From the NCBI RefSeq assembly GCF_025399795.1, contig NZ_JAODTZ010000006.1:186001-250000 (forward strand): 64,000 nt of DNA, in the 5' to 3' direction. Shown here piece by piece: positions 1 to 64,000 of the stretch (within the stretch, counting starts at the first letter, position 1; each line of letters begins with the position of its first letter). Under the pieces are notes generated by a model. The model saw nothing but the letters and a program-made list of their open reading frames with translations. It was not told where the DNA came from and did not search any database. The stretch is from Streptomyces rhizosphaerihabitans. GTDB lineage: Bacteria > Actinomycetota > Actinomycetes > Streptomycetales > Streptomycetaceae. Position numbers and translations under genes: made by a program.

Positions 1-323
1 ACGTGGCCGTCGAGGCGCGCGAGCAGCTCCAGGCCGCGGGCATCCCCACGCGGGTCGTGTCCATGCCGTGCGTGGAGTGGTTCGACGAGCAGGACCAGGG
101 GTACCGGGACAGCGTCCTGCCGCCTTCGGTGAAGGCCCGTGTCTCGGTCGAGGCCGGAATCGGTCTCACCTGGCACCGATTCGTCGGGGACGCCGGACGC
201 ATTGTTTCGCTGGAGCACTTCGGTGCTTCGGCCGACGGCAAGGTGCTCTTCCGCGAATTCGGTTTCACTGCCGAGAACGTCGCCGAAGTCGCCCGGGAAT
301 CGATCGCCGCAGCCCAGCGCTGA
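1..323 (+). CDS. tkt: Transketolase, C-terminal fragment
   Basis: This is the last 107 or so residues of a transketolase whose start lies before the window. Transketolase is the thiamine-diphosphate enzyme that moves two-carbon units between sugar phosphates in the non-oxidative pentose phosphate pathway. The visible part is the C-terminal domain. It contains [16 protein letters not shown], the YRDSVLP segment, KARVSVEAG, and the [10 protein letters not shown] stretch that ends typical bacterial transketolases, followed by a short helix to the TGA stop. The gene is followed after 34 bases by tal on the same strand, the usual actinobacterial order tkt-tal-zwf-opcA-pgl, so co-transcription is likely. 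Identity is sure from the domain and the context; nothing can be said of the active site, which is upstream of the window. Confidence 0.93.
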
Positions 324-357
324 CGCCGACAAACGACACGTAGGAGATGCAATTTCC

Positions 358-1476
358 ATGACAGACGCACTCAAGCGCCTCTCCGAGGAAGGCGTCGCGA
401 TCTGGCTGGACGACCTGTCGCGCAAGCGGATCACGTCCGGCAACCTTGCCGAAGTGATCGACCAGCAGCACGTCGTGGGCGTCACCACCAACCCGTCGAT
501 CTTCCAGAAGGCGATCAGCAGCGGAGACGGTTACGAGCAGCAGGTTTCCGAACTCGCCGCCCGCAAGGTCACCGTCGAGGAAGCCATCCGCATGATCACC
601 ACGGCGGACGTCCGCGACGCCGCCGACATCCTGCGCCCCGTCTTCGACGCCACCGGCGGCCAGGACGGCCGGGTCTCGATCGAGGTCGACCCGCGTCTGG
701 CGCACAACACCACGGCGACCATCGCCGAGGCCAAGCAGCTGGCCTGGCTGGTGGACCGCCCCAACACCCTCATCAAGATCCCGGCCACCAAGGCGGGTCT
801 GCCGGCGATCACCGAGGTCATCGGGCTCGGTATCAGCGTCAACGTCACGCTGATCTTCTCGCTGGAGCGCTACCGCGAGGTCATGGAGGCCTTCCTCGCC
901 GGCCTGGAGAAGGCCAAGGAGCGCGGCCTGGACCTCTCGAAGATCCACTCCGTGGCGTCCTTCTTCGTGTCCCGCGTGGACACCGAGATCGACAAGCGGC
1001 TCGACGCCCTGGGCACGCCGGAGGCCAAGGCCGCCCGCGGCAAGGCGGGCGTCGCCAACGCCCGGCTCGCCTACGAGGCGTACGAGGAAGTCTTCTCCAC
1101 CGACCGCTGGGCCGTCCTCGACCGGGCGCAGGCCAACAAGCAGCGTCCGCTGTGGGCCTCGACCGGCGTCAAGGACCCGGCGTACAAGGACACCCTGTAC
1201 GTCGACGAGCTGGTCGCGCCGAACACCGTGAACACCATGCCGGAGGCCACGCTGCAGGCCACCGAGGACCACGGTCGGATCACCGGCAACACCATCGCCG
1301 GTACGTACGAGCAGTCCCGCGCCGAACTCGACGCCGTCGAGAAGCTCGGGATCGCGTACGACGACGTGGTCCAGCTCCTTGAGGACGAGGGCGTCGAGAA
1401 GTTCGAGTCCGCCTGGAACGACCTGCTCAAGTCGACCGAGGCGGAGCTCCAGCGCCTCGCCCCTTCGGAGGGCTGA
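358..1476 (+). CDS. tal: Transaldolase
   Basis: A 372-residue transaldolase. It transfers a dihydroxyacetone unit between sedoheptulose-7-phosphate and glyceraldehyde-3-phosphate, linking the pentose phosphate pathway to glycolysis in the cytoplasm. The protein begins [20 protein letters not shown]. It has the substrate-loop motif [11 protein letters not shown] near residue 45 and the Schiff-base lysine in [12 protein letters not shown] near residue 140. The length is that of the long actinobacterial/cyanobacterial class. The ATG at 358 is chosen because AGGAG (342-346) lies 11 bases upstream and the sequence from there matches the family; an in-frame upstream extension runs back into tkt and is not believable. 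It sits 34 bases after tkt and 4 bases before zwf, so it is an internal operon gene. Confidence 0.96.
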
Positions 1477-1480
1477 AATC

Positions 1481-3004
1481 TTGTCGAGCAGCAACCCGCT
1501 GCGTGACCCCGCAGACCGACGGCTCCCGCGTATCGCGGGGCCGTCGGGCCTGGTCATCTTCGGCGTCACGGGCGATTTGTCACGTAAAAAGCTGATGCCC
1601 GCGGTGTATGACCTCGCCAACCGGGGACTGCTGCCGCCGGGCTTCTCCCTCGTCGGGTTCGCCCGTCGCGAGTGGGCCCACGAGGACTTCGCCCAGGAGG
1701 TCCACGACGCGGTCAAGGAGCATGCCCGAACGCCCTTCCGCGAGGAGGTCTGGCAGCAGCTCGTCCAGGGCATGCGTTTCGTCCAGGGCACCTTCGACGA
1801 CGACGACTCCTTCGAGCGGCTGCGCTCCACCATCGACGAGCTGGACAAGGCACAGGGCACGGGCGGCAACTTCGCCTTCTACCTGTCCGTGCCGCCGTCC
1901 GCCTTCCCGGTGGTCATCCAGCAGCTGAAGAAGCACCGGCTGGCGGACCAGTCGAACGGCTCCTGGCGGCGCGCGGTCATCGAGAAGCCCTTCGGTCACG
2001 ACCTCAAGTCGGCCGAGGAGCTCAACTCGATCGTGCACGAGGTCTTCGCCCCGGACCAGGTCTTCCGCATCGACCACTACCTGGGCAAGGAGACGGTCCA
2101 GAACATCCTGGCGCTGCGCTTCGCCAACACGATGTTCGAGCCGATCTGGAACCGGTCCTTCGTCGACCACGTGCAGATCACCATGGCCGAGGACATCGGT
2201 ATCGGCGGCCGGGCCGGCTACTACGACGGCATCGGCGCCGCCCGTGACGTCATCCAGAACCACCTGCTCCAGCTGATGGCGCTGACCGCGATGGAGGAGC
2301 CCTCCTCCTTCGACGCGGACGCGCTCGCCGCGGAGAAGACCAAGGTGCTCGGCGCGACCAGGCTGCCGAAGGACCTGGGCAGGAGCACGGTCCGCGGCCA
2401 GTACGCGACGGGGTGGCAGGGCGGAGAGAAGGTCGTCGGCTACCTCCAGGAAGACGGCATCGACCCCAAGTCGAAGACCGACACCTTCGCCGCGATCAAG
2501 GTGGAGGTGGACAACCGCCGCTGGGCCGGGGTCCCGTTCTACCTGCGCACCGGCAAGCGTCTGGGCCGCCGTGTCACCGAGATCGCGGTCGTCTTCCAGC
2601 GCGCCCCGCACTCCCCCTTCGACCACACGGCGACGGAGGAGCTGGGCCAGAACGCGATCGTCTTCCGCGTCCAGCCCGACGAGGGCGTCACGGTCCGCTT
2701 CGGCTCCAAGGTTCCCGGCACCTCCATGGAGATCCGGGACGTCTCGATGGACTTCGCGTACGGCGAGTCCTTCACGGAGTCGAGCCCGGAGGCGTACGAG
2801 CGTCTGATCCTCGACGTGCTGCTCGGTGACTCGAACCTCTTCCCGCGCACCGAGGAGGTCGAGCTGTCCTGGAAGATCCTCGACCCGATCGAGCAGTACT
2901 GGGACAAGCACGGCAAGCCCGCGCAGTACCCCTCGGGCACCTGGGGTCCCGTCGAGGCGGACGAAATGCTCGAGCGAGACGGACGGAGCTGGCGTCGCCC
3001 ATGA
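1481..3004 (+). CDS. zwf: Glucose-6-phosphate 1-dehydrogenase
   Basis: A 507-residue glucose-6-phosphate dehydrogenase that oxidises glucose-6-phosphate to 6-phosphogluconolactone with NADP+, the entry step of the oxidative pentose phosphate pathway. The N-terminal Rossmann fingerprint is GVTGDLSRKK near residue 30. The EKPFGHD element and the active-site RIDHYLGKE signature follow in the first half, and the C-terminal domain contains RTGKRLGRRVTEI. The start is taken as TTG at 1481: GGAGG (1467-1471) precedes it by 9 bases and the protein then has the family length. Its stop overlaps the opcA start by 4 bases (ATGA). OpcA, its assembly/activation partner, directly follows, which supports the assignment. 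Streptomyces often carry two zwf copies; this is the one linked to tal and opcA. Confidence 0.96.
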   Translation: MSSSNPLRDPADRRLPRIAGPSGLVIFGVTGDLSRKKLMPAVYDLANRGLLPPGFSLVGFARREWAHEDFAQEVHDAVKEHARTPFREEVWQQLVQGMRFVQGTFDDDDSFERLRSTIDELDKAQGTGGNFAFYLSVPPSAFPVVIQQLKKHRLADQSNGSWRRAVIEKPFGHDLKSAEELNSIVHEVFAPDQVFRIDHYLGKETVQNILALRFANTMFEPIWNRSFVDHVQITMAEDIGIGGRAGYYDGIGAARDVIQNHLLQLMALTAMEEPSSFDADALAAEKTKVLGATRLPKDLGRSTVRGQYATGWQGGEKVVGYLQEDGIDPKSKTDTFAAIKVEVDNRRWAGVPFYLRTGKRLGRRVTEIAVVFQRAPHSPFDHTATEELGQNAIVFRVQPDEGVTVRFGSKVPGTSMEIRDVSMDFAYGESFTESSPEAYERLILDVLLGDSNLFPRTEEVELSWKILDPIEQYWDKHGKPAQYPSGTWGPVEADEMLERDGRSWRRP

Positions 3005-4068
3005 AGACCGATCTCACGGACACCACGGCCAGCAAGGTCAACAAGGCGCTCGTCCAGGGCCGCCGCGCCATCGGCACCCCCGCCGTCGGCATGGTGCTCA
3101 CCCTCGTCATCGTCACCGACGAGGAGAACGCCTACGACGCCCTGAAGGCCGCCAACGAGGCCTCGCGCGAGCACCCCTCGCGCACCCTCGTGGTCATCAA
3201 GCGCGTCTCCCGCTCGCCCCGCGACCGCACGAAGTCGCGCCTCGACGCCGAGGTGCGGCTCGGGGCGGAGGCGGGCACCGGCGAGACGGTGGTGCTGCGC
3301 CTGTACGGCGAGGTGATCAACCACGCCCAGTCGGTGGTCCTGCCGCTGCTGCTGCCGGACGCGCCCGTCGTCGTCTGGTGGCCGGTGAACGCGCCGCTCG
3401 ACCCGGCGAAGGACCCGCTCGGCTCGCTCGCCCAGCGCCGGGTGACCGACACCTACGCCGCCGAGGCTCCGGTACGGGAGCTCAACGCCCGCGCCGAGGC
3501 CTACACCCCGGGCGACACGGACCTGTCGTGGACCCGCATCACGCCCTGGCGTTCGATGCTGGCCGCGGCCCTGGACCAGGTCACCTGCGACGTGGACGCG
3601 GTCGAGGTGGAGGGCGAGGAGTTCAACCCGAGCTGCGAGCTGCTCGCGATGTGGCTCGCGGACCGGCTGGAGGTCCCCGTCAAGCGCTCGCTGTCCTCGG
3701 GCCCCGGTCTCACCGCGGTGCGGCTGGAGACGAGCTGTGGCCCGATCGTCCTGGACCGCGCCGACGGCACGCTCGCGACGCTGTCCATCCAGGGGCAGCC
3801 CGACCGTGCGGTGGCGCTCAAGCGCCGCGACACGGCCGAGCTGATGGCGGAGGAGCTGCGCCGCCTCGACCCGGACGACACCTACGCCTCGGCGCTGCGC
3901 TACGGGGTGAACCGGCTGAACACGGCGACGGACACGGCCGAGGCCGGGTCCTCGGGCGGTACCGCGACCGCCACGAAGGCGGCCCCGGCCGCCAAGGACT
4001 CCCCCGCCGGGGTGGCCGAGAAGGCGCTCGCCAAGAAGGCCGCGGCGGACCGGGCGGCCGCCGAGTGA
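3001..4068 (+). CDS. opcA: Glucose-6-phosphate dehydrogenase assembly protein OpcA
   Basis: A 355-residue OpcA family protein. In cyanobacteria and actinobacteria OpcA is needed for full assembly or activity of glucose-6-phosphate dehydrogenase; it has no known catalytic reaction of its own. The conserved core spans roughly residues 1-300 and includes RTLVVIKR, the VVLPLLLPDAPVVVWWP strand and WTRITPWRSMLAAALDQ. The last 45 or so residues are a low-complexity Ala/Lys/Thr tail, typical of high-GC actinomycete versions. The ATG overlaps the zwf stop by 4 bases and its own TGA overlaps the GTG of pgl by 4 bases, so zwf, opcA and pgl are translationally coupled. Family assignment is firm; the tail has no assigned role. 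Confidence 0.95.
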   Translation: MKTDLTDTTASKVNKALVQGRRAIGTPAVGMVLTLVIVTDEENAYDALKAANEASREHPSRTLVVIKRVSRSPRDRTKSRLDAEVRLGAEAGTGETVVLRLYGEVINHAQSVVLPLLLPDAPVVVWWPVNAPLDPAKDPLGSLAQRRVTDTYAAEAPVRELNARAEAYTPGDTDLSWTRITPWRSMLAAALDQVTCDVDAVEVEGEEFNPSCELLAMWLADRLEVPVKRSLSSGPGLTAVRLETSCGPIVLDRADGTLATLSIQGQPDRAVALKRRDTAELMAEELRRLDPDDTYASALRYGVNRLNTATDTAEAGSSGGTATATKAAPAAKDSPAGVAEKALAKKAAADRAAAE

Positions 4069-4847
4069 ACACCCCGCAGCTCGTCGTCCACCGCGACAAG
4101 GAACTGATGGCCCAGGCCGCGGCGGCGCGGCTGATCACGAAGATCGTGGACGCGCAGGCCTCGCGCGGCTACGCCTCGATCGTGCTCACCGGCGGGCGCA
4201 ACGGCAACGGGCTCCTCGCGGCACTCGCGTCCGCGCCCGCTCGGGACGCGGTCGACTGGGCGCACCTCGACCTGTGGTGGGGCGACGAGCGGTACCTCCC
4301 CGAGGGCGACCCCGACCGCAATGACACGCAGGCCCGCGCGGCCCTGCTCGACGCGGTACCGCTGGACCCGGCGCGGGTGCACTCGATGCCCGTGTCCGAC
4401 GGTCCGTTCGGCGCGGACGTGGAGGCGGCGGCGGAGGCGTACGCGGCGGAGCTCGCGAAGGCCGCCGGGCCGGAGAACCACGGCCCGGTCCCGTCCTTCG
4501 ACGTCCTGATGCTGGGCGTCGGCCCGGACACCCATGTGGCCTCGCTCTTCCCGGAGCTGCCCGCGGTGCGGGAGACGGAGCGGACGGTGGTCGGTGTGCA
4601 CGGAGCGCCCAAGCCGCCGCCGACCCGGATCTCGCTGACCCTGCCCGCGATCCGCTCCGCCCGCGAGGTGTGGCTGCTCGCGGCCGGCGAGGACAAGGCG
4701 CAGGCTGCCGCCATCGCCCTGTCCGGCGCGGGTGAGATCCAGGCCCCGGCCGCCGGGGCGTACGGCCGCTCACGCACCCTGTGGCTCCTGGACGCGGCGG
4801 CGGCATCCCAGCTGCCGCGGTCGCTCTATCCACCGGCTTCCGCCTGA
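4065..4847 (+). CDS. pgl: 6-phosphogluconolactonase
   Basis: A 260-residue 6-phosphogluconolactonase (DevB/SOL type) that hydrolyses 6-phosphogluconolactone, the product of Zwf, to 6-phosphogluconate. Visible family motifs are SIVLTGGRNGNGLL near residue 38, the DLWWGDERYLPEGDPDRND signature near residue 68, and FDVLMLGVGPDTHVASLFPE near residue 145. The GTG start at 4065 overlaps the opcA stop (GTGA). Alternative longer reading in this frame runs through opcA in the wrong register and is rejected. This is the last gene of the pentose phosphate operon: a perfect hairpin follows one base after the stop. Confidence 0.95.
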   Translation: MNTPQLVVHRDKELMAQAAAARLITKIVDAQASRGYASIVLTGGRNGNGLLAALASAPARDAVDWAHLDLWWGDERYLPEGDPDRNDTQARAALLDAVPLDPARVHSMPVSDGPFGADVEAAAEAYAAELAKAAGPENHGPVPSFDVLMLGVGPDTHVASLFPELPAVRETERTVVGVHGAPKPPPTRISLTLPAIRSAREVWLLAAGEDKAQAAAIALSGAGEIQAPAAGAYGRSRTLWLLDAAAASQLPRSLYPPASA

Positions 4848-4848
4848 G

Positions 4849-4887
4849 CAGGGGTGGGCGGGGTCGGTCCGACCCCGCCCACCCCTG
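4849..4887. terminator. Bidirectional intrinsic terminator between pgl and the helicase gene
   Basis: A perfect inverted repeat with 19-base arms (4849-4867 and 4869-4887) around a single T sits between the convergent ends of pgl (4847) and the helicase gene (4902). There is no long T tract, which is usual for Streptomyces hairpin terminators. By position it should serve both strands. Confidence 0.85.
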
Positions 4888-4901
4888 CCCACCCGGTCCG
4901 G

Positions 4902-7900
4902 TCAGCGGGCCGCGTTGATGCGGTCCTGTCCGCCCTCCAGTCGGCCCTGCCGGTGCAGTTCCGCGATGTCGGCCGCCAGGCAGTCGCGGATGTCCTTGCC
5001 CGTGCGGCGCCAGCCGAAGAACTCGCACGCCTGCTTGATCAGCTCGTCCTCGGACATTCCAGGGCACTCGGCGGCCAGCTCGCACAGCGCGACGTGCCGC
5101 TCGGCGGGGGCGATGTGCACGACCTTGCGGATCGTGTCGCCGTCCTCGGGATGCCGAGCCCTGACCACGTCGTGGCCCTCCGTGTCGAAGAACGCTCCGT
5201 CCATCGAGACGAGACCCGAGCGGACCAGGGTGTGCGCCACCTCCCGGACGTTGTCCCGGATACGGCTGCCCGCCCGGGCGACGCCCCAGGCCTCGCGGGC
5301 ACGCTGCACCAGCAGATCCTCGTGGATCGGCCCCTCGGCCTCGATGACCTGTGCCAGCAGCTTGCGCAGCGTGGGCCGGGCCTCTGGCGTGTGCAGTTCG
5401 TGGCGGGGCCGCACCACGACCGCCTCGGTCCGGTACGGGGTGCTCCACTCCCGTTCCGCGCCGCTGTCGACCGGCACACGTTCGTACTCCGGCTCCGCCG
5501 GTTCGGGCGTGCGCGGGAGAGGCGGCGCGGCCGACCGCGCTCCGGCGCCTTCCACGGAGACCGGCGCCGACTTCGGTTCGGTCCGTCCCCCGGAAGGCGC
5601 GCCTTCTCCGGACGGTGTCCGTTCCCCGGAGGGTGACGGCGGCGCGGCCGGCGTCGTGACCGACGTGGTGAGCGGCCCCTGGACGATCGCCTGTTCGACC
5701 GCCTCCCGCAACCGCAGCTCCGCGGCGGCGCGCCCGCGGTACCAGTCGGTGCCCCAGATGCGGTGGAGACGCCAGCCGAGCCCGTTCAGTACCTGCTCAC
5801 GCAGCCGGTCCCGGTCCCGGGCCGCCTTCGAGGAGTGGTACATGGCACCGTCGCACTCGATACCGAGCGCGTAGGCGCCGGGCAGTTGCGGATGGCGCAC
5901 GCCGAGGTCGATGCGGTAGCCGGCGACGCCGACCTGCGGCTGGACCCGGTAGCCCCAGTCCCGCAGGACCGCGAGGACGGACTCCTCGAACGGGCTGTCC
6001 GGCTCGGCGTCCGTCTGGACGACGTCGCGGGCGAGGACGGACGGCCCGTTCTCGGCGTACTCGAGATAGCGCTTCAGGTACTGCACGCTCTCGTTGGGGC
6101 TGTCGGCCAGGCTCGTACCCCGGAAGGACGAGACGACTTCCATGCGGTAGCGGGCGCGGGTCACCGCCACGTTGAGGCGGCGCCAGCCACCGCCCTTGTT
6201 GATCGGGCCGAAGTTCAGCCCCAGCTTGCCGTGTTCATCAGGGCCGTACCCCACGGACATGATCATCACATCGCGCTCGTCACCCTGGACGGATTCCAGG
6301 TTCTTGACGAAGAAGCCGTCGAGACGGTCCTCGGTGAAGCAGTGGTCGAGGTCGGGCCGCGCGAGCCGCGCCTGCTGCACGGCCTGGTCGATCGCCGACG
6401 CCTGGGCCTGGGAGAGCGCGACGACGCCGAGGGTTCTGCCGGGCCGGGTGTCGAAGTGGTGGAGGACGCGTCGGGCGACGAAGTCCGCTTCGAGGCGGTT
6501 GTCACGCCGCCCGCCCCTGTCGTACACACCGTCGGCCTTCAGGAAGGCGACACCGACGTCGTTGCCCTCGTCCAGCGCTCCGGGGAAGGTCACCATCGCG
6601 TTGCCGTAGAACTCGCGGTTGCTGAAGGTGATCAGGTTCTCGTGACGGCTGCGGTAGTGCCAGGACAGCGGCAGTTCGCGCATGGCGCCGGCCTTGCAGG
6701 CATGCAGCAGGGATTCGAAGGAGTCCGGTACGTCCTGCGCGTACTCGTCGGTGTCGTCGTCCACCGAGGAGTCGAAGAACGAGGTCGGCGGCAGCTGCTT
6801 GTCGTCACCGGCCACGACGAGGGTGCGTCCCCGGTAGACGCAGTTGACCGCGTCGCTGGGCCGGACCTGGGACGCCTCGTCGAAGACCACCACGTCGAAG
6901 TGGAAGTCCGGCGGCAGGAATTGACTGACCGTCAGCGGGCTCATCATGAAGCACGGCTTGATCGACTGAACGACGTCGCGAGTCCTGCCGAGCAGTTCCC
7001 GTACCGGCATGTGGCGGGTCTTCTTCTCCGCCTCCCGGACGATGACGGCGCCCGCTCCCCCGGCGAACCTGCGTGGGCGCCGCTTGTTGCAGGCCTCGAT
7101 GACGGCGCCGCCCGCGGCGGCGATCAGCCTGCGGTCGGCCTCCTGGAAGTCGGTGACCCGCGCGTCGAGGTCGTCGGAGCGGGAACTGCGCAGGCGCTTG
7201 TCCGTGGCGAGGATGCCGTCGGCCCAGGCACGCAGCAGCGCCTGCTCGACGACATCGGCCAGCCGGCCGGGTTCGACACCCCGCTCGGCCGCGCTCACCA
7301 CGAGGTCGTCCGCACTGTGCCGGGCGAGCACGGCGAGGCCGTCGACGTAGGCGTGCCACACCTGTGGGCCCTGCTCGTCGCCGCGGAGGACCGCGATCAC
7401 CTGGTGGGCCTGGTCGAAGAGGCCCAGGAGGCCGGGCGAGAGCTGGGTGCGGCGGGCGGTGTCGAACAGATCGAGCAGGGTGTTGACGGACCGGGTCCAG
7501 CGATCGGCCCGAGCGCCGACCGTGGCACACCAGGCGCCGAGCGAGTGCCGGACGTTCTCGGCGAGCAGCTCCGGGAGCCGGTCCGCGTCGGCGTCGCAGG
7601 CGAGCCGCTCGGCGAGCAGGTCGCGGCGGTCGGCGTCCTGGCTCAGTACGGCGATACGGTCGGCCGTGGACAGCGCCAGGTCGAGATCCGCCAGGGCCTC
7701 CCGGGTGCGCGGGACATACCGGCCGAGGAGGGCGGTGTGACGGTCGGTCAGGCGGGCCAGCGCGGCCGCCGCGTCGCGCCACGCGAGCGCCTGCTCCAGC
7801 CGGCCCGGCAGCTGCTTGCCCCAGACACCGCTGCGCGTGAGCGCGGTCACGGCGTCGCGGTCGGCCTTGTACTGGGCCGAGAAGCGTCCCATCAGACCGC

Positions 7901-9920
7901 GGTGCCGATTCGCGAACCGGTCCACCAGGTCCGGCAGTTCGGCGCATGCGAGCACCTGCTCGCCGAAGACGTCCGAGGCCGTGCCACGGGCCGCGGCCTC
8001 GGCGTCCAGGGCTTGGCGCAGCTCCCCCGCCGCCGCGTGTGCCTGCCGCAGGACCTGGGCGTCGAACCATCCATGCGGCGGCCGGTGGGCGGCGCTCGTC
8101 AGATCGGCCAACTCGCACAGGGCGAAAGCCGTTTCGGCACGGTCCGCCTTCGGCAGGCCGAACAGGTCGGCGAGCTGGGCCACTTGTGCCGACACATCGT
8201 CGGGCAGGCCTCCGTCCACCGGTGCCGCCCCCTCCGGCGGGGTCTGCGAGTCCGGGAGACCCTCCCGCAAGGACCGCACCGCCTGCCGGACTTCGCGTAC
8301 CGACCGGGGTTCGTCCTGCGTCGCCGCGAAGGGACGGCGGCCGGTCGCCGTCAGCAGGGCGTCCAGGGCGTCCGCGGCTTCGGAGACCACCTGATGCGCG
8401 CAGGCGCCGGTCAGTCCGCGCCAGGGGAAGGACTCCCCTTCGGCGGCCGGGCGCCAGGCGCGGCCGATCGTGCGGGAGGCCGTGGCGAGTTCCTGCAGGG
8501 CACCGGCGGTCAGACCGCGGACGACCTTGGCGTTCTCCGCGGCCAGCGGCAGCTTCGGAGTGCCGGACTGCTCCAGCAGGACCAGGCGCCCGAGCACGTC
8601 GTGCAGGCTGCGCCCCAGCGGTTCCCGGGTCTCGTTCATGGCGGCGGCGTACGCGGACAGTTCTTCGCGCAGCTTGCGGGCCCGCTCCAGTTCGTGCTCG
8701 GCGGCGCCGGTGACGCGGACCTCGGTGGTCAGCACCCGGGCGAGTTCGGTGGCCACCGCTTTCTTGCTCGTGTCACCGCTGTGCAGTGCCATCACGAAGT
8801 CGCCGAGGCCCACGCCGCGCAGCCGGTTGCGTACGACGTCGAGCGCCGCGGCCTTCTCGCTGACGAACAGCACGCTGCGTCCGGCGTGCATGAGCGCGGC
8901 GATCATGTTGGTGATGGTCTGGCTCTTGCCGGTGCCGGGCGGGCCGCTCATGACGAAGGACCGCTGGTCGAGGGCGGCGGCGATGCACTGCCGCTGCGAG
9001 GCGTCGGCGTCGAGGACCAGGGGTGTCCGCTCGGGCAGCTGGACGTCGTCGATGCGGTCCAGGTCCGCCGGTTCGAAGGCGATCAGGTCGTCGGGCAGGC
9101 CGGCGTCGGGGCCGAGCGCGACGGCCCGGACCAGCGGATGGCCGAGCACCTGCTCCTCGTTCTGCTGGAGATCCTGGTACATGGCCTCCCGGTGCGAGGC
9201 GAACAGCCCGAGCACCACCCGCTCGTCCACCGACCAGCCCTTCAGGCCGGCCGCGACCGACCGGGCGGCGGAGATCACGGCGCGCAGATCCGTGACATCC
9301 GTGGCGGTGACCGGGCTCCAGTCCACCCCGAGCCGCTCCAGCTTCACGGCGAGCGCCGGATTGTGGATACGGTCCTGGTCGTCGGCCAGGTGGAGGCGAC
9401 AACGCCGGTTGCTGTCCCTGCGCAGTTCGACCGGGACGAGGAGCAGCGGAGCGGCGCTGCTCTGATCGGCGTCGGCCTCACGCCAGTCGAGCATGCCGAC
9501 GCCGAGCCAGAGCACCCACAGGCCGTAGTCGTTGTACATCTGGCCGGACTTCTGGCGCAGTTGGTACAGCGAGCTGTCGAGCGAGGCCTGGGTGGCCTTC
9601 TGCGTGACCAGCCCCGTCCGGGGCCGTCGGCCGGCGGCCCCGGTTCCTTCGTCGGCCGTCCCCTCCTCGCCCGCCTCTTCGGCGTCCGCCGTCTCGTCGA
9701 CGGCAGCGAAGTCCCAGCCCTTGGCGAGATCGGAGAGGAGAACGCCGGCGGAGGGCGTGGTGATCTCCAGGGTCGCCGTTCTGGTGTGCCGGAAGTTGAG
9801 CAGCCGGTTGCGCCCGCCCATGTCCAGCAGGGAGTTGCGCCAGCCGTCGAGAACGGCCTTCAGCCGGTCGAGACCGGGATCGCTGACAGAAGCGGACACG
9901 GTCCGGGACTGATCGGGCAT
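4902..9920 (-). CDS. DUF4011-SF1 helicase-nuclease-DUF3320 protein
   Basis: A 1672-residue multidomain protein. Residues 10-310 or so match the DUF4011 N-terminal region of giant superfamily-1 helicases (WRNSLLDMGGRNRLLNFRHT). A helicase core follows, with Walker A SGPPGTGKSQT near residue 325, Walker B VFDEASQ near 1012, GDDKQLPPTSFF, and the late motif VAVTRARYRMEVVSS. About residue 1310-1420 is a Vsr/DUF559-like nuclease fold (RVQPQVGVAGYRIDLG, GIECDGAMYHSS, RDRLREQVL). The C terminus, about 1510-1640, is DUF3320-like. The family is known mainly from genomic-island and antiphage contexts; this is established for relatives and inferred here. ATG 9918-9920 has AGGAGG (9931-9936) at good spacing. 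It stands alone on its strand between pgl and a sugar ABC operon. The region is absent from the short pgl-pgi interval I recall in other Streptomyces, suggesting acquisition. Confidence 0.85.
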   Translation of the reverse strand: MPDQSRTVSASVSDPGLDRLKAVLDGWRNSLLDMGGRNRLLNFRHTRTATLEITTPSAGVLLSDLAKGWDFAAVDETADAEEAGEEGTADEGTGAAGRRPRTGLVTQKATQASLDSSLYQLRQKSGQMYNDYGLWVLWLGVGMLDWREADADQSSAAPLLLVPVELRRDSNRRCRLHLADDQDRIHNPALAVKLERLGVDWSPVTATDVTDLRAVISAARSVAAGLKGWSVDERVVLGLFASHREAMYQDLQQNEEQVLGHPLVRAVALGPDAGLPDDLIAFEPADLDRIDDVQLPERTPLVLDADASQRQCIAAALDQRSFVMSGPPGTGKSQTITNMIAALMHAGRSVLFVSEKAAALDVVRNRLRGVGLGDFVMALHSGDTSKKAVATELARVLTTEVRVTGAAEHELERARKLREELSAYAAAMNETREPLGRSLHDVLGRLVLLEQSGTPKLPLAAENAKVVRGLTAGALQELATASRTIGRAWRPAAEGESFPWRGLTGACAHQVVSEAADALDALLTATGRRPFAATQDEPRSVREVRQAVRSLREGLPDSQTPPEGAAPVDGGLPDDVSAQVAQLADLFGLPKADRAETAFALCELADLTSAAHRPPHGWFDAQVLRQAHAAAGELRQALDAEAAARGTASDVFGEQVLACAELPDLVDRFANRHRGLMGRFSAQYKADRDAVTALTRSGVWGKQLPGRLEQALAWRDAAAALARLTDRHTALLGRYVPRTREALADLDLALSTADRIAVLSQDADRRDLLAERLACDADADRLPELLAENVRHSLGAWCATVGARADRWTRSVNTLLDLFDTARRTQLSPGLLGLFDQAHQVIAVLRGDEQGPQVWHAYVDGLAVLARHSADDLVVSAAERGVEPGRLADVVEQALLRAWADGILATDKRLRSSRSDDLDARVTDFQEADRRLIAAAGGAVIEACNKRRPRRFAGGAGAVIVREAEKKTRHMPVRELLGRTRDVVQSIKPCFMMSPLTVSQFLPPDFHFDVVVFDEASQVRPSDAVNCVYRGRTLVVAGDDKQLPPTSFFDSSVDDDTDEYAQDVPDSFESLLHACKAGAMRELPLSWHYRSRHENLITFSNREFYGNAMVTFPGALDEGNDVGVAFLKADGVYDRGGRRDNRLEADFVARRVLHHFDTRPGRTLGVVALSQAQASAIDQAVQQARLARPDLDHCFTEDRLDGFFVKNLESVQGDERDVMIMSVGYGPDEHGKLGLNFGPINKGGGWRRLNVAVTRARYRMEVVSSFRGTSLADSPNESVQYLKRYLEYAENGPSVLARDVVQTDAEPDSPFEESVLAVLRDWGYRVQPQVGVAGYRIDLGVRHPQLPGAYALGIECDGAMYHSSKAARDRDRLREQVLNGLGWRLHRIWGTDWYRGRAAAELRLREAVEQAIVQGPLTTSVTTPAAPPSPSGERTPSGEGAPSGGRTEPKSAPVSVEGAGARSAAPPLPRTPEPAEPEYERVPVDSGAEREWSTPYRTEAVVVRPRHELHTPEARPTLRKLLAQVIEAEGPIHEDLLVQRAREAWGVARAGSRIRDNVREVAHTLVRSGLVSMDGAFFDTEGHDVVRARHPEDGDTIRKVVHIAPAERHVALCELAAECPGMSEDELIKQACEFFGWRRTGKDIRDCLAADIAELHRQGRLEGGQDRINAAR

Positions 9921-10094
9921 ACGGTGAATACCTCCTGAGCACCATGCACAGGGGTCGCCGCCGTCACAGGCCCCCCTGGAGGTATCTCCCTATCAGCTCA
10001 TTTCTCCCGGCACACCGAAGATCACCAACACGGTATGTGTTTGTTGTGAAGAATTCGAACATGTGATGTGGGGGTGTACGGGATCGCCCCCGGT

Positions 10095-10934
10095 TCACTT
10101 GACAGAACCCGCCATCACCCCCTGGACGAAGTGCCGCTGGAAGGCGAAGAAGACCGCCACCGGGACCACCAGGGACAGGAACGCCCCCGGGGCCAGCACA
10201 TCGATGTTGCTTCCGAACTGCCGGATCTGTGACTGGAGTTCGACCGTGAGCGGCTGTGCGGAGCTGTCGGCGAAGAGCAGGGCGACCAGCATGTCGTTCC
10301 AGACCCAGAGGAACTGGAAGATGGCGAGGCTGGCGATGGCCGGCCGTCCCACCGGGAGCACCAGCCGGGTGAAGATGCGCCACTCGCTTCCCCCGTCCAT
10401 GCGCGCGGCCTCCAGCATCTCCTTCGGCATCTCCGCGAAGTAGTTGCGCAGCAGGAAGATCGCGAACGGCAGGCCGTACGAGACGTGGAACAGGACGACG
10501 CCGGGGATCGTGCCGAACAGCCCCAGCTGCCCGAAGAGTTTGGCCACCGGCAGCAGGCCGATCTGCACCGGCACCACCAACAGCGCGACCACCAGCAGGA
10601 AGACGGCGTCGCGCCCCGGGAAGTCCAGCCAGGCGAAGGCGTATCCGGCGAGCGCGGCGATGACGACGACGAGGACGGTCGCCGGGACGGAGATCAGGAC
10701 GGTGTTCCAGAAGGCCTGTGTCATCCCCGCGTTGCCCAGCAGGGCGGAGTAGTTGTCGAAGGACAGCTGCCCGGGGCTCTTCAGCGCGGTCCACCAGCCG
10801 CCCTGCGCGGTGTCCTTGGCCGACCGCAGCGAGGACAGGAAGAGACCCGCGAGCGGGGTGAGCCACACCAGGCCCACGACGACGAGAAACGCCTGCACCA
10901 GGCTGCTGCCGAGTCCTCGCCTGAGCGCGTTCAT
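10095..10934 (-). CDS. Sugar ABC transporter permease, MalG type
   Basis: A 279-residue inner-membrane permease of the MalG family, one of two membrane subunits of a carbohydrate importer. It has six predicted membrane segments, starting with VQAFLVVVGLVWLTPLAGLFL, and the cytoplasmic EAA coupling loop, seen as EMLEAARMDGGSEWRIFTRLVLPVGRPA near residue 180. The start is ATG at 10934, which overlaps the stop of the partner permease by 4 bases (ATGA) and has GGGAG upstream. A longer reading in the same frame is only antisense or out-of-register sequence of the partner gene. It is the last gene of the operon GH13-SBP-permease-permease. No ATPase gene is present; in Streptomyces such importers normally share the multi-use ATPase MsiK, which is inferred here. 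Confidence 0.92.
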   Translation of the reverse strand: MNALRRGLGSSLVQAFLVVVGLVWLTPLAGLFLSSLRSAKDTAQGGWWTALKSPGQLSFDNYSALLGNAGMTQAFWNTVLISVPATVLVVVIAALAGYAFAWLDFPGRDAVFLLVVALLVVPVQIGLLPVAKLFGQLGLFGTIPGVVLFHVSYGLPFAIFLLRNYFAEMPKEMLEAARMDGGSEWRIFTRLVLPVGRPAIASLAIFQFLWVWNDMLVALLFADSSAQPLTVELQSQIRQFGSNIDVLAPGAFLSLVVPVAVFFAFQRHFVQGVMAGSVK

Positions 10935-12289
10935 CGTTGACTCCCTCGGAAACGGCGGACGTTGAAGATCATGGCGGGGATCACCAGGAGCAGAAGCAGG
11001 ACACCGAGCGCGCTGCCGAGGCCCTGGTTGTTGCCGCCGCCGAAGGACACCAGCCACATCTGGGTGGCGAGTACGGTGGCGTCCTCCTGCACCGGGCCCG
11101 GCGCGATGATGTAGACGAGGTCGAAGACCTTCATCACGTTGATGACGAGGGTCACGAAGACGACGGTCAACACCGGGGCGAGCAGCGGGACCGTGATCCG
11201 GCGGAAGATCTGCCACTCGTTCGCCCCGTCCATCCGGGCCGCCTCCAGCGCGTCACGCGGCAGCGCGGCCAGCCCCGCGCCGATGAGCACCATGGCGAAG
11301 CCGGTCCAGATCCACAGGTAGGCGCCGATGACGGCCGGCGTGACGAGCGCGGGTCCCAGCCAGGACACGCCCTCGTACGGCGGGGCGAAGTTCGACGCGG
11401 GCAGCCGCACGGTGTACGGGCCCGGGCCGAGGTCCTTGAAGCGGAAGGAGCCGTCGGCCGCGGTGGTGGTGCTCGCGACCGCGTGACCGTCCCGTACCGC
11501 CTCGACCGTCATCTCGGGCAGTCCGCTCTCCTTCCGGTCGGCCTTGCCCTGCACCCCTCCCCCGCCACGGGTGAAGTCCAGGTAGACGGCACCGCGCAGC
11601 TCGCCGGACACCGCCGGGCGCCGGGCGGCGGCGTACGCGGGCCGCGCACCCTGCGGCAGGTCCTCGGGGAGTACGCCGACCAGGCCGAGGGCGATGGTGT
11701 GGCCCGGCGAGGTGGGATCGGTCGTGCCGTACGAGCCGTCGGCTCCCTTGGTGAGGCCCTGGCCCTCGCGGGCGCGGGCGGTCGGGTACGTCGAGGTTCC
11801 CGTGAAGGCGTCGTGCACGGAGACTGCGGCGGCGTTCAGCACGCCCTTGTCTGGGTCCTCGTCGTAGGCGAGCCGGAAGATGATGCCCGCGGCGAGGAAG
11901 GAGACCGCCATCGGCATGAACAGCAGCAGCTTGAACGCCGTCGCCCAGCGCACCTTCTCGACGAGGACGGCGAGGACGAGGCCGAGGCCCGTGAGCAGGG
12001 TCGGCGCGACGACGACCCAGATCGCCGTGTTGCGGACGGCCTTGATCGTGGCGGGGTCGCGGAACATCTCGGTGTAGTTGTCACCGCCCACGAACCGTGT
12101 GCCGGAGGCGTCGAAGAAGCTGCGGCCCACGGAGAACAGCACGGGGTAGACGACGAGCGCGCCGAGCAGGAGCAGTGCGGGCAGGACGAAGGCGAGGGCG
12201 ACGACCCGGCCGCGGCGCCGGGCCCGCCGTCTGCGGTCGGCCGGGGCGACCGGCGGCGGGCTCGCCTCTTTCAGGAGCGTGGCGGTCAT
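10931..12289 (-). CDS. Sugar ABC transporter permease, MalF type, with inserted extracytoplasmic domain
   Basis: A 452-residue MalF-type permease, about 150 residues longer than the usual 290-310. The cytoplasmic N terminus is arginine-rich. Membrane segments lie near residues 30-52, 90-112 and 119-140. The EAA loop is seen as DALEAARMDGANEWQIF near residue 347. Between the third segment and the next (about 311-332) lies a roughly 165-residue soluble stretch. Its second half, about 226-300, reads like a carboxypeptidase-regulatory or SdrD-B type beta-sandwich: a polar VYLDFTRGG strand, LPEMTVEAVRDG, the ADGSFRFKDLGPGPYTVRLP signature. Topology would place it outside the membrane, where it could meet the binding protein, as the unrelated P2 loop of E. 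coli MalF does. Family is sure; the role of the insert is inference. The gene starts 6 bases after the binding-protein stop and is coupled to the next permease. Confidence 0.9.
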   Translation of the reverse strand: MTATLLKEASPPPVAPADRRRRARRRGRVVALAFVLPALLLLGALVVYPVLFSVGRSFFDASGTRFVGGDNYTEMFRDPATIKAVRNTAIWVVVAPTLLTGLGLVLAVLVEKVRWATAFKLLLFMPMAVSFLAAGIIFRLAYDEDPDKGVLNAAAVSVHDAFTGTSTYPTARAREGQGLTKGADGSYGTTDPTSPGHTIALGLVGVLPEDLPQGARPAYAAARRPAVSGELRGAVYLDFTRGGGGVQGKADRKESGLPEMTVEAVRDGHAVASTTTAADGSFRFKDLGPGPYTVRLPASNFAPPYEGVSWLGPALVTPAVIGAYLWIWTGFAMVLIGAGLAALPRDALEAARMDGANEWQIFRRITVPLLAPVLTVVFVTLVINVMKVFDLVYIIAPGPVQEDATVLATQMWLVSFGGGNNQGLGSALGVLLLLLVIPAMIFNVRRFRGSQR

Positions 12290-12295
12290 GTGCGA

Positions 12296-13621
12296 TCAGC
12301 CCTTGTACGCCTTGGCCGCCGCGCTCTCCAGCTCGGCCGCGGTCCCCTTCGGGTCGGACGGGTCACGCAGGAAGTCCTGGAGGATCTTCCACTCACCGGC
12401 GCCCTTGGTGCCGCCGAACGCGGCCGGGGCCTGGTCGGACATGTCGAAGCGGACGGAATTCCCGGCCGCGACAAGGGACTTGGCGGTCTCACGGGTGACG
12501 TCGTCACCGTACGAGGAGAGGTCGAGCTTCTTGTTCGGGGACAGGAAGCCGCCCGCCTTGGCCCAGACCGCGGACGCCTCGGGGGTCGTCAGGTACTCCA
12601 GGAAGCGCATGGCGGCCTTCTGGTTCTTGCCGTCCTTGAGGACGACGGCCGCGTCGCCGCCGCTGACCACGGGGGCCTTGCCGCCGCCGACCGCCGGGAA
12701 GGGGAAGAAGTTCGCGTCCTCGCCGATCTTCCGGCCGAACTGGTCCTTGGCGACCCCGGCGACGAAGTCGCCCTCGAAGACCATGCCGGCCTGGGGCTTG
12801 GGCCCGAAGACCTTCTCGACGGAGCCCGGGAAGTCGGTGTTCAGGGCCCCCTTCTGGCCCCCGGCCATCAGCTGCTTGTCCTTGAAGAGCTTGCCGAGGG
12901 TGGTGAGGGCCTCGACCACGGTCGGGTCGGTCCACTTGATCCTGTGGGTGGCCAGGGCGTCGTACTTCTCGGGCCCGGCCTGGGAGAGGTAGATGTTCTC
13001 GAACCAGTCGGTGAGCGTCCAGCCGTCCTGTCCGGCGACGGAGAAGGCGGCGAGACCCGAGTCGGCGACCGTGTGCCCGGCCTTCAGCATCGCGTCGTAG
13101 GTCGTCGGCGGCTCGACGCCCGCCTGGTCGAGGGCATTGGGGCTGTACCAGACGGTGGACTTGTGCGCGGCCTTGAAGTAGAGGCCGTACAGCGTGCCGT
13201 CGACGCTGCCGTAGTTCTTCCACACGCTCGCGTAATTGGCGTCGACCGCCGCTCCGGCCGTCTTGGACAGCGGTTCGAGCCAGCCCTGCTTCGCGAACTG
13301 CTGGAGCACGCCGACCTGCGGGACCATCACCACGTCGGGGGCCTTGCCGCCCTCGATCTTGCTGCCGATGACGGTGGAGACGTTGTCGCCGGTGGAGACG
13401 AACTGCGTCTTGGCGCCGGTCTTCTCGGTGAAGGCGTCCAGCACCTTCTGGAAGTTCTTCTGCTCGCTGCCGGACCAGACACCGGCCACGGTGATCGTCT
13501 GGCCGTCGAGCGACTTGCCGCCGCCGCCTGCGGAGACGGGGCCGCCTCCGCAGGCGGTCGCGCCGAGCGCCAGGGCGAGGGCGGTGCAGCTCGCGAGCAG
13601 GGTCGTACGTCGTCGCATCAT
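12296..13621 (-). CDS. Sugar ABC transporter substrate-binding lipoprotein
   Basis: A 441-residue family 1 extracellular solute-binding protein for a carbohydrate. The signal peptide MMRRRTTLLASCTALALALG leads to the lipobox LGATAC, so the mature protein should be lipid-anchored on the outer face of the membrane. The mature chain has the family pattern: an early strand ITVAGVWSGSEQ, the DAFTEKTGAKTQF helix-strand, KAPDVVMVPQVG, and a C-terminal YLTTPEASAVWAKAGGF segment. Two adjacent ATGs are possible; the first (13619-13621) has AAGGGA about 8 bases upstream. It lies between the GH13 gene and the two permeases in one operon. The neighbouring glucosidase suggests an alpha-glucoside such as a malto- or isomalto-oligosaccharide as ligand; that is inference. 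Confidence 0.93.
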   Translation of the reverse strand: MMRRRTTLLASCTALALALGATACGGGPVSAGGGGKSLDGQTITVAGVWSGSEQKNFQKVLDAFTEKTGAKTQFVSTGDNVSTVIGSKIEGGKAPDVVMVPQVGVLQQFAKQGWLEPLSKTAGAAVDANYASVWKNYGSVDGTLYGLYFKAAHKSTVWYSPNALDQAGVEPPTTYDAMLKAGHTVADSGLAAFSVAGQDGWTLTDWFENIYLSQAGPEKYDALATHRIKWTDPTVVEALTTLGKLFKDKQLMAGGQKGALNTDFPGSVEKVFGPKPQAGMVFEGDFVAGVAKDQFGRKIGEDANFFPFPAVGGGKAPVVSGGDAAVVLKDGKNQKAAMRFLEYLTTPEASAVWAKAGGFLSPNKKLDLSSYGDDVTRETAKSLVAAGNSVRFDMSDQAPAAFGGTKGAGEWKILQDFLRDPSDPKGTAAELESAAAKAYKG

Positions 13622-13730
13622 CGTTGATGTCCCTTCGGGGAAATGGGTGTTGACGGATCGTCAAGGAGTGGGGAGGAGCGGAGAGTGCGGCTCGGAGGGA
13701 AGGTCGTGGACCCGAACTCGGTCGGAGGGC

Positions 13731-15368
13731 TCAGGGGTTGGTGGAGTCGCTGATCCACCAGGCGGCCGTCGAGCCGGGCAGGACGCCGGGCGCGCAGGGG
13801 CCGCTGGAGAGCAGCGGGGTTCCGGAGACCGGCGCGGGCGTGGGTGACGAGCCGAAGTTGACGGCGCACACCAGGCCGTCGCCCCGGACGAAGCCGAGGA
13901 CGCCGGGCTGGGTGTCCAGCCAGCGCAGCTCGCCCTCCCCCAACTGGGGGAGTCCGGAGCGCAGTTGGAGTCCGTCGCGGTACAGGTGCCAGAAGGAGCG
14001 GGTGTCGGCGAGGGCGCGGTCGGTCGCGTACTCGGCGAAGTAGGCGGGCTGCGGCAGCCACGGCTTGGCGCTCTCCGCACCCGAGGTGAAGCCGAACGGC
14101 GACGCGTGCCCCGACCACGGCAGCGGCACCCGGCAGCCGTCGCGGATGCGTGCGCGGCTTCCGGTGCGGCGGTATATCGGATCGGTGAGCACGTCGTCGG
14201 GAAGGTCGACGACCTCGGGCAGGCCGAGCTCCTCGCCCTGGTAGATGTACGCCGCTCCGGGCAGCGCCAGCATCAGCAGCGCGGCGGCACGGGCGCGGGC
14301 GGCACCCAGACCGCTGCCCTCGGTGCCCAGTTCGCCGTAGCGGGTGACCGTGCGGACCTGGTCGTGGTTGTTGAGCACCCAGGTGACCGTCGAGCCGGTG
14401 CCGGCGATGTCCTGCATGGCCTCGGAGATGACCTTGCGGAAGGCGTCGGCGCTCCAGGGCGCGCTCAGCAGGTCGAAGAAGAAGGCCTGGTGCAGCTCGT
14501 CGTGGCGTACGTACCGGGCGTGTTCGCGGGCGGTCGGCACGGAGACCTCGCCGACGAGCAGCCGTTCCCGGCCGTCCTCGGCGGTGTACTCCTCGCACAC
14601 CGACCGCCAGTGGCGCCAGACATCGTGCACCTCCGGCTGGTTCCAGGCGAGCGGGTTGACCGAGTCGCGGGTGCGGGCGTCGGCCTCGGGGTCGGGCGAG
14701 TCCGGCAGGCCGGGGTGCTTGTAGAGCCCGGCGGCCACGTCGATGCGGAAGCCGTCGACGCCCCGGTCGAGCCAGAAGCGCAGTACGTGGTCGAAGTGGC
14801 TGCCGACCTCGGGGTTGCGCCAGTTCAGGTCGGGCTGCTCCGGCGTGAACATGTGCAGGTACCACTGTCCGGGGGTGCCGTCCCGCTCGGTGACCCTGCT
14901 CCAGGCGGGGCCGCCGAACATGGCGTGCCAGTTGTTGGGCGGTTCGGCGCCGTCCGGTCCCCGGCCGTCGGCGAAGTGGAAACGGGCGCGGGCGGTGCTG
15001 CCGGGCGCCGGGTCCAGCGCCTCACGGAACCACGGGTGCTCGCTGGAGCAGTGGTTGGGGACGATGTCCAGGAGCACCCGGACGCCGAGGCGCCGGGCGT
15101 CCGTCATCAGCAGGTCGAACTCGGCGAGGTCGCCGAACAGCGGGTCCACATCGCAGTAGTCGGCGACGTCGTAGCCGTGGTCGTGCTGCGGCGAGGGGTA
15201 GAAGGGGCTCAGCCAGATGCCGTCGACCCCGAGCTTCTTGAGATACGGCAGTCCGGCCCGGACGCCGGCGAGATCACCGATGCCGTCCCCGGTGCTGTCC
15301 AGAAAGCTCCGGACGTACACCTGGTAGATCACTGCGTCGCGCCACCAGCGGTGCGTGTTGAGCGTCAC
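13731..15368 (-). CDS. GH13 alpha-glucosidase (oligo-1,6-glucosidase type)
   Basis: A 545-residue glycoside hydrolase family 13 enzyme without a signal peptide, so cytoplasmic. It should release glucose from imported alpha-glucosides. The TIM-barrel motifs are visible: YQVYVRSFLDSTGDGIGDL at residues 14-33, DIVPNHCSSEHPWF near 100, GFRIDVA (nucleophile Asp) near 208, LVGEV (acid/base Glu) near 275, and VLNNHDQ near 333. These fit the alpha-glucosidase/oligo-1,6-glucosidase subfamily rather than alpha-amylase. The GTG start at 15368 gives the canonical RWWRDAVIYQVY N terminus. It is the first gene of a four-gene operon with the binding protein and two permeases. Its promoter region has a TTGACA box (15431-15436) and an overlapping operator-like element (15403-15415), so induction by the transported sugar is likely. 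Confidence 0.93.
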   Translation of the reverse strand: MTLNTHRWWRDAVIYQVYVRSFLDSTGDGIGDLAGVRAGLPYLKKLGVDGIWLSPFYPSPQHDHGYDVADYCDVDPLFGDLAEFDLLMTDARRLGVRVLLDIVPNHCSSEHPWFREALDPAPGSTARARFHFADGRGPDGAEPPNNWHAMFGGPAWSRVTERDGTPGQWYLHMFTPEQPDLNWRNPEVGSHFDHVLRFWLDRGVDGFRIDVAAGLYKHPGLPDSPDPEADARTRDSVNPLAWNQPEVHDVWRHWRSVCEEYTAEDGRERLLVGEVSVPTAREHARYVRHDELHQAFFFDLLSAPWSADAFRKVISEAMQDIAGTGSTVTWVLNNHDQVRTVTRYGELGTEGSGLGAARARAAALLMLALPGAAYIYQGEELGLPEVVDLPDDVLTDPIYRRTGSRARIRDGCRVPLPWSGHASPFGFTSGAESAKPWLPQPAYFAEYATDRALADTRSFWHLYRDGLQLRSGLPQLGEGELRWLDTQPGVLGFVRGDGLVCAVNFGSSPTPAPVSGTPLLSSGPCAPGVLPGSTAAWWISDSTNP

Positions 15369-15402
15369 CCGTTGACCTGTCTGTGCGTGCTTCGGTTATG
15401 CA

Positions 15403-15415
15403 TGCATGTTAGGTA
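15403..15415. promoter_or_regulatory. Operator-like site A of the sugar cluster (TACCT-N3-AGGTA type)
   Basis: On the plus strand TGCATGTTAGGTA; read on the minus strand, TACCTAACATGCA. It matches the perfect copy at 16901-16913 at one full half-site and imperfectly at the other. It overlaps the candidate -10 of the GH13 operon. Dyads of this size and spacing are typical of GntR-type repressors, but no regulator gene lies in the cluster. Confidence 0.5.
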
Positions 15416-15436
15416 GGCATGTCGAGGAGATGTCAA
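15406..15436 (-). promoter_or_regulatory. Candidate promoter of the GH13 sugar operon
   Basis: On the minus strand a perfect TTGACA (15431-15436) is followed, 19 bases later, by TAACAT (15406-15411), a reasonable -35/-10 pair with slightly long spacing. The -10 lies inside the operator-like element at 15403-15415, as expected for a repressed promoter. No start site is known; this is a pattern call. Confidence 0.45.
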
Positions 15437-15518
15437 CGAGTAGACAGGAGGTAGCGGGAAGCTGGCCCTTTAAATACGCATTTTTTGACCCACCCCATCC
15501 GAGATGAGACGGCGGCGT

Positions 15519-15531
15519 TACCTAACATGTA
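15519..15531. promoter_or_regulatory. Operator-like site B of the sugar cluster
   Basis: TACCTAACATGTA, one mismatch from a perfect TACCT-N3-AGGTA dyad, embedded in the longer imperfect palindrome GTTACCTAACATGTAAC (15517-15533). It lies between the stop of the second binding-protein gene (15569) and the GH13 promoter, about 110 bases from site A, a distance that could allow looping between two bound dimers. Confidence 0.5.
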
Positions 15532-15568
15532 ACTAGGAAGGGGTCGCTGGATGCGACGAAGAAGGGGC

Positions 15569-16843
15569 TCAGCCCCGATGCGAGATGTCGGCCAGTTCGC
15601 GCGCCAGCCGGCGCACGGCGGCCTCGGGCGTCTGGTGCCCGGTCATCGCGTCGTGCACCACGGCCTGCACGACGAGGCTCACCTGGTCGTAGCGGGGGCT
15701 CTTGGGGCGCGGCGCCGCGGCGAGCACACCGGCCCGCAGCGTCGGCAGGTACGGGAACTCCCGGACCAGTTCCGGATCCTGGTAGAGGTCGGCCCGTACG
15801 GGTGGCAGCGCGCCCTTGGTCAGGACTTGACGCTGCACCCGTTCACTCGTGAGATACGCGATCAGGCGGGCAGCGGAATCGGGGTGCCTGGCCTGCGCGT
15901 TGACCGCGAGGTTGGAGCCGCCGAGCACGCTCGTCCCCGGCCCGTCGGGGCCCGGCAGCGGAACCGCGCCGATCTTCCCCGCGACGGCCGATCCCGGGGC
16001 GGAGGCGCTGACATAGGCGTAGGGCCAGTTGCGCAGGAAGAGGAGACGGCCGTCCTGGAAGGCCTGTTTGGACTCCTGCTCCTTGTACGTCAGCGCCTTT
16101 TTCGGTATCCAGCCGTCGCGGACGCCGTCGGCGAGGAAGCCGATGCCCTCACGGGCCGCCGCGGAGTCCACCGTGACGCGCTCGCCCTCGTCACCGAGGA
16201 TCGTGCCGCCCGCCGAATAGACCGCCTCGGCGGCGTTCACGGTGAGGCCCTCGTAGGGCAGGAACTGGCCCGCGTAACCGTCGAGTCCGTACTTCGGCGC
16301 GATGGTCTTCGCCTGTTTCTCCAGCTCGGCCCAGGTGCGCGGCGGCGCGACACCCTCCTTGGCCAGGATGTCCTTGCGATAGAGGAGCAGTCCGGCATTC
16401 GTGACGTACGGGACGGCGTACAGCTTGCCGTCGTACCTCGCCGTGTCGACCACCGGCGGCAGGAAGCCGTCGAGCGGGAAGCGGTCGCGGGGCAGCGGGG
16501 AGATCCAGCCCGCCGCGGCGAACTCCGAGGTCCACGCGACATCGATGTTGAGGACGTCGAAGCGCCTCCGGTCACCGCCGCGCAGGTCGGTGGTCATCTG
16601 CGCGTGGGTCTCGTCCGCGGAGTCCGGGAGTTCGACGAGGGTGACCTTCTCGCCGGGGTGCGCGCGGTTCCAGCCGTCGAGCAGCGGCCCGAGATAGTTG
16701 GTGAGGTCACCGGCGGTGGCCAGCGTCAGCGGACCGCGTCCGCCCCCGCGCGCCCCGTCGGCGGGCGAACCCGAGGCGACGTAACCGGACAGGACCACCG
16801 CGACGACCAGGAGGCCCCTACCGGCGGCGCGTATCCACCGCAT
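15569..16843 (-). CDS. Second sugar-type extracellular solute-binding protein
   Basis: A 424-residue family 1 solute-binding protein. The mature part shows PLTLATAGDLTNYLGPLLDG, RRFDVLNIDVAWTSEFAAAGWI and LYAVPYVTNAGLLLYRKDIL, as in trehalose/maltose-type binding proteins. The hydrophobic leader (RWIRAAGRGLLVVAVVLSGYV) has no cysteine, so no lipobox: it is either secreted freely or kept by its uncleaved leader, unlike the neighbouring binding protein. The start is ATG at 16843, with GGGAGGA just upstream; an in-frame extension to 16897 lacks a ribosome site and adds an unlikely charged segment. No permease genes are attached. It shares operator-like elements with the GH13 operon next door, which suggests it serves the same importer or senses the same sugar. 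Confidence 0.88.
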   Translation of the reverse strand: MRWIRAAGRGLLVVAVVLSGYVASGSPADGARGGGRGPLTLATAGDLTNYLGPLLDGWNRAHPGEKVTLVELPDSADETHAQMTTDLRGGDRRRFDVLNIDVAWTSEFAAAGWISPLPRDRFPLDGFLPPVVDTARYDGKLYAVPYVTNAGLLLYRKDILAKEGVAPPRTWAELEKQAKTIAPKYGLDGYAGQFLPYEGLTVNAAEAVYSAGGTILGDEGERVTVDSAAAREGIGFLADGVRDGWIPKKALTYKEQESKQAFQDGRLLFLRNWPYAYVSASAPGSAVAGKIGAVPLPGPDGPGTSVLGGSNLAVNAQARHPDSAARLIAYLTSERVQRQVLTKGALPPVRADLYQDPELVREFPYLPTLRAGVLAAAPRPKSPRYDQVSLVVQAVVHDAMTGHQTPEAAVRRLARELADISHRG

Positions 16844-16900
16844 AGGTTCCTCCCTGTACACCGGCACCGGGCACCTTCGCCCGGAGTCAGAGGCCATGTA

Positions 16901-16913
16901 TACCTGTTAGGTA
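16901..16913. promoter_or_regulatory. Operator-like site C of the sugar cluster (perfect dyad)
   Basis: TACCTGTTAGGTA, a perfect 5+3+5 dyad that extends to ATACCT-GTT-AGGTAT (16900-16914). It lies 58-70 bases upstream of the second binding-protein gene and overlaps a TATACA sequence that could be its -10. Sites A and B are imperfect copies of the same element. Confidence 0.55.
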
Positions 16914-17062
16914 TGGGCGATACTAGGGCCTGCGGCACATTGGCCTCCGGTTCATGGGTGTTCGGCACATGGGCCCGCAACACATGACGAGCATGCCGTG
17001 AGCGGCCGGGACGCCCCGGGGGCGAACCGAGAAAAAGAGAGAAGAGGGGGAGGAGAGCACGA

Positions 17063-17578
17063 GTGCGGCTGCCCCTCCTGGCCCTGCTGGCGCGCGGCCC
17101 GGCCCATGGCTACGAGCTCAAGCAGGACCTTGAGCAACTGCTGGGCTCCGCGTACCCTCAGCCGAACGTCGGCCAGATCTATGTGACACTCGGCCGCCTC
17201 GAGAAGTCGGGACTGATCGAGGGCGAGGAAGTCGAGCAGTCGAGCCGGCCCAACAAGAAGATCTATCACCTCACCGACGCCGGGCGTGAGGCGCTGCGCG
17301 CCTGGTACGAGGAGACGGCGGACGAACCGCGGGTACGGGACGAGTTCTTCATGAAGCTCGCGCTCGCGCCGCAGACCGGTCTCGCCGACCAGATCGCCCT
17401 GATCAACAAGCAGCGGCGCCGGTATCTGAACACCATGCGCGAACTGTCGAAGCTCGCCACGACCGAGAACCGGGACAACCGCATCTCCCAGCTGCTCATC
17501 GAGGGCGCCATGCTGCATCTGCAGGCCGACCTCGACTGGCTGGAACGCTGCCAGGAGGAGTTGGAGGAGCAGGAATGA
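17063..17578 (+). CDS. PadR family transcriptional regulator
   Basis: A 171-residue PadR-type repressor. The N-terminal winged helix is clear: PLLALLARGPAHGYELKQDLEQLLG at the start, then PNVGQIYVTLGRLEKSGLIEGE (recognition helix) and KKIYHLTDAGREAL (wing). The C-terminal half is a helical dimerisation region of the Vir_act_alpha_C kind. The GTG start at 17063 has GGGGGAGGAG about 8 bases upstream. The stop overlaps the ATG of the ABC ATPase gene by 4 bases, so it is the first gene of a regulator-transporter operon. PadR proteins commonly repress the adjacent exporter and release in the presence of its substrate; that local role is inferred from context. Confidence 0.93.
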   Translation: MRLPLLALLARGPAHGYELKQDLEQLLGSAYPQPNVGQIYVTLGRLEKSGLIEGEEVEQSSRPNKKIYHLTDAGREALRAWYEETADEPRVRDEFFMKLALAPQTGLADQIALINKQRRRYLNTMRELSKLATTENRDNRISQLLIEGAMLHLQADLDWLERCQEELEEQE

Positions 17579-18366
17579 GCCGCACCCCTCCCGCGCCGCG
17601 CGCCGAGAACCCGTCGCCGCGTGCCGGCGAGCCCGCTGTGCTGCGCGCGGAGGGCCTGGTCAAGACCCATTACGGCGAAGGGGCTCCCGCACACGCCGTG
17701 CGCGGCGTCGACCTCTCCGTACGGCGGGGCGAGTTCGTGGCCGTCACCGGCCCTTCCGGCGCCGGGAAGTCGACCCTGCTGCATCTGCTCGGCGGGCTCC
17801 AGAAGCCGGATTCCGGCAGCATCTGGCTGGACGGCGTCTGCACGGACGGATACGGCGAGGCCCGCTGGGCGATCGAGCGCCGGCGCCGCATCGGCATCGT
17901 GTTCCAGTTCTTCAACCTGGTGTCGAATCTGTCGGTGGCCGACAACGTCGAGCTGCCCGCCCTGCTCGCGGGGGTCTCCCCAAGGCAGGCGCGCGCCGAG
18001 CGCGAGCAGCTGCTCGCCGAGCTGGGACTTCAGGGCAAGGAGCGCAGCATGCCGGGCGAGCTGTCCGGCGGTGAGCAGCAGCGCGTCGCGCTGGCCAGGG
18101 CGCTGGTCAACCATCCGCCCCTGCTGCTCGCCGACGAGCCCGCGGGCAGCCTGGACAGCAAGGGCACCCGGGAGGTGACCCGGCTGTTGTCCCGTTTCCA
18201 TCAGCGCGGCCAGACGATCGTGCTGGTCACCCACGACGCGCGGCTCGCGAGCGCCGCGGACCGGGTGATCAGCTTCTTCGACGGCCGTATCGCCGACGAC
18301 GCGGAACTCGACGGCGCGCCGTCGCGGGGCCTGGGGATATCCGGCGTGCTGGAACTGAAGGACTGA
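17575..18366 (+). CDS. ABC exporter ATPase (MacB/LolD type)
   Basis: A 263-residue ATP-binding subunit of the LolD/MacB-like family that drives FtsX-type permeases. Visible motifs: Walker A GPSGAGKST near residue 60, Q-loop VFQFFNLVSNLSVADNVELP near 105, signature LSGGEQQRVALARAL near 162, Walker B LLLADEPAGSLD near 183, and the H-loop IVLVTHDARLAS near 217. The ATG overlaps the padR stop. The permease follows at 18624, after a short repeat-bearing open frame. Substrate is unknown: relatives export antibiotics, peptides or lipids, or work in cell-envelope stress. Confidence 0.94.
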   Translation: MSRTPPAPRAENPSPRAGEPAVLRAEGLVKTHYGEGAPAHAVRGVDLSVRRGEFVAVTGPSGAGKSTLLHLLGGLQKPDSGSIWLDGVCTDGYGEARWAIERRRRIGIVFQFFNLVSNLSVADNVELPALLAGVSPRQARAEREQLLAELGLQGKERSMPGELSGGEQQRVALARALVNHPPLLLADEPAGSLDSKGTREVTRLLSRFHQRGQTIVLVTHDARLASAADRVISFFDGRIADDAELDGAPSRGLGISGVLELKD

Positions 18367-18371
18367 GCGGC

Positions 18372-18617
18372 ATGCGCAACCTCTTGTTCGCCTCCCTCGC
18401 ACCGGCGCCCCCGCTTGCCCGCGCCACCACCCCGACACCCCCGGCCCCGCTTGCCCGCGCCACCACCCCGACACCCCCGGCCCCGCTTGCCCGCGCCACC
18501 TTCCTGATACCTGCGGCCCCCGTCGCCTCCCCCGCGTCCTCGACCTCCGTGCGCCCGGTCATTTCCCCTGCGCCCCGGGCCTGCGTCGCTCCCTCCGCCC
18601 GCGAACCGAGAGGCTGA
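18372..18617 (+). CDS. Small Pro/Ala/Thr repeat protein, doubtful
   Basis: An 81-codon frame that exactly fills the gap between the ABC ATPase (stop 18366) and the permease (start 18624). The product would be MRNLLFASLAPAPPLARATT followed by a 12-residue repeat (PLARATTPTPPA), low in charge and without a membrane segment. The DNA carries a 36-base tandem repeat (18409-18500) that keeps the frame. Ribosome sites are weak. I do not recognise it. It may be a real coupled peptide, or just a spacer that grew by repeat slippage between two co-translated genes. Confidence 0.3.
   Translation: MRNLLFASLAPAPPLARATTPTPPAPLARATTPTPPAPLARATFLIPAAPVASPASSTSVRPVISPAPRACVAPSAREPRG
18409..18500. repeat. 36-base tandem repeat, about 2.5 copies
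   Basis: The unit beginning GCTTGCCCGCGCCACC recurs at 18413, 18449 and 18485. The first two copies are identical over the full 36 bases and the third diverges after 16 bases. The period is a multiple of three and encodes a 12-residue peptide repeat in the frame 18372-18617. Confidence 0.85.
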
Positions 18618-18623
18618 GCGGGA

Positions 18624-20915
18624 ATGCGTGCCACGTTGCGCTGGGCGCACGCCGATCTGCGCACCCACCGGGGTGAGGCGCTGTTCATCGTGCTCGCCAC
18701 CGCCGGGATCGTCGCCTCGTTGCTGCTGGCCACCGCGCTCTTCGGCTACGCGACCAACCCGTGGCAGCGGGTGTTCACCCAGTCGCACGGCGCGCACGTG
18801 TGGATCCACACCGGACCGTCCTCGGACGCGCGCAGACTCGCCGAAGTGGACGGAGTGGACTCCGTCGCGGGGCCCTACCCCACCGCCTCGACCGCCGTCG
18901 AGTCGCGGGGAACCCGCGCCGTGGTCGAACTGCGCGGCGCCACCGAGCTGCCCGCCACGGGGCGCCCACTGCTCGCCTCCGGACGCTGGCTCGACCCCAC
19001 CGAGGCGGACGGCGTGGTGCTGGACAGCAGCCTCGCCCGGGCGCTGTGGGCCGAACCGGGCGACACCCTCACCGTTCCCGGCACCACCCGGAAGCTGACC
19101 GTGCTGGGCGTGGCCGACAGCGCCGAGCCCCGGTACAGCCCGGGCGAGCGGCCGGGCCTGGTGTGGACCCTCCCGTCGGCGGTGCGAGGCACCGCCGGGC
19201 GCGCCGGACAGGTGATCGGACTGCGGCTGACCGATCCCGGCGACACCGACTACGCGGTCCAGCGGGCCGTCACCCTCCTCGGCGCCGGCGCCGTCACCGA
19301 GGTCTCCTCCTGGCAGCAGGCGCGTGCCGAGGCGCAGGGCGACGACCGTCTGCTCGGGCAGGTTCTCGGCCTGTTCGGCCTGGGCGCGCTCGTCGCCGCC
19401 GGGCTCGCCGTGCACGGTGCGATCGGCACCCGTATCCGTGGCCATCTGCGGGACATCTCGGTGCTGAAGGCGATCGGCTTCACGCCGGGCCAGGTGGTAC
19501 GGATCTTCCTGTTGCAGCACGTGGCGTTCGCGCTGCTGGGCGCCGTGCTCGCGGGTGCGCTCACGCAGGCTCTGGGCAGCCGGGTCCCGGGGCGTCTCGG
19601 GGACGCGGTCGGTGTGTGGCAGGGACTGCCGGGACACACCGCGGCGCTCTTCTCGGTGCCCGCGGCCGCGGTGCTGTTCATCGCCGCGACGACCGTGCTC
19701 GCCGCGTGGCGGGCCGGACGGGTGTCACCCGTGCCGGGGCTGCGCGCCACGGCCCCGCTGGGTGGCGGGCTGCCGCGTCTGGCACGCGGGGCGCTGGGGC
19801 TGCGGCTGCCGTCCGCGTTGGTCCTGGGCTGGCACAAGGCGTTCACCCGTCGGCCGCGCTCGCTGGCCACGGTCGCCCGCCTCGCGCTGCCGCTGCTGCT
19901 GATCGTGGTGGCCATGAGCGCCTGGACGACCATCGACCGCTTCCACAGCAGGCCCGAGCAGCTCGGTCTCGCGGCCGCACTCACCGTCCGGCCGGACGGG
20001 AGTCTGAGCGATTCCGGCGTACGGGCCCTGCTCGACCGGAACCCGCAGGTCACCGGGGTCCACCCGGGCATCCAGGTGCCCGCCCTGGTCCCCGGCCAGA
20101 CCGGCACCATCGCGCTGCGCGGGCTCGGCACACGCCAGGACCCCTACCCGTTCTCGCTGGCCGAGGGCCGCCCCGCGCGGGGCTCCGACGAGGCGGTGGC
20201 CGGTCAGGGCCTGCTCGACCTGCTGGACGTGCGGGTCGGCGACTGGGTGCGCATGACCGTGGGCGCTCAGCCGCAGATCCTGCACATCGTGGGCCGGAGC
20301 ATCGAACCGGAGAACGGCGGCCGGGTCATCTCCACCTCGCTCGACACCCTCCGTGAGAACGACCCGGGACTCCGGCCGACCCTCTATCAGCTCCAGCTGC
20401 GCCCCGGCGCGGACCCGCACCGGGTGGCCACCGAGCTGGCCACTGCAGCGCACGGACGCTTCGACGTGCACGCCGTGACCAACCCGGCCGACGGGCTCTC
20501 GCCGCTGCGCGGAGTCGTCGTGGGACTGATCGCCGTACTGGCCCTGATCGGGCTCATCGAGCTGCTCACCGCGATCGGCGGCACGGTCCGCGAGGGCGAG
20601 CGGGATCTGCTGGCGCTGAAGGCGATCGGACTGACGCCGCGGCAGATCACCGCGATCACCGTGACGGCCACGGGGTGCACGGCTTTCGCGGCGGTCCTCG
20701 TCGGTACGGCTCTGGGGCTGCCACTCGCGCACTGGCTGATCGATGCCCAGGGAAGGTCGAGCGGCATCGGCGCGGGCGTCGCGCGGGGACCGTCCGCGCT
20801 GCTTCTGCTGCTGTTCGGCGGCGCCGCCGTGCTGGGCGCCGCCGCACTCGCCGCCCTGCCGGCCGCCCGAGCGGCCCGCCGCCGGCTGGCGGACACCCTC
20901 AGCACGGCGGCCTGA
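18624..20915 (+). CDS. FtsX-family ABC exporter permease
   Basis: A 763-residue permease with two FtsX modules. An N-terminal membrane segment (GEALFIVLATAGIVASLLLATAL) is followed by a large extracytoplasmic domain of about 200 residues. A three-helix FtsX module comes next, with the cytoplasmic motif ISVLKAIGFTPGQVVRIF near residue 280. A second membrane segment and outer domain follow. The chain ends in another FtsX module with LLALKAIGLTPRQITAI near residue 665 and a final helix closing in [17 protein letters not shown]. This is the architecture of fused MacB/LolCE-like exporters in actinomycetes. ATG 18624 has GAGCGGGA just before it. It follows its ATPase in the padR operon and ends 6 bases from the convergent membrane-protein gene. 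Confidence 0.93.
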   Translation: MRATLRWAHADLRTHRGEALFIVLATAGIVASLLLATALFGYATNPWQRVFTQSHGAHVWIHTGPSSDARRLAEVDGVDSVAGPYPTASTAVESRGTRAVVELRGATELPATGRPLLASGRWLDPTEADGVVLDSSLARALWAEPGDTLTVPGTTRKLTVLGVADSAEPRYSPGERPGLVWTLPSAVRGTAGRAGQVIGLRLTDPGDTDYAVQRAVTLLGAGAVTEVSSWQQARAEAQGDDRLLGQVLGLFGLGALVAAGLAVHGAIGTRIRGHLRDISVLKAIGFTPGQVVRIFLLQHVAFALLGAVLAGALTQALGSRVPGRLGDAVGVWQGLPGHTAALFSVPAAAVLFIAATTVLAAWRAGRVSPVPGLRATAPLGGGLPRLARGALGLRLPSALVLGWHKAFTRRPRSLATVARLALPLLLIVVAMSAWTTIDRFHSRPEQLGLAAALTVRPDGSLSDSGVRALLDRNPQVTGVHPGIQVPALVPGQTGTIALRGLGTRQDPYPFSLAEGRPARGSDEAVAGQGLLDLLDVRVGDWVRMTVGAQPQILHIVGRSIEPENGGRVISTSLDTLRENDPGLRPTLYQLQLRPGADPHRVATELATAAHGRFDVHAVTNPADGLSPLRGVVVGLIAVLALIGLIELLTAIGGTVREGERDLLALKAIGLTPRQITAITVTATGCTAFAAVLVGTALGLPLAHWLIDAQGRSSGIGAGVARGPSALLLLLFGGAAVLGAAALAALPAARAARRRLADTLSTAA

Positions 20916-20921
20916 TCCCGG

Positions 20922-21884
20922 TCAGGTCCCGTACGGTCCTTGCCCGTAGAGGTTCTGCCGCGCGCCCGGCCCGGGCGGGTGCCCCTGGGGGTGGCGGGCG
21001 TCCGGACCGCTCTGCGGATAGGGGCCCGACGGGCTGCCGTAGTGGTACGGGTTGTACCGGTTCCCGGGCGGGAAGGGCGTCGCCTGCGGGGGAACGAAAC
21101 CGCCGGGCGGCGGGTAGGCGGGCGGAGCCACGGGACGCGGGATCGGCAGGGCCGCGGGATGTGCGCGCAGCCTGATCCCGTAGCGGCGGCGGAGCCTGTT
21201 CATCTCCAGGAAGGAGATGGCGGTCACCGTCACCGGCGCGCCCAGGATGAAGACGATGCCCAGGCTGAGGCTGAGCCCGTGCAGATCACCGGTGACCAGG
21301 TCGGGAACGGCCATCAGCCAGGTCGTCACCGAGGCCAGCAGCGGCGGCAGACAGCGGTGCACGGCCGCGGAACCGAAGTAGTTCCCGGACAGGTGCACCG
21401 CCGCGTAGACCAGGATCCCGGTGAGCCAGAGTGCCGCGAACCCCAGCAGCACCAGCGCGACGCCTCCGAGAGAGGTCGACAACTGCCAGAGGAACACCGT
21501 GACCACGACCAGGCCGACGAAGAGCAGCAGCAGCTTGAGCGAGTCGAGGAGCGGGCCCCGCAGCTGCCGGACGGTACCGGTGCGCCGCCACACGAAGAGC
21601 ATCACGCCCACGGTCAGCGGCGTGATGAACAGCAGGACGGCGGACGCCGTCAGCATGTTCCCCAGCACTTCCGTGGTGTCGAACTTGTGCTGCACGAAGG
21701 TGTACACGCCGAAGGCCGCGACCGCTCCGGCGATGACCCGCACGCGCTTGAGCCGCTCCACCGACGGATCGGCCGACTCCGGAATCCACGCCGGGTGGAA
21801 CACGGCCTTCGCCACCCGTTTGGGCCGCAGAAGGGTCCTGACCGTCAGTCTGTCGCTCGTCCATCTCCCCCGTGAACCGGCCAA
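20922..21884 (-). CDS. Conserved multi-pass membrane protein of unknown function
   Basis: About 320 residues. It has a cytoplasmic N terminus (RTLLRPKRVAKAVFHPAWIPESADPSVERLKRVRV), then about six membrane helices, including VLLFITPLTVGVMLFVW and LKLLLLFVGLVVVTVFLW. The last 100 residues are a proline/glycine/tyrosine-rich cytoplasmic tail (PPAYPPPGGFVPPQ and repeats). It resembles the Yip1-like/DUF type proteins with Pro-rich tails common in Streptomyces, but I cannot name it. The start is uncertain: TTG at 21884 with GGGGGAG 6 bases upstream is chosen; reading further up enters the pgi terminator and pgi in the wrong frame. It is convergent with the exporter permease and downstream of pgi. 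Confidence 0.75.
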   Translation of the reverse strand: MAGSRGRWTSDRLTVRTLLRPKRVAKAVFHPAWIPESADPSVERLKRVRVIAGAVAAFGVYTFVQHKFDTTEVLGNMLTASAVLLFITPLTVGVMLFVWRRTGTVRQLRGPLLDSLKLLLLFVGLVVVTVFLWQLSTSLGGVALVLLGFAALWLTGILVYAAVHLSGNYFGSAAVHRCLPPLLASVTTWLMAVPDLVTGDLHGLSLSLGIVFILGAPVTVTAISFLEMNRLRRRYGIRLRAHPAALPIPRPVAPPAYPPPGGFVPPQATPFPPGNRYNPYHYGSPSGPYPQSGPDARHPQGHPPGPGARQNLYGQGPYGT

Positions 21885-21931
21885 CTTCCGCTCCCCCGAA
21901 CGATCGTCATCGTGACCACCGGGGACTGTAC

Positions 21932-21964
21932 GGGAAGCGGGCGGACTCCCGCCGCCCGCTTCCC
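21932..21964 (-). terminator. Intrinsic terminator of pgi
   Basis: A perfect 13-base inverted repeat (21932-21944 and 21952-21964) with a 7-base loop, starting 12 bases past the pgi stop on the minus strand. Confidence 0.75.
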
Positions 21965-21976
21965 CGCATTCGGGAC

Positions 21977-23629
21977 CTAACGGCCGCGCAGCGTCCGGTA
22001 CTTGGCGACCAAGGCCTTGGTCGACTCGTCCAGTCCCGGCACGTCCGCGCCGTCGGTCAGGGCGGGCTCGACACGCTTGGCGAGCACCTTGCCGAGCTCG
22101 ACGCCCCACTGGTCGAAGGAGTCGATGTTCCAGATCGCGCCCTGGACGAACACCTTGTGCTCGTAGAGGGCGATCAGCTGACCGAGGACCGAAGGGGTCA
22201 GCTCCCTCGCCAGGATCGTGGTCGTGGGGTGGTTGCCCTCGAACGTCTTGTGCGGAACCAGCTCCTCGGGCACCCCCTCGGCACGTACCTCGTCCGGGGT
22301 CTTGCCGAAGGCCAGCGCCTGCGTCTGCGCGAAGAAGTTCGCCATCAACAGGTCGTGCTGGGCGACCAGGCCCGGCAGCAGGTCGGCCACGGGCTCGGCG
22401 AAGCCGATGAAGTCGGCGGGGATCAGCTTCGTGCCCTGGTGGATCAACTGGTAGTACGCGTGCTGCCCGTTGGTGCCGGGTGTGCCCCACACCACCGGGC
22501 CGGTCTGCCACTCCACCGGATGTCCGTCACGGTCCACGGACTTGCCGTTGGACTCCATGTCCAGCTGCTGCAAGTAGGCGGTGAACTTGGACAGATAGTG
22601 CGAGTACGGCAGCACCGCGTGCGCCTGCGCGTCGTGGAAGTTGCCGTACCAGACACCCAACAGGCCGAGCAGCAAAGGGACGTTGGCATCGGCGGGCGCG
22701 GTACGGAAGTGCTCGTCGACCAGGTGGAACCCGTTGAGCATCTCGCGGAAGCGGTCCGGGCCGATCGCGATCATCAGCGAGAGGCCGATCGCCGAGTCGT
22801 AGGAGTAGCGGCCGCCGACCCAGTCCCAGAACTCGAACATGTTGGCCGTGTCGATCCCGAAGTCGGAGACCTTCTCCGCGTTCGTCGACAGCGCCACGAA
22901 GTGCCGCGCCACCGCCTCCTGCCCGGCCTTCAGACCGGTCAGCAGCCAGTCGCGCGCCGAGGTGGCGTTGGTGATCGTCTCGATCGTGGTGAACGTCTTC
23001 GAGGCGATGATGAACAGCGTCTCCGCCGGGTCCAGGTCCCGCACGGCCTCGTGCAGGTCCGCACCGTCCACGTTCGAAACGAAGCGGAGCGTGAGGTCGC
23101 GGTCGGTGAACGAGCGCAGCACCTCGTACGCCATCGCCGGACCGAGGTCGGAGCCGCCGATGCCGATGTTGACGACGTTCTTGATGCGCTTGCCGGTGCA
23201 ACCGGTCCACTCGCCCGAACGGACCCGCTCGGCGAAGCCCGCCATCTTGTCGAGGACCGCGTGCACGGCCGGCACCACGTTCTCCCCGTCGACCTCGACG
23301 ACCGCGTCCCGCGGCGCCCGCAGCGCGGTGTGCAGCACCGCCCGGTCCTCGGTCGTATTGATCTTCTCGCCCCGGAACATCGCGTCCCGCAGAGCGAAGA
23401 CGCCGGTCGCCGCAGCCAGCTCGCGCAGCAGCCGCAGCGTCTCGTCGGTGACCAGGTGCTTGGAGTAGTCGACGTGCAGATCGCCGACCTGGAGCGAGTA
23501 GCCGGAGCCGCGAGCGGGATCGGCCGCGAACAGATCGCGCAGATGGGTGTCCGCGAGCTCCTCGCGGTGCTTGGCCAGAGCGGTCCACTCGGGTGTCTGG
23601 TTGAGCCGGGTACGGCTTTCTGCGTTCAT
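21977..23629 (-). CDS. pgi: Glucose-6-phosphate isomerase
   Basis: A 550-residue phosphoglucose isomerase interconverting glucose-6-phosphate and fructose-6-phosphate. It shows [18 protein letters not shown] near residue 150, the active-site segment [20 protein letters not shown] near 270-290 with the family signature, [11 protein letters not shown] near 470, and the C-terminal [20 protein letters not shown] signature near 500. The length is that of the E. coli-like class. The start is ATG at 23629 ([15 protein letters not shown]); the same frame is open for another 60 bases upstream but lacks family sequence. The gene stands alone between a 639-base gene-free stretch and its own hairpin terminator. 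It connects the pentose phosphate genes on one side with lower glycolysis (tpiA-pgk-gap) on the other. Confidence 0.96.
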
Positions 23630-24268
23630 CTCGGACTTCCGCCTTCTTTCCTGCCTGTGCTGCGTACCTTGCCCCGCTGCCGGTCCCAACCTAATTGATC
23701 AGGGCTGGACACGAGCTGTCGTAGTGCGTCCCCCGGCTCAACAACAGATACGTCCCGCTTGACCGCAGGTGTCAGCGGGAAGACGGCGAACGTGAAGAGC
23801 GCGGCCGCGAACCGTGCCGGTCCGTTCGGCCCGCGGGCCCCCGCGCCCGCGCCGCCCGGCAGGATCTCCGAGGGGGGCGCCCGAGGCCGCGACCGGGCGG
23901 AACGCCGGGCCGAGCGACCCGGCATGAATTCCGGGCCGCGCTGCTGCATCAGCGTGACCTGGCCGGCGCTCCCCGTGGTGTTCGTCGGGCCGGGCAGCAG
24001 CAAAGCCGCCTGACGGGTACACCGTCATCCCGCGCCGCTGGTCGCCCCGGCCGCCGGTACAGCACCGCGACTCGGGCGCGGCACAGGAATCCGTCCACGG
24101 TACGAAGCCCCGTCGACGGTACGAGGATCCGGGCGCGGCGGGACAATCGGCACGCGGCACGGGCATCCAGGCGCGGCGGACCCGGCGACTGGGCGGTGAC
24201 CCGGCCGCGAAGCCGCCGCGAAACGGTTCCGGCCAGACACCTGTGGGTGCCCGGCCGGCTCTCAACTC
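23630..24268. other. Gene-free stretch between pgi and the rbpA paralogue
   Basis: 639 bases. Several frames are open here on the minus strand, but all are Arg/Pro/Gly-rich with no recognisable sequence and no good ribosome site, as expected by chance in high-GC DNA. Positions 24013-24190 contain degenerate short repeats built from CGGTACGA and GGGCGCGGCG-like words. The first 130 bases next to pgi must hold its promoter and leader; I do not see a convincing -35/-10 pair. Confidence 0.5.
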
Positions 24269-24604
24269 CTAGATTTCGCCCCGCAGTTTGGCGAGCGCCT
24301 CGGCGAGGATCGCCTCGCCGTCCGCGTCGCTGCGTCGCTCCCGCACATACGCGAGGTGCGTCTTGTAGGGCTCGGTACGCGGCGGGTCCGGCGGATTGTC
24401 CCGGTCCTGTCCGGCGGGGAAGCCGCAGCGCGGGCAGTCCCAGGTGTCGGGAACCTGCGCGTCGCTGGCGAAGCTGGGCTGCGTCTCGTGCCCGTTGGAG
24501 CACCAGAAGGAGATGCGCAGCCGCGGCGCGGACTCGCCGCGCTCGGCCTCGCCCATCGGCCCCGCCCCGACCCGGCTTCCTCGGATCGCGTTGCCACTTG
24601 CCAC
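24269..24604 (-). CDS. RbpA-family RNA polymerase-binding protein (paralogue)
   Basis: A 111-residue RbpA-family protein. RbpA proteins bind RNA polymerase near the primary sigma factor and stabilise open complexes in actinobacteria. The N-terminal tail AIRGSRVGAGPMGE matches the family's RGSRLG-type start. The core has a Cys/His and CPRCG arrangement (CSNGH, then WDCPRCGFPAG), a possible zinc site. The C-terminal sigma-interaction helix region is EPYKTHLAYVRERRSDADGEAILAEALAKLR. It differs from the main RbpA, whose C-terminal motif reads THWDMLMERR, so this is probably the second paralogue of Streptomyces. GTG at 24604 has AGGGAG upstream. It has its own likely promoter (24671-24698). Confidence 0.85.
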   Translation of the reverse strand: MASGNAIRGSRVGAGPMGEAERGESAPRLRISFWCSNGHETQPSFASDAQVPDTWDCPRCGFPAGQDRDNPPDPPRTEPYKTHLAYVRERRSDADGEAILAEALAKLRGEI

Positions 24605-24670
24605 GGTCGTAACTCCCTGCGTGATGGTGCCGCGAAGCGAGTCGGCGTGACGCTTCGCTGCGAGCGCCTC

Positions 24671-24698
24671 AGTCTACGTAAGGCCCAACGCGCGTCCA
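24671..24698 (-). promoter_or_regulatory. Candidate promoter of the rbpA paralogue
   Basis: On the minus strand TGGACG (24693-24698), 16 bases, then TAGACT (24671-24676), a good match to a housekeeping-type promoter. It lies about 67 bases upstream of the GTG start. Confidence 0.45.
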
Positions 24699-24840
24699 GT
24701 GATTGGAGTTACATCCCCACCCCTAGACGCAAGCCCCATGATAGGCGGCGCTTGGAGGCGCGTACCGGACATGGGGCCTTACGTGCGGAATGTGCTTGCG
24801 TAATGTGCAGGTGCGCTGCCGTACCGATGTCGATCGGTGA

Positions 24841-25077
24841 TCAGTTGTTGATCTTCATCAGGACGCCGAGCACGACAATGCACGCGAACCAGAGCAGACC
24901 GATCATCAGGGTGATGCGGTCCAGGTTGCGCTCGGCGACCGAGGAGCCGCCGACGGACGACTGCATGCCGCCACCGAACATGTCGGACAGGCCGCCGCCC
25001 TTTCCCTTGTGCATCAGCACCAGCAGCATCAGCAGCAGGCTGAAGACGATCAGGGCGATCGAGAACCCCAAAACCAC
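24841..25077 (-). CDS. secG: Preprotein translocase subunit SecG
   Basis: A 78-residue SecG, the small auxiliary subunit of the SecYEG export channel. It has two membrane helices (FSIALIVFSLLLMLLVLMH and ITLMIGLLWFACIVVLGVLM) joined by the conserved loop GKGGGLSDMFGGGMQSS. The start is GTG at 25077, with GAGGAAG 11 bases upstream; the in-frame extension to 25146 (MRGSGAVAPGPRRP) is not family sequence and overlaps the region just before tpiA's stop. It is 98 bases downstream of tpiA, the common Gram-positive pairing of secG with the glycolytic genes. Confidence 0.95.
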   Translation of the reverse strand: MVLGFSIALIVFSLLLMLLVLMHKGKGGGLSDMFGGGMQSSVGGSSVAERNLDRITLMIGLLWFACIVVLGVLMKINN

Positions 25078-25175
25078 GGCTGGACCAACTTCCTCGGAAC
25101 TGGATGGACGACGGGGGCCCGGTGCAACGGCACCAGACCCCCGCAAGGGTACGACGAATCGCCGCTACCGCATAC

Positions 25176-25952
25176 TTACTGGTCGCGGAACCGGACGATC
25201 TTGACGAACTCGTCGGCGTCGAGCGCCGCGCCACCGACCAGAGCGCCGTCGATGTCCGGCTTCGCCATGATCTCGGCGACGTTTCCCGACTTGACCGAGC
25301 CGCCGTACTGGATACGGACCTTGTCGGCCAGTTCCTGGGAGTACAGCTCGGCGAGCTTGGCGCGGATCGCGGCGCAGACCTCCTGCGCGTCGTCGGCGCC
25401 GCAGACCTTGCCGGTGCCGATGGCCCAGACGGGCTCGTACGCGATCACGACGGACTCGGCCTGCTCGGCCGGGAGGTCCTTCAGACCGCCCTCGACCTGC
25501 GCGAGCGTGTGCGCGACGTGGTTGCCCGCCTCGCGGACGTCCAGCTCCTCGCCCACGCACAGGATCGGGGTCAGACCGTGCTTGTAGGCGGCCTTGACCT
25601 TGGCGTTCACGATGTCGTCGGTCTCGTTGTGGTACTGGCGGCGCTCGGAGTGGCCGACGGCCACGTACGTGCACTTCAGCTTGGCCAGCATCGAGCCGGA
25701 GATCTCGCCGGTGTAGGCACCGGAGTCCTGCGCCGAGAGGTCCTGGGCACCGTACTTGATCTTGAGCTTGTCGCCGTCGACCAAGGTCTGCACGGAGCGC
25801 AGGTCGGTGAAGGGCGGCAGGACGGCGACCTCGCAGGCCTCGTAATCCTTGTCCGCCAGGGCGAAGGCGAGTTTCTGGACGTGGGCGATGGCCTCGAGGT
25901 GGTTGAGGTTCATCTTCCAGTTGCCCGCCATCAGCGGCGTGCGCGTGCTCAT
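25176..25952 (-). CDS. tpiA: Triosephosphate isomerase
   Basis: A 258-residue triosephosphate isomerase interconverting dihydroxyacetone phosphate and glyceraldehyde-3-phosphate. Key elements: MAGNWKMN (catalytic Lys) at residues 8-15, [10 protein letters not shown] (catalytic His) near 98, [11 protein letters not shown] (catalytic Glu and the phosphate loop) near 170, and the phosphate-binding IQYGGSVK and [10 protein letters not shown] near 215 and 235. ATG at 25952 follows GGAGG by about 11 bases. Only 5 bases separate it from pgk upstream, so pgk, tpiA and probably secG are one transcript. Confidence 0.97.
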
Positions 25953-25957
25953 CTAGG

Positions 25958-27169
25958 TCAGTCCTCCAGTGCGGCGAGGCCGGGGAGCGTCTTGCCCTCG
26001 AGGTATTCGAGGGAGGCGCCGCCACCGGTCGAGATGTGGCCGAATGCGGTCTCGTCGAAACCGAGGGTGCGCACCGCGGCGGCGGAGTCACCACCGCCGA
26101 CGACGGTGAAGCCCTTGGACTCGACGAGGGCCTGGGCGACCGCCTTGGTGCCCTCGGCGTAGTCGGGGTGCTCGAAGACGCCCATGGGACCGTTCCAGAA
26201 CACGGTCTCGGCGTCGGCGAGCTTGGTCGCGTACAGGGCGCCGGTCTTCGGGCCGATGTCCAGGCCGAGCTGCCCCTCGGGCATCCGGTCGGCGTCGACG
26301 GCGGTGTGCTCGCTGGGCGCCTTGGCCTTCAGGTCCGGGAATCCGGGGGAGACCACGACGTCGACCGGGAGCATCAGCTCGACGCCCAGCTTCTCGGCGC
26401 GCTCCATGTACTCGGTGACGGCCGGGATCTGGTCCTCCTGCAGCAGGGAGGCGCCGACCTCGTAGCCCTTGGCCTTGAGGAAGGTGAAGGCCATGCCGCC
26501 GCCGATCAGGATGCGGTCGGCCTTGCCGAGCAGCTGGTCGATGACGGCGAGCTTGTCGGAGACCTTGGAGCCGCCGAGCGCGACGACGTAGGGCCGCTTG
26601 ACGTCCTCGGTGAGCTTCTTCAGGACGCCGACCTCGGTGGCGATGAGGTAGCCGGCGTAGTGCGGAAGACGGGCCGGGAGGTCGTACACCGAGGCGTGCT
26701 TGCGGTGCACGGCGCCGAAGCCGTCGCCCACGTAGACATCCGCAAGGGCCGCGAGCTGGTCGGCGAACTCGCCGCGCTCGGTGTCGTCCTTGGACGTCTC
26801 ACCGGCGTTGAAGCGGAGGTTCTCGATGACCGCGACCTGGCCGGGCTCCAGGCCGTTCACCGCGTCGTGGGCGGCGGGGCCGACCGTGTCCTGCGCGAAC
26901 GCGACCGGCGCGCCGAGCAGTTCACCGAGCCGCTCGGCGGGCTGGAGCAGCGAGAACGCCGGGTCCGGGGCGCCCTTGGGGCGGCCCAGGTGCGAGGCGA
27001 CGATGACCTTGGCGCCCGCCTCGGCCAGGGCCTTGACGGTGGGCAGGACGGCGCGGATGCGGCCGTCGTCGGTGATGAGGCCATTGGCCAGCGGCACGTT
27101 GAGGTCGGCGCGGACGAAGACCCGCTTACCGGCCACGCCTTCGGCGAGAAGCTCGTCGATCGTCTTCAT
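25958..27169 (-). CDS. pgk: Phosphoglycerate kinase
   Basis: A 403-residue phosphoglycerate kinase transferring phosphate from 1,3-bisphosphoglycerate to ADP. It contains the N-terminal signature KRVFVRADLNVPL near residue 15, IVASHLGRPKG near 56, VIENLRFNAGE near 110, the nucleotide loop ALGGSKVSDK near 195, and the C-terminal hinge VFWNGPMGVFE followed by VVGGGDSAAAV near 355. ATG 27169 has AGGAG 7 bases upstream. It lies 128 bases after gap and immediately before tpiA. Confidence 0.97.
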   Translation of the reverse strand: MKTIDELLAEGVAGKRVFVRADLNVPLANGLITDDGRIRAVLPTVKALAEAGAKVIVASHLGRPKGAPDPAFSLLQPAERLGELLGAPVAFAQDTVGPAAHDAVNGLEPGQVAVIENLRFNAGETSKDDTERGEFADQLAALADVYVGDGFGAVHRKHASVYDLPARLPHYAGYLIATEVGVLKKLTEDVKRPYVVALGGSKVSDKLAVIDQLLGKADRILIGGGMAFTFLKAKGYEVGASLLQEDQIPAVTEYMERAEKLGVELMLPVDVVVSPGFPDLKAKAPSEHTAVDADRMPEGQLGLDIGPKTGALYATKLADAETVFWNGPMGVFEHPDYAEGTKAVAQALVESKGFTVVGGGDSAAAVRTLGFDETAFGHISTGGGASLEYLEGKTLPGLAALED

Positions 27170-27230
27170 AAAGGGACTCCTAGGGAAGGCTCTTCAGATC
27201 CGAGAGGGCTGATCGATCACTACGTAGCGC

Positions 27231-27268
27231 AGGGCCCGGACAGCGCGGCGTCGCGCTGCCCGAGCCCT
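27231..27268 (-). terminator. Nested hairpin between gap and pgk
   Basis: AGGGC and GCCCT (27231-27235, 27264-27268) enclose CAGCGCG-GCGT-CGCGCTG (27241-27258). It is about 30 bases after the gap stop on the minus strand and could be a partial terminator or processing hairpin setting the gap:pgk ratio. Confidence 0.4.
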
Positions 27269-27297
27269 GGCTCACATCGAGGTGCCTGCTCTGGGAG

Positions 27298-28323
<1,026 letters not shown>

Positions 28324-28330
28324 TTAGGTA

Positions 28331-28350
28331 CGCCGACTCAGATGTCGGCG
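28331..28350. other. Inverted repeat in the gap leader
   Basis: CGCCGAC-TCAGAT-GTCGGCG, perfect 7-base arms, about 23 bases upstream of the gap start. It could be an operator or an RNA hairpin; no specific regulator is recognised. Confidence 0.3.
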
Positions 28351-28433
28351 AGTTGTATGGGATGTCCCCGACCGAGTCCGACCCTACCTCTCTGGAGCCC
28401 CCGGAGTGACATCGAGTAGGGCCATACACGGCA

Positions 28434-28470
28434 GGGCGATCCGTACCCGTCAGTAGGGTACGGATCGCCC
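28434..28470 (-). terminator. Intrinsic terminator of the M14 peptidase gene
   Basis: Perfect 15-base arms (28434-28448 and 28456-28470) around a 7-base loop, 28 bases past the peptidase stop and just upstream of the gap promoter region. Confidence 0.85.
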
Positions 28471-28498
28471 GCGCTGTTCATGCGATTGTCACGCACAG

Positions 28499-31456
28499 TC
28501 AGCTGTTCAGTGCCGAGAGCGCCTTCCCGATCAGAGCCGCGCGGTCGGCCGCCGAACTGACGTGTTCCAGGCCGAAGCCCAGCAGTACGGAGTCGTCCGT
28601 GGTGACCGCTCCATACGTCTTGAACAGTTCTCCGGTGCGCGCCCAGTCCCGCAGGACGGCCGGGCTGCCCGCGGGCGGGCCGGCGACGCTCCAGGGACCG
28701 AGGGAGGACTCGAAGCCCTCCGTCTCGGTGGCGGTGCCGCCGACCACGAGGGAGGCGTCGTCGACGAGGAGGCCGTGGCCGCCCGAGCTCGGGTCCGTGA
28801 TGTAACTGAACGAGACCTCGATCGACTTGCCGGCGTACGCGCTCAGGTCGAAGCCGACCTGCTGCCAGCCGCTGGAGGCGCCGGTGAAGCTGTTCCACGC
28901 ACCGCTGGTACCCGTGGCGGTGCAGCCTGCCGCGCCGACGGTCAGGTAGTGCTTGATCCACGGGTGTTCCCGGGCGAGGAAGCCGGCCTCGCACTCGGTC
29001 GGGACCGTGGCCGAGGTGGCCCCGCCCGCCTCGGGAAGCGTGGTCCAGTCGTCGGCCCCGGTGGTGTGGACCTCGACGATCGCGTGGTCGTAGCCGGGCT
29101 CGGTGTCCCACAGGATCTGGGAACGGAGTGTCGGCTTGTCGGCGGCGGCGACCCCGGTGAGGTCGATGGTGCGGGTGAGGCGCTTGTAGGCGTCGTCGGT
29201 GTGGACCGCGGCGGCCATGTACGAGCCCGCGTACGGCCCGTACGGGTTGACGGTCCCGCTGAACTGGCCCGCTCCCGCGCTGGAGGAGAACTGGGGGTAC
29301 TGCGCCGCGGTGAGCGAGTCCGAGGTGACGCCGTAGGTGCCCGCCGCGTTCAGCGGGTTGCCCGGGGCGGCGCCGAGCGTTCCCGTGGCGCCGGCGAGCT
29401 CGCCCGAGCCGGTGAAACCGCTCGCGCCGGGAGTGGACGTACGGGAGTAGGCGCCCAGGTAGTACTGGCTGAAGTCGTTCGAGAGGGTGCCGCCGCCGAG
29501 GTCGACGCTGCCGCCGGCCAGTTCGCCCGCCTCGACCAGCTTGCCGCCCTCGTTGAGGAACGCCCGCAGCTGGAGCTGGGTGGCGTTGCCGGGCCGCAGG
29601 GCGCCGGTGTAGTGGACGACGGTCCCGAAGTGACCGAGGACGCCGAGCGCGTCCGGCGCGCCCTGGGTGGCGACGTCCCAGACGAGGGCCTTCCTGCCGT
29701 CGGCCTTCAGCGCGTCGACGTAGGTCTGCGCCTGTGTGGCGGTCGCGCCCTCCTCGGCGACCACGAGCACGTCGGCCCGGGGCCGCTGGGCCACGGTGTA
29801 CGTGAAGTGCGTGCTGGAGGTGGGCTTTCCGCTCCTGGTCTCGCCGGTGAACCAGACCTCGACCTTGTCGCCCGGGTCGCCGTCCTTGACCTTGGCGCGG
29901 TACTCGTCGAAGTAGAGGTTGTCCGTGCCGCCGTAGGTCTCGCCGCCCCGCCAGGGCCTGAGCGCCATGTCGAGCGTACGGCCGCCGTTGACGCGGTACT
30001 TGAGTTCCTTGTCGCGTACGGACTTGCGGACGACGACGGAGACTTCCTGGTCGGCGCCCCGGGAGTACGACGTGGCGAAGGCGGCGGGGGTGAAGTCGGG
30101 GGCGTCGAGGCCGACCGAGGAGGACGGCTGGTCGGGGTGGGCCGCGGTCTCGGCGACGGAGAGCGCGAACGGGACGTTCTTCTCGAACTCCTGCTCGATC
30201 AGCTTCTCGTCGTCCGGGAAGGTGAAGACGGAGGCGCAGTCCGCCGCGTTCCAGGCGTCGTTCGGATCGAGGCCGGACGCCGTCTGGCAGGTCGACATCT
30301 CAGGGGTGAACATCGCCATGCCGTTGACGTTGCCCGCGTGGCCGTCCGCCTCGCCGTTGGTGGTGTACAGCTCCGAGGAGACCTGCGGGTGGTAGCCCGG
30401 GATCGCGGAGTTCTCGGGGGTTCCCGCCAGCGCCTTGTAGAGCACGTCGTCAGGGGTGGGTGTCGCCACCTGCCAGCCCACTCCGTACAGCAGGAGTTCG
30501 GCGGCGGAGTGGTAGTTGATTCCGTACGTGAAGCCGACGCGCTTCTCGAAGGCGTCCAGCGCCCTGGTCTCGGGCTCGGAGCCGGGGCTCGCGCCGCGGT
30601 AGGTCTCACTGGTGGGGTTGGGGGACGAACCCTCGTCGTCGTAGCCCCACTTGTAGGCGAAGTTGCGGTTGAGGTCGACGCCGTCACCGGTGGAGATGAC
30701 GCCGTCGCCGTTCACGTCCCGCAGGTTCTTGCGCCACTGGCGGGCGTCGGCGTCCTTGAACGTGTAGTCGTAGCCGTCGGGGTTGGCCGACAGGACGAAC
30801 CACAGCTCGGTGGAGTCGACGATCTTCTTGATGCGTTTGTCCGTGGCGTAGTTGTCCAGGTAGTAGTGCATCAGCCGCCGCGTCATCTCGGGCGTGATCC
30901 ACTCGCGCGCGTGCTGGTTGGACATGTACAGCACCGACGGCTTGGCGCCGTCCCTGGTCTTCTTCGCGCCCTTGGTCAGTTTGAGCGCGAGGATGTCCTG
31001 GCCGTTCAGGGTCTTGCCGATGGAGACGACCTTGGTCAGGCCGGGGTTGGCCTGACCCGTCCTGATGATCTCCTCCTGGAGGTTTCCCTTCCCGCTGTAC
31101 GGGCGGAACACTCCCTGGGCTGCATCCTCGACCCGGTCCTCCGCCTTGGCGGAGAGCGTGTGCTCGGTGAGGTCGACGCCCTGCTTCTCCAGCTTCCTGG
31201 CCTGCTGGTCGGTGACGTAGACCTCGACCGTGCTCCTGCCGTTCTTCCAGGTCGTGTCGCCGAGCTCGTGACCGTCCTGGCCGGCCGCGAGCAGCAGGGG
31301 TACCTGCTGCTTCGTGACCTCGGCGCGGAACACCTTCACGGCGTTCGCGTCGGGCTTGGGTGAACTGTCATTCTGCGCCTGGGCGATCGGCGCCACGGCC
31401 GCACCGCCCAGCAGGAGCGCGCCGGTAGCGAGGATCGCGCTCGCTCTTCGTCTCAT
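28499..31456 (-). CDS. Large secreted zinc carboxypeptidase (M14)
   Basis: A 985-residue secreted metallopeptidase. The signal peptide MRRRASAILATGALLLGG...APIAQA is followed by a propeptide to about residue 115. The M14 domain follows, with NQHAREWITPEM (zinc His and Glu) near residue 184, SANPDGYDYTF near 225, VDLNRNFAYKWG near 262, INYHSAAELLLYG (third zinc His) near 320, and FTPEMS (catalytic Glu) near 385. The second half, about 450-985, holds beta-rich domains: a segment with a glutamine-amidotransferase-like strand ADVLVVAEEGATA, then an immune-inhibitor-A-like jelly roll (WIKHYLTVGAAG, WQQVGFDLSAYAGKSIEVSFSY, GHGLLVDDASL). It likely trims extracellular peptides and binds the wall or substrate through the C-terminal part. 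ATG 31456 follows AAGGGGGG; an in-frame extension is discarded because the signal peptide starts here. Confidence 0.9.
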   Translation of the reverse strand: MRRRASAILATGALLLGGAAVAPIAQAQNDSSPKPDANAVKVFRAEVTKQQVPLLLAAGQDGHELGDTTWKNGRSTVEVYVTDQQARKLEKQGVDLTEHTLSAKAEDRVEDAAQGVFRPYSGKGNLQEEIIRTGQANPGLTKVVSIGKTLNGQDILALKLTKGAKKTRDGAKPSVLYMSNQHAREWITPEMTRRLMHYYLDNYATDKRIKKIVDSTELWFVLSANPDGYDYTFKDADARQWRKNLRDVNGDGVISTGDGVDLNRNFAYKWGYDDEGSSPNPTSETYRGASPGSEPETRALDAFEKRVGFTYGINYHSAAELLLYGVGWQVATPTPDDVLYKALAGTPENSAIPGYHPQVSSELYTTNGEADGHAGNVNGMAMFTPEMSTCQTASGLDPNDAWNAADCASVFTFPDDEKLIEQEFEKNVPFALSVAETAAHPDQPSSSVGLDAPDFTPAAFATSYSRGADQEVSVVVRKSVRDKELKYRVNGGRTLDMALRPWRGGETYGGTDNLYFDEYRAKVKDGDPGDKVEVWFTGETRSGKPTSSTHFTYTVAQRPRADVLVVAEEGATATQAQTYVDALKADGRKALVWDVATQGAPDALGVLGHFGTVVHYTGALRPGNATQLQLRAFLNEGGKLVEAGELAGGSVDLGGGTLSNDFSQYYLGAYSRTSTPGASGFTGSGELAGATGTLGAAPGNPLNAAGTYGVTSDSLTAAQYPQFSSSAGAGQFSGTVNPYGPYAGSYMAAAVHTDDAYKRLTRTIDLTGVAAADKPTLRSQILWDTEPGYDHAIVEVHTTGADDWTTLPEAGGATSATVPTECEAGFLAREHPWIKHYLTVGAAGCTATGTSGAWNSFTGASSGWQQVGFDLSAYAGKSIEVSFSYITDPSSGGHGLLVDDASLVVGGTATETEGFESSLGPWSVAGPPAGSPAVLRDWARTGELFKTYGAVTTDDSVLLGFGLEHVSSAADRAALIGKALSALNS

Positions 31457-31552
31457 GAGCCCCCCTTGCACTGGTCCGCCACAGCAGCGAACAGATGCCA
31501 GGCTCATGACACTTCAAGGTCAAGTCAAGGGCGCCTCGCGGGCGGACGAACA

Positions 31553-31587
31553 CCGATGCCGACGTCCCAAGTGGGCGTCGGCACCGG
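31553..31587 (-). terminator. Hairpin terminator of the uvrC-rapZ-yvcK-whiA operon
   Basis: A 15-base stem with two G-U type mismatches (31553-31567 with 31573-31587) about 60 bases past the whiA stop on the minus strand. Confidence 0.55.
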
Positions 31588-31646
31588 CATATTGAGCTTC
31601 TGTCAGGTAATCCCGCACGTTTTTCACGTCGCCCCGCGGGTCCAGG

Positions 31647-32636
31647 TCAGCCCGCGAGGTTGTCCGCCATCTCCTCGGACAGACACGACTCCGTCCCGGG
31701 GATCCCGAGGTCCTGCGCCCGCTTGTCGGCCATCGCCAGCAGCCGGCGGATACGGCCCGCGACGGCGTCCTTGGTCAGCGGCGGGTCGGCGAGGGCGCCC
31801 AGCTCCTCCAGGGAGGCCTGCTTGTGCTCCATGCGCAGCCGTCCGGCGGCGGCGAGATGCTCGGGCACCTCGTCCGCGAGGATCTCCAGGGCGCGCTGGA
31901 CGCGGGCCCCGGCGGCGACGGCGGCGCGCGCCGAGCGGCGCAGATTGGCGTCGTCGAAGTTGGCGAGCCGGTTCGCCGTGGCGCGGACCTCGCGGCGCAT
32001 CCGCCGCTCCTCCCAGGCCAGCACCGACTCGTGCGCGCCGAGACGGGTCAGCAGCGCGCCGATCGCGTCGCCGTCGCGAACGACCACCCGGTCCACTCCG
32101 CGCACCTCACGGGCCTTCGCCGCGATCGACAGCCGGCGGGCGGCGCCGACCAGCGCGAGCGCGGCCTCCGGTCCCGGGCAGGTCACCTCGAGAGACGAGG
32201 AACGGCCGGGCTCGGTGAGCGAGCCATGAGCCAGGAAGGCCCCTCGCCAGGCCGCCTCGGCGTCGCAGGTGGCCCCCGAGACCACCTGCGGCGGCAGCCC
32301 CCGGATCGGGCGGCCCCGCCCGTCCACGAGCCCGGTCTGGCGGGCCAGCTGATCACCGCCCGCGACGACGCGGACCACGTAGCGCGAGCCGCGGCGCAGC
32401 CCGCCGGGCGCCATCACGATCAGTTCGGAACTGTGGCCGAAAATCTCCAGAACGTCCCGCTTCAGGCGGCGCGCCGCCATGGCGGTGTCCAGCTCCGCCT
32501 CGATCACGATCCGGCCGCTCACCAGGTGAAGGCCGCCGGCGAACCGCAGAATCGCGGAGACCTCCGCCTTCCTGCAGCAGGTCCGGGTGACGGGGAGCCG
32601 GGAAATCTCATCCTTCACCGCTGCCGTCATCGCCAT
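31647..32636 (-). CDS. whiA: Sporulation transcription factor WhiA
   Basis: A 329-residue WhiA. It is a LAGLIDADG-homing-endonuclease-like fold joined to a C-terminal helix-turn-helix, and works with WhiB to start sporulation septation in Streptomyces. The N-terminal half has [22 protein letters not shown] and [18 protein letters not shown]. The C-terminal HTH region is [40 protein letters not shown] near residues 260-300. The ATG at 32636 has GGAAGGA 7 bases upstream; a second ATG at 32630 overlaps the yvcK stop exactly (ATGA) and is the alternative. It is last in the coupled cluster uvrC-rapZ-yvcK-whiA, an order kept across Gram-positives, and is followed by a hairpin. Confidence 0.97.
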
Positions 32637-33697
32637 GGGCCGATCCTTCCATGCATCCGAAAAATACGGTCGTACGCGGCGGCCAACAGCTCCGGGTCGT
32701 GCCGCGGAGATCCGTCGGTCCGGGCCACCGGCGCCAGCTCGACCGCGGCACCGAACCGCTGGGCGGCGTCGGCGAGAGAGTCGCGGTCGGGCACGGCGGC
32801 CTCGTCGGCCAGCACCACGTCCAGGGCGAGTTTAGGGGCGTGTCGTCCCAAAACCTCCAAATGACGCTGCGGGGAGAAGCCTTCGGTTTCTCCGGGCTGC
32901 GGGGCGAGGTTCAGGGAGAGTACCCGGCGCGCCCTCGTCCGGCTGAGGGCGTCCAGGAGTTCGGGCACCAGAAGATGCGGGATCACCGACGAGAACCAGG
33001 AGCCGGGGCCGAGCACCACCCAGTCCGCGTCGAGGACCGCGGCCACGGCCTCGGGCACGGCCGGCGGATCGTGCGGTACGACGTGCACGGACTGGACCTC
33101 GCCGGGCGTGAGCGCCACATTCGCCTGGCCCCGGACCGTCTCGACCTCGTCGGGCCGGTCGGGGTCGTGCCCCTTGACCAGGGCCTGGAGCTCCAGGGGC
33201 ACGGCGGACATGGGCAGCACCCGGCCGTGCGCGCCCAGCAGCCTGCCGACCAGGTCGAGAGCCTGGACATGGTCGCCGAGCTGCTCCCACAGGGCGACGA
33301 TCAGCAGATTGCCGACCGCGTGTTCGTGCAGATCGCCCTTGGACTGGAAGCGGTGCTGGATCACGCGGGCCCAGGTCTGGCCCCAGGCGTCGTCGCCGCA
33401 CAGCGCCGCCAGCGCCTTGCGCAGATCACCGGGCGGGAGGACACCCAGCTCGTCGCGCAGGCGGCCGCTGGAGCCGCCGTCGTCGGCCACGGTGACGACG
33501 GCGGTGAGGTCGCCGGTGATCCGGCGCAGCGCGGCGAGCGAGGCGGACAGCCCCCTGCCGCCGCCGAGGGCGACGACCTTGGGCTGGGAGCCGCGGCGGC
33601 GCGGCTTGGCGCCGCGCGCCACGACCGGCTGGTTGGCGCGGTCGCCGGGGATCTCCCGGCGCAGCCGGCTCAGCCGCAGGGCAGTACGTCCGGTCAC
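32627..33697 (-). CDS. yvcK: YvcK/CofD-family gluconeogenesis factor
   Basis: A 356-residue YvcK (YbhK-like) protein. In Bacillus and mycobacteria YvcK binds UDP-sugars and links carbon source to cell-wall synthesis. The nucleotide-binding start is [19 protein letters not shown] near residue 41, followed by [20 protein letters not shown] near 65 and [17 protein letters not shown] near 125. The residues [15 protein letters not shown] near 235 complete the CofD-like fold. The first 40 residues are a basic N-terminal extension. GTG at 33697 overlaps the rapZ stop (GTGA), and its stop overlaps or abuts whiA. Its place among glycolytic and growth genes fits the known role. Confidence 0.94.
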
Positions 33698-34713
33698 TCG
33701 CGCCCCATGTCCCGATGCACGAGCACGGTCTCCACGCCCTGGGAGGCGAGGCGGGCAGCAAGCTTCTCGGCGGTCGCCACCGAGCGGTGCTTGCCGCCCG
33801 TACAGCCGACCGCGATGGTCACATAACGCTTGCCCTCGCGCCGGTATCCGGCGGCGATGAGCTGGAGCAGCTCGGCGTAGCGGTCGAGGAACTCCTTGGC
33901 GCCGGGCTGGTTGAAGACGTACGCCGAGACCTCTTCGTTCAGGCCGGTGAAGGGGCGCAGCTCGGGGACCCAGTGCGGGTTGGGCAGGAAGCGCATGTCC
34001 ACGACCAGGTCGGCGTCGACCGGGAGGCCGTACTTGAAGCCGAAGGACATGACGGTGGCCCGCAGCTCGGGCTCCTCATCGCCCGCGAACTGGGCGTCCA
34101 TCTTGGCGCGCAGCTCGTGCACGTTCAGGCTGGAGGTGTCGATGACCAGGTCGGCGTCGCCGCGCAGCTCGCGCAGCAGCTCGCGCTCGGCGTCGATCCC
34201 GTCCACGATGCGGCCGTCGCCCTGGAGGGGATGCGGTCGGCGCACGGACTCGAAGCGGCGCACCAGGGCCTCGTCGGAGGACTCCAGGAAGACGATCCGC
34301 CGGGTGACGCCCTTGGACTCCAGGTCGGCGAGGGATTCGCGGAGGTTGTCGAAGAACCGCCGGCCGCGTACGTCGACGACGACCGCGATCCGTGCCACAT
34401 TGCCCTGGGAGCGGGCGCCGAGTTCCACCATGGTGGGGATCAGGGCGGGCGGCAGGTTGTCGACGACGAACCAGCCGAGGTCCTCCAGACACTTGGCGGC
34501 CGTGGACCGGCCGGCTCCGGACATACCGGAGATGATCACCAGCTCGGGAATGACGGCGTCCGGAACTCCCGTTCCTGCCGTCTCGATGCCCGTACCCACC
34601 TGTTCTCCGTCTTCCCGTGGTGCTTCCCGCTCCGTGCGGTCTTCGCTTGTTTCCGTGTGTTCGTCCTGGCCCTGCGCCGGACGTTCCTCTTCACGCGCGT
34701 CGTTCTCGGTCAT
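33694..34713 (-). CDS. rapZ: RNase adapter protein RapZ
   Basis: A 339-residue RapZ (YvcJ) P-loop protein. In E. coli RapZ regulates glucosamine-6-phosphate synthase through small RNAs. In Gram-positives the YvcJ role is less clear, but it sits with yvcK and whiA as here. The first 50 residues are an acidic, low-complexity extension. Then comes Walker [22 protein letters not shown] near residue 63, [29 protein letters not shown] near 140, and in the C-terminal domain [10 protein letters not shown] near 240 and [14 protein letters not shown] near 305. ATG 34713 has AGGAGA just upstream and overlaps the uvrC stop by 4 bases. Confidence 0.94.
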
Positions 34714-36899
34714 GTCTCCTGCCCCCGTCGCTCGTCCGAGGCGCCCGCGGTCACGGGCTCCTCCGCGGGGCCCGCCGTCGTTTCGGGCGCCGCGTGTTCG
34801 TCGTCTTCCATGATCTCTCCGGTCGCCGTGTTCACGGCAGGTACGGCCGGAGCCGCCTCGGCGAGGGCCACGGCGATGGTCTCCGCCGTCTTTCGTCCTA
34901 TACCGGGAACCTCGCAGATCTGGTCGATCGTCGCGGACCGGAGCTTCTTCACGGAACCGAAGTGTTTGATCAGTGCCTGCTTGCGCGACTCGCCCAGGCC
35001 CGGCACGTCGTCCAGGGGGCCCGCCCTGAAGCGCTTGGCCCGCTTGGCGCGCTGGTAGGTGATCGCGAAACGGTGGGCCTCGTCCCTGACCCGCTGGAGC
35101 AGATACAGGCCCTCGCTGGTGCGCGGCAGGACCACCGGGTCGTCCTCGTCCGGCAGCCACACCTCCTCCAGGCGCTTGGCGAGTCCGCATACGGCGATGT
35201 CGTCGATGCCCAGCTCGTCGAGGGCCCGCTGGGCGGCGGCGACCTGCGGCCGGCCACCGTCGACGACGACGAGCTGCGGGGGGTAGGCGAAGCGCTTGGG
35301 TCGGCCGTCGTCCTCGGAGAAGGCACTCACCGAGAGGGGGCTCTCGGGGAGAGTGGTCCCGGGGAGAGTGGTCTCGGGGTGAGGGACCCCTGGACGCGGG
35401 GTCCCGGAGGCGGGGGTCTCGGCGAGCGGGATCCTGGGAACAGCGGTCTCCGAGGCCTCCGCGGCGGTGTCCTCGCCGTCCGTCCACTCCCCCGTCTTCT
35501 CCTTCTCGACGAGATAGCGCTTGAAGCGTCGGGTGATCACCTCGTGCATGGAGCGGACGTCGTCCTGGCCGGCGAAGCCCTTGATCTGGAAGCGCCGGTA
35601 CTCGCCCTTGCGCTGGAGCCCGTCCTCGAAGACGACCATCGAGGCCACCACGTCGTCGCCCTGGAGGTGCGAGATGTCGTAGCACTCGATCCGCAGCGGC
35701 GCGCTGTCCAGGTCGAGCGCCTCGGCGATCTCCTCCAGGGCCCGCGAGCGCGTGGTCAGGTCGGAGGCGCGCCTGGTCTTGTGAAGGGCGAGCGCCTGGA
35801 GCGCGTTGCGCTGCACGGTCTCCATGAGCGCCTTCTTGTCACCGCGCTGCGGGATGCGGAGCGACACGTTCGATCCGCGGCGCGCAGTGAGCCACTCCTG
35901 AACGGGCTCCACCGGCTCGGGCAGCGCCGGGACCAGCACTTCCTTGGGGACGGAGTCGCCCGTCTCCTCGCCGTAGAGCTGCTGGAGCGCGTGCTCGACG
36001 AGGTCACCCGTGGTGACCGCCTCCACCTTGTCCGTGATCCAGCCCCGCTGACCGCGCACGCGTCCGCCGCGCACATGGAAGATCTGTACCGCGGCTTCCA
36101 GCTCGTCCTCGGCGACGGCCATGAGGTCGGCGTCGGTCGCGTCGGCGAGGACGACCGCGCTCTTCTCCATGGCCTTCTTCAGGGCCTCGATGTCGTCACG
36201 CAGCCGGGCCGCGCGCTCGTACTCCATCTCCTCGGCCGCGTCCATCATCTGCTGTTCCTGCCGGCGGATGTACGTCCCCGTACGCCCCGCCATGAAGTCG
36301 CAGAACTCCTCGGCCAGGTCGCGGTGCTCCTCGGGCGAGACCCGGCCGACGCAGGGCGCGGAGCACTTGCCGATGTAACCGAGGAGGCAGGGCCGGCCGG
36401 TGCGGGAAGCGTTCTTGAAGACACCGGCGGAGCAGGTGCGGACCGGGAAGACGCGCAGCAGCAGGTCGACGGTGTCGCGGATGGCCCACGCGTGGCCGTA
36501 GGGACCGAAGTAACGCACGCCCTTCTTCTTGTGGCCGCGCATCACCTGCACGCGCGGGAACTCCTCGTTCATCGTCACGGCGAGGTAGGGGTAACTCTTG
36601 TCGTCGCGGTACTTGACGTTGAACCGGGGGTCGTACTCCTTGATCCAGGAGTACTCCAGCTGAAGGGCCTCGACCTCCGTGGACACGACCGTCCACTCCA
36701 CCGACGCGGCCGTGGTGACCATGGTGCGGGTGCGCGGGTGGAGATTCGCCAGGTCCTGGAAGTAGCTCGCCAGGCGCTGGCGCAGGCTCTTCGCCTTTCC
36801 GACGTAGATCACCCGGCGGTGCTCGTCGCGGAATTTGTACACCCCGGGGGAGTCCGGGATCTGTCCCGGCTTGGGGCGGTAGCTGGAGGGGTCGGCCAT
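34710..36899 (-). CDS. uvrC: Excinuclease ABC subunit C
   Basis: A 729-residue UvrC, which makes both incisions in nucleotide-excision repair. The N-terminal GIY-YIG nuclease is visible as [26 protein letters not shown] at residues 18-43. A cysteine cluster (CSAGVFKNA...[13 protein letters not shown]) lies near 170-195, and the UVR motif [21 protein letters not shown] near 225. The C-terminal RNase H-like nuclease region starts at [14 protein letters not shown] near 410. Helix-hairpin-helix motifs ([35 protein letters not shown]) are near 620-660. About residues 475-525 are a Pro/Thr/Glu-rich repeat insertion inside the RNase H-like domain, just before [13 protein letters not shown]. The ATG at 36899 is 7 bases after a TAGGGT box, so the transcript may be leaderless. 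First gene of the operon with rapZ, yvcK and whiA. Confidence 0.96.
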
Positions 36900-36906
36900 G
36901 TCACAC

Positions 36907-36929
36907 ACCCTACTGGCGCGGGCCGACAG
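36907..36929 (-). promoter_or_regulatory. Weaker RecA-NDp-like promoter of uvrC
   Basis: On the minus strand CTGTCGGCC (36921-36929), 8 bases, then TAGGGT (36907-36912), then 7 bases to the uvrC ATG. It agrees with TTGTCRGTG-N8-TAnnnT in spacing, the -10 and six of nine upstream bases. The uvrA, uvrB and ogt matches in this window make it more credible. Confidence 0.5.
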
Positions 36930-37116
36930 TGCGGTCGGCTCCCGGCCCGCCTGTGGACAGAACGCAAGGGACCACGCCGGTGCGGCTTCGGGAACATCGG
37001 CCGGTGGTGAAGGCGGCGATCGTCCCGGCCGCACGACGGTGATCGTCACGGCCCGCCGGGAGGCGGACTCCGCCCGGAACGCTCCGGCCCGGCTTCTCGA
37101 CGGTTCCCTCGCAGGG

Positions 37117-37560
37117 TCAGCCGCGGCGTCGGCGCAGGGCCCGCGAGACGCTCAGGACGAGCGCGACGAGGGCGCCCACCCCGGCCGTCGCCGAGGCCAC
37201 CACGACGAAGGGGTCGACCGGATCCGCACCACCGGTACGGGCACCTCCGCGCCTGGGTCCTCTGTCCCCGCCAGGGCCCCGGCCGTCCCCGTGCTCTCCG
37301 CGCTCCACCCGGGTTGCGCCGGACCCGGCCACCCGCGGTACGCCGGGTCCGGCCACCCGGAGTGCGTCGTGTCCGGCCATCCGGAGCCCGTCGTGTCCCG
37401 CAGCGGCGCCGAGGCGCGTGAACGCGGACCCCGGAAGTCCGCCCGCGTGCACGGACGTGCCCAAGTGGGCGGCCGCGCGCCCGACCGCCGCGGTCGCCGG
37501 GATGGCGCCCAGGGCGGCCAGAACCGCGGCGAGGGCGACGAATCGTCGTCTGTGGCGCAT
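37117..37560 (-). CDS. Small exported protein with C-terminal membrane anchor
   Basis: A 147-residue protein that I do not recognise. It has an N-terminal signal peptide ([18 protein letters not shown]...TAAVGRAAA). The middle contains degenerate 8-9 residue repeats ([25 protein letters not shown]), followed by a Gly/Arg/Asp-rich low-complexity stretch. The C terminus is a membrane helix ([22 protein letters not shown]) ending in RALRRRRG. The layout resembles surface proteins held by a C-terminal helix with a positively charged stop, without an LPXTG sortase signal. ATG 37560 has GGGAG about 8 bases upstream. It lies behind the divergent HTH gene and upstream of uvrC on the same strand, but with a 217-base gap. 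Confidence 0.65.
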
Positions 37561-37798
37561 CGTGTTTGCTCCCGAGTGGGGGTCGAGGAGGGAAGGAGCG
37601 CGTCCGGGGGGCTGCGGTGAGCCATGTTGAGCATCAGGTGTTGTCGGGACTTGGTCAACACGCTTCAATGCGGGGGAACTCGGGGCGTGAACGGCGAAAC
37701 CCGCCTGTGAACAGCCCCCGCGTGCCCAGCGGGCAGCGCCGACGAACCGCTCGAACGGCCTGACCAGCCGTAGTGAACATCCACAGAAAGGCCCCTGC

Positions 37799-38746
37799 AT
37801 GCCGCACGGCACACAGCACGCGGACGTCGCCACGGCGGAACTGGAAACGGCCCTGCGGGGCGGCCCCTTCCATGTCGCTCTGCGCGCCGCGATCACCGCC
37901 CGCGGGCTGCCGCTGCAACGCGTCCAGCACCATCTGTCGCGGTACGGCGTCAAGGTCGGGGTGACGAGCCTGAGTTACTGGCAGCAAGGCGCCCGGCGCC
38001 CCCAACGCCCCGAGTCGCTGCGGGCCGTCCGCGCCCTGGAGGAGATACTCCAGCTGCCCGACGAGTCCCTGATCAGGCTGCTGGCCGAGGCCGAGGAGCG
38101 CTCGGATCCGGAGCGCCCCACGGGGCGTTCCTACCGCTCCCTGGTGGAGGCCTCCGGTGTCCTGGAAAGGCTGCTGGCCGAACTGGAGTCCCCGCTCGAC
38201 GGCGGACTGCACACGATCGGCCATCACGAACAGGTCCGCATCGGCGCCCATCGTGAACTGCTGGGCCGCGAATCGCACCACATAGTGCGCGCCCACAAGG
38301 ACGGCGTGGACCGCTATGTGGCCATCCACCACGGCGACCCCGGGTGCGCACCGGAGCGGACGGCGGTCCGGGCTCTGGAGAACTGCCGTACGGGCCGGGT
38401 GCGCTGGCACCGCGACACCGGCGTGCTCGTCGCCGAACTGCTCTTCGACACCCGACTGCGGGCAGGCGATACGTTCCTCTTCCGCTATGCGTTCGAGGAC
38501 GGCACCGCCGGGGCGTCGAGCGAGTACGTCCGCGGGTTCGGCTTCGCGGGCGGACAGTACGCGCTCCAGGTGCACTTCACCGAGAACGCGCTGCCCGTGC
38601 GCTGCCACCGCTTCACCCAGCACTCGGCGGCCGCGCCGCGCAGTGGCCGCCAGGAACTGACGCTGAGCGGCCACCACCGCTCGGTGCATCTGGTCGAGCC
38701 GCGTGTGCGGTCGGGGATCGTGGGGATCGGATGGGACTGGGAGTGA
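37799..38746 (+). CDS. HTH (XRE-like) domain protein of unknown role
   Basis: A 315-residue protein. The N-terminal third reads as a helix-turn-helix domain: FHVALRAAITARGLPLQRVQHHLSRYGVKVGVTSLSYWQQGARRPQRPESLRAVRALEEIL, with TSLSYWQQG as recognition helix. The C-terminal 190 residues form a beta-rich domain with VDRYVAIHHGD, WHRDTGVLVAELLFDTRLRAGDTFLFRYAFED and an ending in GIVGIGWDWE. This architecture is conserved in Streptomyces near uvrC but no target or ligand is known to me. ATG 37799 has AGAAAGG about 7 bases upstream. It is transcribed away from the small membrane protein gene and toward the Rieske gene. Confidence 0.8.
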   Translation: MPHGTQHADVATAELETALRGGPFHVALRAAITARGLPLQRVQHHLSRYGVKVGVTSLSYWQQGARRPQRPESLRAVRALEEILQLPDESLIRLLAEAEERSDPERPTGRSYRSLVEASGVLERLLAELESPLDGGLHTIGHHEQVRIGAHRELLGRESHHIVRAHKDGVDRYVAIHHGDPGCAPERTAVRALENCRTGRVRWHRDTGVLVAELLFDTRLRAGDTFLFRYAFEDGTAGASSEYVRGFGFAGGQYALQVHFTENALPVRCHRFTQHSAAAPRSGRQELTLSGHHRSVHLVEPRVRSGIVGIGWDWE

Positions 38747-38768
38747 CCGCACGCACGGGTGCGGTCCC

Positions 38769-38785
38769 CGGGCCGGTCCGGCCCG
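38769..38785. terminator. Short GC-rich hairpin between convergent genes
   Basis: CGGGCCGG-T-CCGGCCCG, a perfect 8-base-arm palindrome between the HTH gene (stop 38746) and the Rieske gene (stop 38821). Its position suits a shared terminator, though the loop is minimal. Confidence 0.4.
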
Positions 38786-38820
38786 CACTCGGACTTGACG
38801 CACCCGGCCCGCACCTGAGC

Positions 38821-39246
38821 TCAGGCACCCGGCCCGGCGACGATCTTCCCGTTCCTCTCCTCGACGGACAGCTCGTGGAGCGGCACGGTGGCCGGTGCCC
38901 GCAGCACCTTGCCCGTCGAGGCCTCGAACTCGCTGCCGTGACACGGGCACACGAGCGTCGTGCCCTCCAGCTTGTTGATGGCGCACCCGGCATGGGTGCA
39001 GATCGAGCTGAACGCCTTGAGCGAACCGTTCTCGGCACGGCTGACCACGACGTTCTGGTCCTGGTACAGCTGAGCACCACCCTTGGCGACCTCGCTGTCC
39101 GCGCCCAGCACGACGGGAGCGGTCGGTGTCGCGGGGGTTCCGCCGCCACTGCCACCGGAACACGCGGCGAGGCCGAGTCCGGCGACCGGGGTGAGCGCCG
39201 CTCCCCGCAGGACGGTACGACGGCTCGCGGACGGACGGCCGGACAT
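38821..39246 (-). CDS. Tat-exported Rieske [2Fe-2S] lipoprotein
   Basis: A 141-residue protein. The N terminus has a twin-arginine signal with lipobox: SRRTVLRGAALTPVAGLGLAAC, so it is exported folded with its cluster and lipid-anchored outside. The Rieske domain occupies about residues 60-141 with the two cluster motifs CTHAGC and CPCHGS near residues 86 and 104. Such small stand-alone Rieske proteins are common in Streptomyces; the redox partner is unknown. The start is ATG at 39246, with GGAG 6 bases upstream. The same frame is open further upstream but the twin-arginine signal fixes the start. The gene is divergent from lacI, and the 12-base-arm operator lies between them, so shared control is possible. 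Confidence 0.92.
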   Translation of the reverse strand: MSGRPSASRRTVLRGAALTPVAGLGLAACSGGSGGGTPATPTAPVVLGADSEVAKGGAQLYQDQNVVVSRAENGSLKAFSSICTHAGCAINKLEGTTLVCPCHGSEFEASTGKVLRAPATVPLHELSVEERNGKIVAGPGA

Positions 39247-39397
39247 GGCATCTCCACTGGTCGAGGGTGCTGGCGGACGCTCCGCCGAGCGCGACGAGGG
39301 GGCCGAACACGGCAAAGGGTGTCGCGCACCGACGATACCGGCACAGATCGTTCCGCCCGATGCGGGGCGGGCCGACGCGAGGAGACCCGTAAACGCC

Positions 39398-39429
39398 TGA
39401 CGTAAACGCATGCGTAAGCGTTTACGTCA
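39398..39429. promoter_or_regulatory. LacI-type operator region
   Basis: TGACGTAAACGC (39398-39409), an 8-base spacer, and its perfect reverse complement GCGTTTACGTCA (39418-39429). Inside are further GTAAACG / CGTAAGCG half-sites, and another GTAAACGCC precedes it at 39389-39397. AAACG/CGTTT half-sites are typical of LacI/GalR family operators. It lies 183 bases upstream of lacI and 152 bases upstream of the Rieske gene; autoregulation is the likely meaning. Confidence 0.65.
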
Positions 39430-39440
39430 AGCGCCGACTG

Positions 39441-39599
39441 GGGTACGTTCGCCCTCGGACGACCGGGTTCCGTTCGCGGGCCGGCACCCATGTTTTGTTC
39501 ACGGACCAGCGCCCAGGTTCCGTTCGCGGGCCGGCACCCCGTTTTGTTCTCGGGCGAGCGCCCAGATTTTGCTCACGGGCGGGCACCACGGTTCCAGGG
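39441..39599. repeat. 25-base imperfect tandem repeat array upstream of lacI
   Basis: At least six units of 24-25 bases (starting 39441, 39465, 39490, 39515, 39540, 39564) with the pattern GTTNNGTTCNCGGGCNNGCNCCC. Units two and four (39466-39489 and 39516-39539) share 24 identical bases, giving a 50-base higher-order period. The period is not a multiple of three and there are no unique spacers, so it is neither coding nor CRISPR. Confidence 0.75.
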
Positions 39600-39611
39600 G
39601 AGGGGAGCGCC

Positions 39612-40679
39612 ATGGCGACGATGGTCGATGTGGCCCGGCGGGCGGGCGTGTCCATCGCGACCGTCTCGCACGTCCTCAACAACACCCGTCCGGTCCTGCC
39701 CGGGACACGCCAGGCCGTTCTCGACGCGATCGACGAACTGGGCTACACGCCCAACACCCTCGCCCGTTCGCTCGTCACCTCACGTACGCGGTCCATCGGG
39801 CTCGCGGTGTCGGCGATCAGCAACCCGTACTTCACGGAGATCCTCCAGGGCGTCGAGGCCGGAGCCCTGGAACACGGCTACGGCCTGCTGCTCGCCGATC
39901 CGCACGACGACCCCGAGCACGAGCGCAAAGTCGTCCAACTGCTGCACGAACGACGGGTGGACGGAATGATCATCGCGCCGTCGGCGACCCCGGACGCCCT
40001 CCTGCGCCACCTCGGGCAGCACGGCGTACCCACCGTCTTCCTGGACCGGCTCGTGGACCCTCCCGCCGGGAGCGGTTTCCGCCACGACCAGGTCTGCGCC
40101 GAGAGCACCGGCCCCATGGCGAGCCTGGTCGCGCACCTCGCCGAGCGAGGACACCGGCGTATCGGACTGGTCGCGGGACTGCCCGGACTCAGCACCACGG
40201 CCGAGCGGATCACCGGCTACCGGCACGGCCTCGCGCACGCCGGACTCCCCTACGACGAACGGCTCGTGGCGCACGGCCACTCCCGCACGGAGACGGCCGA
40301 GGAGGCCACCCACCGGCTGTTGTCCCTCGGGGCGCCGCCCGGCGCGCTCGTCACCGCCAACAACGCCATGACCATCGGGGTGCTGCGGGCCCTGCGCGAA
40401 CGGGGTCTGTCCGTGCCCGACGACATCGCGCTCTGCTGCTTCGACGACTTCTCCTGGGCGGACCTGTTCACGCCCCGGCTCACCGTGATCGCCCAGCCCA
40501 GCAAGGAGCTCGGTGCCACGGCCGTCCGGCTGCTCCTGGAACGGCTGGCGTCGCCGCACCTGGAGAGCCGCACCGTCCGGCTTCCCTCCGCCTTCGTCCA
40601 CCGCACCTCGTGCGGCTGCCCCGAGAGCGCCGTACACCCCGAAACCCTTGGGACACCGAGGAAAGGACCCGAGTCGTGA
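39612..40679 (+). CDS. LacI family transcriptional regulator
   Basis: A 355-residue LacI/GalR repressor. The N-terminal HTH is MATMVDVARRAGVSIATVSHVLNNTRPVLPGTRQAVLDAIDELGYTPN, with hinge helix NTLARSLVTSRTRSIGLAV. The periplasmic-binding-protein-like sensor follows, with VDGMIIAPSAT, GHRRIGLVAGLPG near residue 180 and DDIALCCFDDFSWADLFTPRLTVIAQP near 275. ATG 39612 has GGGAGGGGAG upstream; longer in-frame readings pass through the tandem repeats and are not family sequence. The stop overlaps the sugar kinase GTG by 4 bases. The partner gene suggests a fructose or similar ketose/hexose ligand. Confidence 0.93.
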   Translation: MATMVDVARRAGVSIATVSHVLNNTRPVLPGTRQAVLDAIDELGYTPNTLARSLVTSRTRSIGLAVSAISNPYFTEILQGVEAGALEHGYGLLLADPHDDPEHERKVVQLLHERRVDGMIIAPSATPDALLRHLGQHGVPTVFLDRLVDPPAGSGFRHDQVCAESTGPMASLVAHLAERGHRRIGLVAGLPGLSTTAERITGYRHGLAHAGLPYDERLVAHGHSRTETAEEATHRLLSLGAPPGALVTANNAMTIGVLRALRERGLSVPDDIALCCFDDFSWADLFTPRLTVIAQPSKELGATAVRLLLERLASPHLESRTVRLPSAFVHRTSCGCPESAVHPETLGTPRKGPES

Positions 40680-41587
40680 TCGTCGTCGCCGGTGAGGCCC
40701 TGATCGATCTGGTGCCGCAGGACGCGGGCGCGCTGGCGGGCCTGCTGCCTCGTCTCGGCGGCGGGCCCTACAACACGGCGGTGGCACTCGGCCGCCTCGG
40801 CTCCCCCACCGCCTTCTGCTCCCGCGTCTCACGCGACGCGTTCGGCGAGGCCCTCCTGGCCGGACTGGGCGACGCGGGCGTCGACGTGTCGTCCGTGCAG
40901 CGCGGCGGCGAACCGACGGCCCTGGCCGTCGCCACGATCGGCGCGGACGGCTCGGCCGCGTACTCCTTCTACGTCGAGGGCACGGCGGACCGCCTCTTCG
41001 CGGCCCCGGACCGACTCCCCGACGCGGCGCGGGCGGTGTCCTTCGGTACCTGTTCACTCGTTCTGGAACCGGGCGCGAGCGCGTACGAGGAGCTGATGCG
41101 GACCGCCGCCGCGCAGGGCGTGTTCACGGCCCTCGACCCGAACATCCGCGCCGGCCTGATCCCCGACCCGGACGCCTACCGCGCCCGGTTCAGGAGCTGG
41201 CTGCCGTCGGTGTCCCTGCTCAAGCTGTCCGAGGAGGACGCCCGGTGGCTCGACGGCACACCGCGCGAGTGGCTGGCCGCCGGCCCCGCTGCCGTGGTGA
41301 TCACCCAGGGCGGCGACGGTCTCACCGCGTTCACCCGGGACGGTTCGGTCCATTCCGTGCCCGGCGAACCCGTCGACGTCGTGGACACCATCGGCGCCGG
41401 CGACACCGTGAACGCGGCCCTGCTGCACGGCCTGGCCGCCCAAAATGCCCTGTCCCCGGCCGCACTTGCGGAGCTGGACCCCCAGGGCTGGACCGAACTC
41501 CTGCGCTTCGCGGCCCGCGCGGCGGCCATCACCTGCTCCCGCGCCGGAGCCGAGCCACCGTACGCCCGCGAACTCGGCGACCTGTAG
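40676..41587 (+). CDS. PfkB-family sugar kinase (fructokinase-like)
   Basis: A 303-residue ribokinase/PfkB-type kinase phosphorylating a sugar with ATP. The N terminus IVVAGEALIDLVPQ and GGGPYNTAVALGRLG near residue 30 are the substrate side (PfkB signature 1). DTIGAGDTVNAALLHGL near residue 240 is signature 2, with the anion-hole/catalytic GAGD. The sequence pattern is closest to fructokinases. The GTG start overlaps the lacI stop (GTGA), so the pair is translationally coupled and presumably repressed by that LacI protein. The hairpin at 41645 follows. Confidence 0.9.
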   Translation: MIVVAGEALIDLVPQDAGALAGLLPRLGGGPYNTAVALGRLGSPTAFCSRVSRDAFGEALLAGLGDAGVDVSSVQRGGEPTALAVATIGADGSAAYSFYVEGTADRLFAAPDRLPDAARAVSFGTCSLVLEPGASAYEELMRTAAAQGVFTALDPNIRAGLIPDPDAYRARFRSWLPSVSLLKLSEEDARWLDGTPREWLAAGPAAVVITQGGDGLTAFTRDGSVHSVPGEPVDVVDTIGAGDTVNAALLHGLAAQNALSPAALAELDPQGWTELLRFAARAAAITCSRAGAEPPYARELGDL

Positions 41588-41644
41588 GAACGCCCCGGCC
41601 GTCACCCGCCGTCCTCGAACCGTGATGGCGGGCGGCCGACTTCA

Positions 41645-41691
41645 CACCACACGGCACCCCGCGGGGAGTTCCCGCGGGGTGCCGTGTGGTG
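41645..41691. terminator. Bidirectional terminator between the sugar kinase and uvrA
   Basis: Perfect 21-base arms (41645-41665 and 41671-41691) with a 5-base loop, between two convergent genes. The strongest hairpin in the window. Confidence 0.92.
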
Positions 41692-41726
41692 GTGAGTTGC
41701 CGGACCGGCGCTTCGGTACGGCCGGT

Positions 41727-44700
41727 TCAGGCCTTGCGAGCCCGCGTGGTCTTCTTCACGGGGGTCGCCTTCGTGGCGGTCTTCTTCGCCACGGCCGCCT
41801 TCTTGGTGGCCGTGCTGTTGACGGTCTTCGTGGTCGTCTTCTTCGCCGTCGTCCCGGCCGCGACCGTCTTCTTGGCCGCGGTCCTGCGAGGGGCCTTCAC
41901 GGGAACGGCGTCGCTGATCCGGTCGGCGCCGAGGATCTCCCGCAGGAACTTGCCGGTGTGGCTGGCGGGGACACCGGCGACCTCTTCGGGCGTGCCCTCG
42001 GCAATCACGAGACCGCCGCCGTTGCCCCCCTCGGGGCCCATGTCGATGACCCAGTCCGCGGTCTTGATGACATCGAGGTTGTGCTCGATGACGATGACCG
42101 TGTTGCCCTTGTCGACCAGACCGGACAGCACCGTGATGAGCTTGCTGATGTCCTCGAAGTGCAGACCGGTGGTCGGCTCGTCGAGTACGTACACGGTGCG
42201 GCCGGTGGAGCGCTTCTGGAGCTCGCTGGCGAGCTTGACCCGCTGCGCCTCACCGCCGGACAGCGTCGGCGCGGACTGGCCGAGCCTGACGTAGCCGAGG
42301 CCGACGTCGTTGAGCGTCCTGAGGTGGCGGGCGATCGCCGGCACCGCCTCGAAGAAGCCGAGCGCCTCCTCGATCGGCATGTCCAGGACCTCGGAGATGG
42401 ACTTGCCCTTGTAGTGGACCTCCAGGGTCTCCCGGTTGTAGCGCGCCCCGTGGCAGACCTCGCAGGGGACGTACACGTCCGGCAGGAAGTTCATCTCGAT
42501 CTTGATGGTGCCGTCGCCGGAGCAGTTCTCGCAGCGGCCGCCCTTGACGTTGAAGGAGAAGCGGCCCGGCAGATAGCCCCGCACCTTCGCCTCGGTGGTC
42601 TCGGCGAACAGCCTGCGGACATGGTCGAAGACTCCGGTGTACGTCGCCGGGTTGGAGCGGGGCGTACGGCCGATGGGCGACTGGTCGACGTGCACGACCT
42701 TGTCGACGAGGTCGTCGCCGTCCACGCGGGTGTGCCGCCCCGGTACGTTCCTCGCGCCGTTCAGCTCACGGGCCAGGTGCGTGTACAGGATGTCGTTGAC
42801 CAGCGTCGACTTGCCGGAGCCCGACACACCGGTGACGGCCGTGAGGACGCCCAGCGGGAAGGACACGTCGATGTCCTGGAGGTTGTTCTCGCGGGCGCCG
42901 TGCACCGTGAGCCTGCGGCCGGGGTCGGCGGGGCGGCGGATGTCCGGGGTCGGGATCTGCCTCTTGCGCGACAGGTACTGGCCGGTGATCGACTCGGCGT
43001 TGTCGAGGAGTTCCTTCAAGGGTCCGCTGTGCACGACCTTGCCGCCGTGCTCGCCCGCGCCGGGGCCGATGTCCACGACCCAGTCGGCGACCTTGATGGT
43101 GTCCTCGTCGTGCTCGACGACGATGAGCGTGTTGCCCATGTCACGGAGTCGGACCAGGGTCTCGATCAGCCGGTGGTTGTCACGCTGGTGCAGCCCGATG
43201 GAGGGCTCGTCGAGGACGTACAGGACGCCGACGAGTCCGGAGCCGATCTGCGTGGCCAGGCGGATGCGCTGGGCCTCGCCGCCGGACAGGGTGCCGGCCG
43301 CGCGGTTCAGCGACAGGTAGTCGAGGCCGACGTCGACCAGGAAGCGCAGGCGTTCGTTGACCTCCTTCAGGACGCGCTCGGCGATCTTCTTGTCGCGCGC
43401 GTTGAGCTTCATCGCCCCCAGGAAGTCCGCGCAGTCGCTGATGGACATGGCGGCGACCTCGGCGATCGACTTCTCCATGACGGTGACCGCGAGGACGAGC
43501 GGCTTGAGGCGCGTGCCCTGACAGGTGGGGCAGGGCACCTCGCGCATGTAGCCCTCGAAGCGCTCACGGCTGGCGTCGCTCTCGGACTCGCCGTGCCGCC
43601 TCTTGACGAAGGGGACGGCTCCTTCGAAGGGCGTGGTGTACACGCGCTCGCGTCCGTACCGGTTGCGGTAGCGGACCTCGATCTGCGTCTTGTGGCCGTA
43701 GAGCAGGGCCTTCTTGGCGCGCTGCGGCAGACCGGCGAAGGGGATGTCGGTCCGGAAGCCCAACGCGTCCGCGAGGGCGCTGATCAGCCGGCCGAAGTAG
43801 TCCTTGGTGTGCCCGTGCGACCACGCGTGGATGGCGCCCTCGTCGAGGGACTTCTCCTCGTCCGGGACGATCAGCTCGGGGTCGACCTCCATGCGCGTGC
43901 CGATACCGGTGCACTCGGGGCAGGCGCCGAAGGGCGAGTTGAAGGAGAAGGAGCGGGGCTCCAGCTCCTCGAAGGAGAGGTCGTCGTACGGGCAGTACAG
44001 GTGCTCCGAGTACATGCGCTCGCGCTCGGGGTCGTCCTCGGGGAGGTCGACGAAGTCGAGCACGACCATGCCGCCGGAGAGGCCGAGGGCGGTCTCCACG
44101 GAGTCGGTGAGGCGGCGCTTGGCGGAGTCCTTCACCGTGAGGCGGTCGATGACCACCTCGATGGTGTGCTTCTCCTGCTTCTTCAGCGTCGGCGGCTCGG
44201 TGAGCTGGATCGTCTCGCCGTCGACCCGGGCACGGCTGTACCCCTTGGTCTGGAGATCGGCGAAGAGGTCGACGAACTCACCCTTGCGCTCGCGCACCAG
44301 CGGCGACAGGACCTGGAAGCGGCTCCCCTCCGACAGCTCCAGGACCTTGTCGACGATGGCCTGCGGCGACTGTCGGGAGATGGGCCGGCGGCACTCGGGA
44401 CAGTGCGGCTTGCCGATGCGCGCGAAGAGCAGCCGGAGGTAGTCGTATACCTCGGTGATGGTGCCGACCGTCGAGCGCGGGTTGCGCGAGGTCGACTTCT
44501 GGTCGATGGACACGGCCGGGGAGAGACCTTCGATGAAGTCCACGTCCGGCTTGTCCATCTGGCCGAGGAACTGCCGGGCGTACGAGGACAGGGACTCCAC
44601 GTAGCGCCGCTGGCCCTCGGCGAAGATCGTGTCGAAGGCGAGGGAGGACTTGCCCGACCCCGACAGGCCCGTGAAGACGATGAGCGAGTCGCGCGGGAGG

Positions 44701-44762
44701 TCGAGCGAGACATTCTTCAGGTTGTGCTCGCGCGCTCCACGGACGATGAGACGGTCGGCCAC
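41727..44762 (-). CDS. uvrA: Excinuclease ABC subunit A
   Basis: A 1011-residue UvrA, the damage-recognition ATPase of nucleotide-excision repair. It has two ABC modules: Walker [15 protein letters not shown] near residue 30 and [15 protein letters not shown] near 645, signatures [12 protein letters not shown] near 495 and [12 protein letters not shown] near 840, and Walker [13 protein letters not shown] and [12 protein letters not shown]. The zinc fingers are CPEC near residue 115, CPECTG near 283 and [14 protein letters not shown] near 745-770. The last 60 residues are a Lys/Ala/Thr-rich tail ([18 protein letters not shown]), like a histone H1 tail. GTG at 44762 is chosen because AAGG lies 12 bases upstream; GTG at 44774 is an alternative without a ribosome site. 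The leader has a hairpin (44795-44809) and a damage-type promoter at 44819-44841. Confidence 0.96.
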
Positions 44763-44818
44763 GCCGGTCCGCACCTTTCTTGAGAGAAGTGACAGGGGCC
44801 GCAGGCCCCCGTCTTCTC

Positions 44819-44841
44819 AGACTAGGGGGAGCCACTGACAG
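44819..44841 (-). promoter_or_regulatory. RecA-NDp-type (PafBC) promoter of uvrA
   Basis: On the minus strand CTGTCAGTG (44833-44841), 8 bases, TAGTCT (44819-44824). It matches the RecA-independent DNA-damage consensus TTGTCRGTG-N8-TAnnnT at all but the first base. It leaves a 56-base leader with a small hairpin before uvrA. Confidence 0.7.
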
Positions 44842-44949
44842 CGCCGGTTGCTTTCCACGGTTCACAACAATCCCGGGCCATCCAGCATGCCCGACGCCAC
44901 CGCCGAGCGTATAGCACGCGTATTCGATTTGCGGGGGTGGTGGACCACC

Positions 44950-44978
44950 TTCACCCGAACGTGTGGCGGAGCTAGGGT
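44950..44978 (+). promoter_or_regulatory. Leaderless promoter of the MDMPI-type gene
   Basis: TTCACC (44950-44955), 17 bases, TAGGGT (44973-44978), then 7 bases to the ATG at 44986, which would also be the transcription start. No ribosome site precedes the ATG, in agreement. Confidence 0.55.
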
Positions 44979-44985
44979 CGACCTC

Positions 44986-45675
44986 ATGATTGATCATGTG
45001 CGCGACCTGGCGTCTGTACGTGACGCGACCGATCGGCTGCTCACCGCAGCCGCCGAACTGGACAACGCCGCCGTGGCCGAGCCGTCACGGCTTCCCGGCT
45101 GGAGCCGTGGGCATGTGCTCGCTCACCTGGCCCGCAACGCGGACGCTCTGGCGAACGTTCTGGAGGGGCGTCCCATGTACGCCTCCGCGAGCACCCGGGA
45201 CGCCGACATCGAGCGCGACGCGCCGCGCCCCCTGGACGTACAGCTGGCGGACCTGCGCGAGAGCGCGGCCCGTTTCGGGGAGACGGGAGCCGCCCCCGCG
45301 GACTGGTCCCGCACGGTCGAGCTGCGCAACGGGGTCACGGACTCCGCGGCGCGGGTGCCGTTCCGGCGGTGGGTCGAGGTCGACCTGCACCACGTGGATC
45401 TGGGGATCGGATACGAGCTCGAGGATCTGCCGGAGGAGTTCGTCACCCGGGAGATCGACTTCCTCGCGGAGCGGTTCGGCGGCCACAAGGACGTGCCCTC
45501 CACCGGGCTCGACGCCGGTGGCGGCCAGGTGTGGACCACCGGCGGGGGCGCCGAGGGCGGACCGGTCGCGGTCCGGGGCTCGGCCGCCGATCTGCTCGGC
45601 TGGCTCTGCGGCCGCCGCGACGGCACCGGTCTGGCGGTTCGCGGCGGCCCGCTTCCGGCCCTCCCGCCGCTATAG
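44986..45675 (+). CDS. Maleylpyruvate isomerase-type (MDMPI/DinB-like) protein
   Basis: A 229-residue protein of the mycothiol-dependent maleylpyruvate isomerase family. The N-terminal DinB-like four-helix region is DLASVRDATDRLLTAAAELDNAAVAEPSRLPGWSRGHVLAHLARNADAL, which contains the conserved GWSRGHVLAHLARN metal-binding segment. VDLHHVDLGIGYE near residue 130 carries further histidines. The C-terminal domain (AVRGSAADLLGWLCGRRDGTGL) is of the MDMPI_C kind. The specific substrate is unknown; maleylpyruvate is only the family prototype. ATG 44986 is chosen on family alignment and the leaderless promoter. It shares no operator with the divergent uvrA. The MBL gene begins 11 bases after its stop. 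Confidence 0.88.
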   Translation: MIDHVRDLASVRDATDRLLTAAAELDNAAVAEPSRLPGWSRGHVLAHLARNADALANVLEGRPMYASASTRDADIERDAPRPLDVQLADLRESAARFGETGAAPADWSRTVELRNGVTDSAARVPFRRWVEVDLHHVDLGIGYELEDLPEEFVTREIDFLAERFGGHKDVPSTGLDAGGGQVWTTGGGAEGGPVAVRGSAADLLGWLCGRRDGTGLAVRGGPLPALPPL

Positions 45676-45685
45676 GCTGGCCGTC

Positions 45686-46342
45686 ATGACGTACAGCGGA
45701 GCGGTGACGGTCGGCGGCCCTGCCGACGTGCACGAACTGCAGAACCTGATGATCTCCAAGGTCGCGGTCGGTCCGATGAACAACAACGCGTATCTGCTGC
45801 GCTGCCGGGCCACCGACGAACAGCTCCTGATCGACGCGGCGAACGACGCCTCGACGCTGCTCACCCTGATCGGTGACGACGGCATCGCGTCCGTCGTGAC
45901 CACGCATCAGCACGGTGACCACTGGCAGGCGCTCGCCGAGGTCGTGGCCGCGACGGGCGCGCGCACCTACGCGGGCCGGGACGACGCCCCCGGCATCCCG
46001 GTACCGACCGACGTCCCACTCCAGGACGGCGACACGGTCAAGGTGGGGAACGTGGAGCTCACCGCGCGCCATCTGGTCGGGCACACACCGGGATCGATCG
46101 CCCTCGTCTACGACGACCCGCACGGTCACCCTCACGTGTTCACGGGCGACTGCCTCTTCCCCGGCGGGGTGGGCAACACGCGCAAGGACCCGGAGGCCTT
46201 CGCCAGCCTCATCCACGACGTCGAGACGAGGATCTTCGACGTGCTGCCGGACGAGACATGGGTCTACCCCGGCCACGGCGACGACACGACGCTGGGCGCC
46301 GAGCGCCCGCATCTGCCGGAGTGGCACGCGCGAGGGTGGTGA
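45686..46342 (+). CDS. MBL-fold metallo-hydrolase (glyoxalase II-like)
   Basis: A 218-residue metallo-beta-lactamase-fold hydrolase. It has the metal signature THQHGDHWQAL near residue 72, AYLLRC and LLIDAANDAST at the front, HLVGHTPGSIALVYDD near 130, the metal Asp in VFTGDCLFPGG near 152, and the last His in WVYPGHGDDTTLG near 193. This fits thioesterase/glyoxalase II-like members. ATG 45686 lies 11 bases after the preceding gene; TATAGG overlaps the preceding stop and may be a -10, but the -35 is poor, so co-transcription is more likely. The pairing with a mycothiol-linked isomerase suggests a thiol-conjugate detoxification function, which is only inference. Confidence 0.9.
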   Translation: MTYSGAVTVGGPADVHELQNLMISKVAVGPMNNNAYLLRCRATDEQLLIDAANDASTLLTLIGDDGIASVVTTHQHGDHWQALAEVVAATGARTYAGRDDAPGIPVPTDVPLQDGDTVKVGNVELTARHLVGHTPGSIALVYDDPHGHPHVFTGDCLFPGGVGNTRKDPEAFASLIHDVETRIFDVLPDETWVYPGHGDDTTLGAERPHLPEWHARGW

Positions 46343-46765
46343 AATTGGCGCCGGGCAGCGCGCGGGCGTGACCCCTCGCGTACGCCCGGCGCGCGGCAAG
46401 AACTCGCACCCGGTGTGAACCAACTGCACACGCCGGGGGACGCACGCGCTCCCCCCGATCCGGTACTGGTGCAGTCCACTGGAACCGGTCCCGCCCAGGA
46501 TGACGGTTCCGGGCGGCAGGGGGGCCGCCGGCCTGTCGATCCCCGCCCTCGGCCGACGGCCCCGACAGCGTTGGCGGCCCTGGCAGTTCGCAACTCCGCA
46601 GCTCCGGCGGAACCCCTCCCCCTGTCCGCGGCTGATGAGTCCGAGTCGCGTGCCTGGACCCTTCGCGTCCAGGGTGTTCACAGGACTGCAACACACGTTC
46701 CCACCATGCGGACAATTACCGCCGTGACCTGGACAAAGAGCATGGTTCGCTGTCACTCTCCCGCC
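46343..46765. other. Gene-free stretch before the amino acid ABC operon
   Basis: 423 bases without a supported gene. It holds a loose hairpin with 9-base arms (46348-46356 and 46384-46392) that may terminate the MBL gene. Further on is an inverted pair GGAACCG/CGGTTCC with GGGCGG flanks (about 46480-46520), and CCTGGA/TCCAGG around 46655-46676. The last 100 bases must contain the ABC operon promoter, but no clear -35/-10 pair was found. Confidence 0.5.
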
Positions 46766-47650
46766 ATGCATCTCGCCCAACACGCCCTGCGTCGTGCCGC
46801 GTCCGCCGGCACTGTCGCCCTGCTCGCCCTCGCCGTGGGTTGTGCCCCGCAGCCGGAGGAGAAGGCGTCCGGCAAGCCGTCCGGAAGCACCGCCGAGACC
46901 TGCGCCAAGGGCTCGTTGAGCACGCAGACCTCGGGCAAGCTCACCATCGCGACCGACGAGCCCGCGTACGAGCCGTGGTTCAAGGACGACAAGCCCGCCA
47001 ACGGCAAGGGCTTCGAGTCGGCGGTGGCGTACTCCGTGGCGCGGCAGCTCGGCTACGCCGAGGGTGATGTCGTCTGGCAGAGCATTCCCTTCAACAAGGC
47101 CTTCGCGCCCGGTGCGAAGACCTTCGACTTCGACATCAACCAGGTGTCGATCAGCGCCGAGCGCAAGAAGGCCGTGGACTTCTCGTCCGGCTACTACGAC
47201 GTGCGCCAGGCCGTCATCGCGCTGGAGGGCTCCAAGGCCGCGAAGGCGAAGAGCCTCGCGGACCTCAAGGGCCTGAAGCTGGGCGCCCAGGTCGGCACCA
47301 CCAGCCTGAACTACATCGACGACGTGGTGAAGCCGGCCCGGCAGCCCGCCGCGTACGCGAAGAACGACCAGGCCAAGTCGGCGCTGAAGAACGGCCAGGT
47401 GGACGCCATCGTCACCGATCTGCCGACCGCCTTCTACATCACGGCCGCCGAGGTGACCGACGCGAGGATCGTCGGACAGTTCGAGAACCAGGGTGGTACG
47501 CCCGAGCAGTTCGGGCTCGTCCTCGACAAGGGCAGCGCGCTGACCTCCTGCGTGACGAAGGCCGTGGACGCCCTGCGCGCGGACGGCACGCTCGCGAAGA
47601 TCGAGAAGGAGTGGCTGTCCGAGGCCGTCGACGCCCCGGTGCTCAAGTGA
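46766..47650 (+). CDS. Polar amino acid ABC transporter substrate-binding lipoprotein
   Basis: A 294-residue family 3 solute-binding protein (glutamine/glutamate/arginine class). The signal peptide MHLAQHALRRAASAGTVALLALAVGC ends in lipobox LAVGC. The mature protein has KLTIATDEPAYEPWFKDDKP near residue 60, GFESAVAYSVARQLGY, FDFDINQVSISAERKKAVDFSSGYY near 130 (the amino-acid-binding core) and AIVTDLPTAFYI near 215. The start at 46766 has no obvious ribosome site; an in-frame ATG at 46742 (MVRCHSPA) follows AAAGAG and is an alternative. It is first in a binding protein-permease-ATPase operon with coupled joints. Confidence 0.92.
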   Translation: MHLAQHALRRAASAGTVALLALAVGCAPQPEEKASGKPSGSTAETCAKGSLSTQTSGKLTIATDEPAYEPWFKDDKPANGKGFESAVAYSVARQLGYAEGDVVWQSIPFNKAFAPGAKTFDFDINQVSISAERKKAVDFSSGYYDVRQAVIALEGSKAAKAKSLADLKGLKLGAQVGTTSLNYIDDVVKPARQPAAYAKNDQAKSALKNGQVDAIVTDLPTAFYITAAEVTDARIVGQFENQGGTPEQFGLVLDKGSALTSCVTKAVDALRADGTLAKIEKEWLSEAVDAPVLK

Positions 47651-48558
47651 CCGAGATGAAGGAGGAGTCGGGAGAGGACACCGCCGAGGGCGACATGCCC
47701 GGCGAGGGCGGAGCGTACGTCCCCTCGCTGCGGAGGATCGAGCGCGAGCGCCATCGGCGCGCCCGCGCCCGCCGTTCGGCGGCCGTCGCCGCGCTCTCCA
47801 CGCTCGTCACGGCCGTGGTGCTGTACCTCGTCGTCGTCGACGCGCCGGGCTGGCCGCGCACGAAGGAGACGTTCTTCGACGCGTCGTTCGCGCGTGAGGC
47901 CTTCCCGAAGGTCCTCGAAGGCCTCTGGCTGAACCTCCGGTTGTTCGTCGTGTGCGGTGTCGTGGTGCTGGTGCTCGGCACGCTGATAGCCGTGGCGCGC
48001 ACCCTGCGGGGCCCGATGTACTGGCCGGTGCGCGCCCTCGCCACGGCGTACACGGACTTCTTCCGCGGTCTGCCGCTGATCATCTGTCTGTCGATCGTCG
48101 TGTTCGGCGTTCCGGCGCTCCAGTTGCAGGGCGTCACCAACGACCCCGTCCTGCTCGGCGGCACGGGCCTGGTGCTGACCTACTCGGCGTACGTAGCCGA
48201 AGTCGTCCGCGCCGGCATCGAATCCGTCCATCCCTCACAACGGGCCGCGGCACGTTCGCTGGGCCTCACCACGCGACAGACCCTGCGCCATGTGGTGCTG
48301 CCGCAAGCCGTCCGCCGTCAGGTGCCCCCGCTCCTCAACGACATGGTGTCCCTGCAGAAGGACACCAGCCTCGTCTCCATCGGCGGCGCGGTGGAGGCGA
48401 TGCGCTCCGCGGACATCATCGTGGGCCGCAGCCTCAACTACACGGCGTACATCGTCGCGGCGCTGCTCTTCGTGGCCCTGACCATCCCCATGACGCGCTT
48501 CACCGACTGGGTCACCGCCCGTACGGACCGGCGCCGCAGCCAGGGAGGCACCGCATGA
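47647..48558 (+). CDS. Polar amino acid ABC transporter permease
   Basis: A 303-residue permease of the HisM/GlnP family. An acidic then Arg-rich N-terminal cytoplasmic region of about 50 residues (RRIERERHRRARARRS) precedes five or so membrane helices. The core has LEGLWLNLRLFVVCGVVVLVLGTLIAVAR near residue 92, YTDFFRGLPLII, and the EAA loop GIESVHPSQRAAARSLGLTTRQTLRHVVLPQAVRRQVPPLLND near residue 200. The GTG start overlaps the binding-protein stop by 4 bases (GTGA); ATG 47656 is possible. Only one permease gene is present, so the membrane part is a homodimer. Its stop overlaps the ATPase ATG. Confidence 0.92.
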   Translation: MTEMKEESGEDTAEGDMPGEGGAYVPSLRRIERERHRRARARRSAAVAALSTLVTAVVLYLVVVDAPGWPRTKETFFDASFAREAFPKVLEGLWLNLRLFVVCGVVVLVLGTLIAVARTLRGPMYWPVRALATAYTDFFRGLPLIICLSIVVFGVPALQLQGVTNDPVLLGGTGLVLTYSAYVAEVVRAGIESVHPSQRAAARSLGLTTRQTLRHVVLPQAVRRQVPPLLNDMVSLQKDTSLVSIGGAVEAMRSADIIVGRSLNYTAYIVAALLFVALTIPMTRFTDWVTARTDRRRSQGGTA

Positions 48559-49322
48559 GCAAGACCCCCGTCCCCGGCGGTCCGATGTTGCGGATGGAGT
48601 CCGTCCGCAAGACCTTCGGCGACTCGGTCGTGCTGCGGGACGTCGATCTGGAGGTCGCCCCGCACACAGTGACCGCGCTGATCGGCGCCTCCGGGTCCGG
48701 CAAGTCCACGCTGCTGCGCTGCGCCAACCTCCTGGAGGAGATCGACGACGGCGCGATCTGGCTGGACGGCGAGGAGATCACCGACCCGCGGGCCGATCAG
48801 GACGCGGTGCGCCGGCGGATCGGCGTCGTCTTCCAGGCGTACAACCTCTTTCCGCACATGACCGTGCTGGAGAACATCACCCTCGCCCCGCGGCGGGTGC
48901 ACGGCGTGAGCCGCGCGGAGGCCGAGGAACACGCGCGTGAACTGCTCGAACGGCTCGGGCTCGGCGCCAAGGCGGACGAGTATCCGGACCGGTTGAGCGG
49001 TGGCCAGCAGCAACGGGCCGCGATCGTCCGCGCCTTGGCCGTACGCCCCAAGCTGCTCCTCCTGGACGAGATCACCGCCGCCCTGGACCCCGAACTCGTA
49101 GGCGAGGTCCTCAACGTCGTCCGTGACGTGAAAGAGGACGGCATGACCATGGTCCTGGCCACGCACGAGATGGGCTTCGCCCGCGAGGTCGCGGACCAGG
49201 TCTGCTTCCTGGACGGCGGCGTGATCCTTGAGCGCGGCACGGCCGAGCAGGTCTTCGGCGACCCGCAGCAGGAGCGCACGCGACGCTTCCTCAAGCGGAT
49301 CGTGGCGGCAGGGCGCCTCTGA
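48555..49322 (+). CDS. Polar amino acid ABC transporter ATPase
   Basis: A 255-residue GlnQ/HisP-type ATPase. It shows Walker [14 protein letters not shown] near residue 45, Q-loop VVFQAYNLFPHMTVLENITLAP near 95, signature LSGGQQQRAAIVRALA near 150, Walker B LLLLDEITAALDPELVGEV near 172, and H-loop VLATHEMGFAREVAD near 208. The Walker B has DEIT in place of the usual DEPT, a known natural variant. ATG overlaps the permease stop (ATGA), with GGGAGG upstream. Last in the operon; a perfect hairpin follows at 49327. Confidence 0.94.
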   Translation: MSKTPVPGGPMLRMESVRKTFGDSVVLRDVDLEVAPHTVTALIGASGSGKSTLLRCANLLEEIDDGAIWLDGEEITDPRADQDAVRRRIGVVFQAYNLFPHMTVLENITLAPRRVHGVSRAEAEEHARELLERLGLGAKADEYPDRLSGGQQQRAAIVRALAVRPKLLLLDEITAALDPELVGEVLNVVRDVKEDGMTMVLATHEMGFAREVADQVCFLDGGVILERGTAEQVFGDPQQERTRRFLKRIVAAGRL

Positions 49323-49326
49323 CCTC

Positions 49327-49354
49327 AGGCGTCCGCGGCCTCGGGCGGACGCCT
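49327..49354. terminator. Bidirectional terminator between the ABC operon and aroQ
   Basis: Perfect 10-base arms AGGCGTCCGC / GCGGACGCCT (49327-49336, 49345-49354) with an 8-base loop, between convergent genes ending at 49322 and 49366. Confidence 0.8.
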
Positions 49355-49365
49355 CCCCACGACGG

Positions 49366-49839
49366 TCAGGTGTCCGCGCGCCCCGTCCCCGCGAGCGCAG
49401 CCACCCGCTCCACCGCGAACGCGTAGCCCTGCACGCCACAGCCCGCGATGACCCCGTCGGCACGCAGCGACACATACGAGTGGTGCCGGAACTCCTCGCG
49501 CCGGTGGATGTTGGAGATGTGGACTTCCACCACCGGCAGTCCGTCACAGGTGTTGAGCGCATCGAGGATGGCGACGGAGGTGTGCGAGTAGGCCGCCGGG
49601 TTGATCACGATCCCGGCGTGGTTCTGGCGGGCCTCGTGGATCCAGTCCACCAGCTCGCCCTCGTGGTTGGACTGCCGGAAGTCCACCGTGCCACCGTGCG
49701 CTGCCGCCGCCTTGGCGCACAGCGCCTCGACGTCCGCGAGCGTGTCGGAGCCGTAGATCTCCGGCTGCCGCTGCCCGAGGAGGTTCAGGTTGGGCCCGTT
49801 GAGAATCATGATCGGGGCGTTGGCGAGGGTGCGGGGCAC
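49366..49839 (-). CDS. aroQ: Type II 3-dehydroquinate dehydratase
   Basis: A 157-residue type II dehydroquinase that converts 3-dehydroquinate to 3-dehydroshikimate in the shikimate pathway (or the quinate catabolic route). It has [19 protein letters not shown] (the flexible-loop Arg and catalytic Tyr) near residue 12, [14 protein letters not shown] near 50, [16 protein letters not shown] near 77, and [21 protein letters not shown] near 103 with the catalytic His. GTG at 49839 follows GGAGGAACC closely. The longer frame upstream ([11 protein letters not shown]) is not family sequence. It stands alone. An MHS-type metabolite symporter is encoded about 1.2 kb away, though on the other strand. 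Confidence 0.94.
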
Positions 49840-49940
49840 GGTTCCTCCGGTCCTTCGGGTCTGCCGGCCCGTCAAGGACCGCTGCTCGGACCCGGTTTAT
49901 CACGATGCACCGAAAGGGTGACGGCTCGTACCCTGTCGCC

Positions 49941-50987
49941 ATGACGACGCCGGCGTACCCTCCCAAGCCCGTACCCGGCGACCGCGTAGCCGTGATCTCG
50001 CCGTCCAGCGGGCTGCCCGGCCTCTTCCCGCTCCCGTACGAACTGGGCCTGGAGCGGCTGCAGGAGGAGTTCGGCCTGGAACCGGTCGAGTACCCGACGA
50101 CCCGGAAGATGGGTTCGACTCCGCGGGAACGGGCCGACGACATCCACGCCGCGTTCGCCGATCCGACCGTCAAGGCGGTCGTCGCGTCCATCGGGGGCGA
50201 CGACCAGATCACCGTGCTGCCGCTGCTGGACCGCGAGTTGATCCGCGCGAACCCGAAACCGTTCTTCGGGTACAGCGACAACACGAACCTCCTCGTCCAC
50301 CTGTGGAACGCCGGGATCGTCGGCTATCACGGCGCGACGGTCATGTGCGAGCTCGGCCGGCCGGGTGCCATGGACCCGCTGACCGCGGAGTCGCTGCGGG
50401 CCGCCCTGTTCACGTCCGGGCCGTACGAACTGCGTCCCGCCGACCGGTTCCGCGATGTCGACCTGCCCTGGGACGCGCCGGAGAACCTTCTCGCCGAGCC
50501 GCGGACCGAACCGGGCACCGGCTGGACCTGGCTCCGCCCGGACCGGGTGGCCGAGGGCCGCTCCTGGGGCGGCAACATCGAGATCCTGTCGTGGCTGCTG
50601 ATGGCCGACCGCGAGATCGCCCGCGATCCTTCCGTGTACGACGGTCACGTGCTGTTCCTGGAGACCTCGGAGGACATGCCCGGCGCGGACGACGTCTTCC
50701 GGATCCTGCGCAGCATGGGCGAGCGCGGCCTGCTGGGCCGCTTCCCGGCACTCCTCATGGGCCGCCCGAAGACGTGGTCGTTCGAGCGGCCCCTTGAACC
50801 GGAAGCCAGGGCCCGTTACGCGCACGATCAGCGCGAAGCAGTCCTCCGGGCCATCGACATATATGCCCCGGACATGATGGTCGTCTTCGATGTGGACCTC
50901 GGTCACACCGATCCGCAGATCGTCATCCCCTATGGAGGGGCTGTCCGCGTCGACGGCCCGGCCCGGCGCATCACCGTCACCTACTGA
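49941..50987 (+). CDS. LD-carboxypeptidase family (S66) protein
   Basis: A 348-residue peptidase family S66 protein. LdcA members cut the terminal D-residue from murein tetrapeptides; MccF-like members break down microcin C-type nucleotide peptides, and this long form could be either. Visible are GDRVAVISPSSGLPG near residue 14, VVASIGGDDQITVLPLLD near 84, FFGYSDNTNLL (nucleophile Ser in GYSD) near 110, WGGNIEILSWLL (Glu) near 213, VLFLETSEDMPGADDV near 240, and FDVDLGHTDPQIVIPYG (His) near 318. The catalytic triad Ser-Glu-His is therefore present. The GYSDNTNLL and EDMPG pattern favours the MccF-like branch. ATG 49941 sits 6 bases after TACCCT, so a leaderless transcript is possible. Confidence 0.88.
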   Translation: MTTPAYPPKPVPGDRVAVISPSSGLPGLFPLPYELGLERLQEEFGLEPVEYPTTRKMGSTPRERADDIHAAFADPTVKAVVASIGGDDQITVLPLLDRELIRANPKPFFGYSDNTNLLVHLWNAGIVGYHGATVMCELGRPGAMDPLTAESLRAALFTSGPYELRPADRFRDVDLPWDAPENLLAEPRTEPGTGWTWLRPDRVAEGRSWGGNIEILSWLLMADREIARDPSVYDGHVLFLETSEDMPGADDVFRILRSMGERGLLGRFPALLMGRPKTWSFERPLEPEARARYAHDQREAVLRAIDIYAPDMMVVFDVDLGHTDPQIVIPYGGAVRVDGPARRITVTY

Positions 50988-51047
50988 CGCACACCGCACT
51001 CCCGCGCGCCCCCGTAACTGGCGGTCACTGTGGGTAGTTGATCCGGC

Positions 51048-52349
51048 ATGCACGACGTACGCACCGTAAGGGCACCCTCCATGCTGCGGCTCGCGGCCGC
51101 CTCGCTCGCCGGGACGGCCATCGAGTTCTACGACTTCTTCGTCTACGGGACCGCGGCCGCGCTGGTTCTCGGCCCCCTGTTCTTCCCGACCTTCTCGCCC
51201 CTGGCGGGGACACTGGCGGCCTTCGGGACGTTCGGCGTCGGTTTCCTCGCCCGTCCGCTCGGCTCGGTGCTGTTCGGGCACATCGGGGACCGGCGCGGGC
51301 GGCGGCCGGTTCTGCTGGCCTCGCTGCTGCTGACCGGCGCGGCCACCGTCGCCGTCGGCTGTCTTCCGACGTACGACCGCATCGGCGCCGCCGCTCCCGT
51401 GCTTCTTCTGGTGCTGCGTTTTCTGCAGGGGCTCGGACTCGGCGGCGAATGGGGAGGTGCCGTGCTGCTGACGGTCGAGCACGCGCCCGCCGAACGGCGC
51501 GGGCTGTGGTCGAGCTTCCCCCAGATCGGTCCGTCCCTCGGATTCGTGCTGGCCAATGGCGTGATGCTGGCGCTCTCGGCGACGCTGTCCGACGCGCAGT
51601 TCGCGCAGTGGGGGTGGCGGGTGCCCTTCTGGGCGGCGGGTGTGCTCGCGGCGGCAGGGCTGTGGCTGCGCGGTTCGCTCGAGGAGAGCCCGCGGTTCCT
51701 GGAAATGGGGGACCACGCGCGCGTGCCGCTCGCCGAGGTGGTGCGCGACCACTGGCGGCTCGTCCTGCTGACGGCCGGCGGACTCGCCGTCGGATACGCC
51801 GTGTTCTACGCGGTGACGACCTGGGCGCTCGCCTACGGCGTCGAACGGCTCGGCGTGAGCCGCACCGTCATGCTGACCTGCATCATGGCCGCCGTGGTGG
51901 TGCAGGGAGCCCTGACACCCTTGGTGGCCCTGCTGGGAGATCGCTACGGACGGCGGCCGCTGTGCATGGCGGGGTGCGCGGGCGCCTCGCTGTGGATGTT
52001 CCCGATGATCGGGCTGCTGTCGACCGGCGAACCGCTGCTGATGTTCCTCGGCTTCCTGGTGGCACTCATCGCGTTCGTCACCATGTTCGCGGTGATCGCC
52101 GCGTATCTGCCGGAGCTGTACGAGCCGCGCGTGCGCTGCACGGGCGCGGCCGTCGGATACAACCTGGGCGGGGTTCTCGGGGGCGCGCTCACCCCGGTCG
52201 TGGCGACGGCGGTGGCGAGCGGGGAGCGCGTGCCGTGGGGCGTGGCCGCCTATCTGACGGGGATCGCGCTGCTGAGCCTCGGGTGCTTCGCACTGCTGCC
52301 GGAGACCCGGCCGGTGCCCCGGCTGACGGTCGTACCCGTCGCCGAGTGA
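51048..52349 (+). CDS. MFS metabolite:H+ symporter (MHS family)
   Basis: A 433-residue, twelve-helix major facilitator. The sequence shows the metabolite:H+ symporter pattern: GTAIEFYDFFVYGTAAALV near residue 22, GHIGDRRGRRPVL (loop 2-3 motif) near 80, RFLQGLGLGGEWGGAVLLTVEH near 125, and GDRYGRRPLCMAG (second half motif) near 300. Members carry shikimate, proline/betaine, citrate or alpha-ketoglutarate. The substrate is not determined by sequence. The nearby aroQ makes shikimate-type compounds worth testing. ATG 51048 is 7 bases after TAGTTG. The stop is 7 bases from the convergent antiporter gene. Confidence 0.92.
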   Translation: MHDVRTVRAPSMLRLAAASLAGTAIEFYDFFVYGTAAALVLGPLFFPTFSPLAGTLAAFGTFGVGFLARPLGSVLFGHIGDRRGRRPVLLASLLLTGAATVAVGCLPTYDRIGAAAPVLLLVLRFLQGLGLGGEWGGAVLLTVEHAPAERRGLWSSFPQIGPSLGFVLANGVMLALSATLSDAQFAQWGWRVPFWAAGVLAAAGLWLRGSLEESPRFLEMGDHARVPLAEVVRDHWRLVLLTAGGLAVGYAVFYAVTTWALAYGVERLGVSRTVMLTCIMAAVVVQGALTPLVALLGDRYGRRPLCMAGCAGASLWMFPMIGLLSTGEPLLMFLGFLVALIAFVTMFAVIAAYLPELYEPRVRCTGAAVGYNLGGVLGGALTPVVATAVASGERVPWGVAAYLTGIALLSLGCFALLPETRPVPRLTVVPVAE

Positions 52350-52356
52350 CTGCTGG

Positions 52357-53457
52357 TCAGGGGTTGACGGCCAGCTCCAGGTAGGCGGCGAACACGACCA
52401 GATGGACACCTCCCTGGAGCGGAGTGGCCCGCCCAGGAACGACCGTCAGGGAGCTCACCACCACGGTCAGCGCGAGCAGAACCATCTCGGTGGCGCCCAG
52501 ACCGAGCACGAGTGGTCCGGAGAGCCAGAGTGACGCCAGGGCGACGGCGGGGATGGTCAGTCCGATGCTGGCCATCGCGGAGCCGAGGGCGAGATTCAGG
52601 CTGGTCTGCACCCGGTCGCGGCGGGCGGACCGCAGGGCCGCGATGGTCTCGGGGAGCAGCACGAGCAGCGCGATGATCACACCGACCACGGAATGCGGCA
52701 TGCCGGCCGCCTCGACCCCGGACTCGATGGTGGGCGACACACCCTTGGCGAGGCCGACCACGCCGACCAGGGCGAGGCCGAGAAGTCCCAGGCTGATTCC
52801 GGCCTCACGGGCGGACGGGGCGTCGGCGTGGTCGTCCACGTCGATGACCTGGCCCTGTCGGGTGATCGGCAGGAAGTAGTCACGGTGTCGCACGGTCTGG
52901 GTCGTCACGAACAGGGCGTACAGGACCAGGGAGGCGACCGCGGCGAAGGTGAGCTGGGCGGTGGAGAACTCCCGGCCCGGCTTGCTGGTGGTGAAGGTGG
53001 GGAAGACGAGGCTGAGTGTGGCCAGCGTGGCGACGGTGGCCAGGGCGGCTCCGGTGCCTTCCGCGTTGAAGACAGCCAGCCCGTGGCGCAGTGAGGCGAC
53101 GAGCAGACACAGGCCGACGATCCCGTTGCAGGTGATCATCACGGCCGCGAACACCGTGTCGCGGGCCAGTGTCGAACTCTTGGCGCCGCCGTCCGCCATC
53201 AGGGTGACGATGAGCGCGACTTCGATGATCGTGACCGCGACGGCGAGGACCAGCGATCCGAAGGGTTCACCCACCCGGTGGGCGACCACCTCGGCGTGAT
53301 GCACCGCGGCGAGCACGGATCCCGCGAGGACCAGCGTCACCAGTGCGACAACCGCTGCGGGCAGGTCGCGCCCCCAGGTGAACACGAGCAGCACCACCGC
53401 GATCGCGGGCACCACGGCGGTCCACCGCCTCGCGAGCGACCTGAGCGGAACGATCAT
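52357..53457 (-). CDS. Ca2+/H+ (or Na+/H+) antiporter, ChaA/CaCA family
   Basis: A 366-residue antiporter with about eleven membrane helices in two repeated halves. The alpha-1 repeat is EPFGSLVLAVAVTIIEVALIVTLM near residue 65 (conserved Glu in VTIIE), and the alpha-2 repeat is SVVGVIIALLVLLPETIAALRSARRDRVQTSLNLALGSAMASIGLTIP near 260-300 (conserved Glu in LLPETI). A short acidic/charged cytoplasmic loop (VIDVDDHADAPSAREAG) separates them. This is the ChaA calcium/cation exchanger arrangement. The start ATG at 53457 lacks a clear ribosome site but matches the first helix; the frame upstream is not family sequence. It follows the small monooxygenase-like gene by 100 bases, beyond a terminator. 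Confidence 0.9.
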   Translation of the reverse strand: MIVPLRSLARRWTAVVPAIAVVLLVFTWGRDLPAAVVALVTLVLAGSVLAAVHHAEVVAHRVGEPFGSLVLAVAVTIIEVALIVTLMADGGAKSSTLARDTVFAAVMITCNGIVGLCLLVASLRHGLAVFNAEGTGAALATVATLATLSLVFPTFTTSKPGREFSTAQLTFAAVASLVLYALFVTTQTVRHRDYFLPITRQGQVIDVDDHADAPSAREAGISLGLLGLALVGVVGLAKGVSPTIESGVEAAGMPHSVVGVIIALLVLLPETIAALRSARRDRVQTSLNLALGSAMASIGLTIPAVALASLWLSGPLVLGLGATEMVLLALTVVVSSLTVVPGRATPLQGGVHLVVFAAYLELAVNP

Positions 53458-53479
53458 GCCGCGATCGTCGCAGTCGCAG

Positions 53480-53512
53480 GCGTGCCCCGCACCCCGGCGG
53501 CGCGGGGCACGC
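53480..53512 (-). terminator. Terminator of the small ABM-like gene
   Basis: GCGTGCCCCGC / GCGGGGCACGC perfect 11-base arms (53480-53490, 53502-53512), 46 bases past the stop of the gene at 53558. On the minus strand it lies just upstream of the antiporter gene and separates the two. Confidence 0.75.
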
Positions 53513-53557
53513 TCCAAAAGAACCGCGGCGGACGAGCCCGTCCCCGGGAGTGGACCG

Positions 53558-53860
53558 CTACTTCAGCTCGGTCATCTCCTGGACGTCGCAGTCCGTGAAG
53601 GACGGCGGCCTGGTGCACAGCGCCGCCAGCTGCTCCGCCATCTTTCCCGTCTCCGGGTCGCCGCTGTTGCGCATGGCGTCCTCATAGGACTCGAACTCGA
53701 TCAGTACGAGGTAGCGGTTGGGCGTGTTGCGGTCCTTCAGGACGAGCCGGTGGGTGGGGCCGCCCTCGCGGCCGGCGTTGCGCTGTTCCGCCTCCTGGAC
53801 GAGCCGACGCATCTCGTCCATCCGCTCGGACTCGATGTCGATGATCTGCACGAACTTCAT
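53558..53860 (-). CDS. Small ferredoxin-like (ABM-type) protein
   Basis: A 100-residue cytoplasmic protein beginning MKFVQIIDIESERMDEMRRL. It has the beta-alpha-beta-beta pattern of antibiotic-biosynthesis-monooxygenase-like/dimeric alpha-beta barrel proteins: FVQIIDI strand, MDEMRRLVQEAEQ helix, HRLVLKDRNTPNRYLVLIEFESYEDAMRNS strands, then MAEQLAALC. No catalytic residues are diagnostic. Function unknown. ATG 53860 follows GGAGGAATCC, a strong ribosome site. Flanked by terminators on both sides, so it is expressed alone. Confidence 0.8.
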   Translation of the reverse strand: MKFVQIIDIESERMDEMRRLVQEAEQRNAGREGGPTHRLVLKDRNTPNRYLVLIEFESYEDAMRNSGDPETGKMAEQLAALCTRPPSFTDCDVQEMTELK

Positions 53861-53920
53861 GGATTCCTCCACCCGGCCCGGGCGCTCCCGGACGGGAGAC
53901 GCTCGGGATCCAAGCAAGCA

Positions 53921-53961
53921 CCGGGAGCGGTGGTCGGCAATTCGCCACGCACCGCTCCCGG
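53921..53961 (-). terminator. Terminator of terC
   Basis: CCGGGAGCGGTG / CACCGCTCCCGG perfect 12-base arms (53921-53932, 53950-53961), loop 17 bases, starting 27 bases past the terC stop. Confidence 0.75.
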
Positions 53962-53987
53962 GGTGGTTGTCGCTACGTTCGACGTGG

Positions 53988-54977
53988 TCAGACGTCGATG
54001 CTTTCCTTCGGAGCGCTCTCGGCCCGCTCGCGCGCCGCCTGCCTTCTTGTGGCGGTCAGGCTGGTGATCGTGGTGACCACGAGGACCGCGCAGATCACGC
54101 CGAGCGAGACCGGGATGGATATCTCGGGAACATGGACGCCGGACTCGTGCAGCGCGTGCAGGACGAGCTTGATGCCGATGAATCCGAGGATGACCGACAA
54201 GCCGTAGCTGAGGTGGACCAGTTTCTTGAGCAGGCCGCCGATGAGGAAGTACAGCTGTCGCAGACCCATCAGCGCGAAGGCGTTGGCCGTGAAGACGATG
54301 TACGGGTCCTGGGTCAGGCCGAAGATCGCGGGGATCGAGTCGAGGGCGAAGAGCACGTCGGTGGTGCCGATCGCCAACATCACGACCAGCATCGGCGTCA
54401 TGACGCGCTTGCCGTTCCGGCGGATCCACAGTTTGGTTCCGTGATAGCGGTCGGCCACGCCGAACCGCCGCTCGGCGGCCTTGAGCAGCCTGTTCTCCTC
54501 GAACTCCTCCTCGTCCTCGTCGGCCCTGGCCTCCTGGATCAGCTTCCAGGCGGTGTAGATGAGGAACGCGCCGAAGATGTAGAAGACCCAGGCGAAGTTC
54601 GCGATGATCGCGGCGCCGGCGGCGATGAATATCGCGCGCAGGACGAGGGCTATCAGGACGCCCACGAGGAGTACGCGCTGCTGGTACTTCGAGGGCACCG
54701 CGAACTTCGCCATGATCAGGACGAAAACGAAGAGGTTGTCGACGCTCAGCGACTTCTCGGTGATGAAGCCGGCGAAGAACTCTCCGGCCGGCTCTCCGCC
54801 GGCGAAGAGGAACAGTCCGAGTCCGAACAGCCCGGCGAGGGCGATCCAGACGACGGTCCAGACTCCGGCTTCCTTGATCGATACGTCGTGCGGCTTGCGG
54901 CCGATGAAGAAGTCGACCGCGATCAGTGCGGCCAGCCCCACGATGGTCAGGACCCACAGGGTCAGGGAAACATCCAC
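53988..54977 (-). CDS. terC: TerC/Alx family membrane protein, probable Mn2+ exporter
   Basis: A 329-residue TerC family integral membrane protein with about eight or nine helices. Conserved points are LIAVDFFIGRKPHDVSIKEAG near residue 18, FFAGFITEKSLSVDNLFVFVLIM near 67, the acidic cytoplasmic segment RADEDEEEFEENRLLK, and VVMLAIGTTDVLFALDSIPAIFGLTQDPYIVFTANAFALMGLRQLYF near 200-245. The DNLFV and ALDSIPA motifs with buried Asp mark the metal path. Although named for tellurium, this family is now mainly seen as manganese exporters or metallation factors. The riboswitch-like leader (55025-55154) strongly suggests that here. The GTG start at 54977 follows GGAGG by 5 bases. It is between two terminators. 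Confidence 0.93.
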   Translation of the reverse strand: MDVSLTLWVLTIVGLAALIAVDFFIGRKPHDVSIKEAGVWTVVWIALAGLFGLGLFLFAGGEPAGEFFAGFITEKSLSVDNLFVFVLIMAKFAVPSKYQQRVLLVGVLIALVLRAIFIAAGAAIIANFAWVFYIFGAFLIYTAWKLIQEARADEDEEEFEENRLLKAAERRFGVADRYHGTKLWIRRNGKRVMTPMLVVMLAIGTTDVLFALDSIPAIFGLTQDPYIVFTANAFALMGLRQLYFLIGGLLKKLVHLSYGLSVILGFIGIKLVLHALHESGVHVPEISIPVSLGVICAVLVVTTITSLTATRRQAARERAESAPKESIDV

Positions 54978-55295
54978 TGCGCCTCCGGCAGTTCGTAACG
55001 GCAGATTTCAGCGTCGTCGCGCTACCGGAGGTCTCTTCCACCCGCGGCTGCCGGGGCGCTGGGTGCGCCCGGGAGCCTGCGGGCCGACGTCCCGGGATCA
55101 GGCTCGATCCGTATTGACGGGTGCGTCGCAGCAGGTAGGGAGTACTCCCCTCCGTATGGAAAAAGAGTACCCGAATCACCAAGGAAAGGTAAAGGGATTA
55201 GTAAAAGAAAGGCCAAGTTACCTGGTCAGGGCACTTTACGGACGCTTGGCAAAGCGGCTTGACCTCTGAGGTCCGGGGGTCCGGAGGGGGCAGGG
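54978..55295. other. terC leader and promoter region
   Basis: 318 bases between terC and the upstream TerD-domain gene. The first 45 bases are the leader with the ribosome site, then the riboswitch (55025-55154). Positions 55155-55235 are strikingly A/T-rich for this DNA, with runs of A, and probably hold the promoter. A small palindrome GACCTC-T-GAGGTC at 55261-55273 may end the ter operon. No gene is seen. Confidence 0.55.
55025..55154 (-). ncRNA. Probable yybP-ykoY manganese riboswitch upstream of terC
   Basis: Read on the minus strand the leader has the family's landmarks in order. First is a 5' P1 strand CGGAG running into GGGGAGTA. Next comes a GC-rich helix region and the conserved CCGTCAATACG. 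Another GC-rich helix follows, and the leader closes with GAGACCTCCG. The ends (CGGAG with CTCCG) pair to form P1. These are the core Mn2+-sensing elements of yybP-ykoY RNAs, which commonly control TerC/Alx and P-type exporters. It ends about 48 bases upstream of the terC start. The A-rich upstream DNA (55155-55235), very unusual for this genome, probably holds the promoter. Not folded computationally. Confidence 0.7.
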
Positions 55296-57326
55296 TCAGC
55301 GGTTCCACGACCGGCGGGCCGCCGCCACCTGCGCGAGGACCTGATGGAGCACCTGGCTGTTCGCGGGAACGAGCGAGGGCTCATAGGTCCACGCATGTCC
55401 GACCCACGGGTCGGCGAGATGGTCGTCGGGAACCGGCGTGATCCGCAGCAGCGACCGCCAGAGGGGGTCGAGCAGTGGTCCGTACGCGGCCGCGTCCTCC
55501 CGGTCGGCCACCATCATCAGATGGACGCCGACGGCCGGCCCCTCGTCCGCCAGGTAGCGGAGCTGGGTCACGGCGCGATCGTCGAAGCCGTGCGGGAAGT
55601 CGTTGACGATCAGAAGCTGTTCGGCGGTGTCGAGACCGGGCGGCAGCGAGTCGGCCGCTCCCCCGCGCAACGCCATCTGCACCAGGTCGACGCGCTGGGT
55701 GAGACGGGTCAGTACGTCCGCCACGCCCGCGGCACCCGCGGCCGGGGGGCTGCCGAGCACCCCGGACTGTGTCAGAGGCGCCAGGGACGAGGCTCCGGCG
55801 CCGGCCGGATCGATGACATGCACGGTGATCTCGCCCGCGGGATACACGGCGAGCAGCCGGGCGGCGTGCGCCACGGCGGTGTCCATGGCGAGGCGGCGCA
55901 CTTGGTCGGAGTCTGCGAGCGTGCCCTCCAGGGAGGCGCGACCGCTGTCGATCCACAGGCCGCGCTCCAGTGGCAGGCGCACCAGCATCGGAATGCTCAG
56001 GTTCTCGCTCTCGGGCAGACGGAGGTCGCCGAGCCGCAGCGCCATGGGGATTTCCATGGGCGCGCGGTAGCCGTGCCAGACCGGGTTGTCCCAGCGCGCG
56101 TAGGCCATCGGCAGCGCCGGCTCCACGACCTCGGCCTCGGCCGTGAGCTGGGCGAGGTCCCGGTCGAGGACGGCCCGGGCCTGGTCGACCAGGTGCATGT
56201 GTTTGGCGCGGGCGGCCTCGCGCGCGGCGTCGCCCTGCCCGCCGATCCGGCTGCGCGGGTCGGACAGGACGTGGTCGAGCTCCTTCTCCATGCGCGAGTC
56301 GGCGAAGTCGACGGCGCTGCGGTACGCGGCAACGGTCCGGGCCAGGTCCTCGAACATTCCCCACACCTGGTTGTACAGGCGCTCCTCCATGGACCAGCCG
56401 GTCGCGTCTCCAGCGACGGGCTGGGCGGGCTGTCCGGGCTGGGCCGGCGGAGCGGTCGGTGGGGGCGGCGGCGGGGCTGCGGTCTGCCGACCGGGGTGGC
56501 TGTAGTCGACCGTGCCACCGGCGGTGGGCGACGACGGCTGGGCGACCGAGGAGGGGTCGGGTTGCGTGGAACCCCCCGGACGGCCGGTCTGCGGAGCTGC
56601 GGCTCCCTGTGGACCGGGCCTGTCGTACGGGGACTGCTGCGGCGTCACGAGCCCGGGGGTGCCCTGCGGTCCAGGTCCGGCGTACGGCTGGTCCGGTCCC
56701 GGCGCCGAGGCGGCCGCCTGTCGCGACCGGTCCGCGTCCGGGGTGCGCGGCGGGGGCGCCGCCACCGACCGCGCGAGGCCCTGGGCCACCGCTTCGTTGA
56801 TACTGCCCGCGAGTTGCCGGGCCTCAGGAAGCCCCTGGTCGGTGAGGAGTTCGGCGAGGCCGCCCGTGTAGCCCTGGCCGACCGCGCGGACCTTCCAGAC
56901 GCCCTGCCTGCGGTAGAGCTCCAGGGCCACGACGGCGGACTCGGCGTCCAGGCCGGTGAGCGTGTAGCTGGCCACCTCGGAACCGTCGAGGCCGGTGACC
57001 GCGACGAAAGGGGCGGCGACGGCGCCGAACCGGACCGGGCCGCCGACCCCGATGGGCAGCGCGAGCAGCACGCTGACCCGGTGCACGGTCGGCGGCAGGG
57101 CGTCAAGGTCGAAGGCCAGGCGATGATCGGCCGCCGCCTGTTTGGAGACCTCGAGCCCGGGAAGCGTGGGCGCGCCCGGGTGGGCCACCCACTCGACGCC
57201 CCGGACCCTGCCCTGCTCGTCGCTGAGCGTGGCCCCTGCCACGATCGGCTTCCCGGCCGAGACACGGACCTCGAGACGGACCTGGGGGAGCGGGTGGTTC
57301 TGCCCCCTGACCAGCTCGGCCGTCAT
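55296..57326 (-). CDS. TerD-domain protein with Pro-rich linker and FtsK-like C-terminal domain
   Basis: A 676-residue protein. Residues 1-175 are a TerD-like stress domain: LPQVRLEVRVSAGKPIVAGATLSDEQGRV at the front, then the calcium-binding-like run LAFDLDALPPTVHRVSVLLALP and SYTLTGLDAESAVVALELYRRQGVWKVRAVGQGY. Residues about 195-310 are a Pro/Gly/Gln-rich disordered linker. Residues 320-676 form a helical then mixed domain similar to degenerate FtsK/SpoIIIE-like ATPase modules linked to TerD genes: LRLGDLRLPESENLSIPMLVRLPLERGLWIDSG, a DTAVAHAARLLAVYPAGEITVHVIDP strand, LLIVNDFPHGF, and GVHLMMVADRED. No canonical Walker A lysine loop is visible, so ATPase activity is doubtful. ATG 57326 follows AAGGGGA. 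It lies 43 bases after terD and is likely in that operon. Confidence 0.85.
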   Translation of the reverse strand: MTAELVRGQNHPLPQVRLEVRVSAGKPIVAGATLSDEQGRVRGVEWVAHPGAPTLPGLEVSKQAAADHRLAFDLDALPPTVHRVSVLLALPIGVGGPVRFGAVAAPFVAVTGLDGSEVASYTLTGLDAESAVVALELYRRQGVWKVRAVGQGYTGGLAELLTDQGLPEARQLAGSINEAVAQGLARSVAAPPPRTPDADRSRQAAASAPGPDQPYAGPGPQGTPGLVTPQQSPYDRPGPQGAAAPQTGRPGGSTQPDPSSVAQPSSPTAGGTVDYSHPGRQTAAPPPPPPTAPPAQPGQPAQPVAGDATGWSMEERLYNQVWGMFEDLARTVAAYRSAVDFADSRMEKELDHVLSDPRSRIGGQGDAAREAARAKHMHLVDQARAVLDRDLAQLTAEAEVVEPALPMAYARWDNPVWHGYRAPMEIPMALRLGDLRLPESENLSIPMLVRLPLERGLWIDSGRASLEGTLADSDQVRRLAMDTAVAHAARLLAVYPAGEITVHVIDPAGAGASSLAPLTQSGVLGSPPAAGAAGVADVLTRLTQRVDLVQMALRGGAADSLPPGLDTAEQLLIVNDFPHGFDDRAVTQLRYLADEGPAVGVHLMMVADREDAAAYGPLLDPLWRSLLRITPVPDDHLADPWVGHAWTYEPSLVPANSQVLHQVLAQVAAARRSWNR

Positions 57327-57369
57327 CGTCTTGTCCCCTTATGTCGCTGTGTGCGTGTGCGCCGGCCGC

Positions 57370-57948
57370 CTACAGGTGCGGCAGGATCGCGGGCATCAGG
57401 TCCTGGAACGTGCGGCCGTTGGCCGGAGTGCCGAGGGCCGTCATCTGCCAGCCGGTTCCGGAGCGGTGCACCTTCGCCATGATCTGGGCCGTGTACTGGC
57501 CGCCGCCGGCCAGCGTGTAGCGGGCGAGTTCCTGGCCGTTGGTCTCGTCGACCAGACGGCAGAACGCGTTCTGCACTTCCTGGAAGGTCTGGCCCGTGAA
57601 GGAGTTCACGGTGAAGACGATCTGGTCGATGTGGACCGGGATGCGCTGCAGGTCGACGAGGATGGCCTCGTCGTCGCCGCCTTGGCCCACGCCGCCGACG
57701 AGGTTGTCACCGGTGTGCCGCACCGAGCCGTCGTCGCTGACGAGGTGACGGAAGAACACCACGTCGACGGGCTGCTTGTCGGCGAACAGCACGGCGGAGG
57801 CGTCGAGGTCGATCTCCCGGGTGCGCGAGCCGAACAGGCCGCGCCGGGGGGCCGCCTGCCAGCCGAGTCCCATACGGACCGCGGTCAGCGTGCCTCCGTC
57901 GTTCTTCTGCAGACTGATGGCCTGGCCCTTGGTCATGTTGACCGTCAC
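57370..57948 (-). CDS. terD: TerD family stress protein
   Basis: A 192-residue TerD protein of the tellurite-resistance/general-stress family, cytoplasmic and thought to bind calcium. It contains MTKGQAISLQKNDGGTLTAVRMGLGW near residue 5, REIDLDASAVLFADKQPVDVVFF near 45, GSVRHTGDNLVGGVGQGGDDEAILVDLQRIPVHIDQIVFTVNSFTGQTF near 72-120 (the GDN and GGDDE metal positions), and NGQELARYTL near 137. GTG at 57948 has AGGGGA 8 bases upstream; ATG 57936 (MTKG) is the alternative and gives the more common N terminus. A RecA-NDp-type promoter lies 57 bases upstream of the start (58005-58027), so induction by DNA damage is predicted. The larger TerD-domain gene follows. Confidence 0.93.
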   Translation of the reverse strand: MTVNMTKGQAISLQKNDGGTLTAVRMGLGWQAAPRRGLFGSRTREIDLDASAVLFADKQPVDVVFFRHLVSDDGSVRHTGDNLVGGVGQGGDDEAILVDLQRIPVHIDQIVFTVNSFTGQTFQEVQNAFCRLVDETNGQELARYTLAGGGQYTAQIMAKVHRSGTGWQMTALGTPANGRTFQDLMPAILPHL

Positions 57949-58004
57949 GCGCTGTTCCCCTCTCGAACTGTCCCCTGTTGCCGCGGAGTCCGCGGATGAG
58001 CAGA

Positions 58005-58027
58005 ACCCTACGCAGCGGCACTGACAG
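58005..58027 (-). promoter_or_regulatory. RecA-NDp-type (PafBC) promoter of the terD operon
   Basis: On the minus strand CTGTCAGTG (58019-58027), 8 bases, TAGGGT (58005-58010). It differs from TTGTCRGTG-N8-TAnnnT only at the first base, exactly as the uvrA copy does. Confidence 0.65.
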
Positions 58028-58109
58028 CGCCGAACCCTGGGGCAGACTTTGTGTCGGTCTTGCAACACACCGCGCGTCGGCCGAGGCCCGGGCGCCACCG
58101 GCGTGACCG

Positions 58110-60242
58110 TCAGGCGATTCCCGCCTCCTTCATCTGCCGCAGCTCCTTCTTCATCTCGGACACCTCGTCGCGCAGCCGGGCCGCGATCTCGAACTGGAGG
58201 TCGGCCGCCGCGGCGCGCATCCGTTCCGTCATCTCCTCGATCTGCTGGGCGAGTTCGGCAGCGGGACGATCGGTCGGGACGGCGTCCTTGCCCTTGGCGG
58301 ACTTGGCGGCCCGGGTCGCCTTGCCGCCCAGCGCGGGGACGGGGGCCTTGGCGCCCTTGCCGTCCTTCGTCTTGCGGTAGCCGGAGCCGAGCAGTTGCTC
58401 GGTGTCGACGTCCTCGCGGGCGATCTGCGCCACGATGTCGTTGATCTTCTTGCGGAGGGGCTGCGGGTCGATGCCCCTCTCCTTGTTGTAGGCGATCTGC
58501 TTCTCCCGGCGCCGGTTGGTCTCCTCGATGGCCTTCTCCATCGCCGGGGTGATCTTGTCGGCGTACATGTGGACCTGGCCGGAGACATTGCGCGCCGCGC
58601 GGCCGATGGTCTGGATCAGGGACGTTCCCGAGCGCAGGAAGCCTTCCTTGTCGGCGTCGAGGATCGCCACCAGGGAGACCTCGGGAAGGTCGAGGCCCTC
58701 GCGCAGCAGGTTGATGCCCACCAGGACGTCGAACTCGCCGGCGCGCAGTTCGCGCAGCAGCTCCACGCGGCGCAGGGTGTCGACGTCGCTGTGCAGGTAG
58801 CGGACCTGGATGCCAAGTTCGAGGAAGTAGTCGGTGAGGTCCTCGGCCATCTTCTTGGTGAGCGTGGTGACCAGGACGCGCTCGTCCTTCTCGGTGCGCT
58901 GCCGGATCTCGTGCACCAGGTCGTCGATCTGGCCCTCGGTGGACTTGACGACGACCTGCGGGTCGATGAGGCCGGTAGGACGGATGATCTGCTCGACAAA
59001 GCCGTCCGAGCGGGAAAGCTCGTACTTCCCCGGGGTCGCCGAGAGATAGACGGTCTGGTCGATGCGCTTCTGGAACTCCTCCCATTTCAGGGGGCGGTTG
59101 TCCAGGGCTGAGGGCAGCCGGAAGCCGTGGTCGACAAGGGTGCGCTTGCGGGAGGCGTCACCCTCGTACATGGCGCCGATCTGCGGAACGGTGACGTGCG
59201 ACTCGTCGATGACGAGCAGGAAGTCGTCCGGGAAGTAGTCGATCAGCGTGTTCGGCGGGGAACCGGGTTCACGGCCGTCGAAGTGCATCGAGTAGTTCTC
59301 GACACCGGAGCAGGAGCCGATCTGGCGGAGCATCTCGATGTCGTACGTCGTCCGCATGCGCAGCCGCTGGGCCTCCAGGAGCTTGCTCTGCTTCTCCAGC
59401 TCGGCGAGGCGTTCCCCCAGTTCCTTCTCGATGTCGTTGACGGCGCGCTCCATGCGTTCGGGACCCGCCACGTAGTGGGACGCCGGGAAGACGTAGATCT
59501 GGTTGTCGTCGCTGATGACCTCACCGGTCAGCGGGTGCAGCGTGGACAGGGCCTCGATCTCGTCGCCGAACATCTCGATGCGGACGGCGAGCTCCTCGTA
59601 GACCGGGAAGATCTCGATGGTGTCGCCCCGGACCCGGAAGGTGCCGCGCGCGAAGGCCACGTCGTTGCGCGTGTACTGGATGTCGACGAAGCGGCGCAGC
59701 AGGTCGTCGCGGTCGATCTCGTCGCCGACCTTGAGGCTGACCATCCGGTCCACGTACTCCTGCGGAGTGCCGAGGCCGTAGATGCAGGAGACCGAGGCGA
59801 CCACGACGACGTCACGGCGGGTCAGCAGCGAGTTGGTCGCGGAGTGGCGCAGGCGCTCCACCTCCTCGTTGATCGAGGAGTCCTTCTCGATGTAGGTGTC
59901 CGACTGCGGGACGTAGGCCTCGGGCTGGTAGTAGTCGTAGTACGAGACGAAGTACTCGACCGCGTTGTTCGGCAGCAGCTCTCGGAACTCGTTGGCCAGC
60001 TGGGCGGCCAGCGTCTTGTTCGGTGCCATGACGAGCGTGGGGCGCTGGAGCTTCTCGATCATCCACGCGGTGGTCGCGGACTTGCCGGTGCCGGTCGCAC
60101 CCAGCAGGACGACATCCTTCTCACCTGCCCGGATGCGCTTCTCCAGGTCGGCGATGGCCGTGGGCTGGTCACCGCCCGGCTGGAAGGAGCTGACGACCTC
60201 GAAGGGCGCCACCGAACGTTCGATCTTGGATACGGGCCGCAT
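58110..60242 (-). CDS. uvrB: Excinuclease ABC subunit B
   Basis: A 710-residue UvrB, the damage-verifying helicase-like subunit of nucleotide-excision repair. It shows [14 protein letters not shown], Walker [24 protein letters not shown] near residue 40, the DNA-binding beta-hairpin [21 protein letters not shown] near 95, [21 protein letters not shown] near 335 (Walker B DESH), [17 protein letters not shown] near 510 and [19 protein letters not shown] near 540. After this is a Lys/Gly-rich actinobacterial linker ([20 protein letters not shown]), then the C-terminal UVR motif [29 protein letters not shown] that binds UvrC. ATG 60242 lies 7 bases from the TACGGT -10 box at 60250-60255, so the mRNA is predicted to be leaderless. 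Confidence 0.97.
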
Positions 60243-60249
60243 GGAATCC

Positions 60250-60272
60250 ACCGTACGACCCCGCACTGACAA
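60250..60272 (-). promoter_or_regulatory. RecA-NDp-type (PafBC) promoter of uvrB
   Basis: On the minus strand TTGTCAGTG (60264-60272), 8 bases, TACGGT (60250-60255), then 7 bases to the ATG. It is a full match to TTGTCRGTG-N8-TAnnnT and nearly identical in sequence to the ogt promoter at 62351-62373. Confidence 0.85.
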
Positions 60273-60282
60273 CCGGGCCCGA

Positions 60283-61155
60283 TCACCTGCTCTGCGGAGC
60301 GCGGGAGCGGCGGTACGCGCGCTCCGGCACTCGGCGGACGGCCGGGCGACGGCCGACGTGCACGGCGACGGGATGGGCCGGGATGCCCGGTCGCCTGATC
60401 TCCGCGGGACGCCGTTCGGGCCGGCCCATGACCATCTGCGGATCGAACATCATGACGACGCCCGCCAGACACAGGAAGGCCAGGGGGCCGATCATCATGG
60501 GCGCGAGCAGCGCCGCCGCCGAGTCCCCGGCAGGGGCCGCGCCGGTCGAACCGTGCAGATGGACGCTGAGCGCGGCCATGCCCGTGTAGTGCATACCGCT
60601 GACGGCCAGCCCCATGACGAGGCTCGCACCCACGCTCCAGAGGAATCCACGCACCTGTCCCGCGGCCCAGAGGGCGGCGGTGGCGGCCACGACGGCTATG
60701 ACGACCGAGGCCGAGACCGTGAGGGTGTTGTACGCGAGCTTCCCGTTGAGCCGCATCCCGGCCATGCCCAGGTAGTGCATCGAGGCGATGCCCAGGCCGG
60801 TGACGGTCCCTCCGGTGAAGAGCGCCGTCCCGGTGGCGCCCTGATAGCCGACGATGAAGATCCCGGCGCCGACCATCAGGACGGCGACGCCCAGACTCGC
60901 GAACGTCGTCGGCTTGTCGTAGTGGACGGGGGTCTGCTCGACCGTGAATCCCATCATCGCGATGAAGTGCATCGTCCATATGCCGGACGCGATCGCGAAC
61001 GAGCCGAGGGCGAGCCACCCGGCGCGCCAGGAACCGGCGACGAGCAGGGATCTGGTGGTGCAGCGAAGCCCCAGCGCTCCGCCCAGACAGGCCATGAAAT
61101 ACGCCACCAGCGGTGTGACGAGTCCATAGGTGAAGCCGTCGACCGTGCCCTGCAT
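60283..61155 (-). CDS. MHYT-domain membrane protein
   Basis: A 290-residue membrane protein with seven predicted helices forming an MHYT sensory unit, a domain proposed to bind copper and sense O2, CO or NO. All three MHYT-type motifs are visible: MHFIAMMGF near residue 63, MHYLGMAGM near 128 and MHYTGMAAL near 190. The start [32 protein letters not shown] leads into helix one. The cytoplasmic tail ([39 protein letters not shown]) is basic and has no GGDEF or kinase domain, so any output partner is separate. ATG 61155 has AAAGG about 10 bases upstream. It ends 11 bases before the uvrB promoter element. Confidence 0.9.
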
Positions 61156-61376
61156 ACGCGGCTGCCTTTCCCGCCCTGTTACTCCTGGAACTGCCCGGAA
61201 CACCCCCGCCCTCCGGACCGCCGGAGCGGACCGGGTTGAGGCGAGAGTATGACCCCCACCGGAATGGTCGAACGATAATCCGGCAAAGAATCACGACCTC
61301 TCCTCACTTGTACGGCGCCAGTGACCGGACTTGGACAACTCCATTCAATCCGCGGCCATCTCGCCCCACCCCTCCG

Positions 61377-61405
61377 TCGACTCTCTGCTGTCAGTCTTGT
61401 ACTGT
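61377..61405 (+). promoter_or_regulatory. Promoter of the glycerophosphodiesterase gene
   Basis: TCGACT (61377-61382), 17 bases, TACTGT (61400-61405), 28 bases before the ATG with GAGGAG between. Good housekeeping-type spacing. Nearby TGTCAGTC (61390-61397) resembles the damage motif but its spacing to TACTGT is wrong. Confidence 0.5.
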
Positions 61406-61433
61406 CCGTGATCGTCCGACGCGAGGAGAACGC

Positions 61434-62300
61434 ATGCACGCGCGCGTTGCCGCCGCCACGACCGCCGCGCTTCTTGGGGGAGCCGTTTTGATACTGCCCA
61501 GCCCGCACGCCAAGGCCGGCGGCCGGATCACGGCACCGCTGGTCGTCGCCCACCGCGGCGCCTCGGCCTATGTGCCCGAGAACACTCTGGACGCCATCGA
61601 CCGCGCGGCCGAGCTGGGGTTCGACTGGGTCGAGAACGACGTCCAGCGCACCAGCGACGGTCAGCTGGTCGTCCTGCACGACGCATCGCTGGCGCGCACG
61701 ACCGACGTCGAGGAGGTCTATCCCGGGCGAAGCCCCTGGAAGGTCAAGGACTTCACCGCGGCCGAGATCGCCCGCCTGGATGCCGGTAGCTGGTTCGACC
61801 CCCGGTTCGCGGGCGCGAAGGTGCCGACGCTGCGGGAGTACATGGAAGGCGTCTCGCGCAACCACCAGAAGCTCGTCCTGGAGATCAAGAACCCGGAGCT
61901 CTATCCGGGCATCGAGCGACAGACGCTCAGGCTCCTGAGCAACGAGGGCTGGCTCGACCCGGTGCACCTCAGGGACAGGCTGATCGTCCAGAGCTTCAGT
62001 GCGGACAGTGTCCGGACGGTGCACCAGCTGCGGCCCGGCATCACGACGGCCTTCCTGGGGACGCCTCCGGTCGCGCGGCTGCCCCAGTACGCGGAGTTCG
62101 CCGACCAGATCAACTCCGATCACCGGTCGCTGTCGTCCGACTACGTCTCCGCGGTCCACGCGCTCCATGGTCCGCACGGCCCGATGAAGGTCTTCGCCTG
62201 GACCGTGGACGAAGCGGCCACCGCGCGGCGTCTGGCGGGCTTCGGCACGGACGGCGTCATCACGAACGTGCCCGACGCGATCCGCGAGGCTCTGCGCTAG
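61434..62300 (+). CDS. Secreted glycerophosphodiester phosphodiesterase
   Basis: A 288-residue GDPD/GlpQ-type phosphodiesterase that frees glycerol-3-phosphate from glycerophosphodiesters outside the cell. The signal peptide MHARVAAATTAALLGGAVLILPSPHAKA has an AKA cleavage site. The TIM-barrel motifs are VVAHRGASAYVPENTLDAI (catalytic His and Glu/Asn) near residue 40, WVENDVQRTSDGQLVVLHDASLARTTD (metal Glu/Asp and second His) near 65-90, LVLEIKNPELYPG near 145, and FAWTVDEAATARRLAGFGTDGVITNVPD near 252-280. ATG 61434 follows GCGAGGAG, and a good promoter lies at 61377-61405. Phosphate control would be expected for this family, but no PHO box was recognised. Confidence 0.94.
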   Translation: MHARVAAATTAALLGGAVLILPSPHAKAGGRITAPLVVAHRGASAYVPENTLDAIDRAAELGFDWVENDVQRTSDGQLVVLHDASLARTTDVEEVYPGRSPWKVKDFTAAEIARLDAGSWFDPRFAGAKVPTLREYMEGVSRNHQKLVLEIKNPELYPGIERQTLRLLSNEGWLDPVHLRDRLIVQSFSADSVRTVHQLRPGITTAFLGTPPVARLPQYAEFADQINSDHRSLSSDYVSAVHALHGPHGPMKVFAWTVDEAATARRLAGFGTDGVITNVPDAIREALR

Positions 62301-62350
62301 CGCGCCATCGCCCGGGGTGCGGACGGGTGCCGGCGTGGGTGCCCCGGGCG

Positions 62351-62373
62351 TTGTCAGTGGCGGGCCGTACGGT
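62351..62373 (+). promoter_or_regulatory. RecA-NDp-type (PafBC) promoter of ogt
   Basis: TTGTCAGTG (62351-62359), 8 bases, TACGGT (62368-62373), 7 bases, ATG at 62381. Full match to TTGTCRGTG-N8-TAnnnT, with leaderless geometry like uvrB. Confidence 0.85.
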
Positions 62374-62380
62374 GGATCGC

Positions 62381-62935
62381 ATGAACAGCCACGGGCGGTA
62401 CGAGCAGCAGGTCGTGTGGTCCGTCGTCGGCACGGACATCGGTCCGCTGCTCCTCGCGGCGACGTCCCACGGCCTGGTCAATGTCGTCTTTCACGCGTCG
62501 GACGCGGTGCGCGACAAGGCGCTCGACCGGCTCGCGTCCCGTCTGGGCAGCGAGCTCGTCGAGGCCCCGGAGTCCCCGCTGCTGGCCGAGGCGATACGCC
62601 AGGTCGAGGCGTACTTCGCGGGCGAGCGGCAGGATTTCGACCTGCCGCTCGACTGGTCGCTGATCTCGGGGTTCAACCGCCAGGTGCTGCGCGAGTTGAA
62701 CTCGGGCGTTCCGTTCGGTTCCGTCGTGGCCTACGGCGACCTGGCCGGGCGGGTCGGTGAGCCCCGGGCGGCGCAGGCCGTGGGGGTGGCCATGGGCTCG
62801 AATCCGCTGCCGGTCGTGGTGCCCTGCCACCGGGTGGTCGAGAGCGACGGAGGGATCGGTGGTTTCGGGGGCGGCCTGGAGACCAAGCGGAAGCTGCTGG
62901 CGCTCGAAGGAGTCCTCCCGGAACCGCTGTTCTGA
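62381..62935 (+). CDS. ogt: Methylated-DNA--protein-cysteine methyltransferase
   Basis: A 184-residue O6-alkylguanine DNA alkyltransferase that removes alkyl groups from guanine onto its own cysteine in one suicidal step. The active-site motif VVVPCHRVVESDGGIGGFGGGLETKRKLLALEG lies near residues 145-177, with PCHR as acceptor. The DNA-binding helix region is SGFNRQVLRELNSGVPFGSVVAYGDLAGRVGEPRAAQAVGVAMGSNPLP, where the Arg finger in RAAQAVG is clear. It has no Ada-type N-terminal regulatory domain. ATG 62381 is chosen from family alignment and the leaderless promoter; reading further upstream in frame would run through the promoter. Confidence 0.95.
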   Translation: MNSHGRYEQQVVWSVVGTDIGPLLLAATSHGLVNVVFHASDAVRDKALDRLASRLGSELVEAPESPLLAEAIRQVEAYFAGERQDFDLPLDWSLISGFNRQVLRELNSGVPFGSVVAYGDLAGRVGEPRAAQAVGVAMGSNPLPVVVPCHRVVESDGGIGGFGGGLETKRKLLALEGVLPEPLF

Positions 62936-62991
62936 GGTCGCGGCGGGAGCTGAAGGGGCATGGTGCGCATCACGCCCTCCCGGCTGCAGCC

Positions 62992-63014
62992 CACGCGGGA
63001 GAACGACCCGCGTG
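62992..63014. terminator. Hairpin between ogt and the cupin gene
   Basis: CACGCGGG / CCCGCGTG perfect 8-base arms (62992-62999, 63007-63014), loop 7, in the 181-base interval between convergent genes. Confidence 0.5.
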
Positions 63015-63116
63015 AGTACGCCCCGATGAGCGGCTCGCGGCACACCTCTCCGGCCTTCGAGCGGAGGGCGGGGAGGGTGCGCTGCGCGTGCGGCGGAGCA
63101 TCCGCTCCTCGGATCC

Positions 63117-63479
63117 TCAGAGGCTGATGTGGTACGCCTTGCGCAGCGTCTCGTGGACGGTCCACGTCGTACGGTCGCCCTCGCGCAGGAACGCCGCGTC
63201 ACCAGGACCCACCTCGATGACGTCGCCGCCCTCCACCTCGATGGTGGCGCGGCCACTGACGACGACAAAGAGCTCGTTCGCCTCGGTGTCGGTCACCACG
63301 CCGGGCGTGATCTGCCAGATGCCGCGCAGCTGCTTGCCGTCGGCGGACTCCCACAGCACCTTGCCCGTCACCGCGGGGTCGCCGGAGACGATCTGGGCCG
63401 GGTCCAGCGGCTCGGGTTCGAGTTCGGCGTCGGGAATGTGCACGGCGAAGGACGGTGCGGCCTGGGAGTTCATGGTCAT
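63117..63479 (-). CDS. Cupin-domain protein
   Basis: A 120-residue cupin. It has [73 protein letters not shown]: the two half-motifs of the cupin barrel are [17 protein letters not shown] and [19 protein letters not shown]. It matches the DUF861-like (ureidoglycolate-hydrolase-type) cupin group with the [11 protein letters not shown] ending. The first metal-binding His/Glu pair is partly replaced (TEANE in place of HxH), so metal use is uncertain. The start is ATG 63479; ATG 63473 is the alternative. TAGGGT lies 8 bases upstream, so a leaderless mRNA is possible. It faces ogt across a hairpin. Confidence 0.85.
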
Positions 63480-63696
63480 GAGCGGACACCCTAAGGGCTT
63501 GCCCGCCGCCCGGGGCGACGAGGGTCTCCCTGTCCGGCCCGGCGCCGCACGGCACTTCGACAAGGTCCTGACGCGCAGGGTGGCCGTACCGCGCGGCCGC
63601 AGCGCAGTCCGACCGCCTTCTCGTAGGAGTCGCCGAGGTGACCGGATCACGTACCCGCAGGACGACATGGCCGAGACGTGGCGAGTTGTCCGTCAT
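63480..63696 (-). pseudogene. Probable remnant of a glyoxalase/VOC-family gene
   Basis: On the minus strand from ATG 63696 the frame reads [17 protein letters not shown], a typical start of glyoxalase/bleomycin-resistance (VOC) proteins. It then loses the family pattern, while a neighbouring frame picks up [13 protein letters not shown], which resembles the YEKVLGLR segment expected about ten residues later. Beyond that no family sequence continues before the cupin start. This reads as a frameshifted and truncated N-terminal fragment of about 45 codons. It rests on two short matches, so it is tentative. The rest of the 325-base interval (63480-63804) has no other gene. Confidence 0.35.
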
Positions 63697-63804
63697 GCCC
63701 CCAGGCTGGTGTCGTACACCGCTGGTCACATGGGTTTGGCCGGGCGCGCCGCTCGCCAGAGATCCAGGGACGGGGAACGTCGACCGACGACAGGAGGCAG
63801 GCGC

Positions 63805-64000
63805 GTGATCGTGGTGTCCGAAGAGGTGCGGGAGGCGCTCGGCGCGCGCCGGCCGGTGGTGGCCCTGGAGTCGACGATCATCGCCCACGGGCTGCCCCGC
63901 CCGCGCAATCTGCAGGTCGCACTCGAACTGGAGGAGGTCGTCCGGGAGGAGGGCGCCGTACCCGCGACGATCGCCGTGCTCGACGGTCGGCCGCACGTCG
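63805..64000 (+). CDS. psuG: Pseudouridine-5'-phosphate glycosidase, N-terminal fragment
   Basis: The first 65 residues of PsuG, which splits pseudouridine-5'-phosphate to uracil and ribose-5-phosphate in the catabolism of pseudouridine; the gene continues past the window edge. The sequence reads [80 protein letters not shown] is the family hallmark with the catalytic Glu. The start is GTG 63805, with CAGGAGGC about 9 bases upstream. A PfkB-type pseudouridine kinase usually follows it, which would be outside the window. Confidence 0.9.

Follow-up and report, generated by a model that had tools for sequence, protein, structure and literature searches.

Probable RecA-NDp promoters with leaderless geometry at uvrB and ogt of Streptomyces rhizosphaerihabitans

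The window, which is the whole 64,000-nucleotide stretch of Streptomyces rhizosphaerihabitans DNA that was analysed, carries uvrB reading leftward and ogt reading rightward, with an MHYT and a GDPD gene between them. A TerD-domain gene lies directly downstream of uvrB, and uvrA is found on the same strand (Table 1). Family models agree with the initial annotation on the identities of UvrB and Ogt. Upstream of both genes lies a site that matches the RecA-NDp promoter consensus, TTGTCRGTG-N8-TAnnnT. On the minus strand, from 60272 to 60250, the uvrB site reads TTGTCAGTG-CGGGGTCG-TACGGT and is followed by GGATTCC and the ATG at 60242. The ogt site reads TTGTCAGTG-GCGGGCCG-TACGGT on the plus strand (62351-62373) and is followed by GGATCGC and the ATG at 62381. 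The initial annotation had given this sequence, TTGTCAGTG-N8-TACGGT-N7-ATG, and its coordinates correctly for both genes, and had called both sites full matches to the consensus. The scan bears this out, as these two are the only zero-mismatch matches in the window. When up to two mismatches are allowed, the window holds six matches where 1.44 would be expected; as many were never obtained in 100 shuffles. The genes had been described as convergently placed 2.1 kb apart; the distance is right, but the genes diverge. A single bidirectional promoter for uvrB and ogt was ruled out because the sites are divergent and 2.1 kb apart, and for the same reason the likeness of the two sites does not come from one shared promoter, as had been stated.

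Table 1. Genes and RecA-NDp sites in the window, with positions counted from its first nucleotide.
Feature	Coordinates	Strand	Description
uvrA, excinuclease ABC subunit A	41727..44762	-	NF001503, 1578 bits; GTG start, AGAAAGG Shine-Dalgarno-like sequence before GTG
uvrA RecA-NDp site	44819..44841	-	CTGTCAGTG-N8-TAGTCT; one mismatch, at weak first position; PWM 20.7 bits; leadered
TerD-domain gene	57370..57948	-	PF02342, 138.7 bits; start GTG 57948 or ATG 57936
TerD-domain gene RecA-NDp site	58005..58027	-	CTGTCAGTG-N8-TAGGGT; PWM 18.0 bits; leadered
uvrB, excinuclease ABC subunit B, 710 aa	58110..60242	-	NF003673, 1082 bits; predicted leaderless
uvrB RecA-NDp promoter	60250..60272	-	TTGTCAGTG-N8-TACGGT; 7 nt to ATG; zero mismatches; PWM 27.5 bits
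ogt RecA-NDp promoter	62351..62373	+	TTGTCAGTG-N8-TACGGT; 7 nt to ATG; zero mismatches; PWM 32.7 bits
ogt, O6-methylguanine-DNA methyltransferase, 184 aa	62381..62935	+	TIGR00589, PF01035; predicted leaderless

Two further sites, each with one mismatch and overlooked in the initial annotation, precede uvrA and the TerD-domain gene. They deviate from the consensus at the first base alone, which is a C here and is the weak position of the motif. A scan of the window with a position-weight matrix (PWM) had been proposed as a check. We trained the matrix on the other 33 genomic sites and used 20 Markov-simulated windows as background. The highest score in the simulated windows was 15.4 bits, and all four sites (ogt, uvrB, uvrA, and TerD) score above it. 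In the Streptomyces genome G013, a counterpart of the uvrA site has the exact sequence TTGTCAGTGGCTCCCCCTAGTCT and is separated from the uvrB site by about 17 kb. The TerD site is also kept at the uvrB locus of S. tendae (L076), again on the downstream side of the gene. Leaderless placement is not universal in the regulon, since uvrA and the TerD-domain gene have leaders.

The uvrB and ogt sites are part of a larger regulon and not a two-gene curiosity. The exact consensus, to which the genome-wide and genus-wide counts are confined, is present in 35 copies in the 10.2-Mb genome, and its reversed pattern in none. Across 101 Streptomyces genomes there are 2,523 exact motifs against 9 of the reversed pattern, with 9-44 per genome and all 101 genomes positive. 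Together with the simulated windows, these controls rule out an artefact of chance or composition. The genes behind the other genomic sites are mostly DNA repair genes. Directly behind sites lie recA, xseA, dnaX, ung, thyX, rpsF, and the genes for a RarA-like ATPase, a DinG/YoaA-type helicase, an AlkZ-like glycosylase, an EmrB-type efflux pump, and a pPIWI-RE nuclease. The site of this last, pPIWI_RE_REase-domain (defence) gene is an exact one with a GTG at 7 nt (L022, G000:C41:22586-22608).

We rejected the view that all 35 exact matches are promoters, as about two to three fall in coding sequence. One (L002, G000:C2:54642-54664) lies inside a frame whose translation reads as a threonine-dehydratase-like C-terminus. 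Another (L029) lies inside an opposite-strand frame and is a coding coincidence, so that a small proportion of the counted sites are false positives. The regulon in this genome would thus comprise roughly 30 sites, including those of uvrA and recA. The L002 motif recurs nearly identically in many Streptomyces as a conserved false positive, and it adds a spurious GTG at 7 nt. A different kind of recurrence is seen in genome G156 (L155-L157, family f19). About eight identical copies of TTGTCGGTGCCCGCCCGTAGGGT lie there within a longer repeat that ends in CCCCCTCCCAACCGGGCGGGG and has complementary CCCGCCCG/CGGGCGGG arms. This is likely a repeat element, and the motif counts in family f19 are therefore inflated.

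The position of the sites relative to the start codons is the second feature of interest. In S. lividans, the distance from the -10 element to the transcription start site (TSS) has a mean of 6.3 nt (PMC8079986). A start codon 6-7 nt past the -10 coincides with this distance, and a leaderless mRNA is therefore predicted. The -10 hexamers of uvrB and ogt both end 7 nt before the ATG, within the leaderless range of 5-7 nt (range from PMC8079986). Both mRNAs should begin at the start codon and are predicted to be leaderless. A site followed 6 or 7 nt later by ATG or GTG is present at 29 of 30 sampled Streptomyces ogt genes (25 exact and four with one mismatch). For uvrB, we counted sites that score at least 10/12 and lie 6-7 nt before the start codon. 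Such a site is found at 19 of 30 Actinomycetes loci (named genomes) and at none of 10 uvrB loci from other phyla or Coriobacteria. The positive genera include Planomonospora, Actinotalea, Microlunatus, Arthrobacter, Nocardioides, Curtobacterium, Nocardia, and Mycolicibacterium. UvrB of Nocardia and of Mycolicibacterium would gain an in-frame extension by starting at the leaderless ATG.

The same spacing is common throughout the genus. An ATG or GTG stands at 6-7 nt for 1,178 of the 2,523 exact sites (46.7 %, somewhat inflated by two recurrent cases, the coding L002-type site and the recA GTG), against 84 (3.3 %) at 14-15 nt. In S. rhizosphaerihabitans this holds for 22 of the 35 exact sites, and a histogram of ATG positions from six genomes has a sharp peak at 6 and 7 nt. 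Among primary TSSs, 21 % are leaderless in S. coelicolor (PMC4895711) and 17 % in S. lividans (PMC8079986). About half of the promoters are thus fixed 6-7 nt from a start codon, which is over twice the genomic leaderless rate, and each of the 101 Streptomyces genomes has more than 21 % of its sites at this distance.

Three sets of sites merit separate description. At recA (L027), an in-frame GTG lies 7 nt past the -10 and precedes the usual ATG by 12 codons; as a leaderless start it would extend RecA by 12 residues (VKRSTQANRVEP). Many Streptomyces genomes have a GTG at this same offset in their recA-like sites. The ogt gene of G008 (L150) and uvrB of S. oceani (L045) retain the -10 and the 7-nt spacing, and the GTG of the box is gone. 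These are possibly natural promoters freed from PafBC control. At three uvrB loci from Acidimicrobiales and another actinobacterial MAG (L079, L080, L086), a variant box such as CTGTCACNN-N8-TANNNT lies exactly 6 nt before an ATG. It is a possible diverged PafBC-type promoter outside the Actinomycetes.

The regulator expected to read these promoters is encoded in the genome. The gene order is pafA-fkbp-pafB-pafC-tatA-tatC, where pafA, fkbp, and the tat genes were named from their translations. PafC carries the HTH_PafC domain, and WYL and WCX domains are also found in the pafBC products. Alignment to 7p5x shows that PafB has the recognition helix F-x-R-M-F-E-R-D-K in common with M. smegmatis PafB. 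Two arginines of this helix are required for function in M. smegmatis (PMC6789036), and both are conserved in S. rhizosphaerihabitans. Deletion of pafBC in M. smegmatis lowers the uvrB transcript by 37 % (PMC5656591). The co-occurrence of PafB and the motif is weak, thin evidence for PafBC dependence. PafB was found in 108 of the 118 genomes of the class sample, and the motif is likewise missing from G128 and G176, the two near-complete genomes in which PafB was not matched. Its weight is limited, as nearly all Actinomycetes encode PafB and several genomes with PafB have no exact motif.

Taken together, it is probable (about 0.87) that the uvrB and ogt sites are RecA-NDp, PafBC-type promoters that give leaderless mRNAs and are induced by DNA damage via PafBC. 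We infer the damage induction, the PafBC dependence, the LexA independence, and the exact 5' ends. By analogy with mycobacteria, DNA damage would give rise to single-stranded DNA that is bound by the WYL domains of PafB and PafC. The activated PafBC would then be positioned between the promoter and region 4 of the housekeeping sigma factor, with PafB reading the TTGTCRGTG box. The polymerase would open the DNA at TACGGT and initiate about 7 nt downstream, at the A of the ATG. The resulting leaderless uvrB and ogt mRNAs would be translated without a Shine-Dalgarno sequence.

Another factor, such as a ClpR-like regulator or an alternative sigma factor, might read these promoters in place of PafBC. 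A ClpR-like protein was reported to bind the RecA-independent motif and to regulate damage genes in mycobacteria (Wang 2011, as cited in PMC5656591), and PafBC does not bind the motif in vitro when polymerase is absent (PMC11804915). The same study reports, however, that PafBC, single-stranded DNA, and sigma A of M. smegmatis assemble as a complex at a RecA-NDp promoter. With the PafB recognition helix also conserved here, we regard another reader as very unlikely. Slightly less likely still is that the sites are constitutive sigma-70 promoters that only resemble the motif, with TTGTC as a variant -35, TAnnnT as the -10, and no damage control. TAnnnT is indeed an ordinary Streptomyces -10, leaderless genes have TTGACn as their -35 (PMC8079986), and ogt of G008 keeps its -10 and spacing despite the lost box. 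A variant -35 sits poorly with the conservation of the whole 9-mer TTGTCRGTG at a fixed N8 across genera, with its excess over the reversed control, and with the repair genes that mostly follow it.

The least likely of the three is that LexA mainly controls uvrB and ogt, with the RecA-NDp sites secondary. We searched for the SOS box tCGAAC-N4-GNNCGa, which has 10 informative positions. The initial annotation had reported no LexA box at either gene. This stands for ogt, where the best match is 7/10; near uvrB, there is a 9/10 match about 200 bp upstream. Dual control does exist in this group, as uvrA and recA are bound by LexA in S. venezuelae; the main text of the same paper mentions neither uvrB nor ogt (PMC9380542). 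In our genome, recA carries both a RecA-NDp site and an SOS-box sequence equal to the one reported for S. venezuelae recA. The LexA-like sequence near uvrB, however, lies inside the neighbouring MHYT gene, about 12 % of random 400-bp stretches contain a match scoring at least 9, and the four relatives checked yielded none above 8/10. RecA-NDp promoters read by PafBC remain our preferred explanation for both genes.

These promoters closely recall the RecA-NDp promoters and the PafBC regulon of Mycobacterium, reportedly described by Gamulin in 2004 and Mueller in 2018. The consensus TTGTCRGTG-N8-TAnnnT, the repair-gene content, and the position of pafBC beside pafA are alike, and recA has both a RecA-NDp site and an SOS-box sequence, in line with its dual control in mycobacteria. 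The differences are the Streptomyces host and the short distance, 6-7 nt, that separates about half of the exact sites from the start codon that follows. Within Streptomyces, the earliest account of the promoter type concerns recA of S. rimosus (Ahel 2002, as cited in PMC2375139), and the macrodomain gene SCO6735 of S. coelicolor, which is UV-inducible, has a promoter of the same type (PMC5087735). As far as these reports are available to us, they concern single genes, without a regulon or leaderless placement. The SIGffRid study of 2008 predicted the same motif, written as TGTCAGT-N14/15-TnG, in S. coelicolor and S. avermitilis; in S. coelicolor it was placed before 67 genes, uvrB, ung, and dinG among them (PMC2375139). 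Neither the promoter class nor its association with uvrB is therefore a new finding. In the parts of that study available to us, the motif is not linked to PafBC, whose role was then unknown, and ogt and the leaderless geometry are absent. Leaderless Streptomyces transcripts likewise have a TAnnnT -10 about 6 nt before the start codon (PMC4895711, PMC8079986). In contrast, they form a general class that accounts for 17-21 % of primary TSSs, and their -35 is TTGACn and not TTGTCRGTG. In the literature searched, which leaves most subscription papers outside, we found no report that connects leaderless transcripts with PafBC or actinobacterial DNA repair. The link of RecA-NDp promoters to leaderless starts thus appears unreported in that literature.

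Stratton et al. (2022) found in an initial search that the M. smegmatis PafBC motif was seemingly not conserved in S. venezuelae, and a RecA/LexA-independent damage response in Streptomyces remained to be shown (PMC9380542). From the sequence counts, we argue that a PafBC-type motif is probably general in the genus; for S. venezuelae itself, its predicted presence rests on this genus-wide result. The exact motif at repair genes in all 101 sampled Streptomyces and the conserved pafBC make the question testable with one mutant and a few promoters, and show where to look for a RecA-independent damage response in Streptomyces. The leaderless bias adds a translational side to the damage response. 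Leaderless initiation may, as a tentative proposal, be a selected and ancestral trait of the actinobacterial PafBC regulon, possibly one that allows repair proteins to be translated independently of Shine-Dalgarno sequences under stress.
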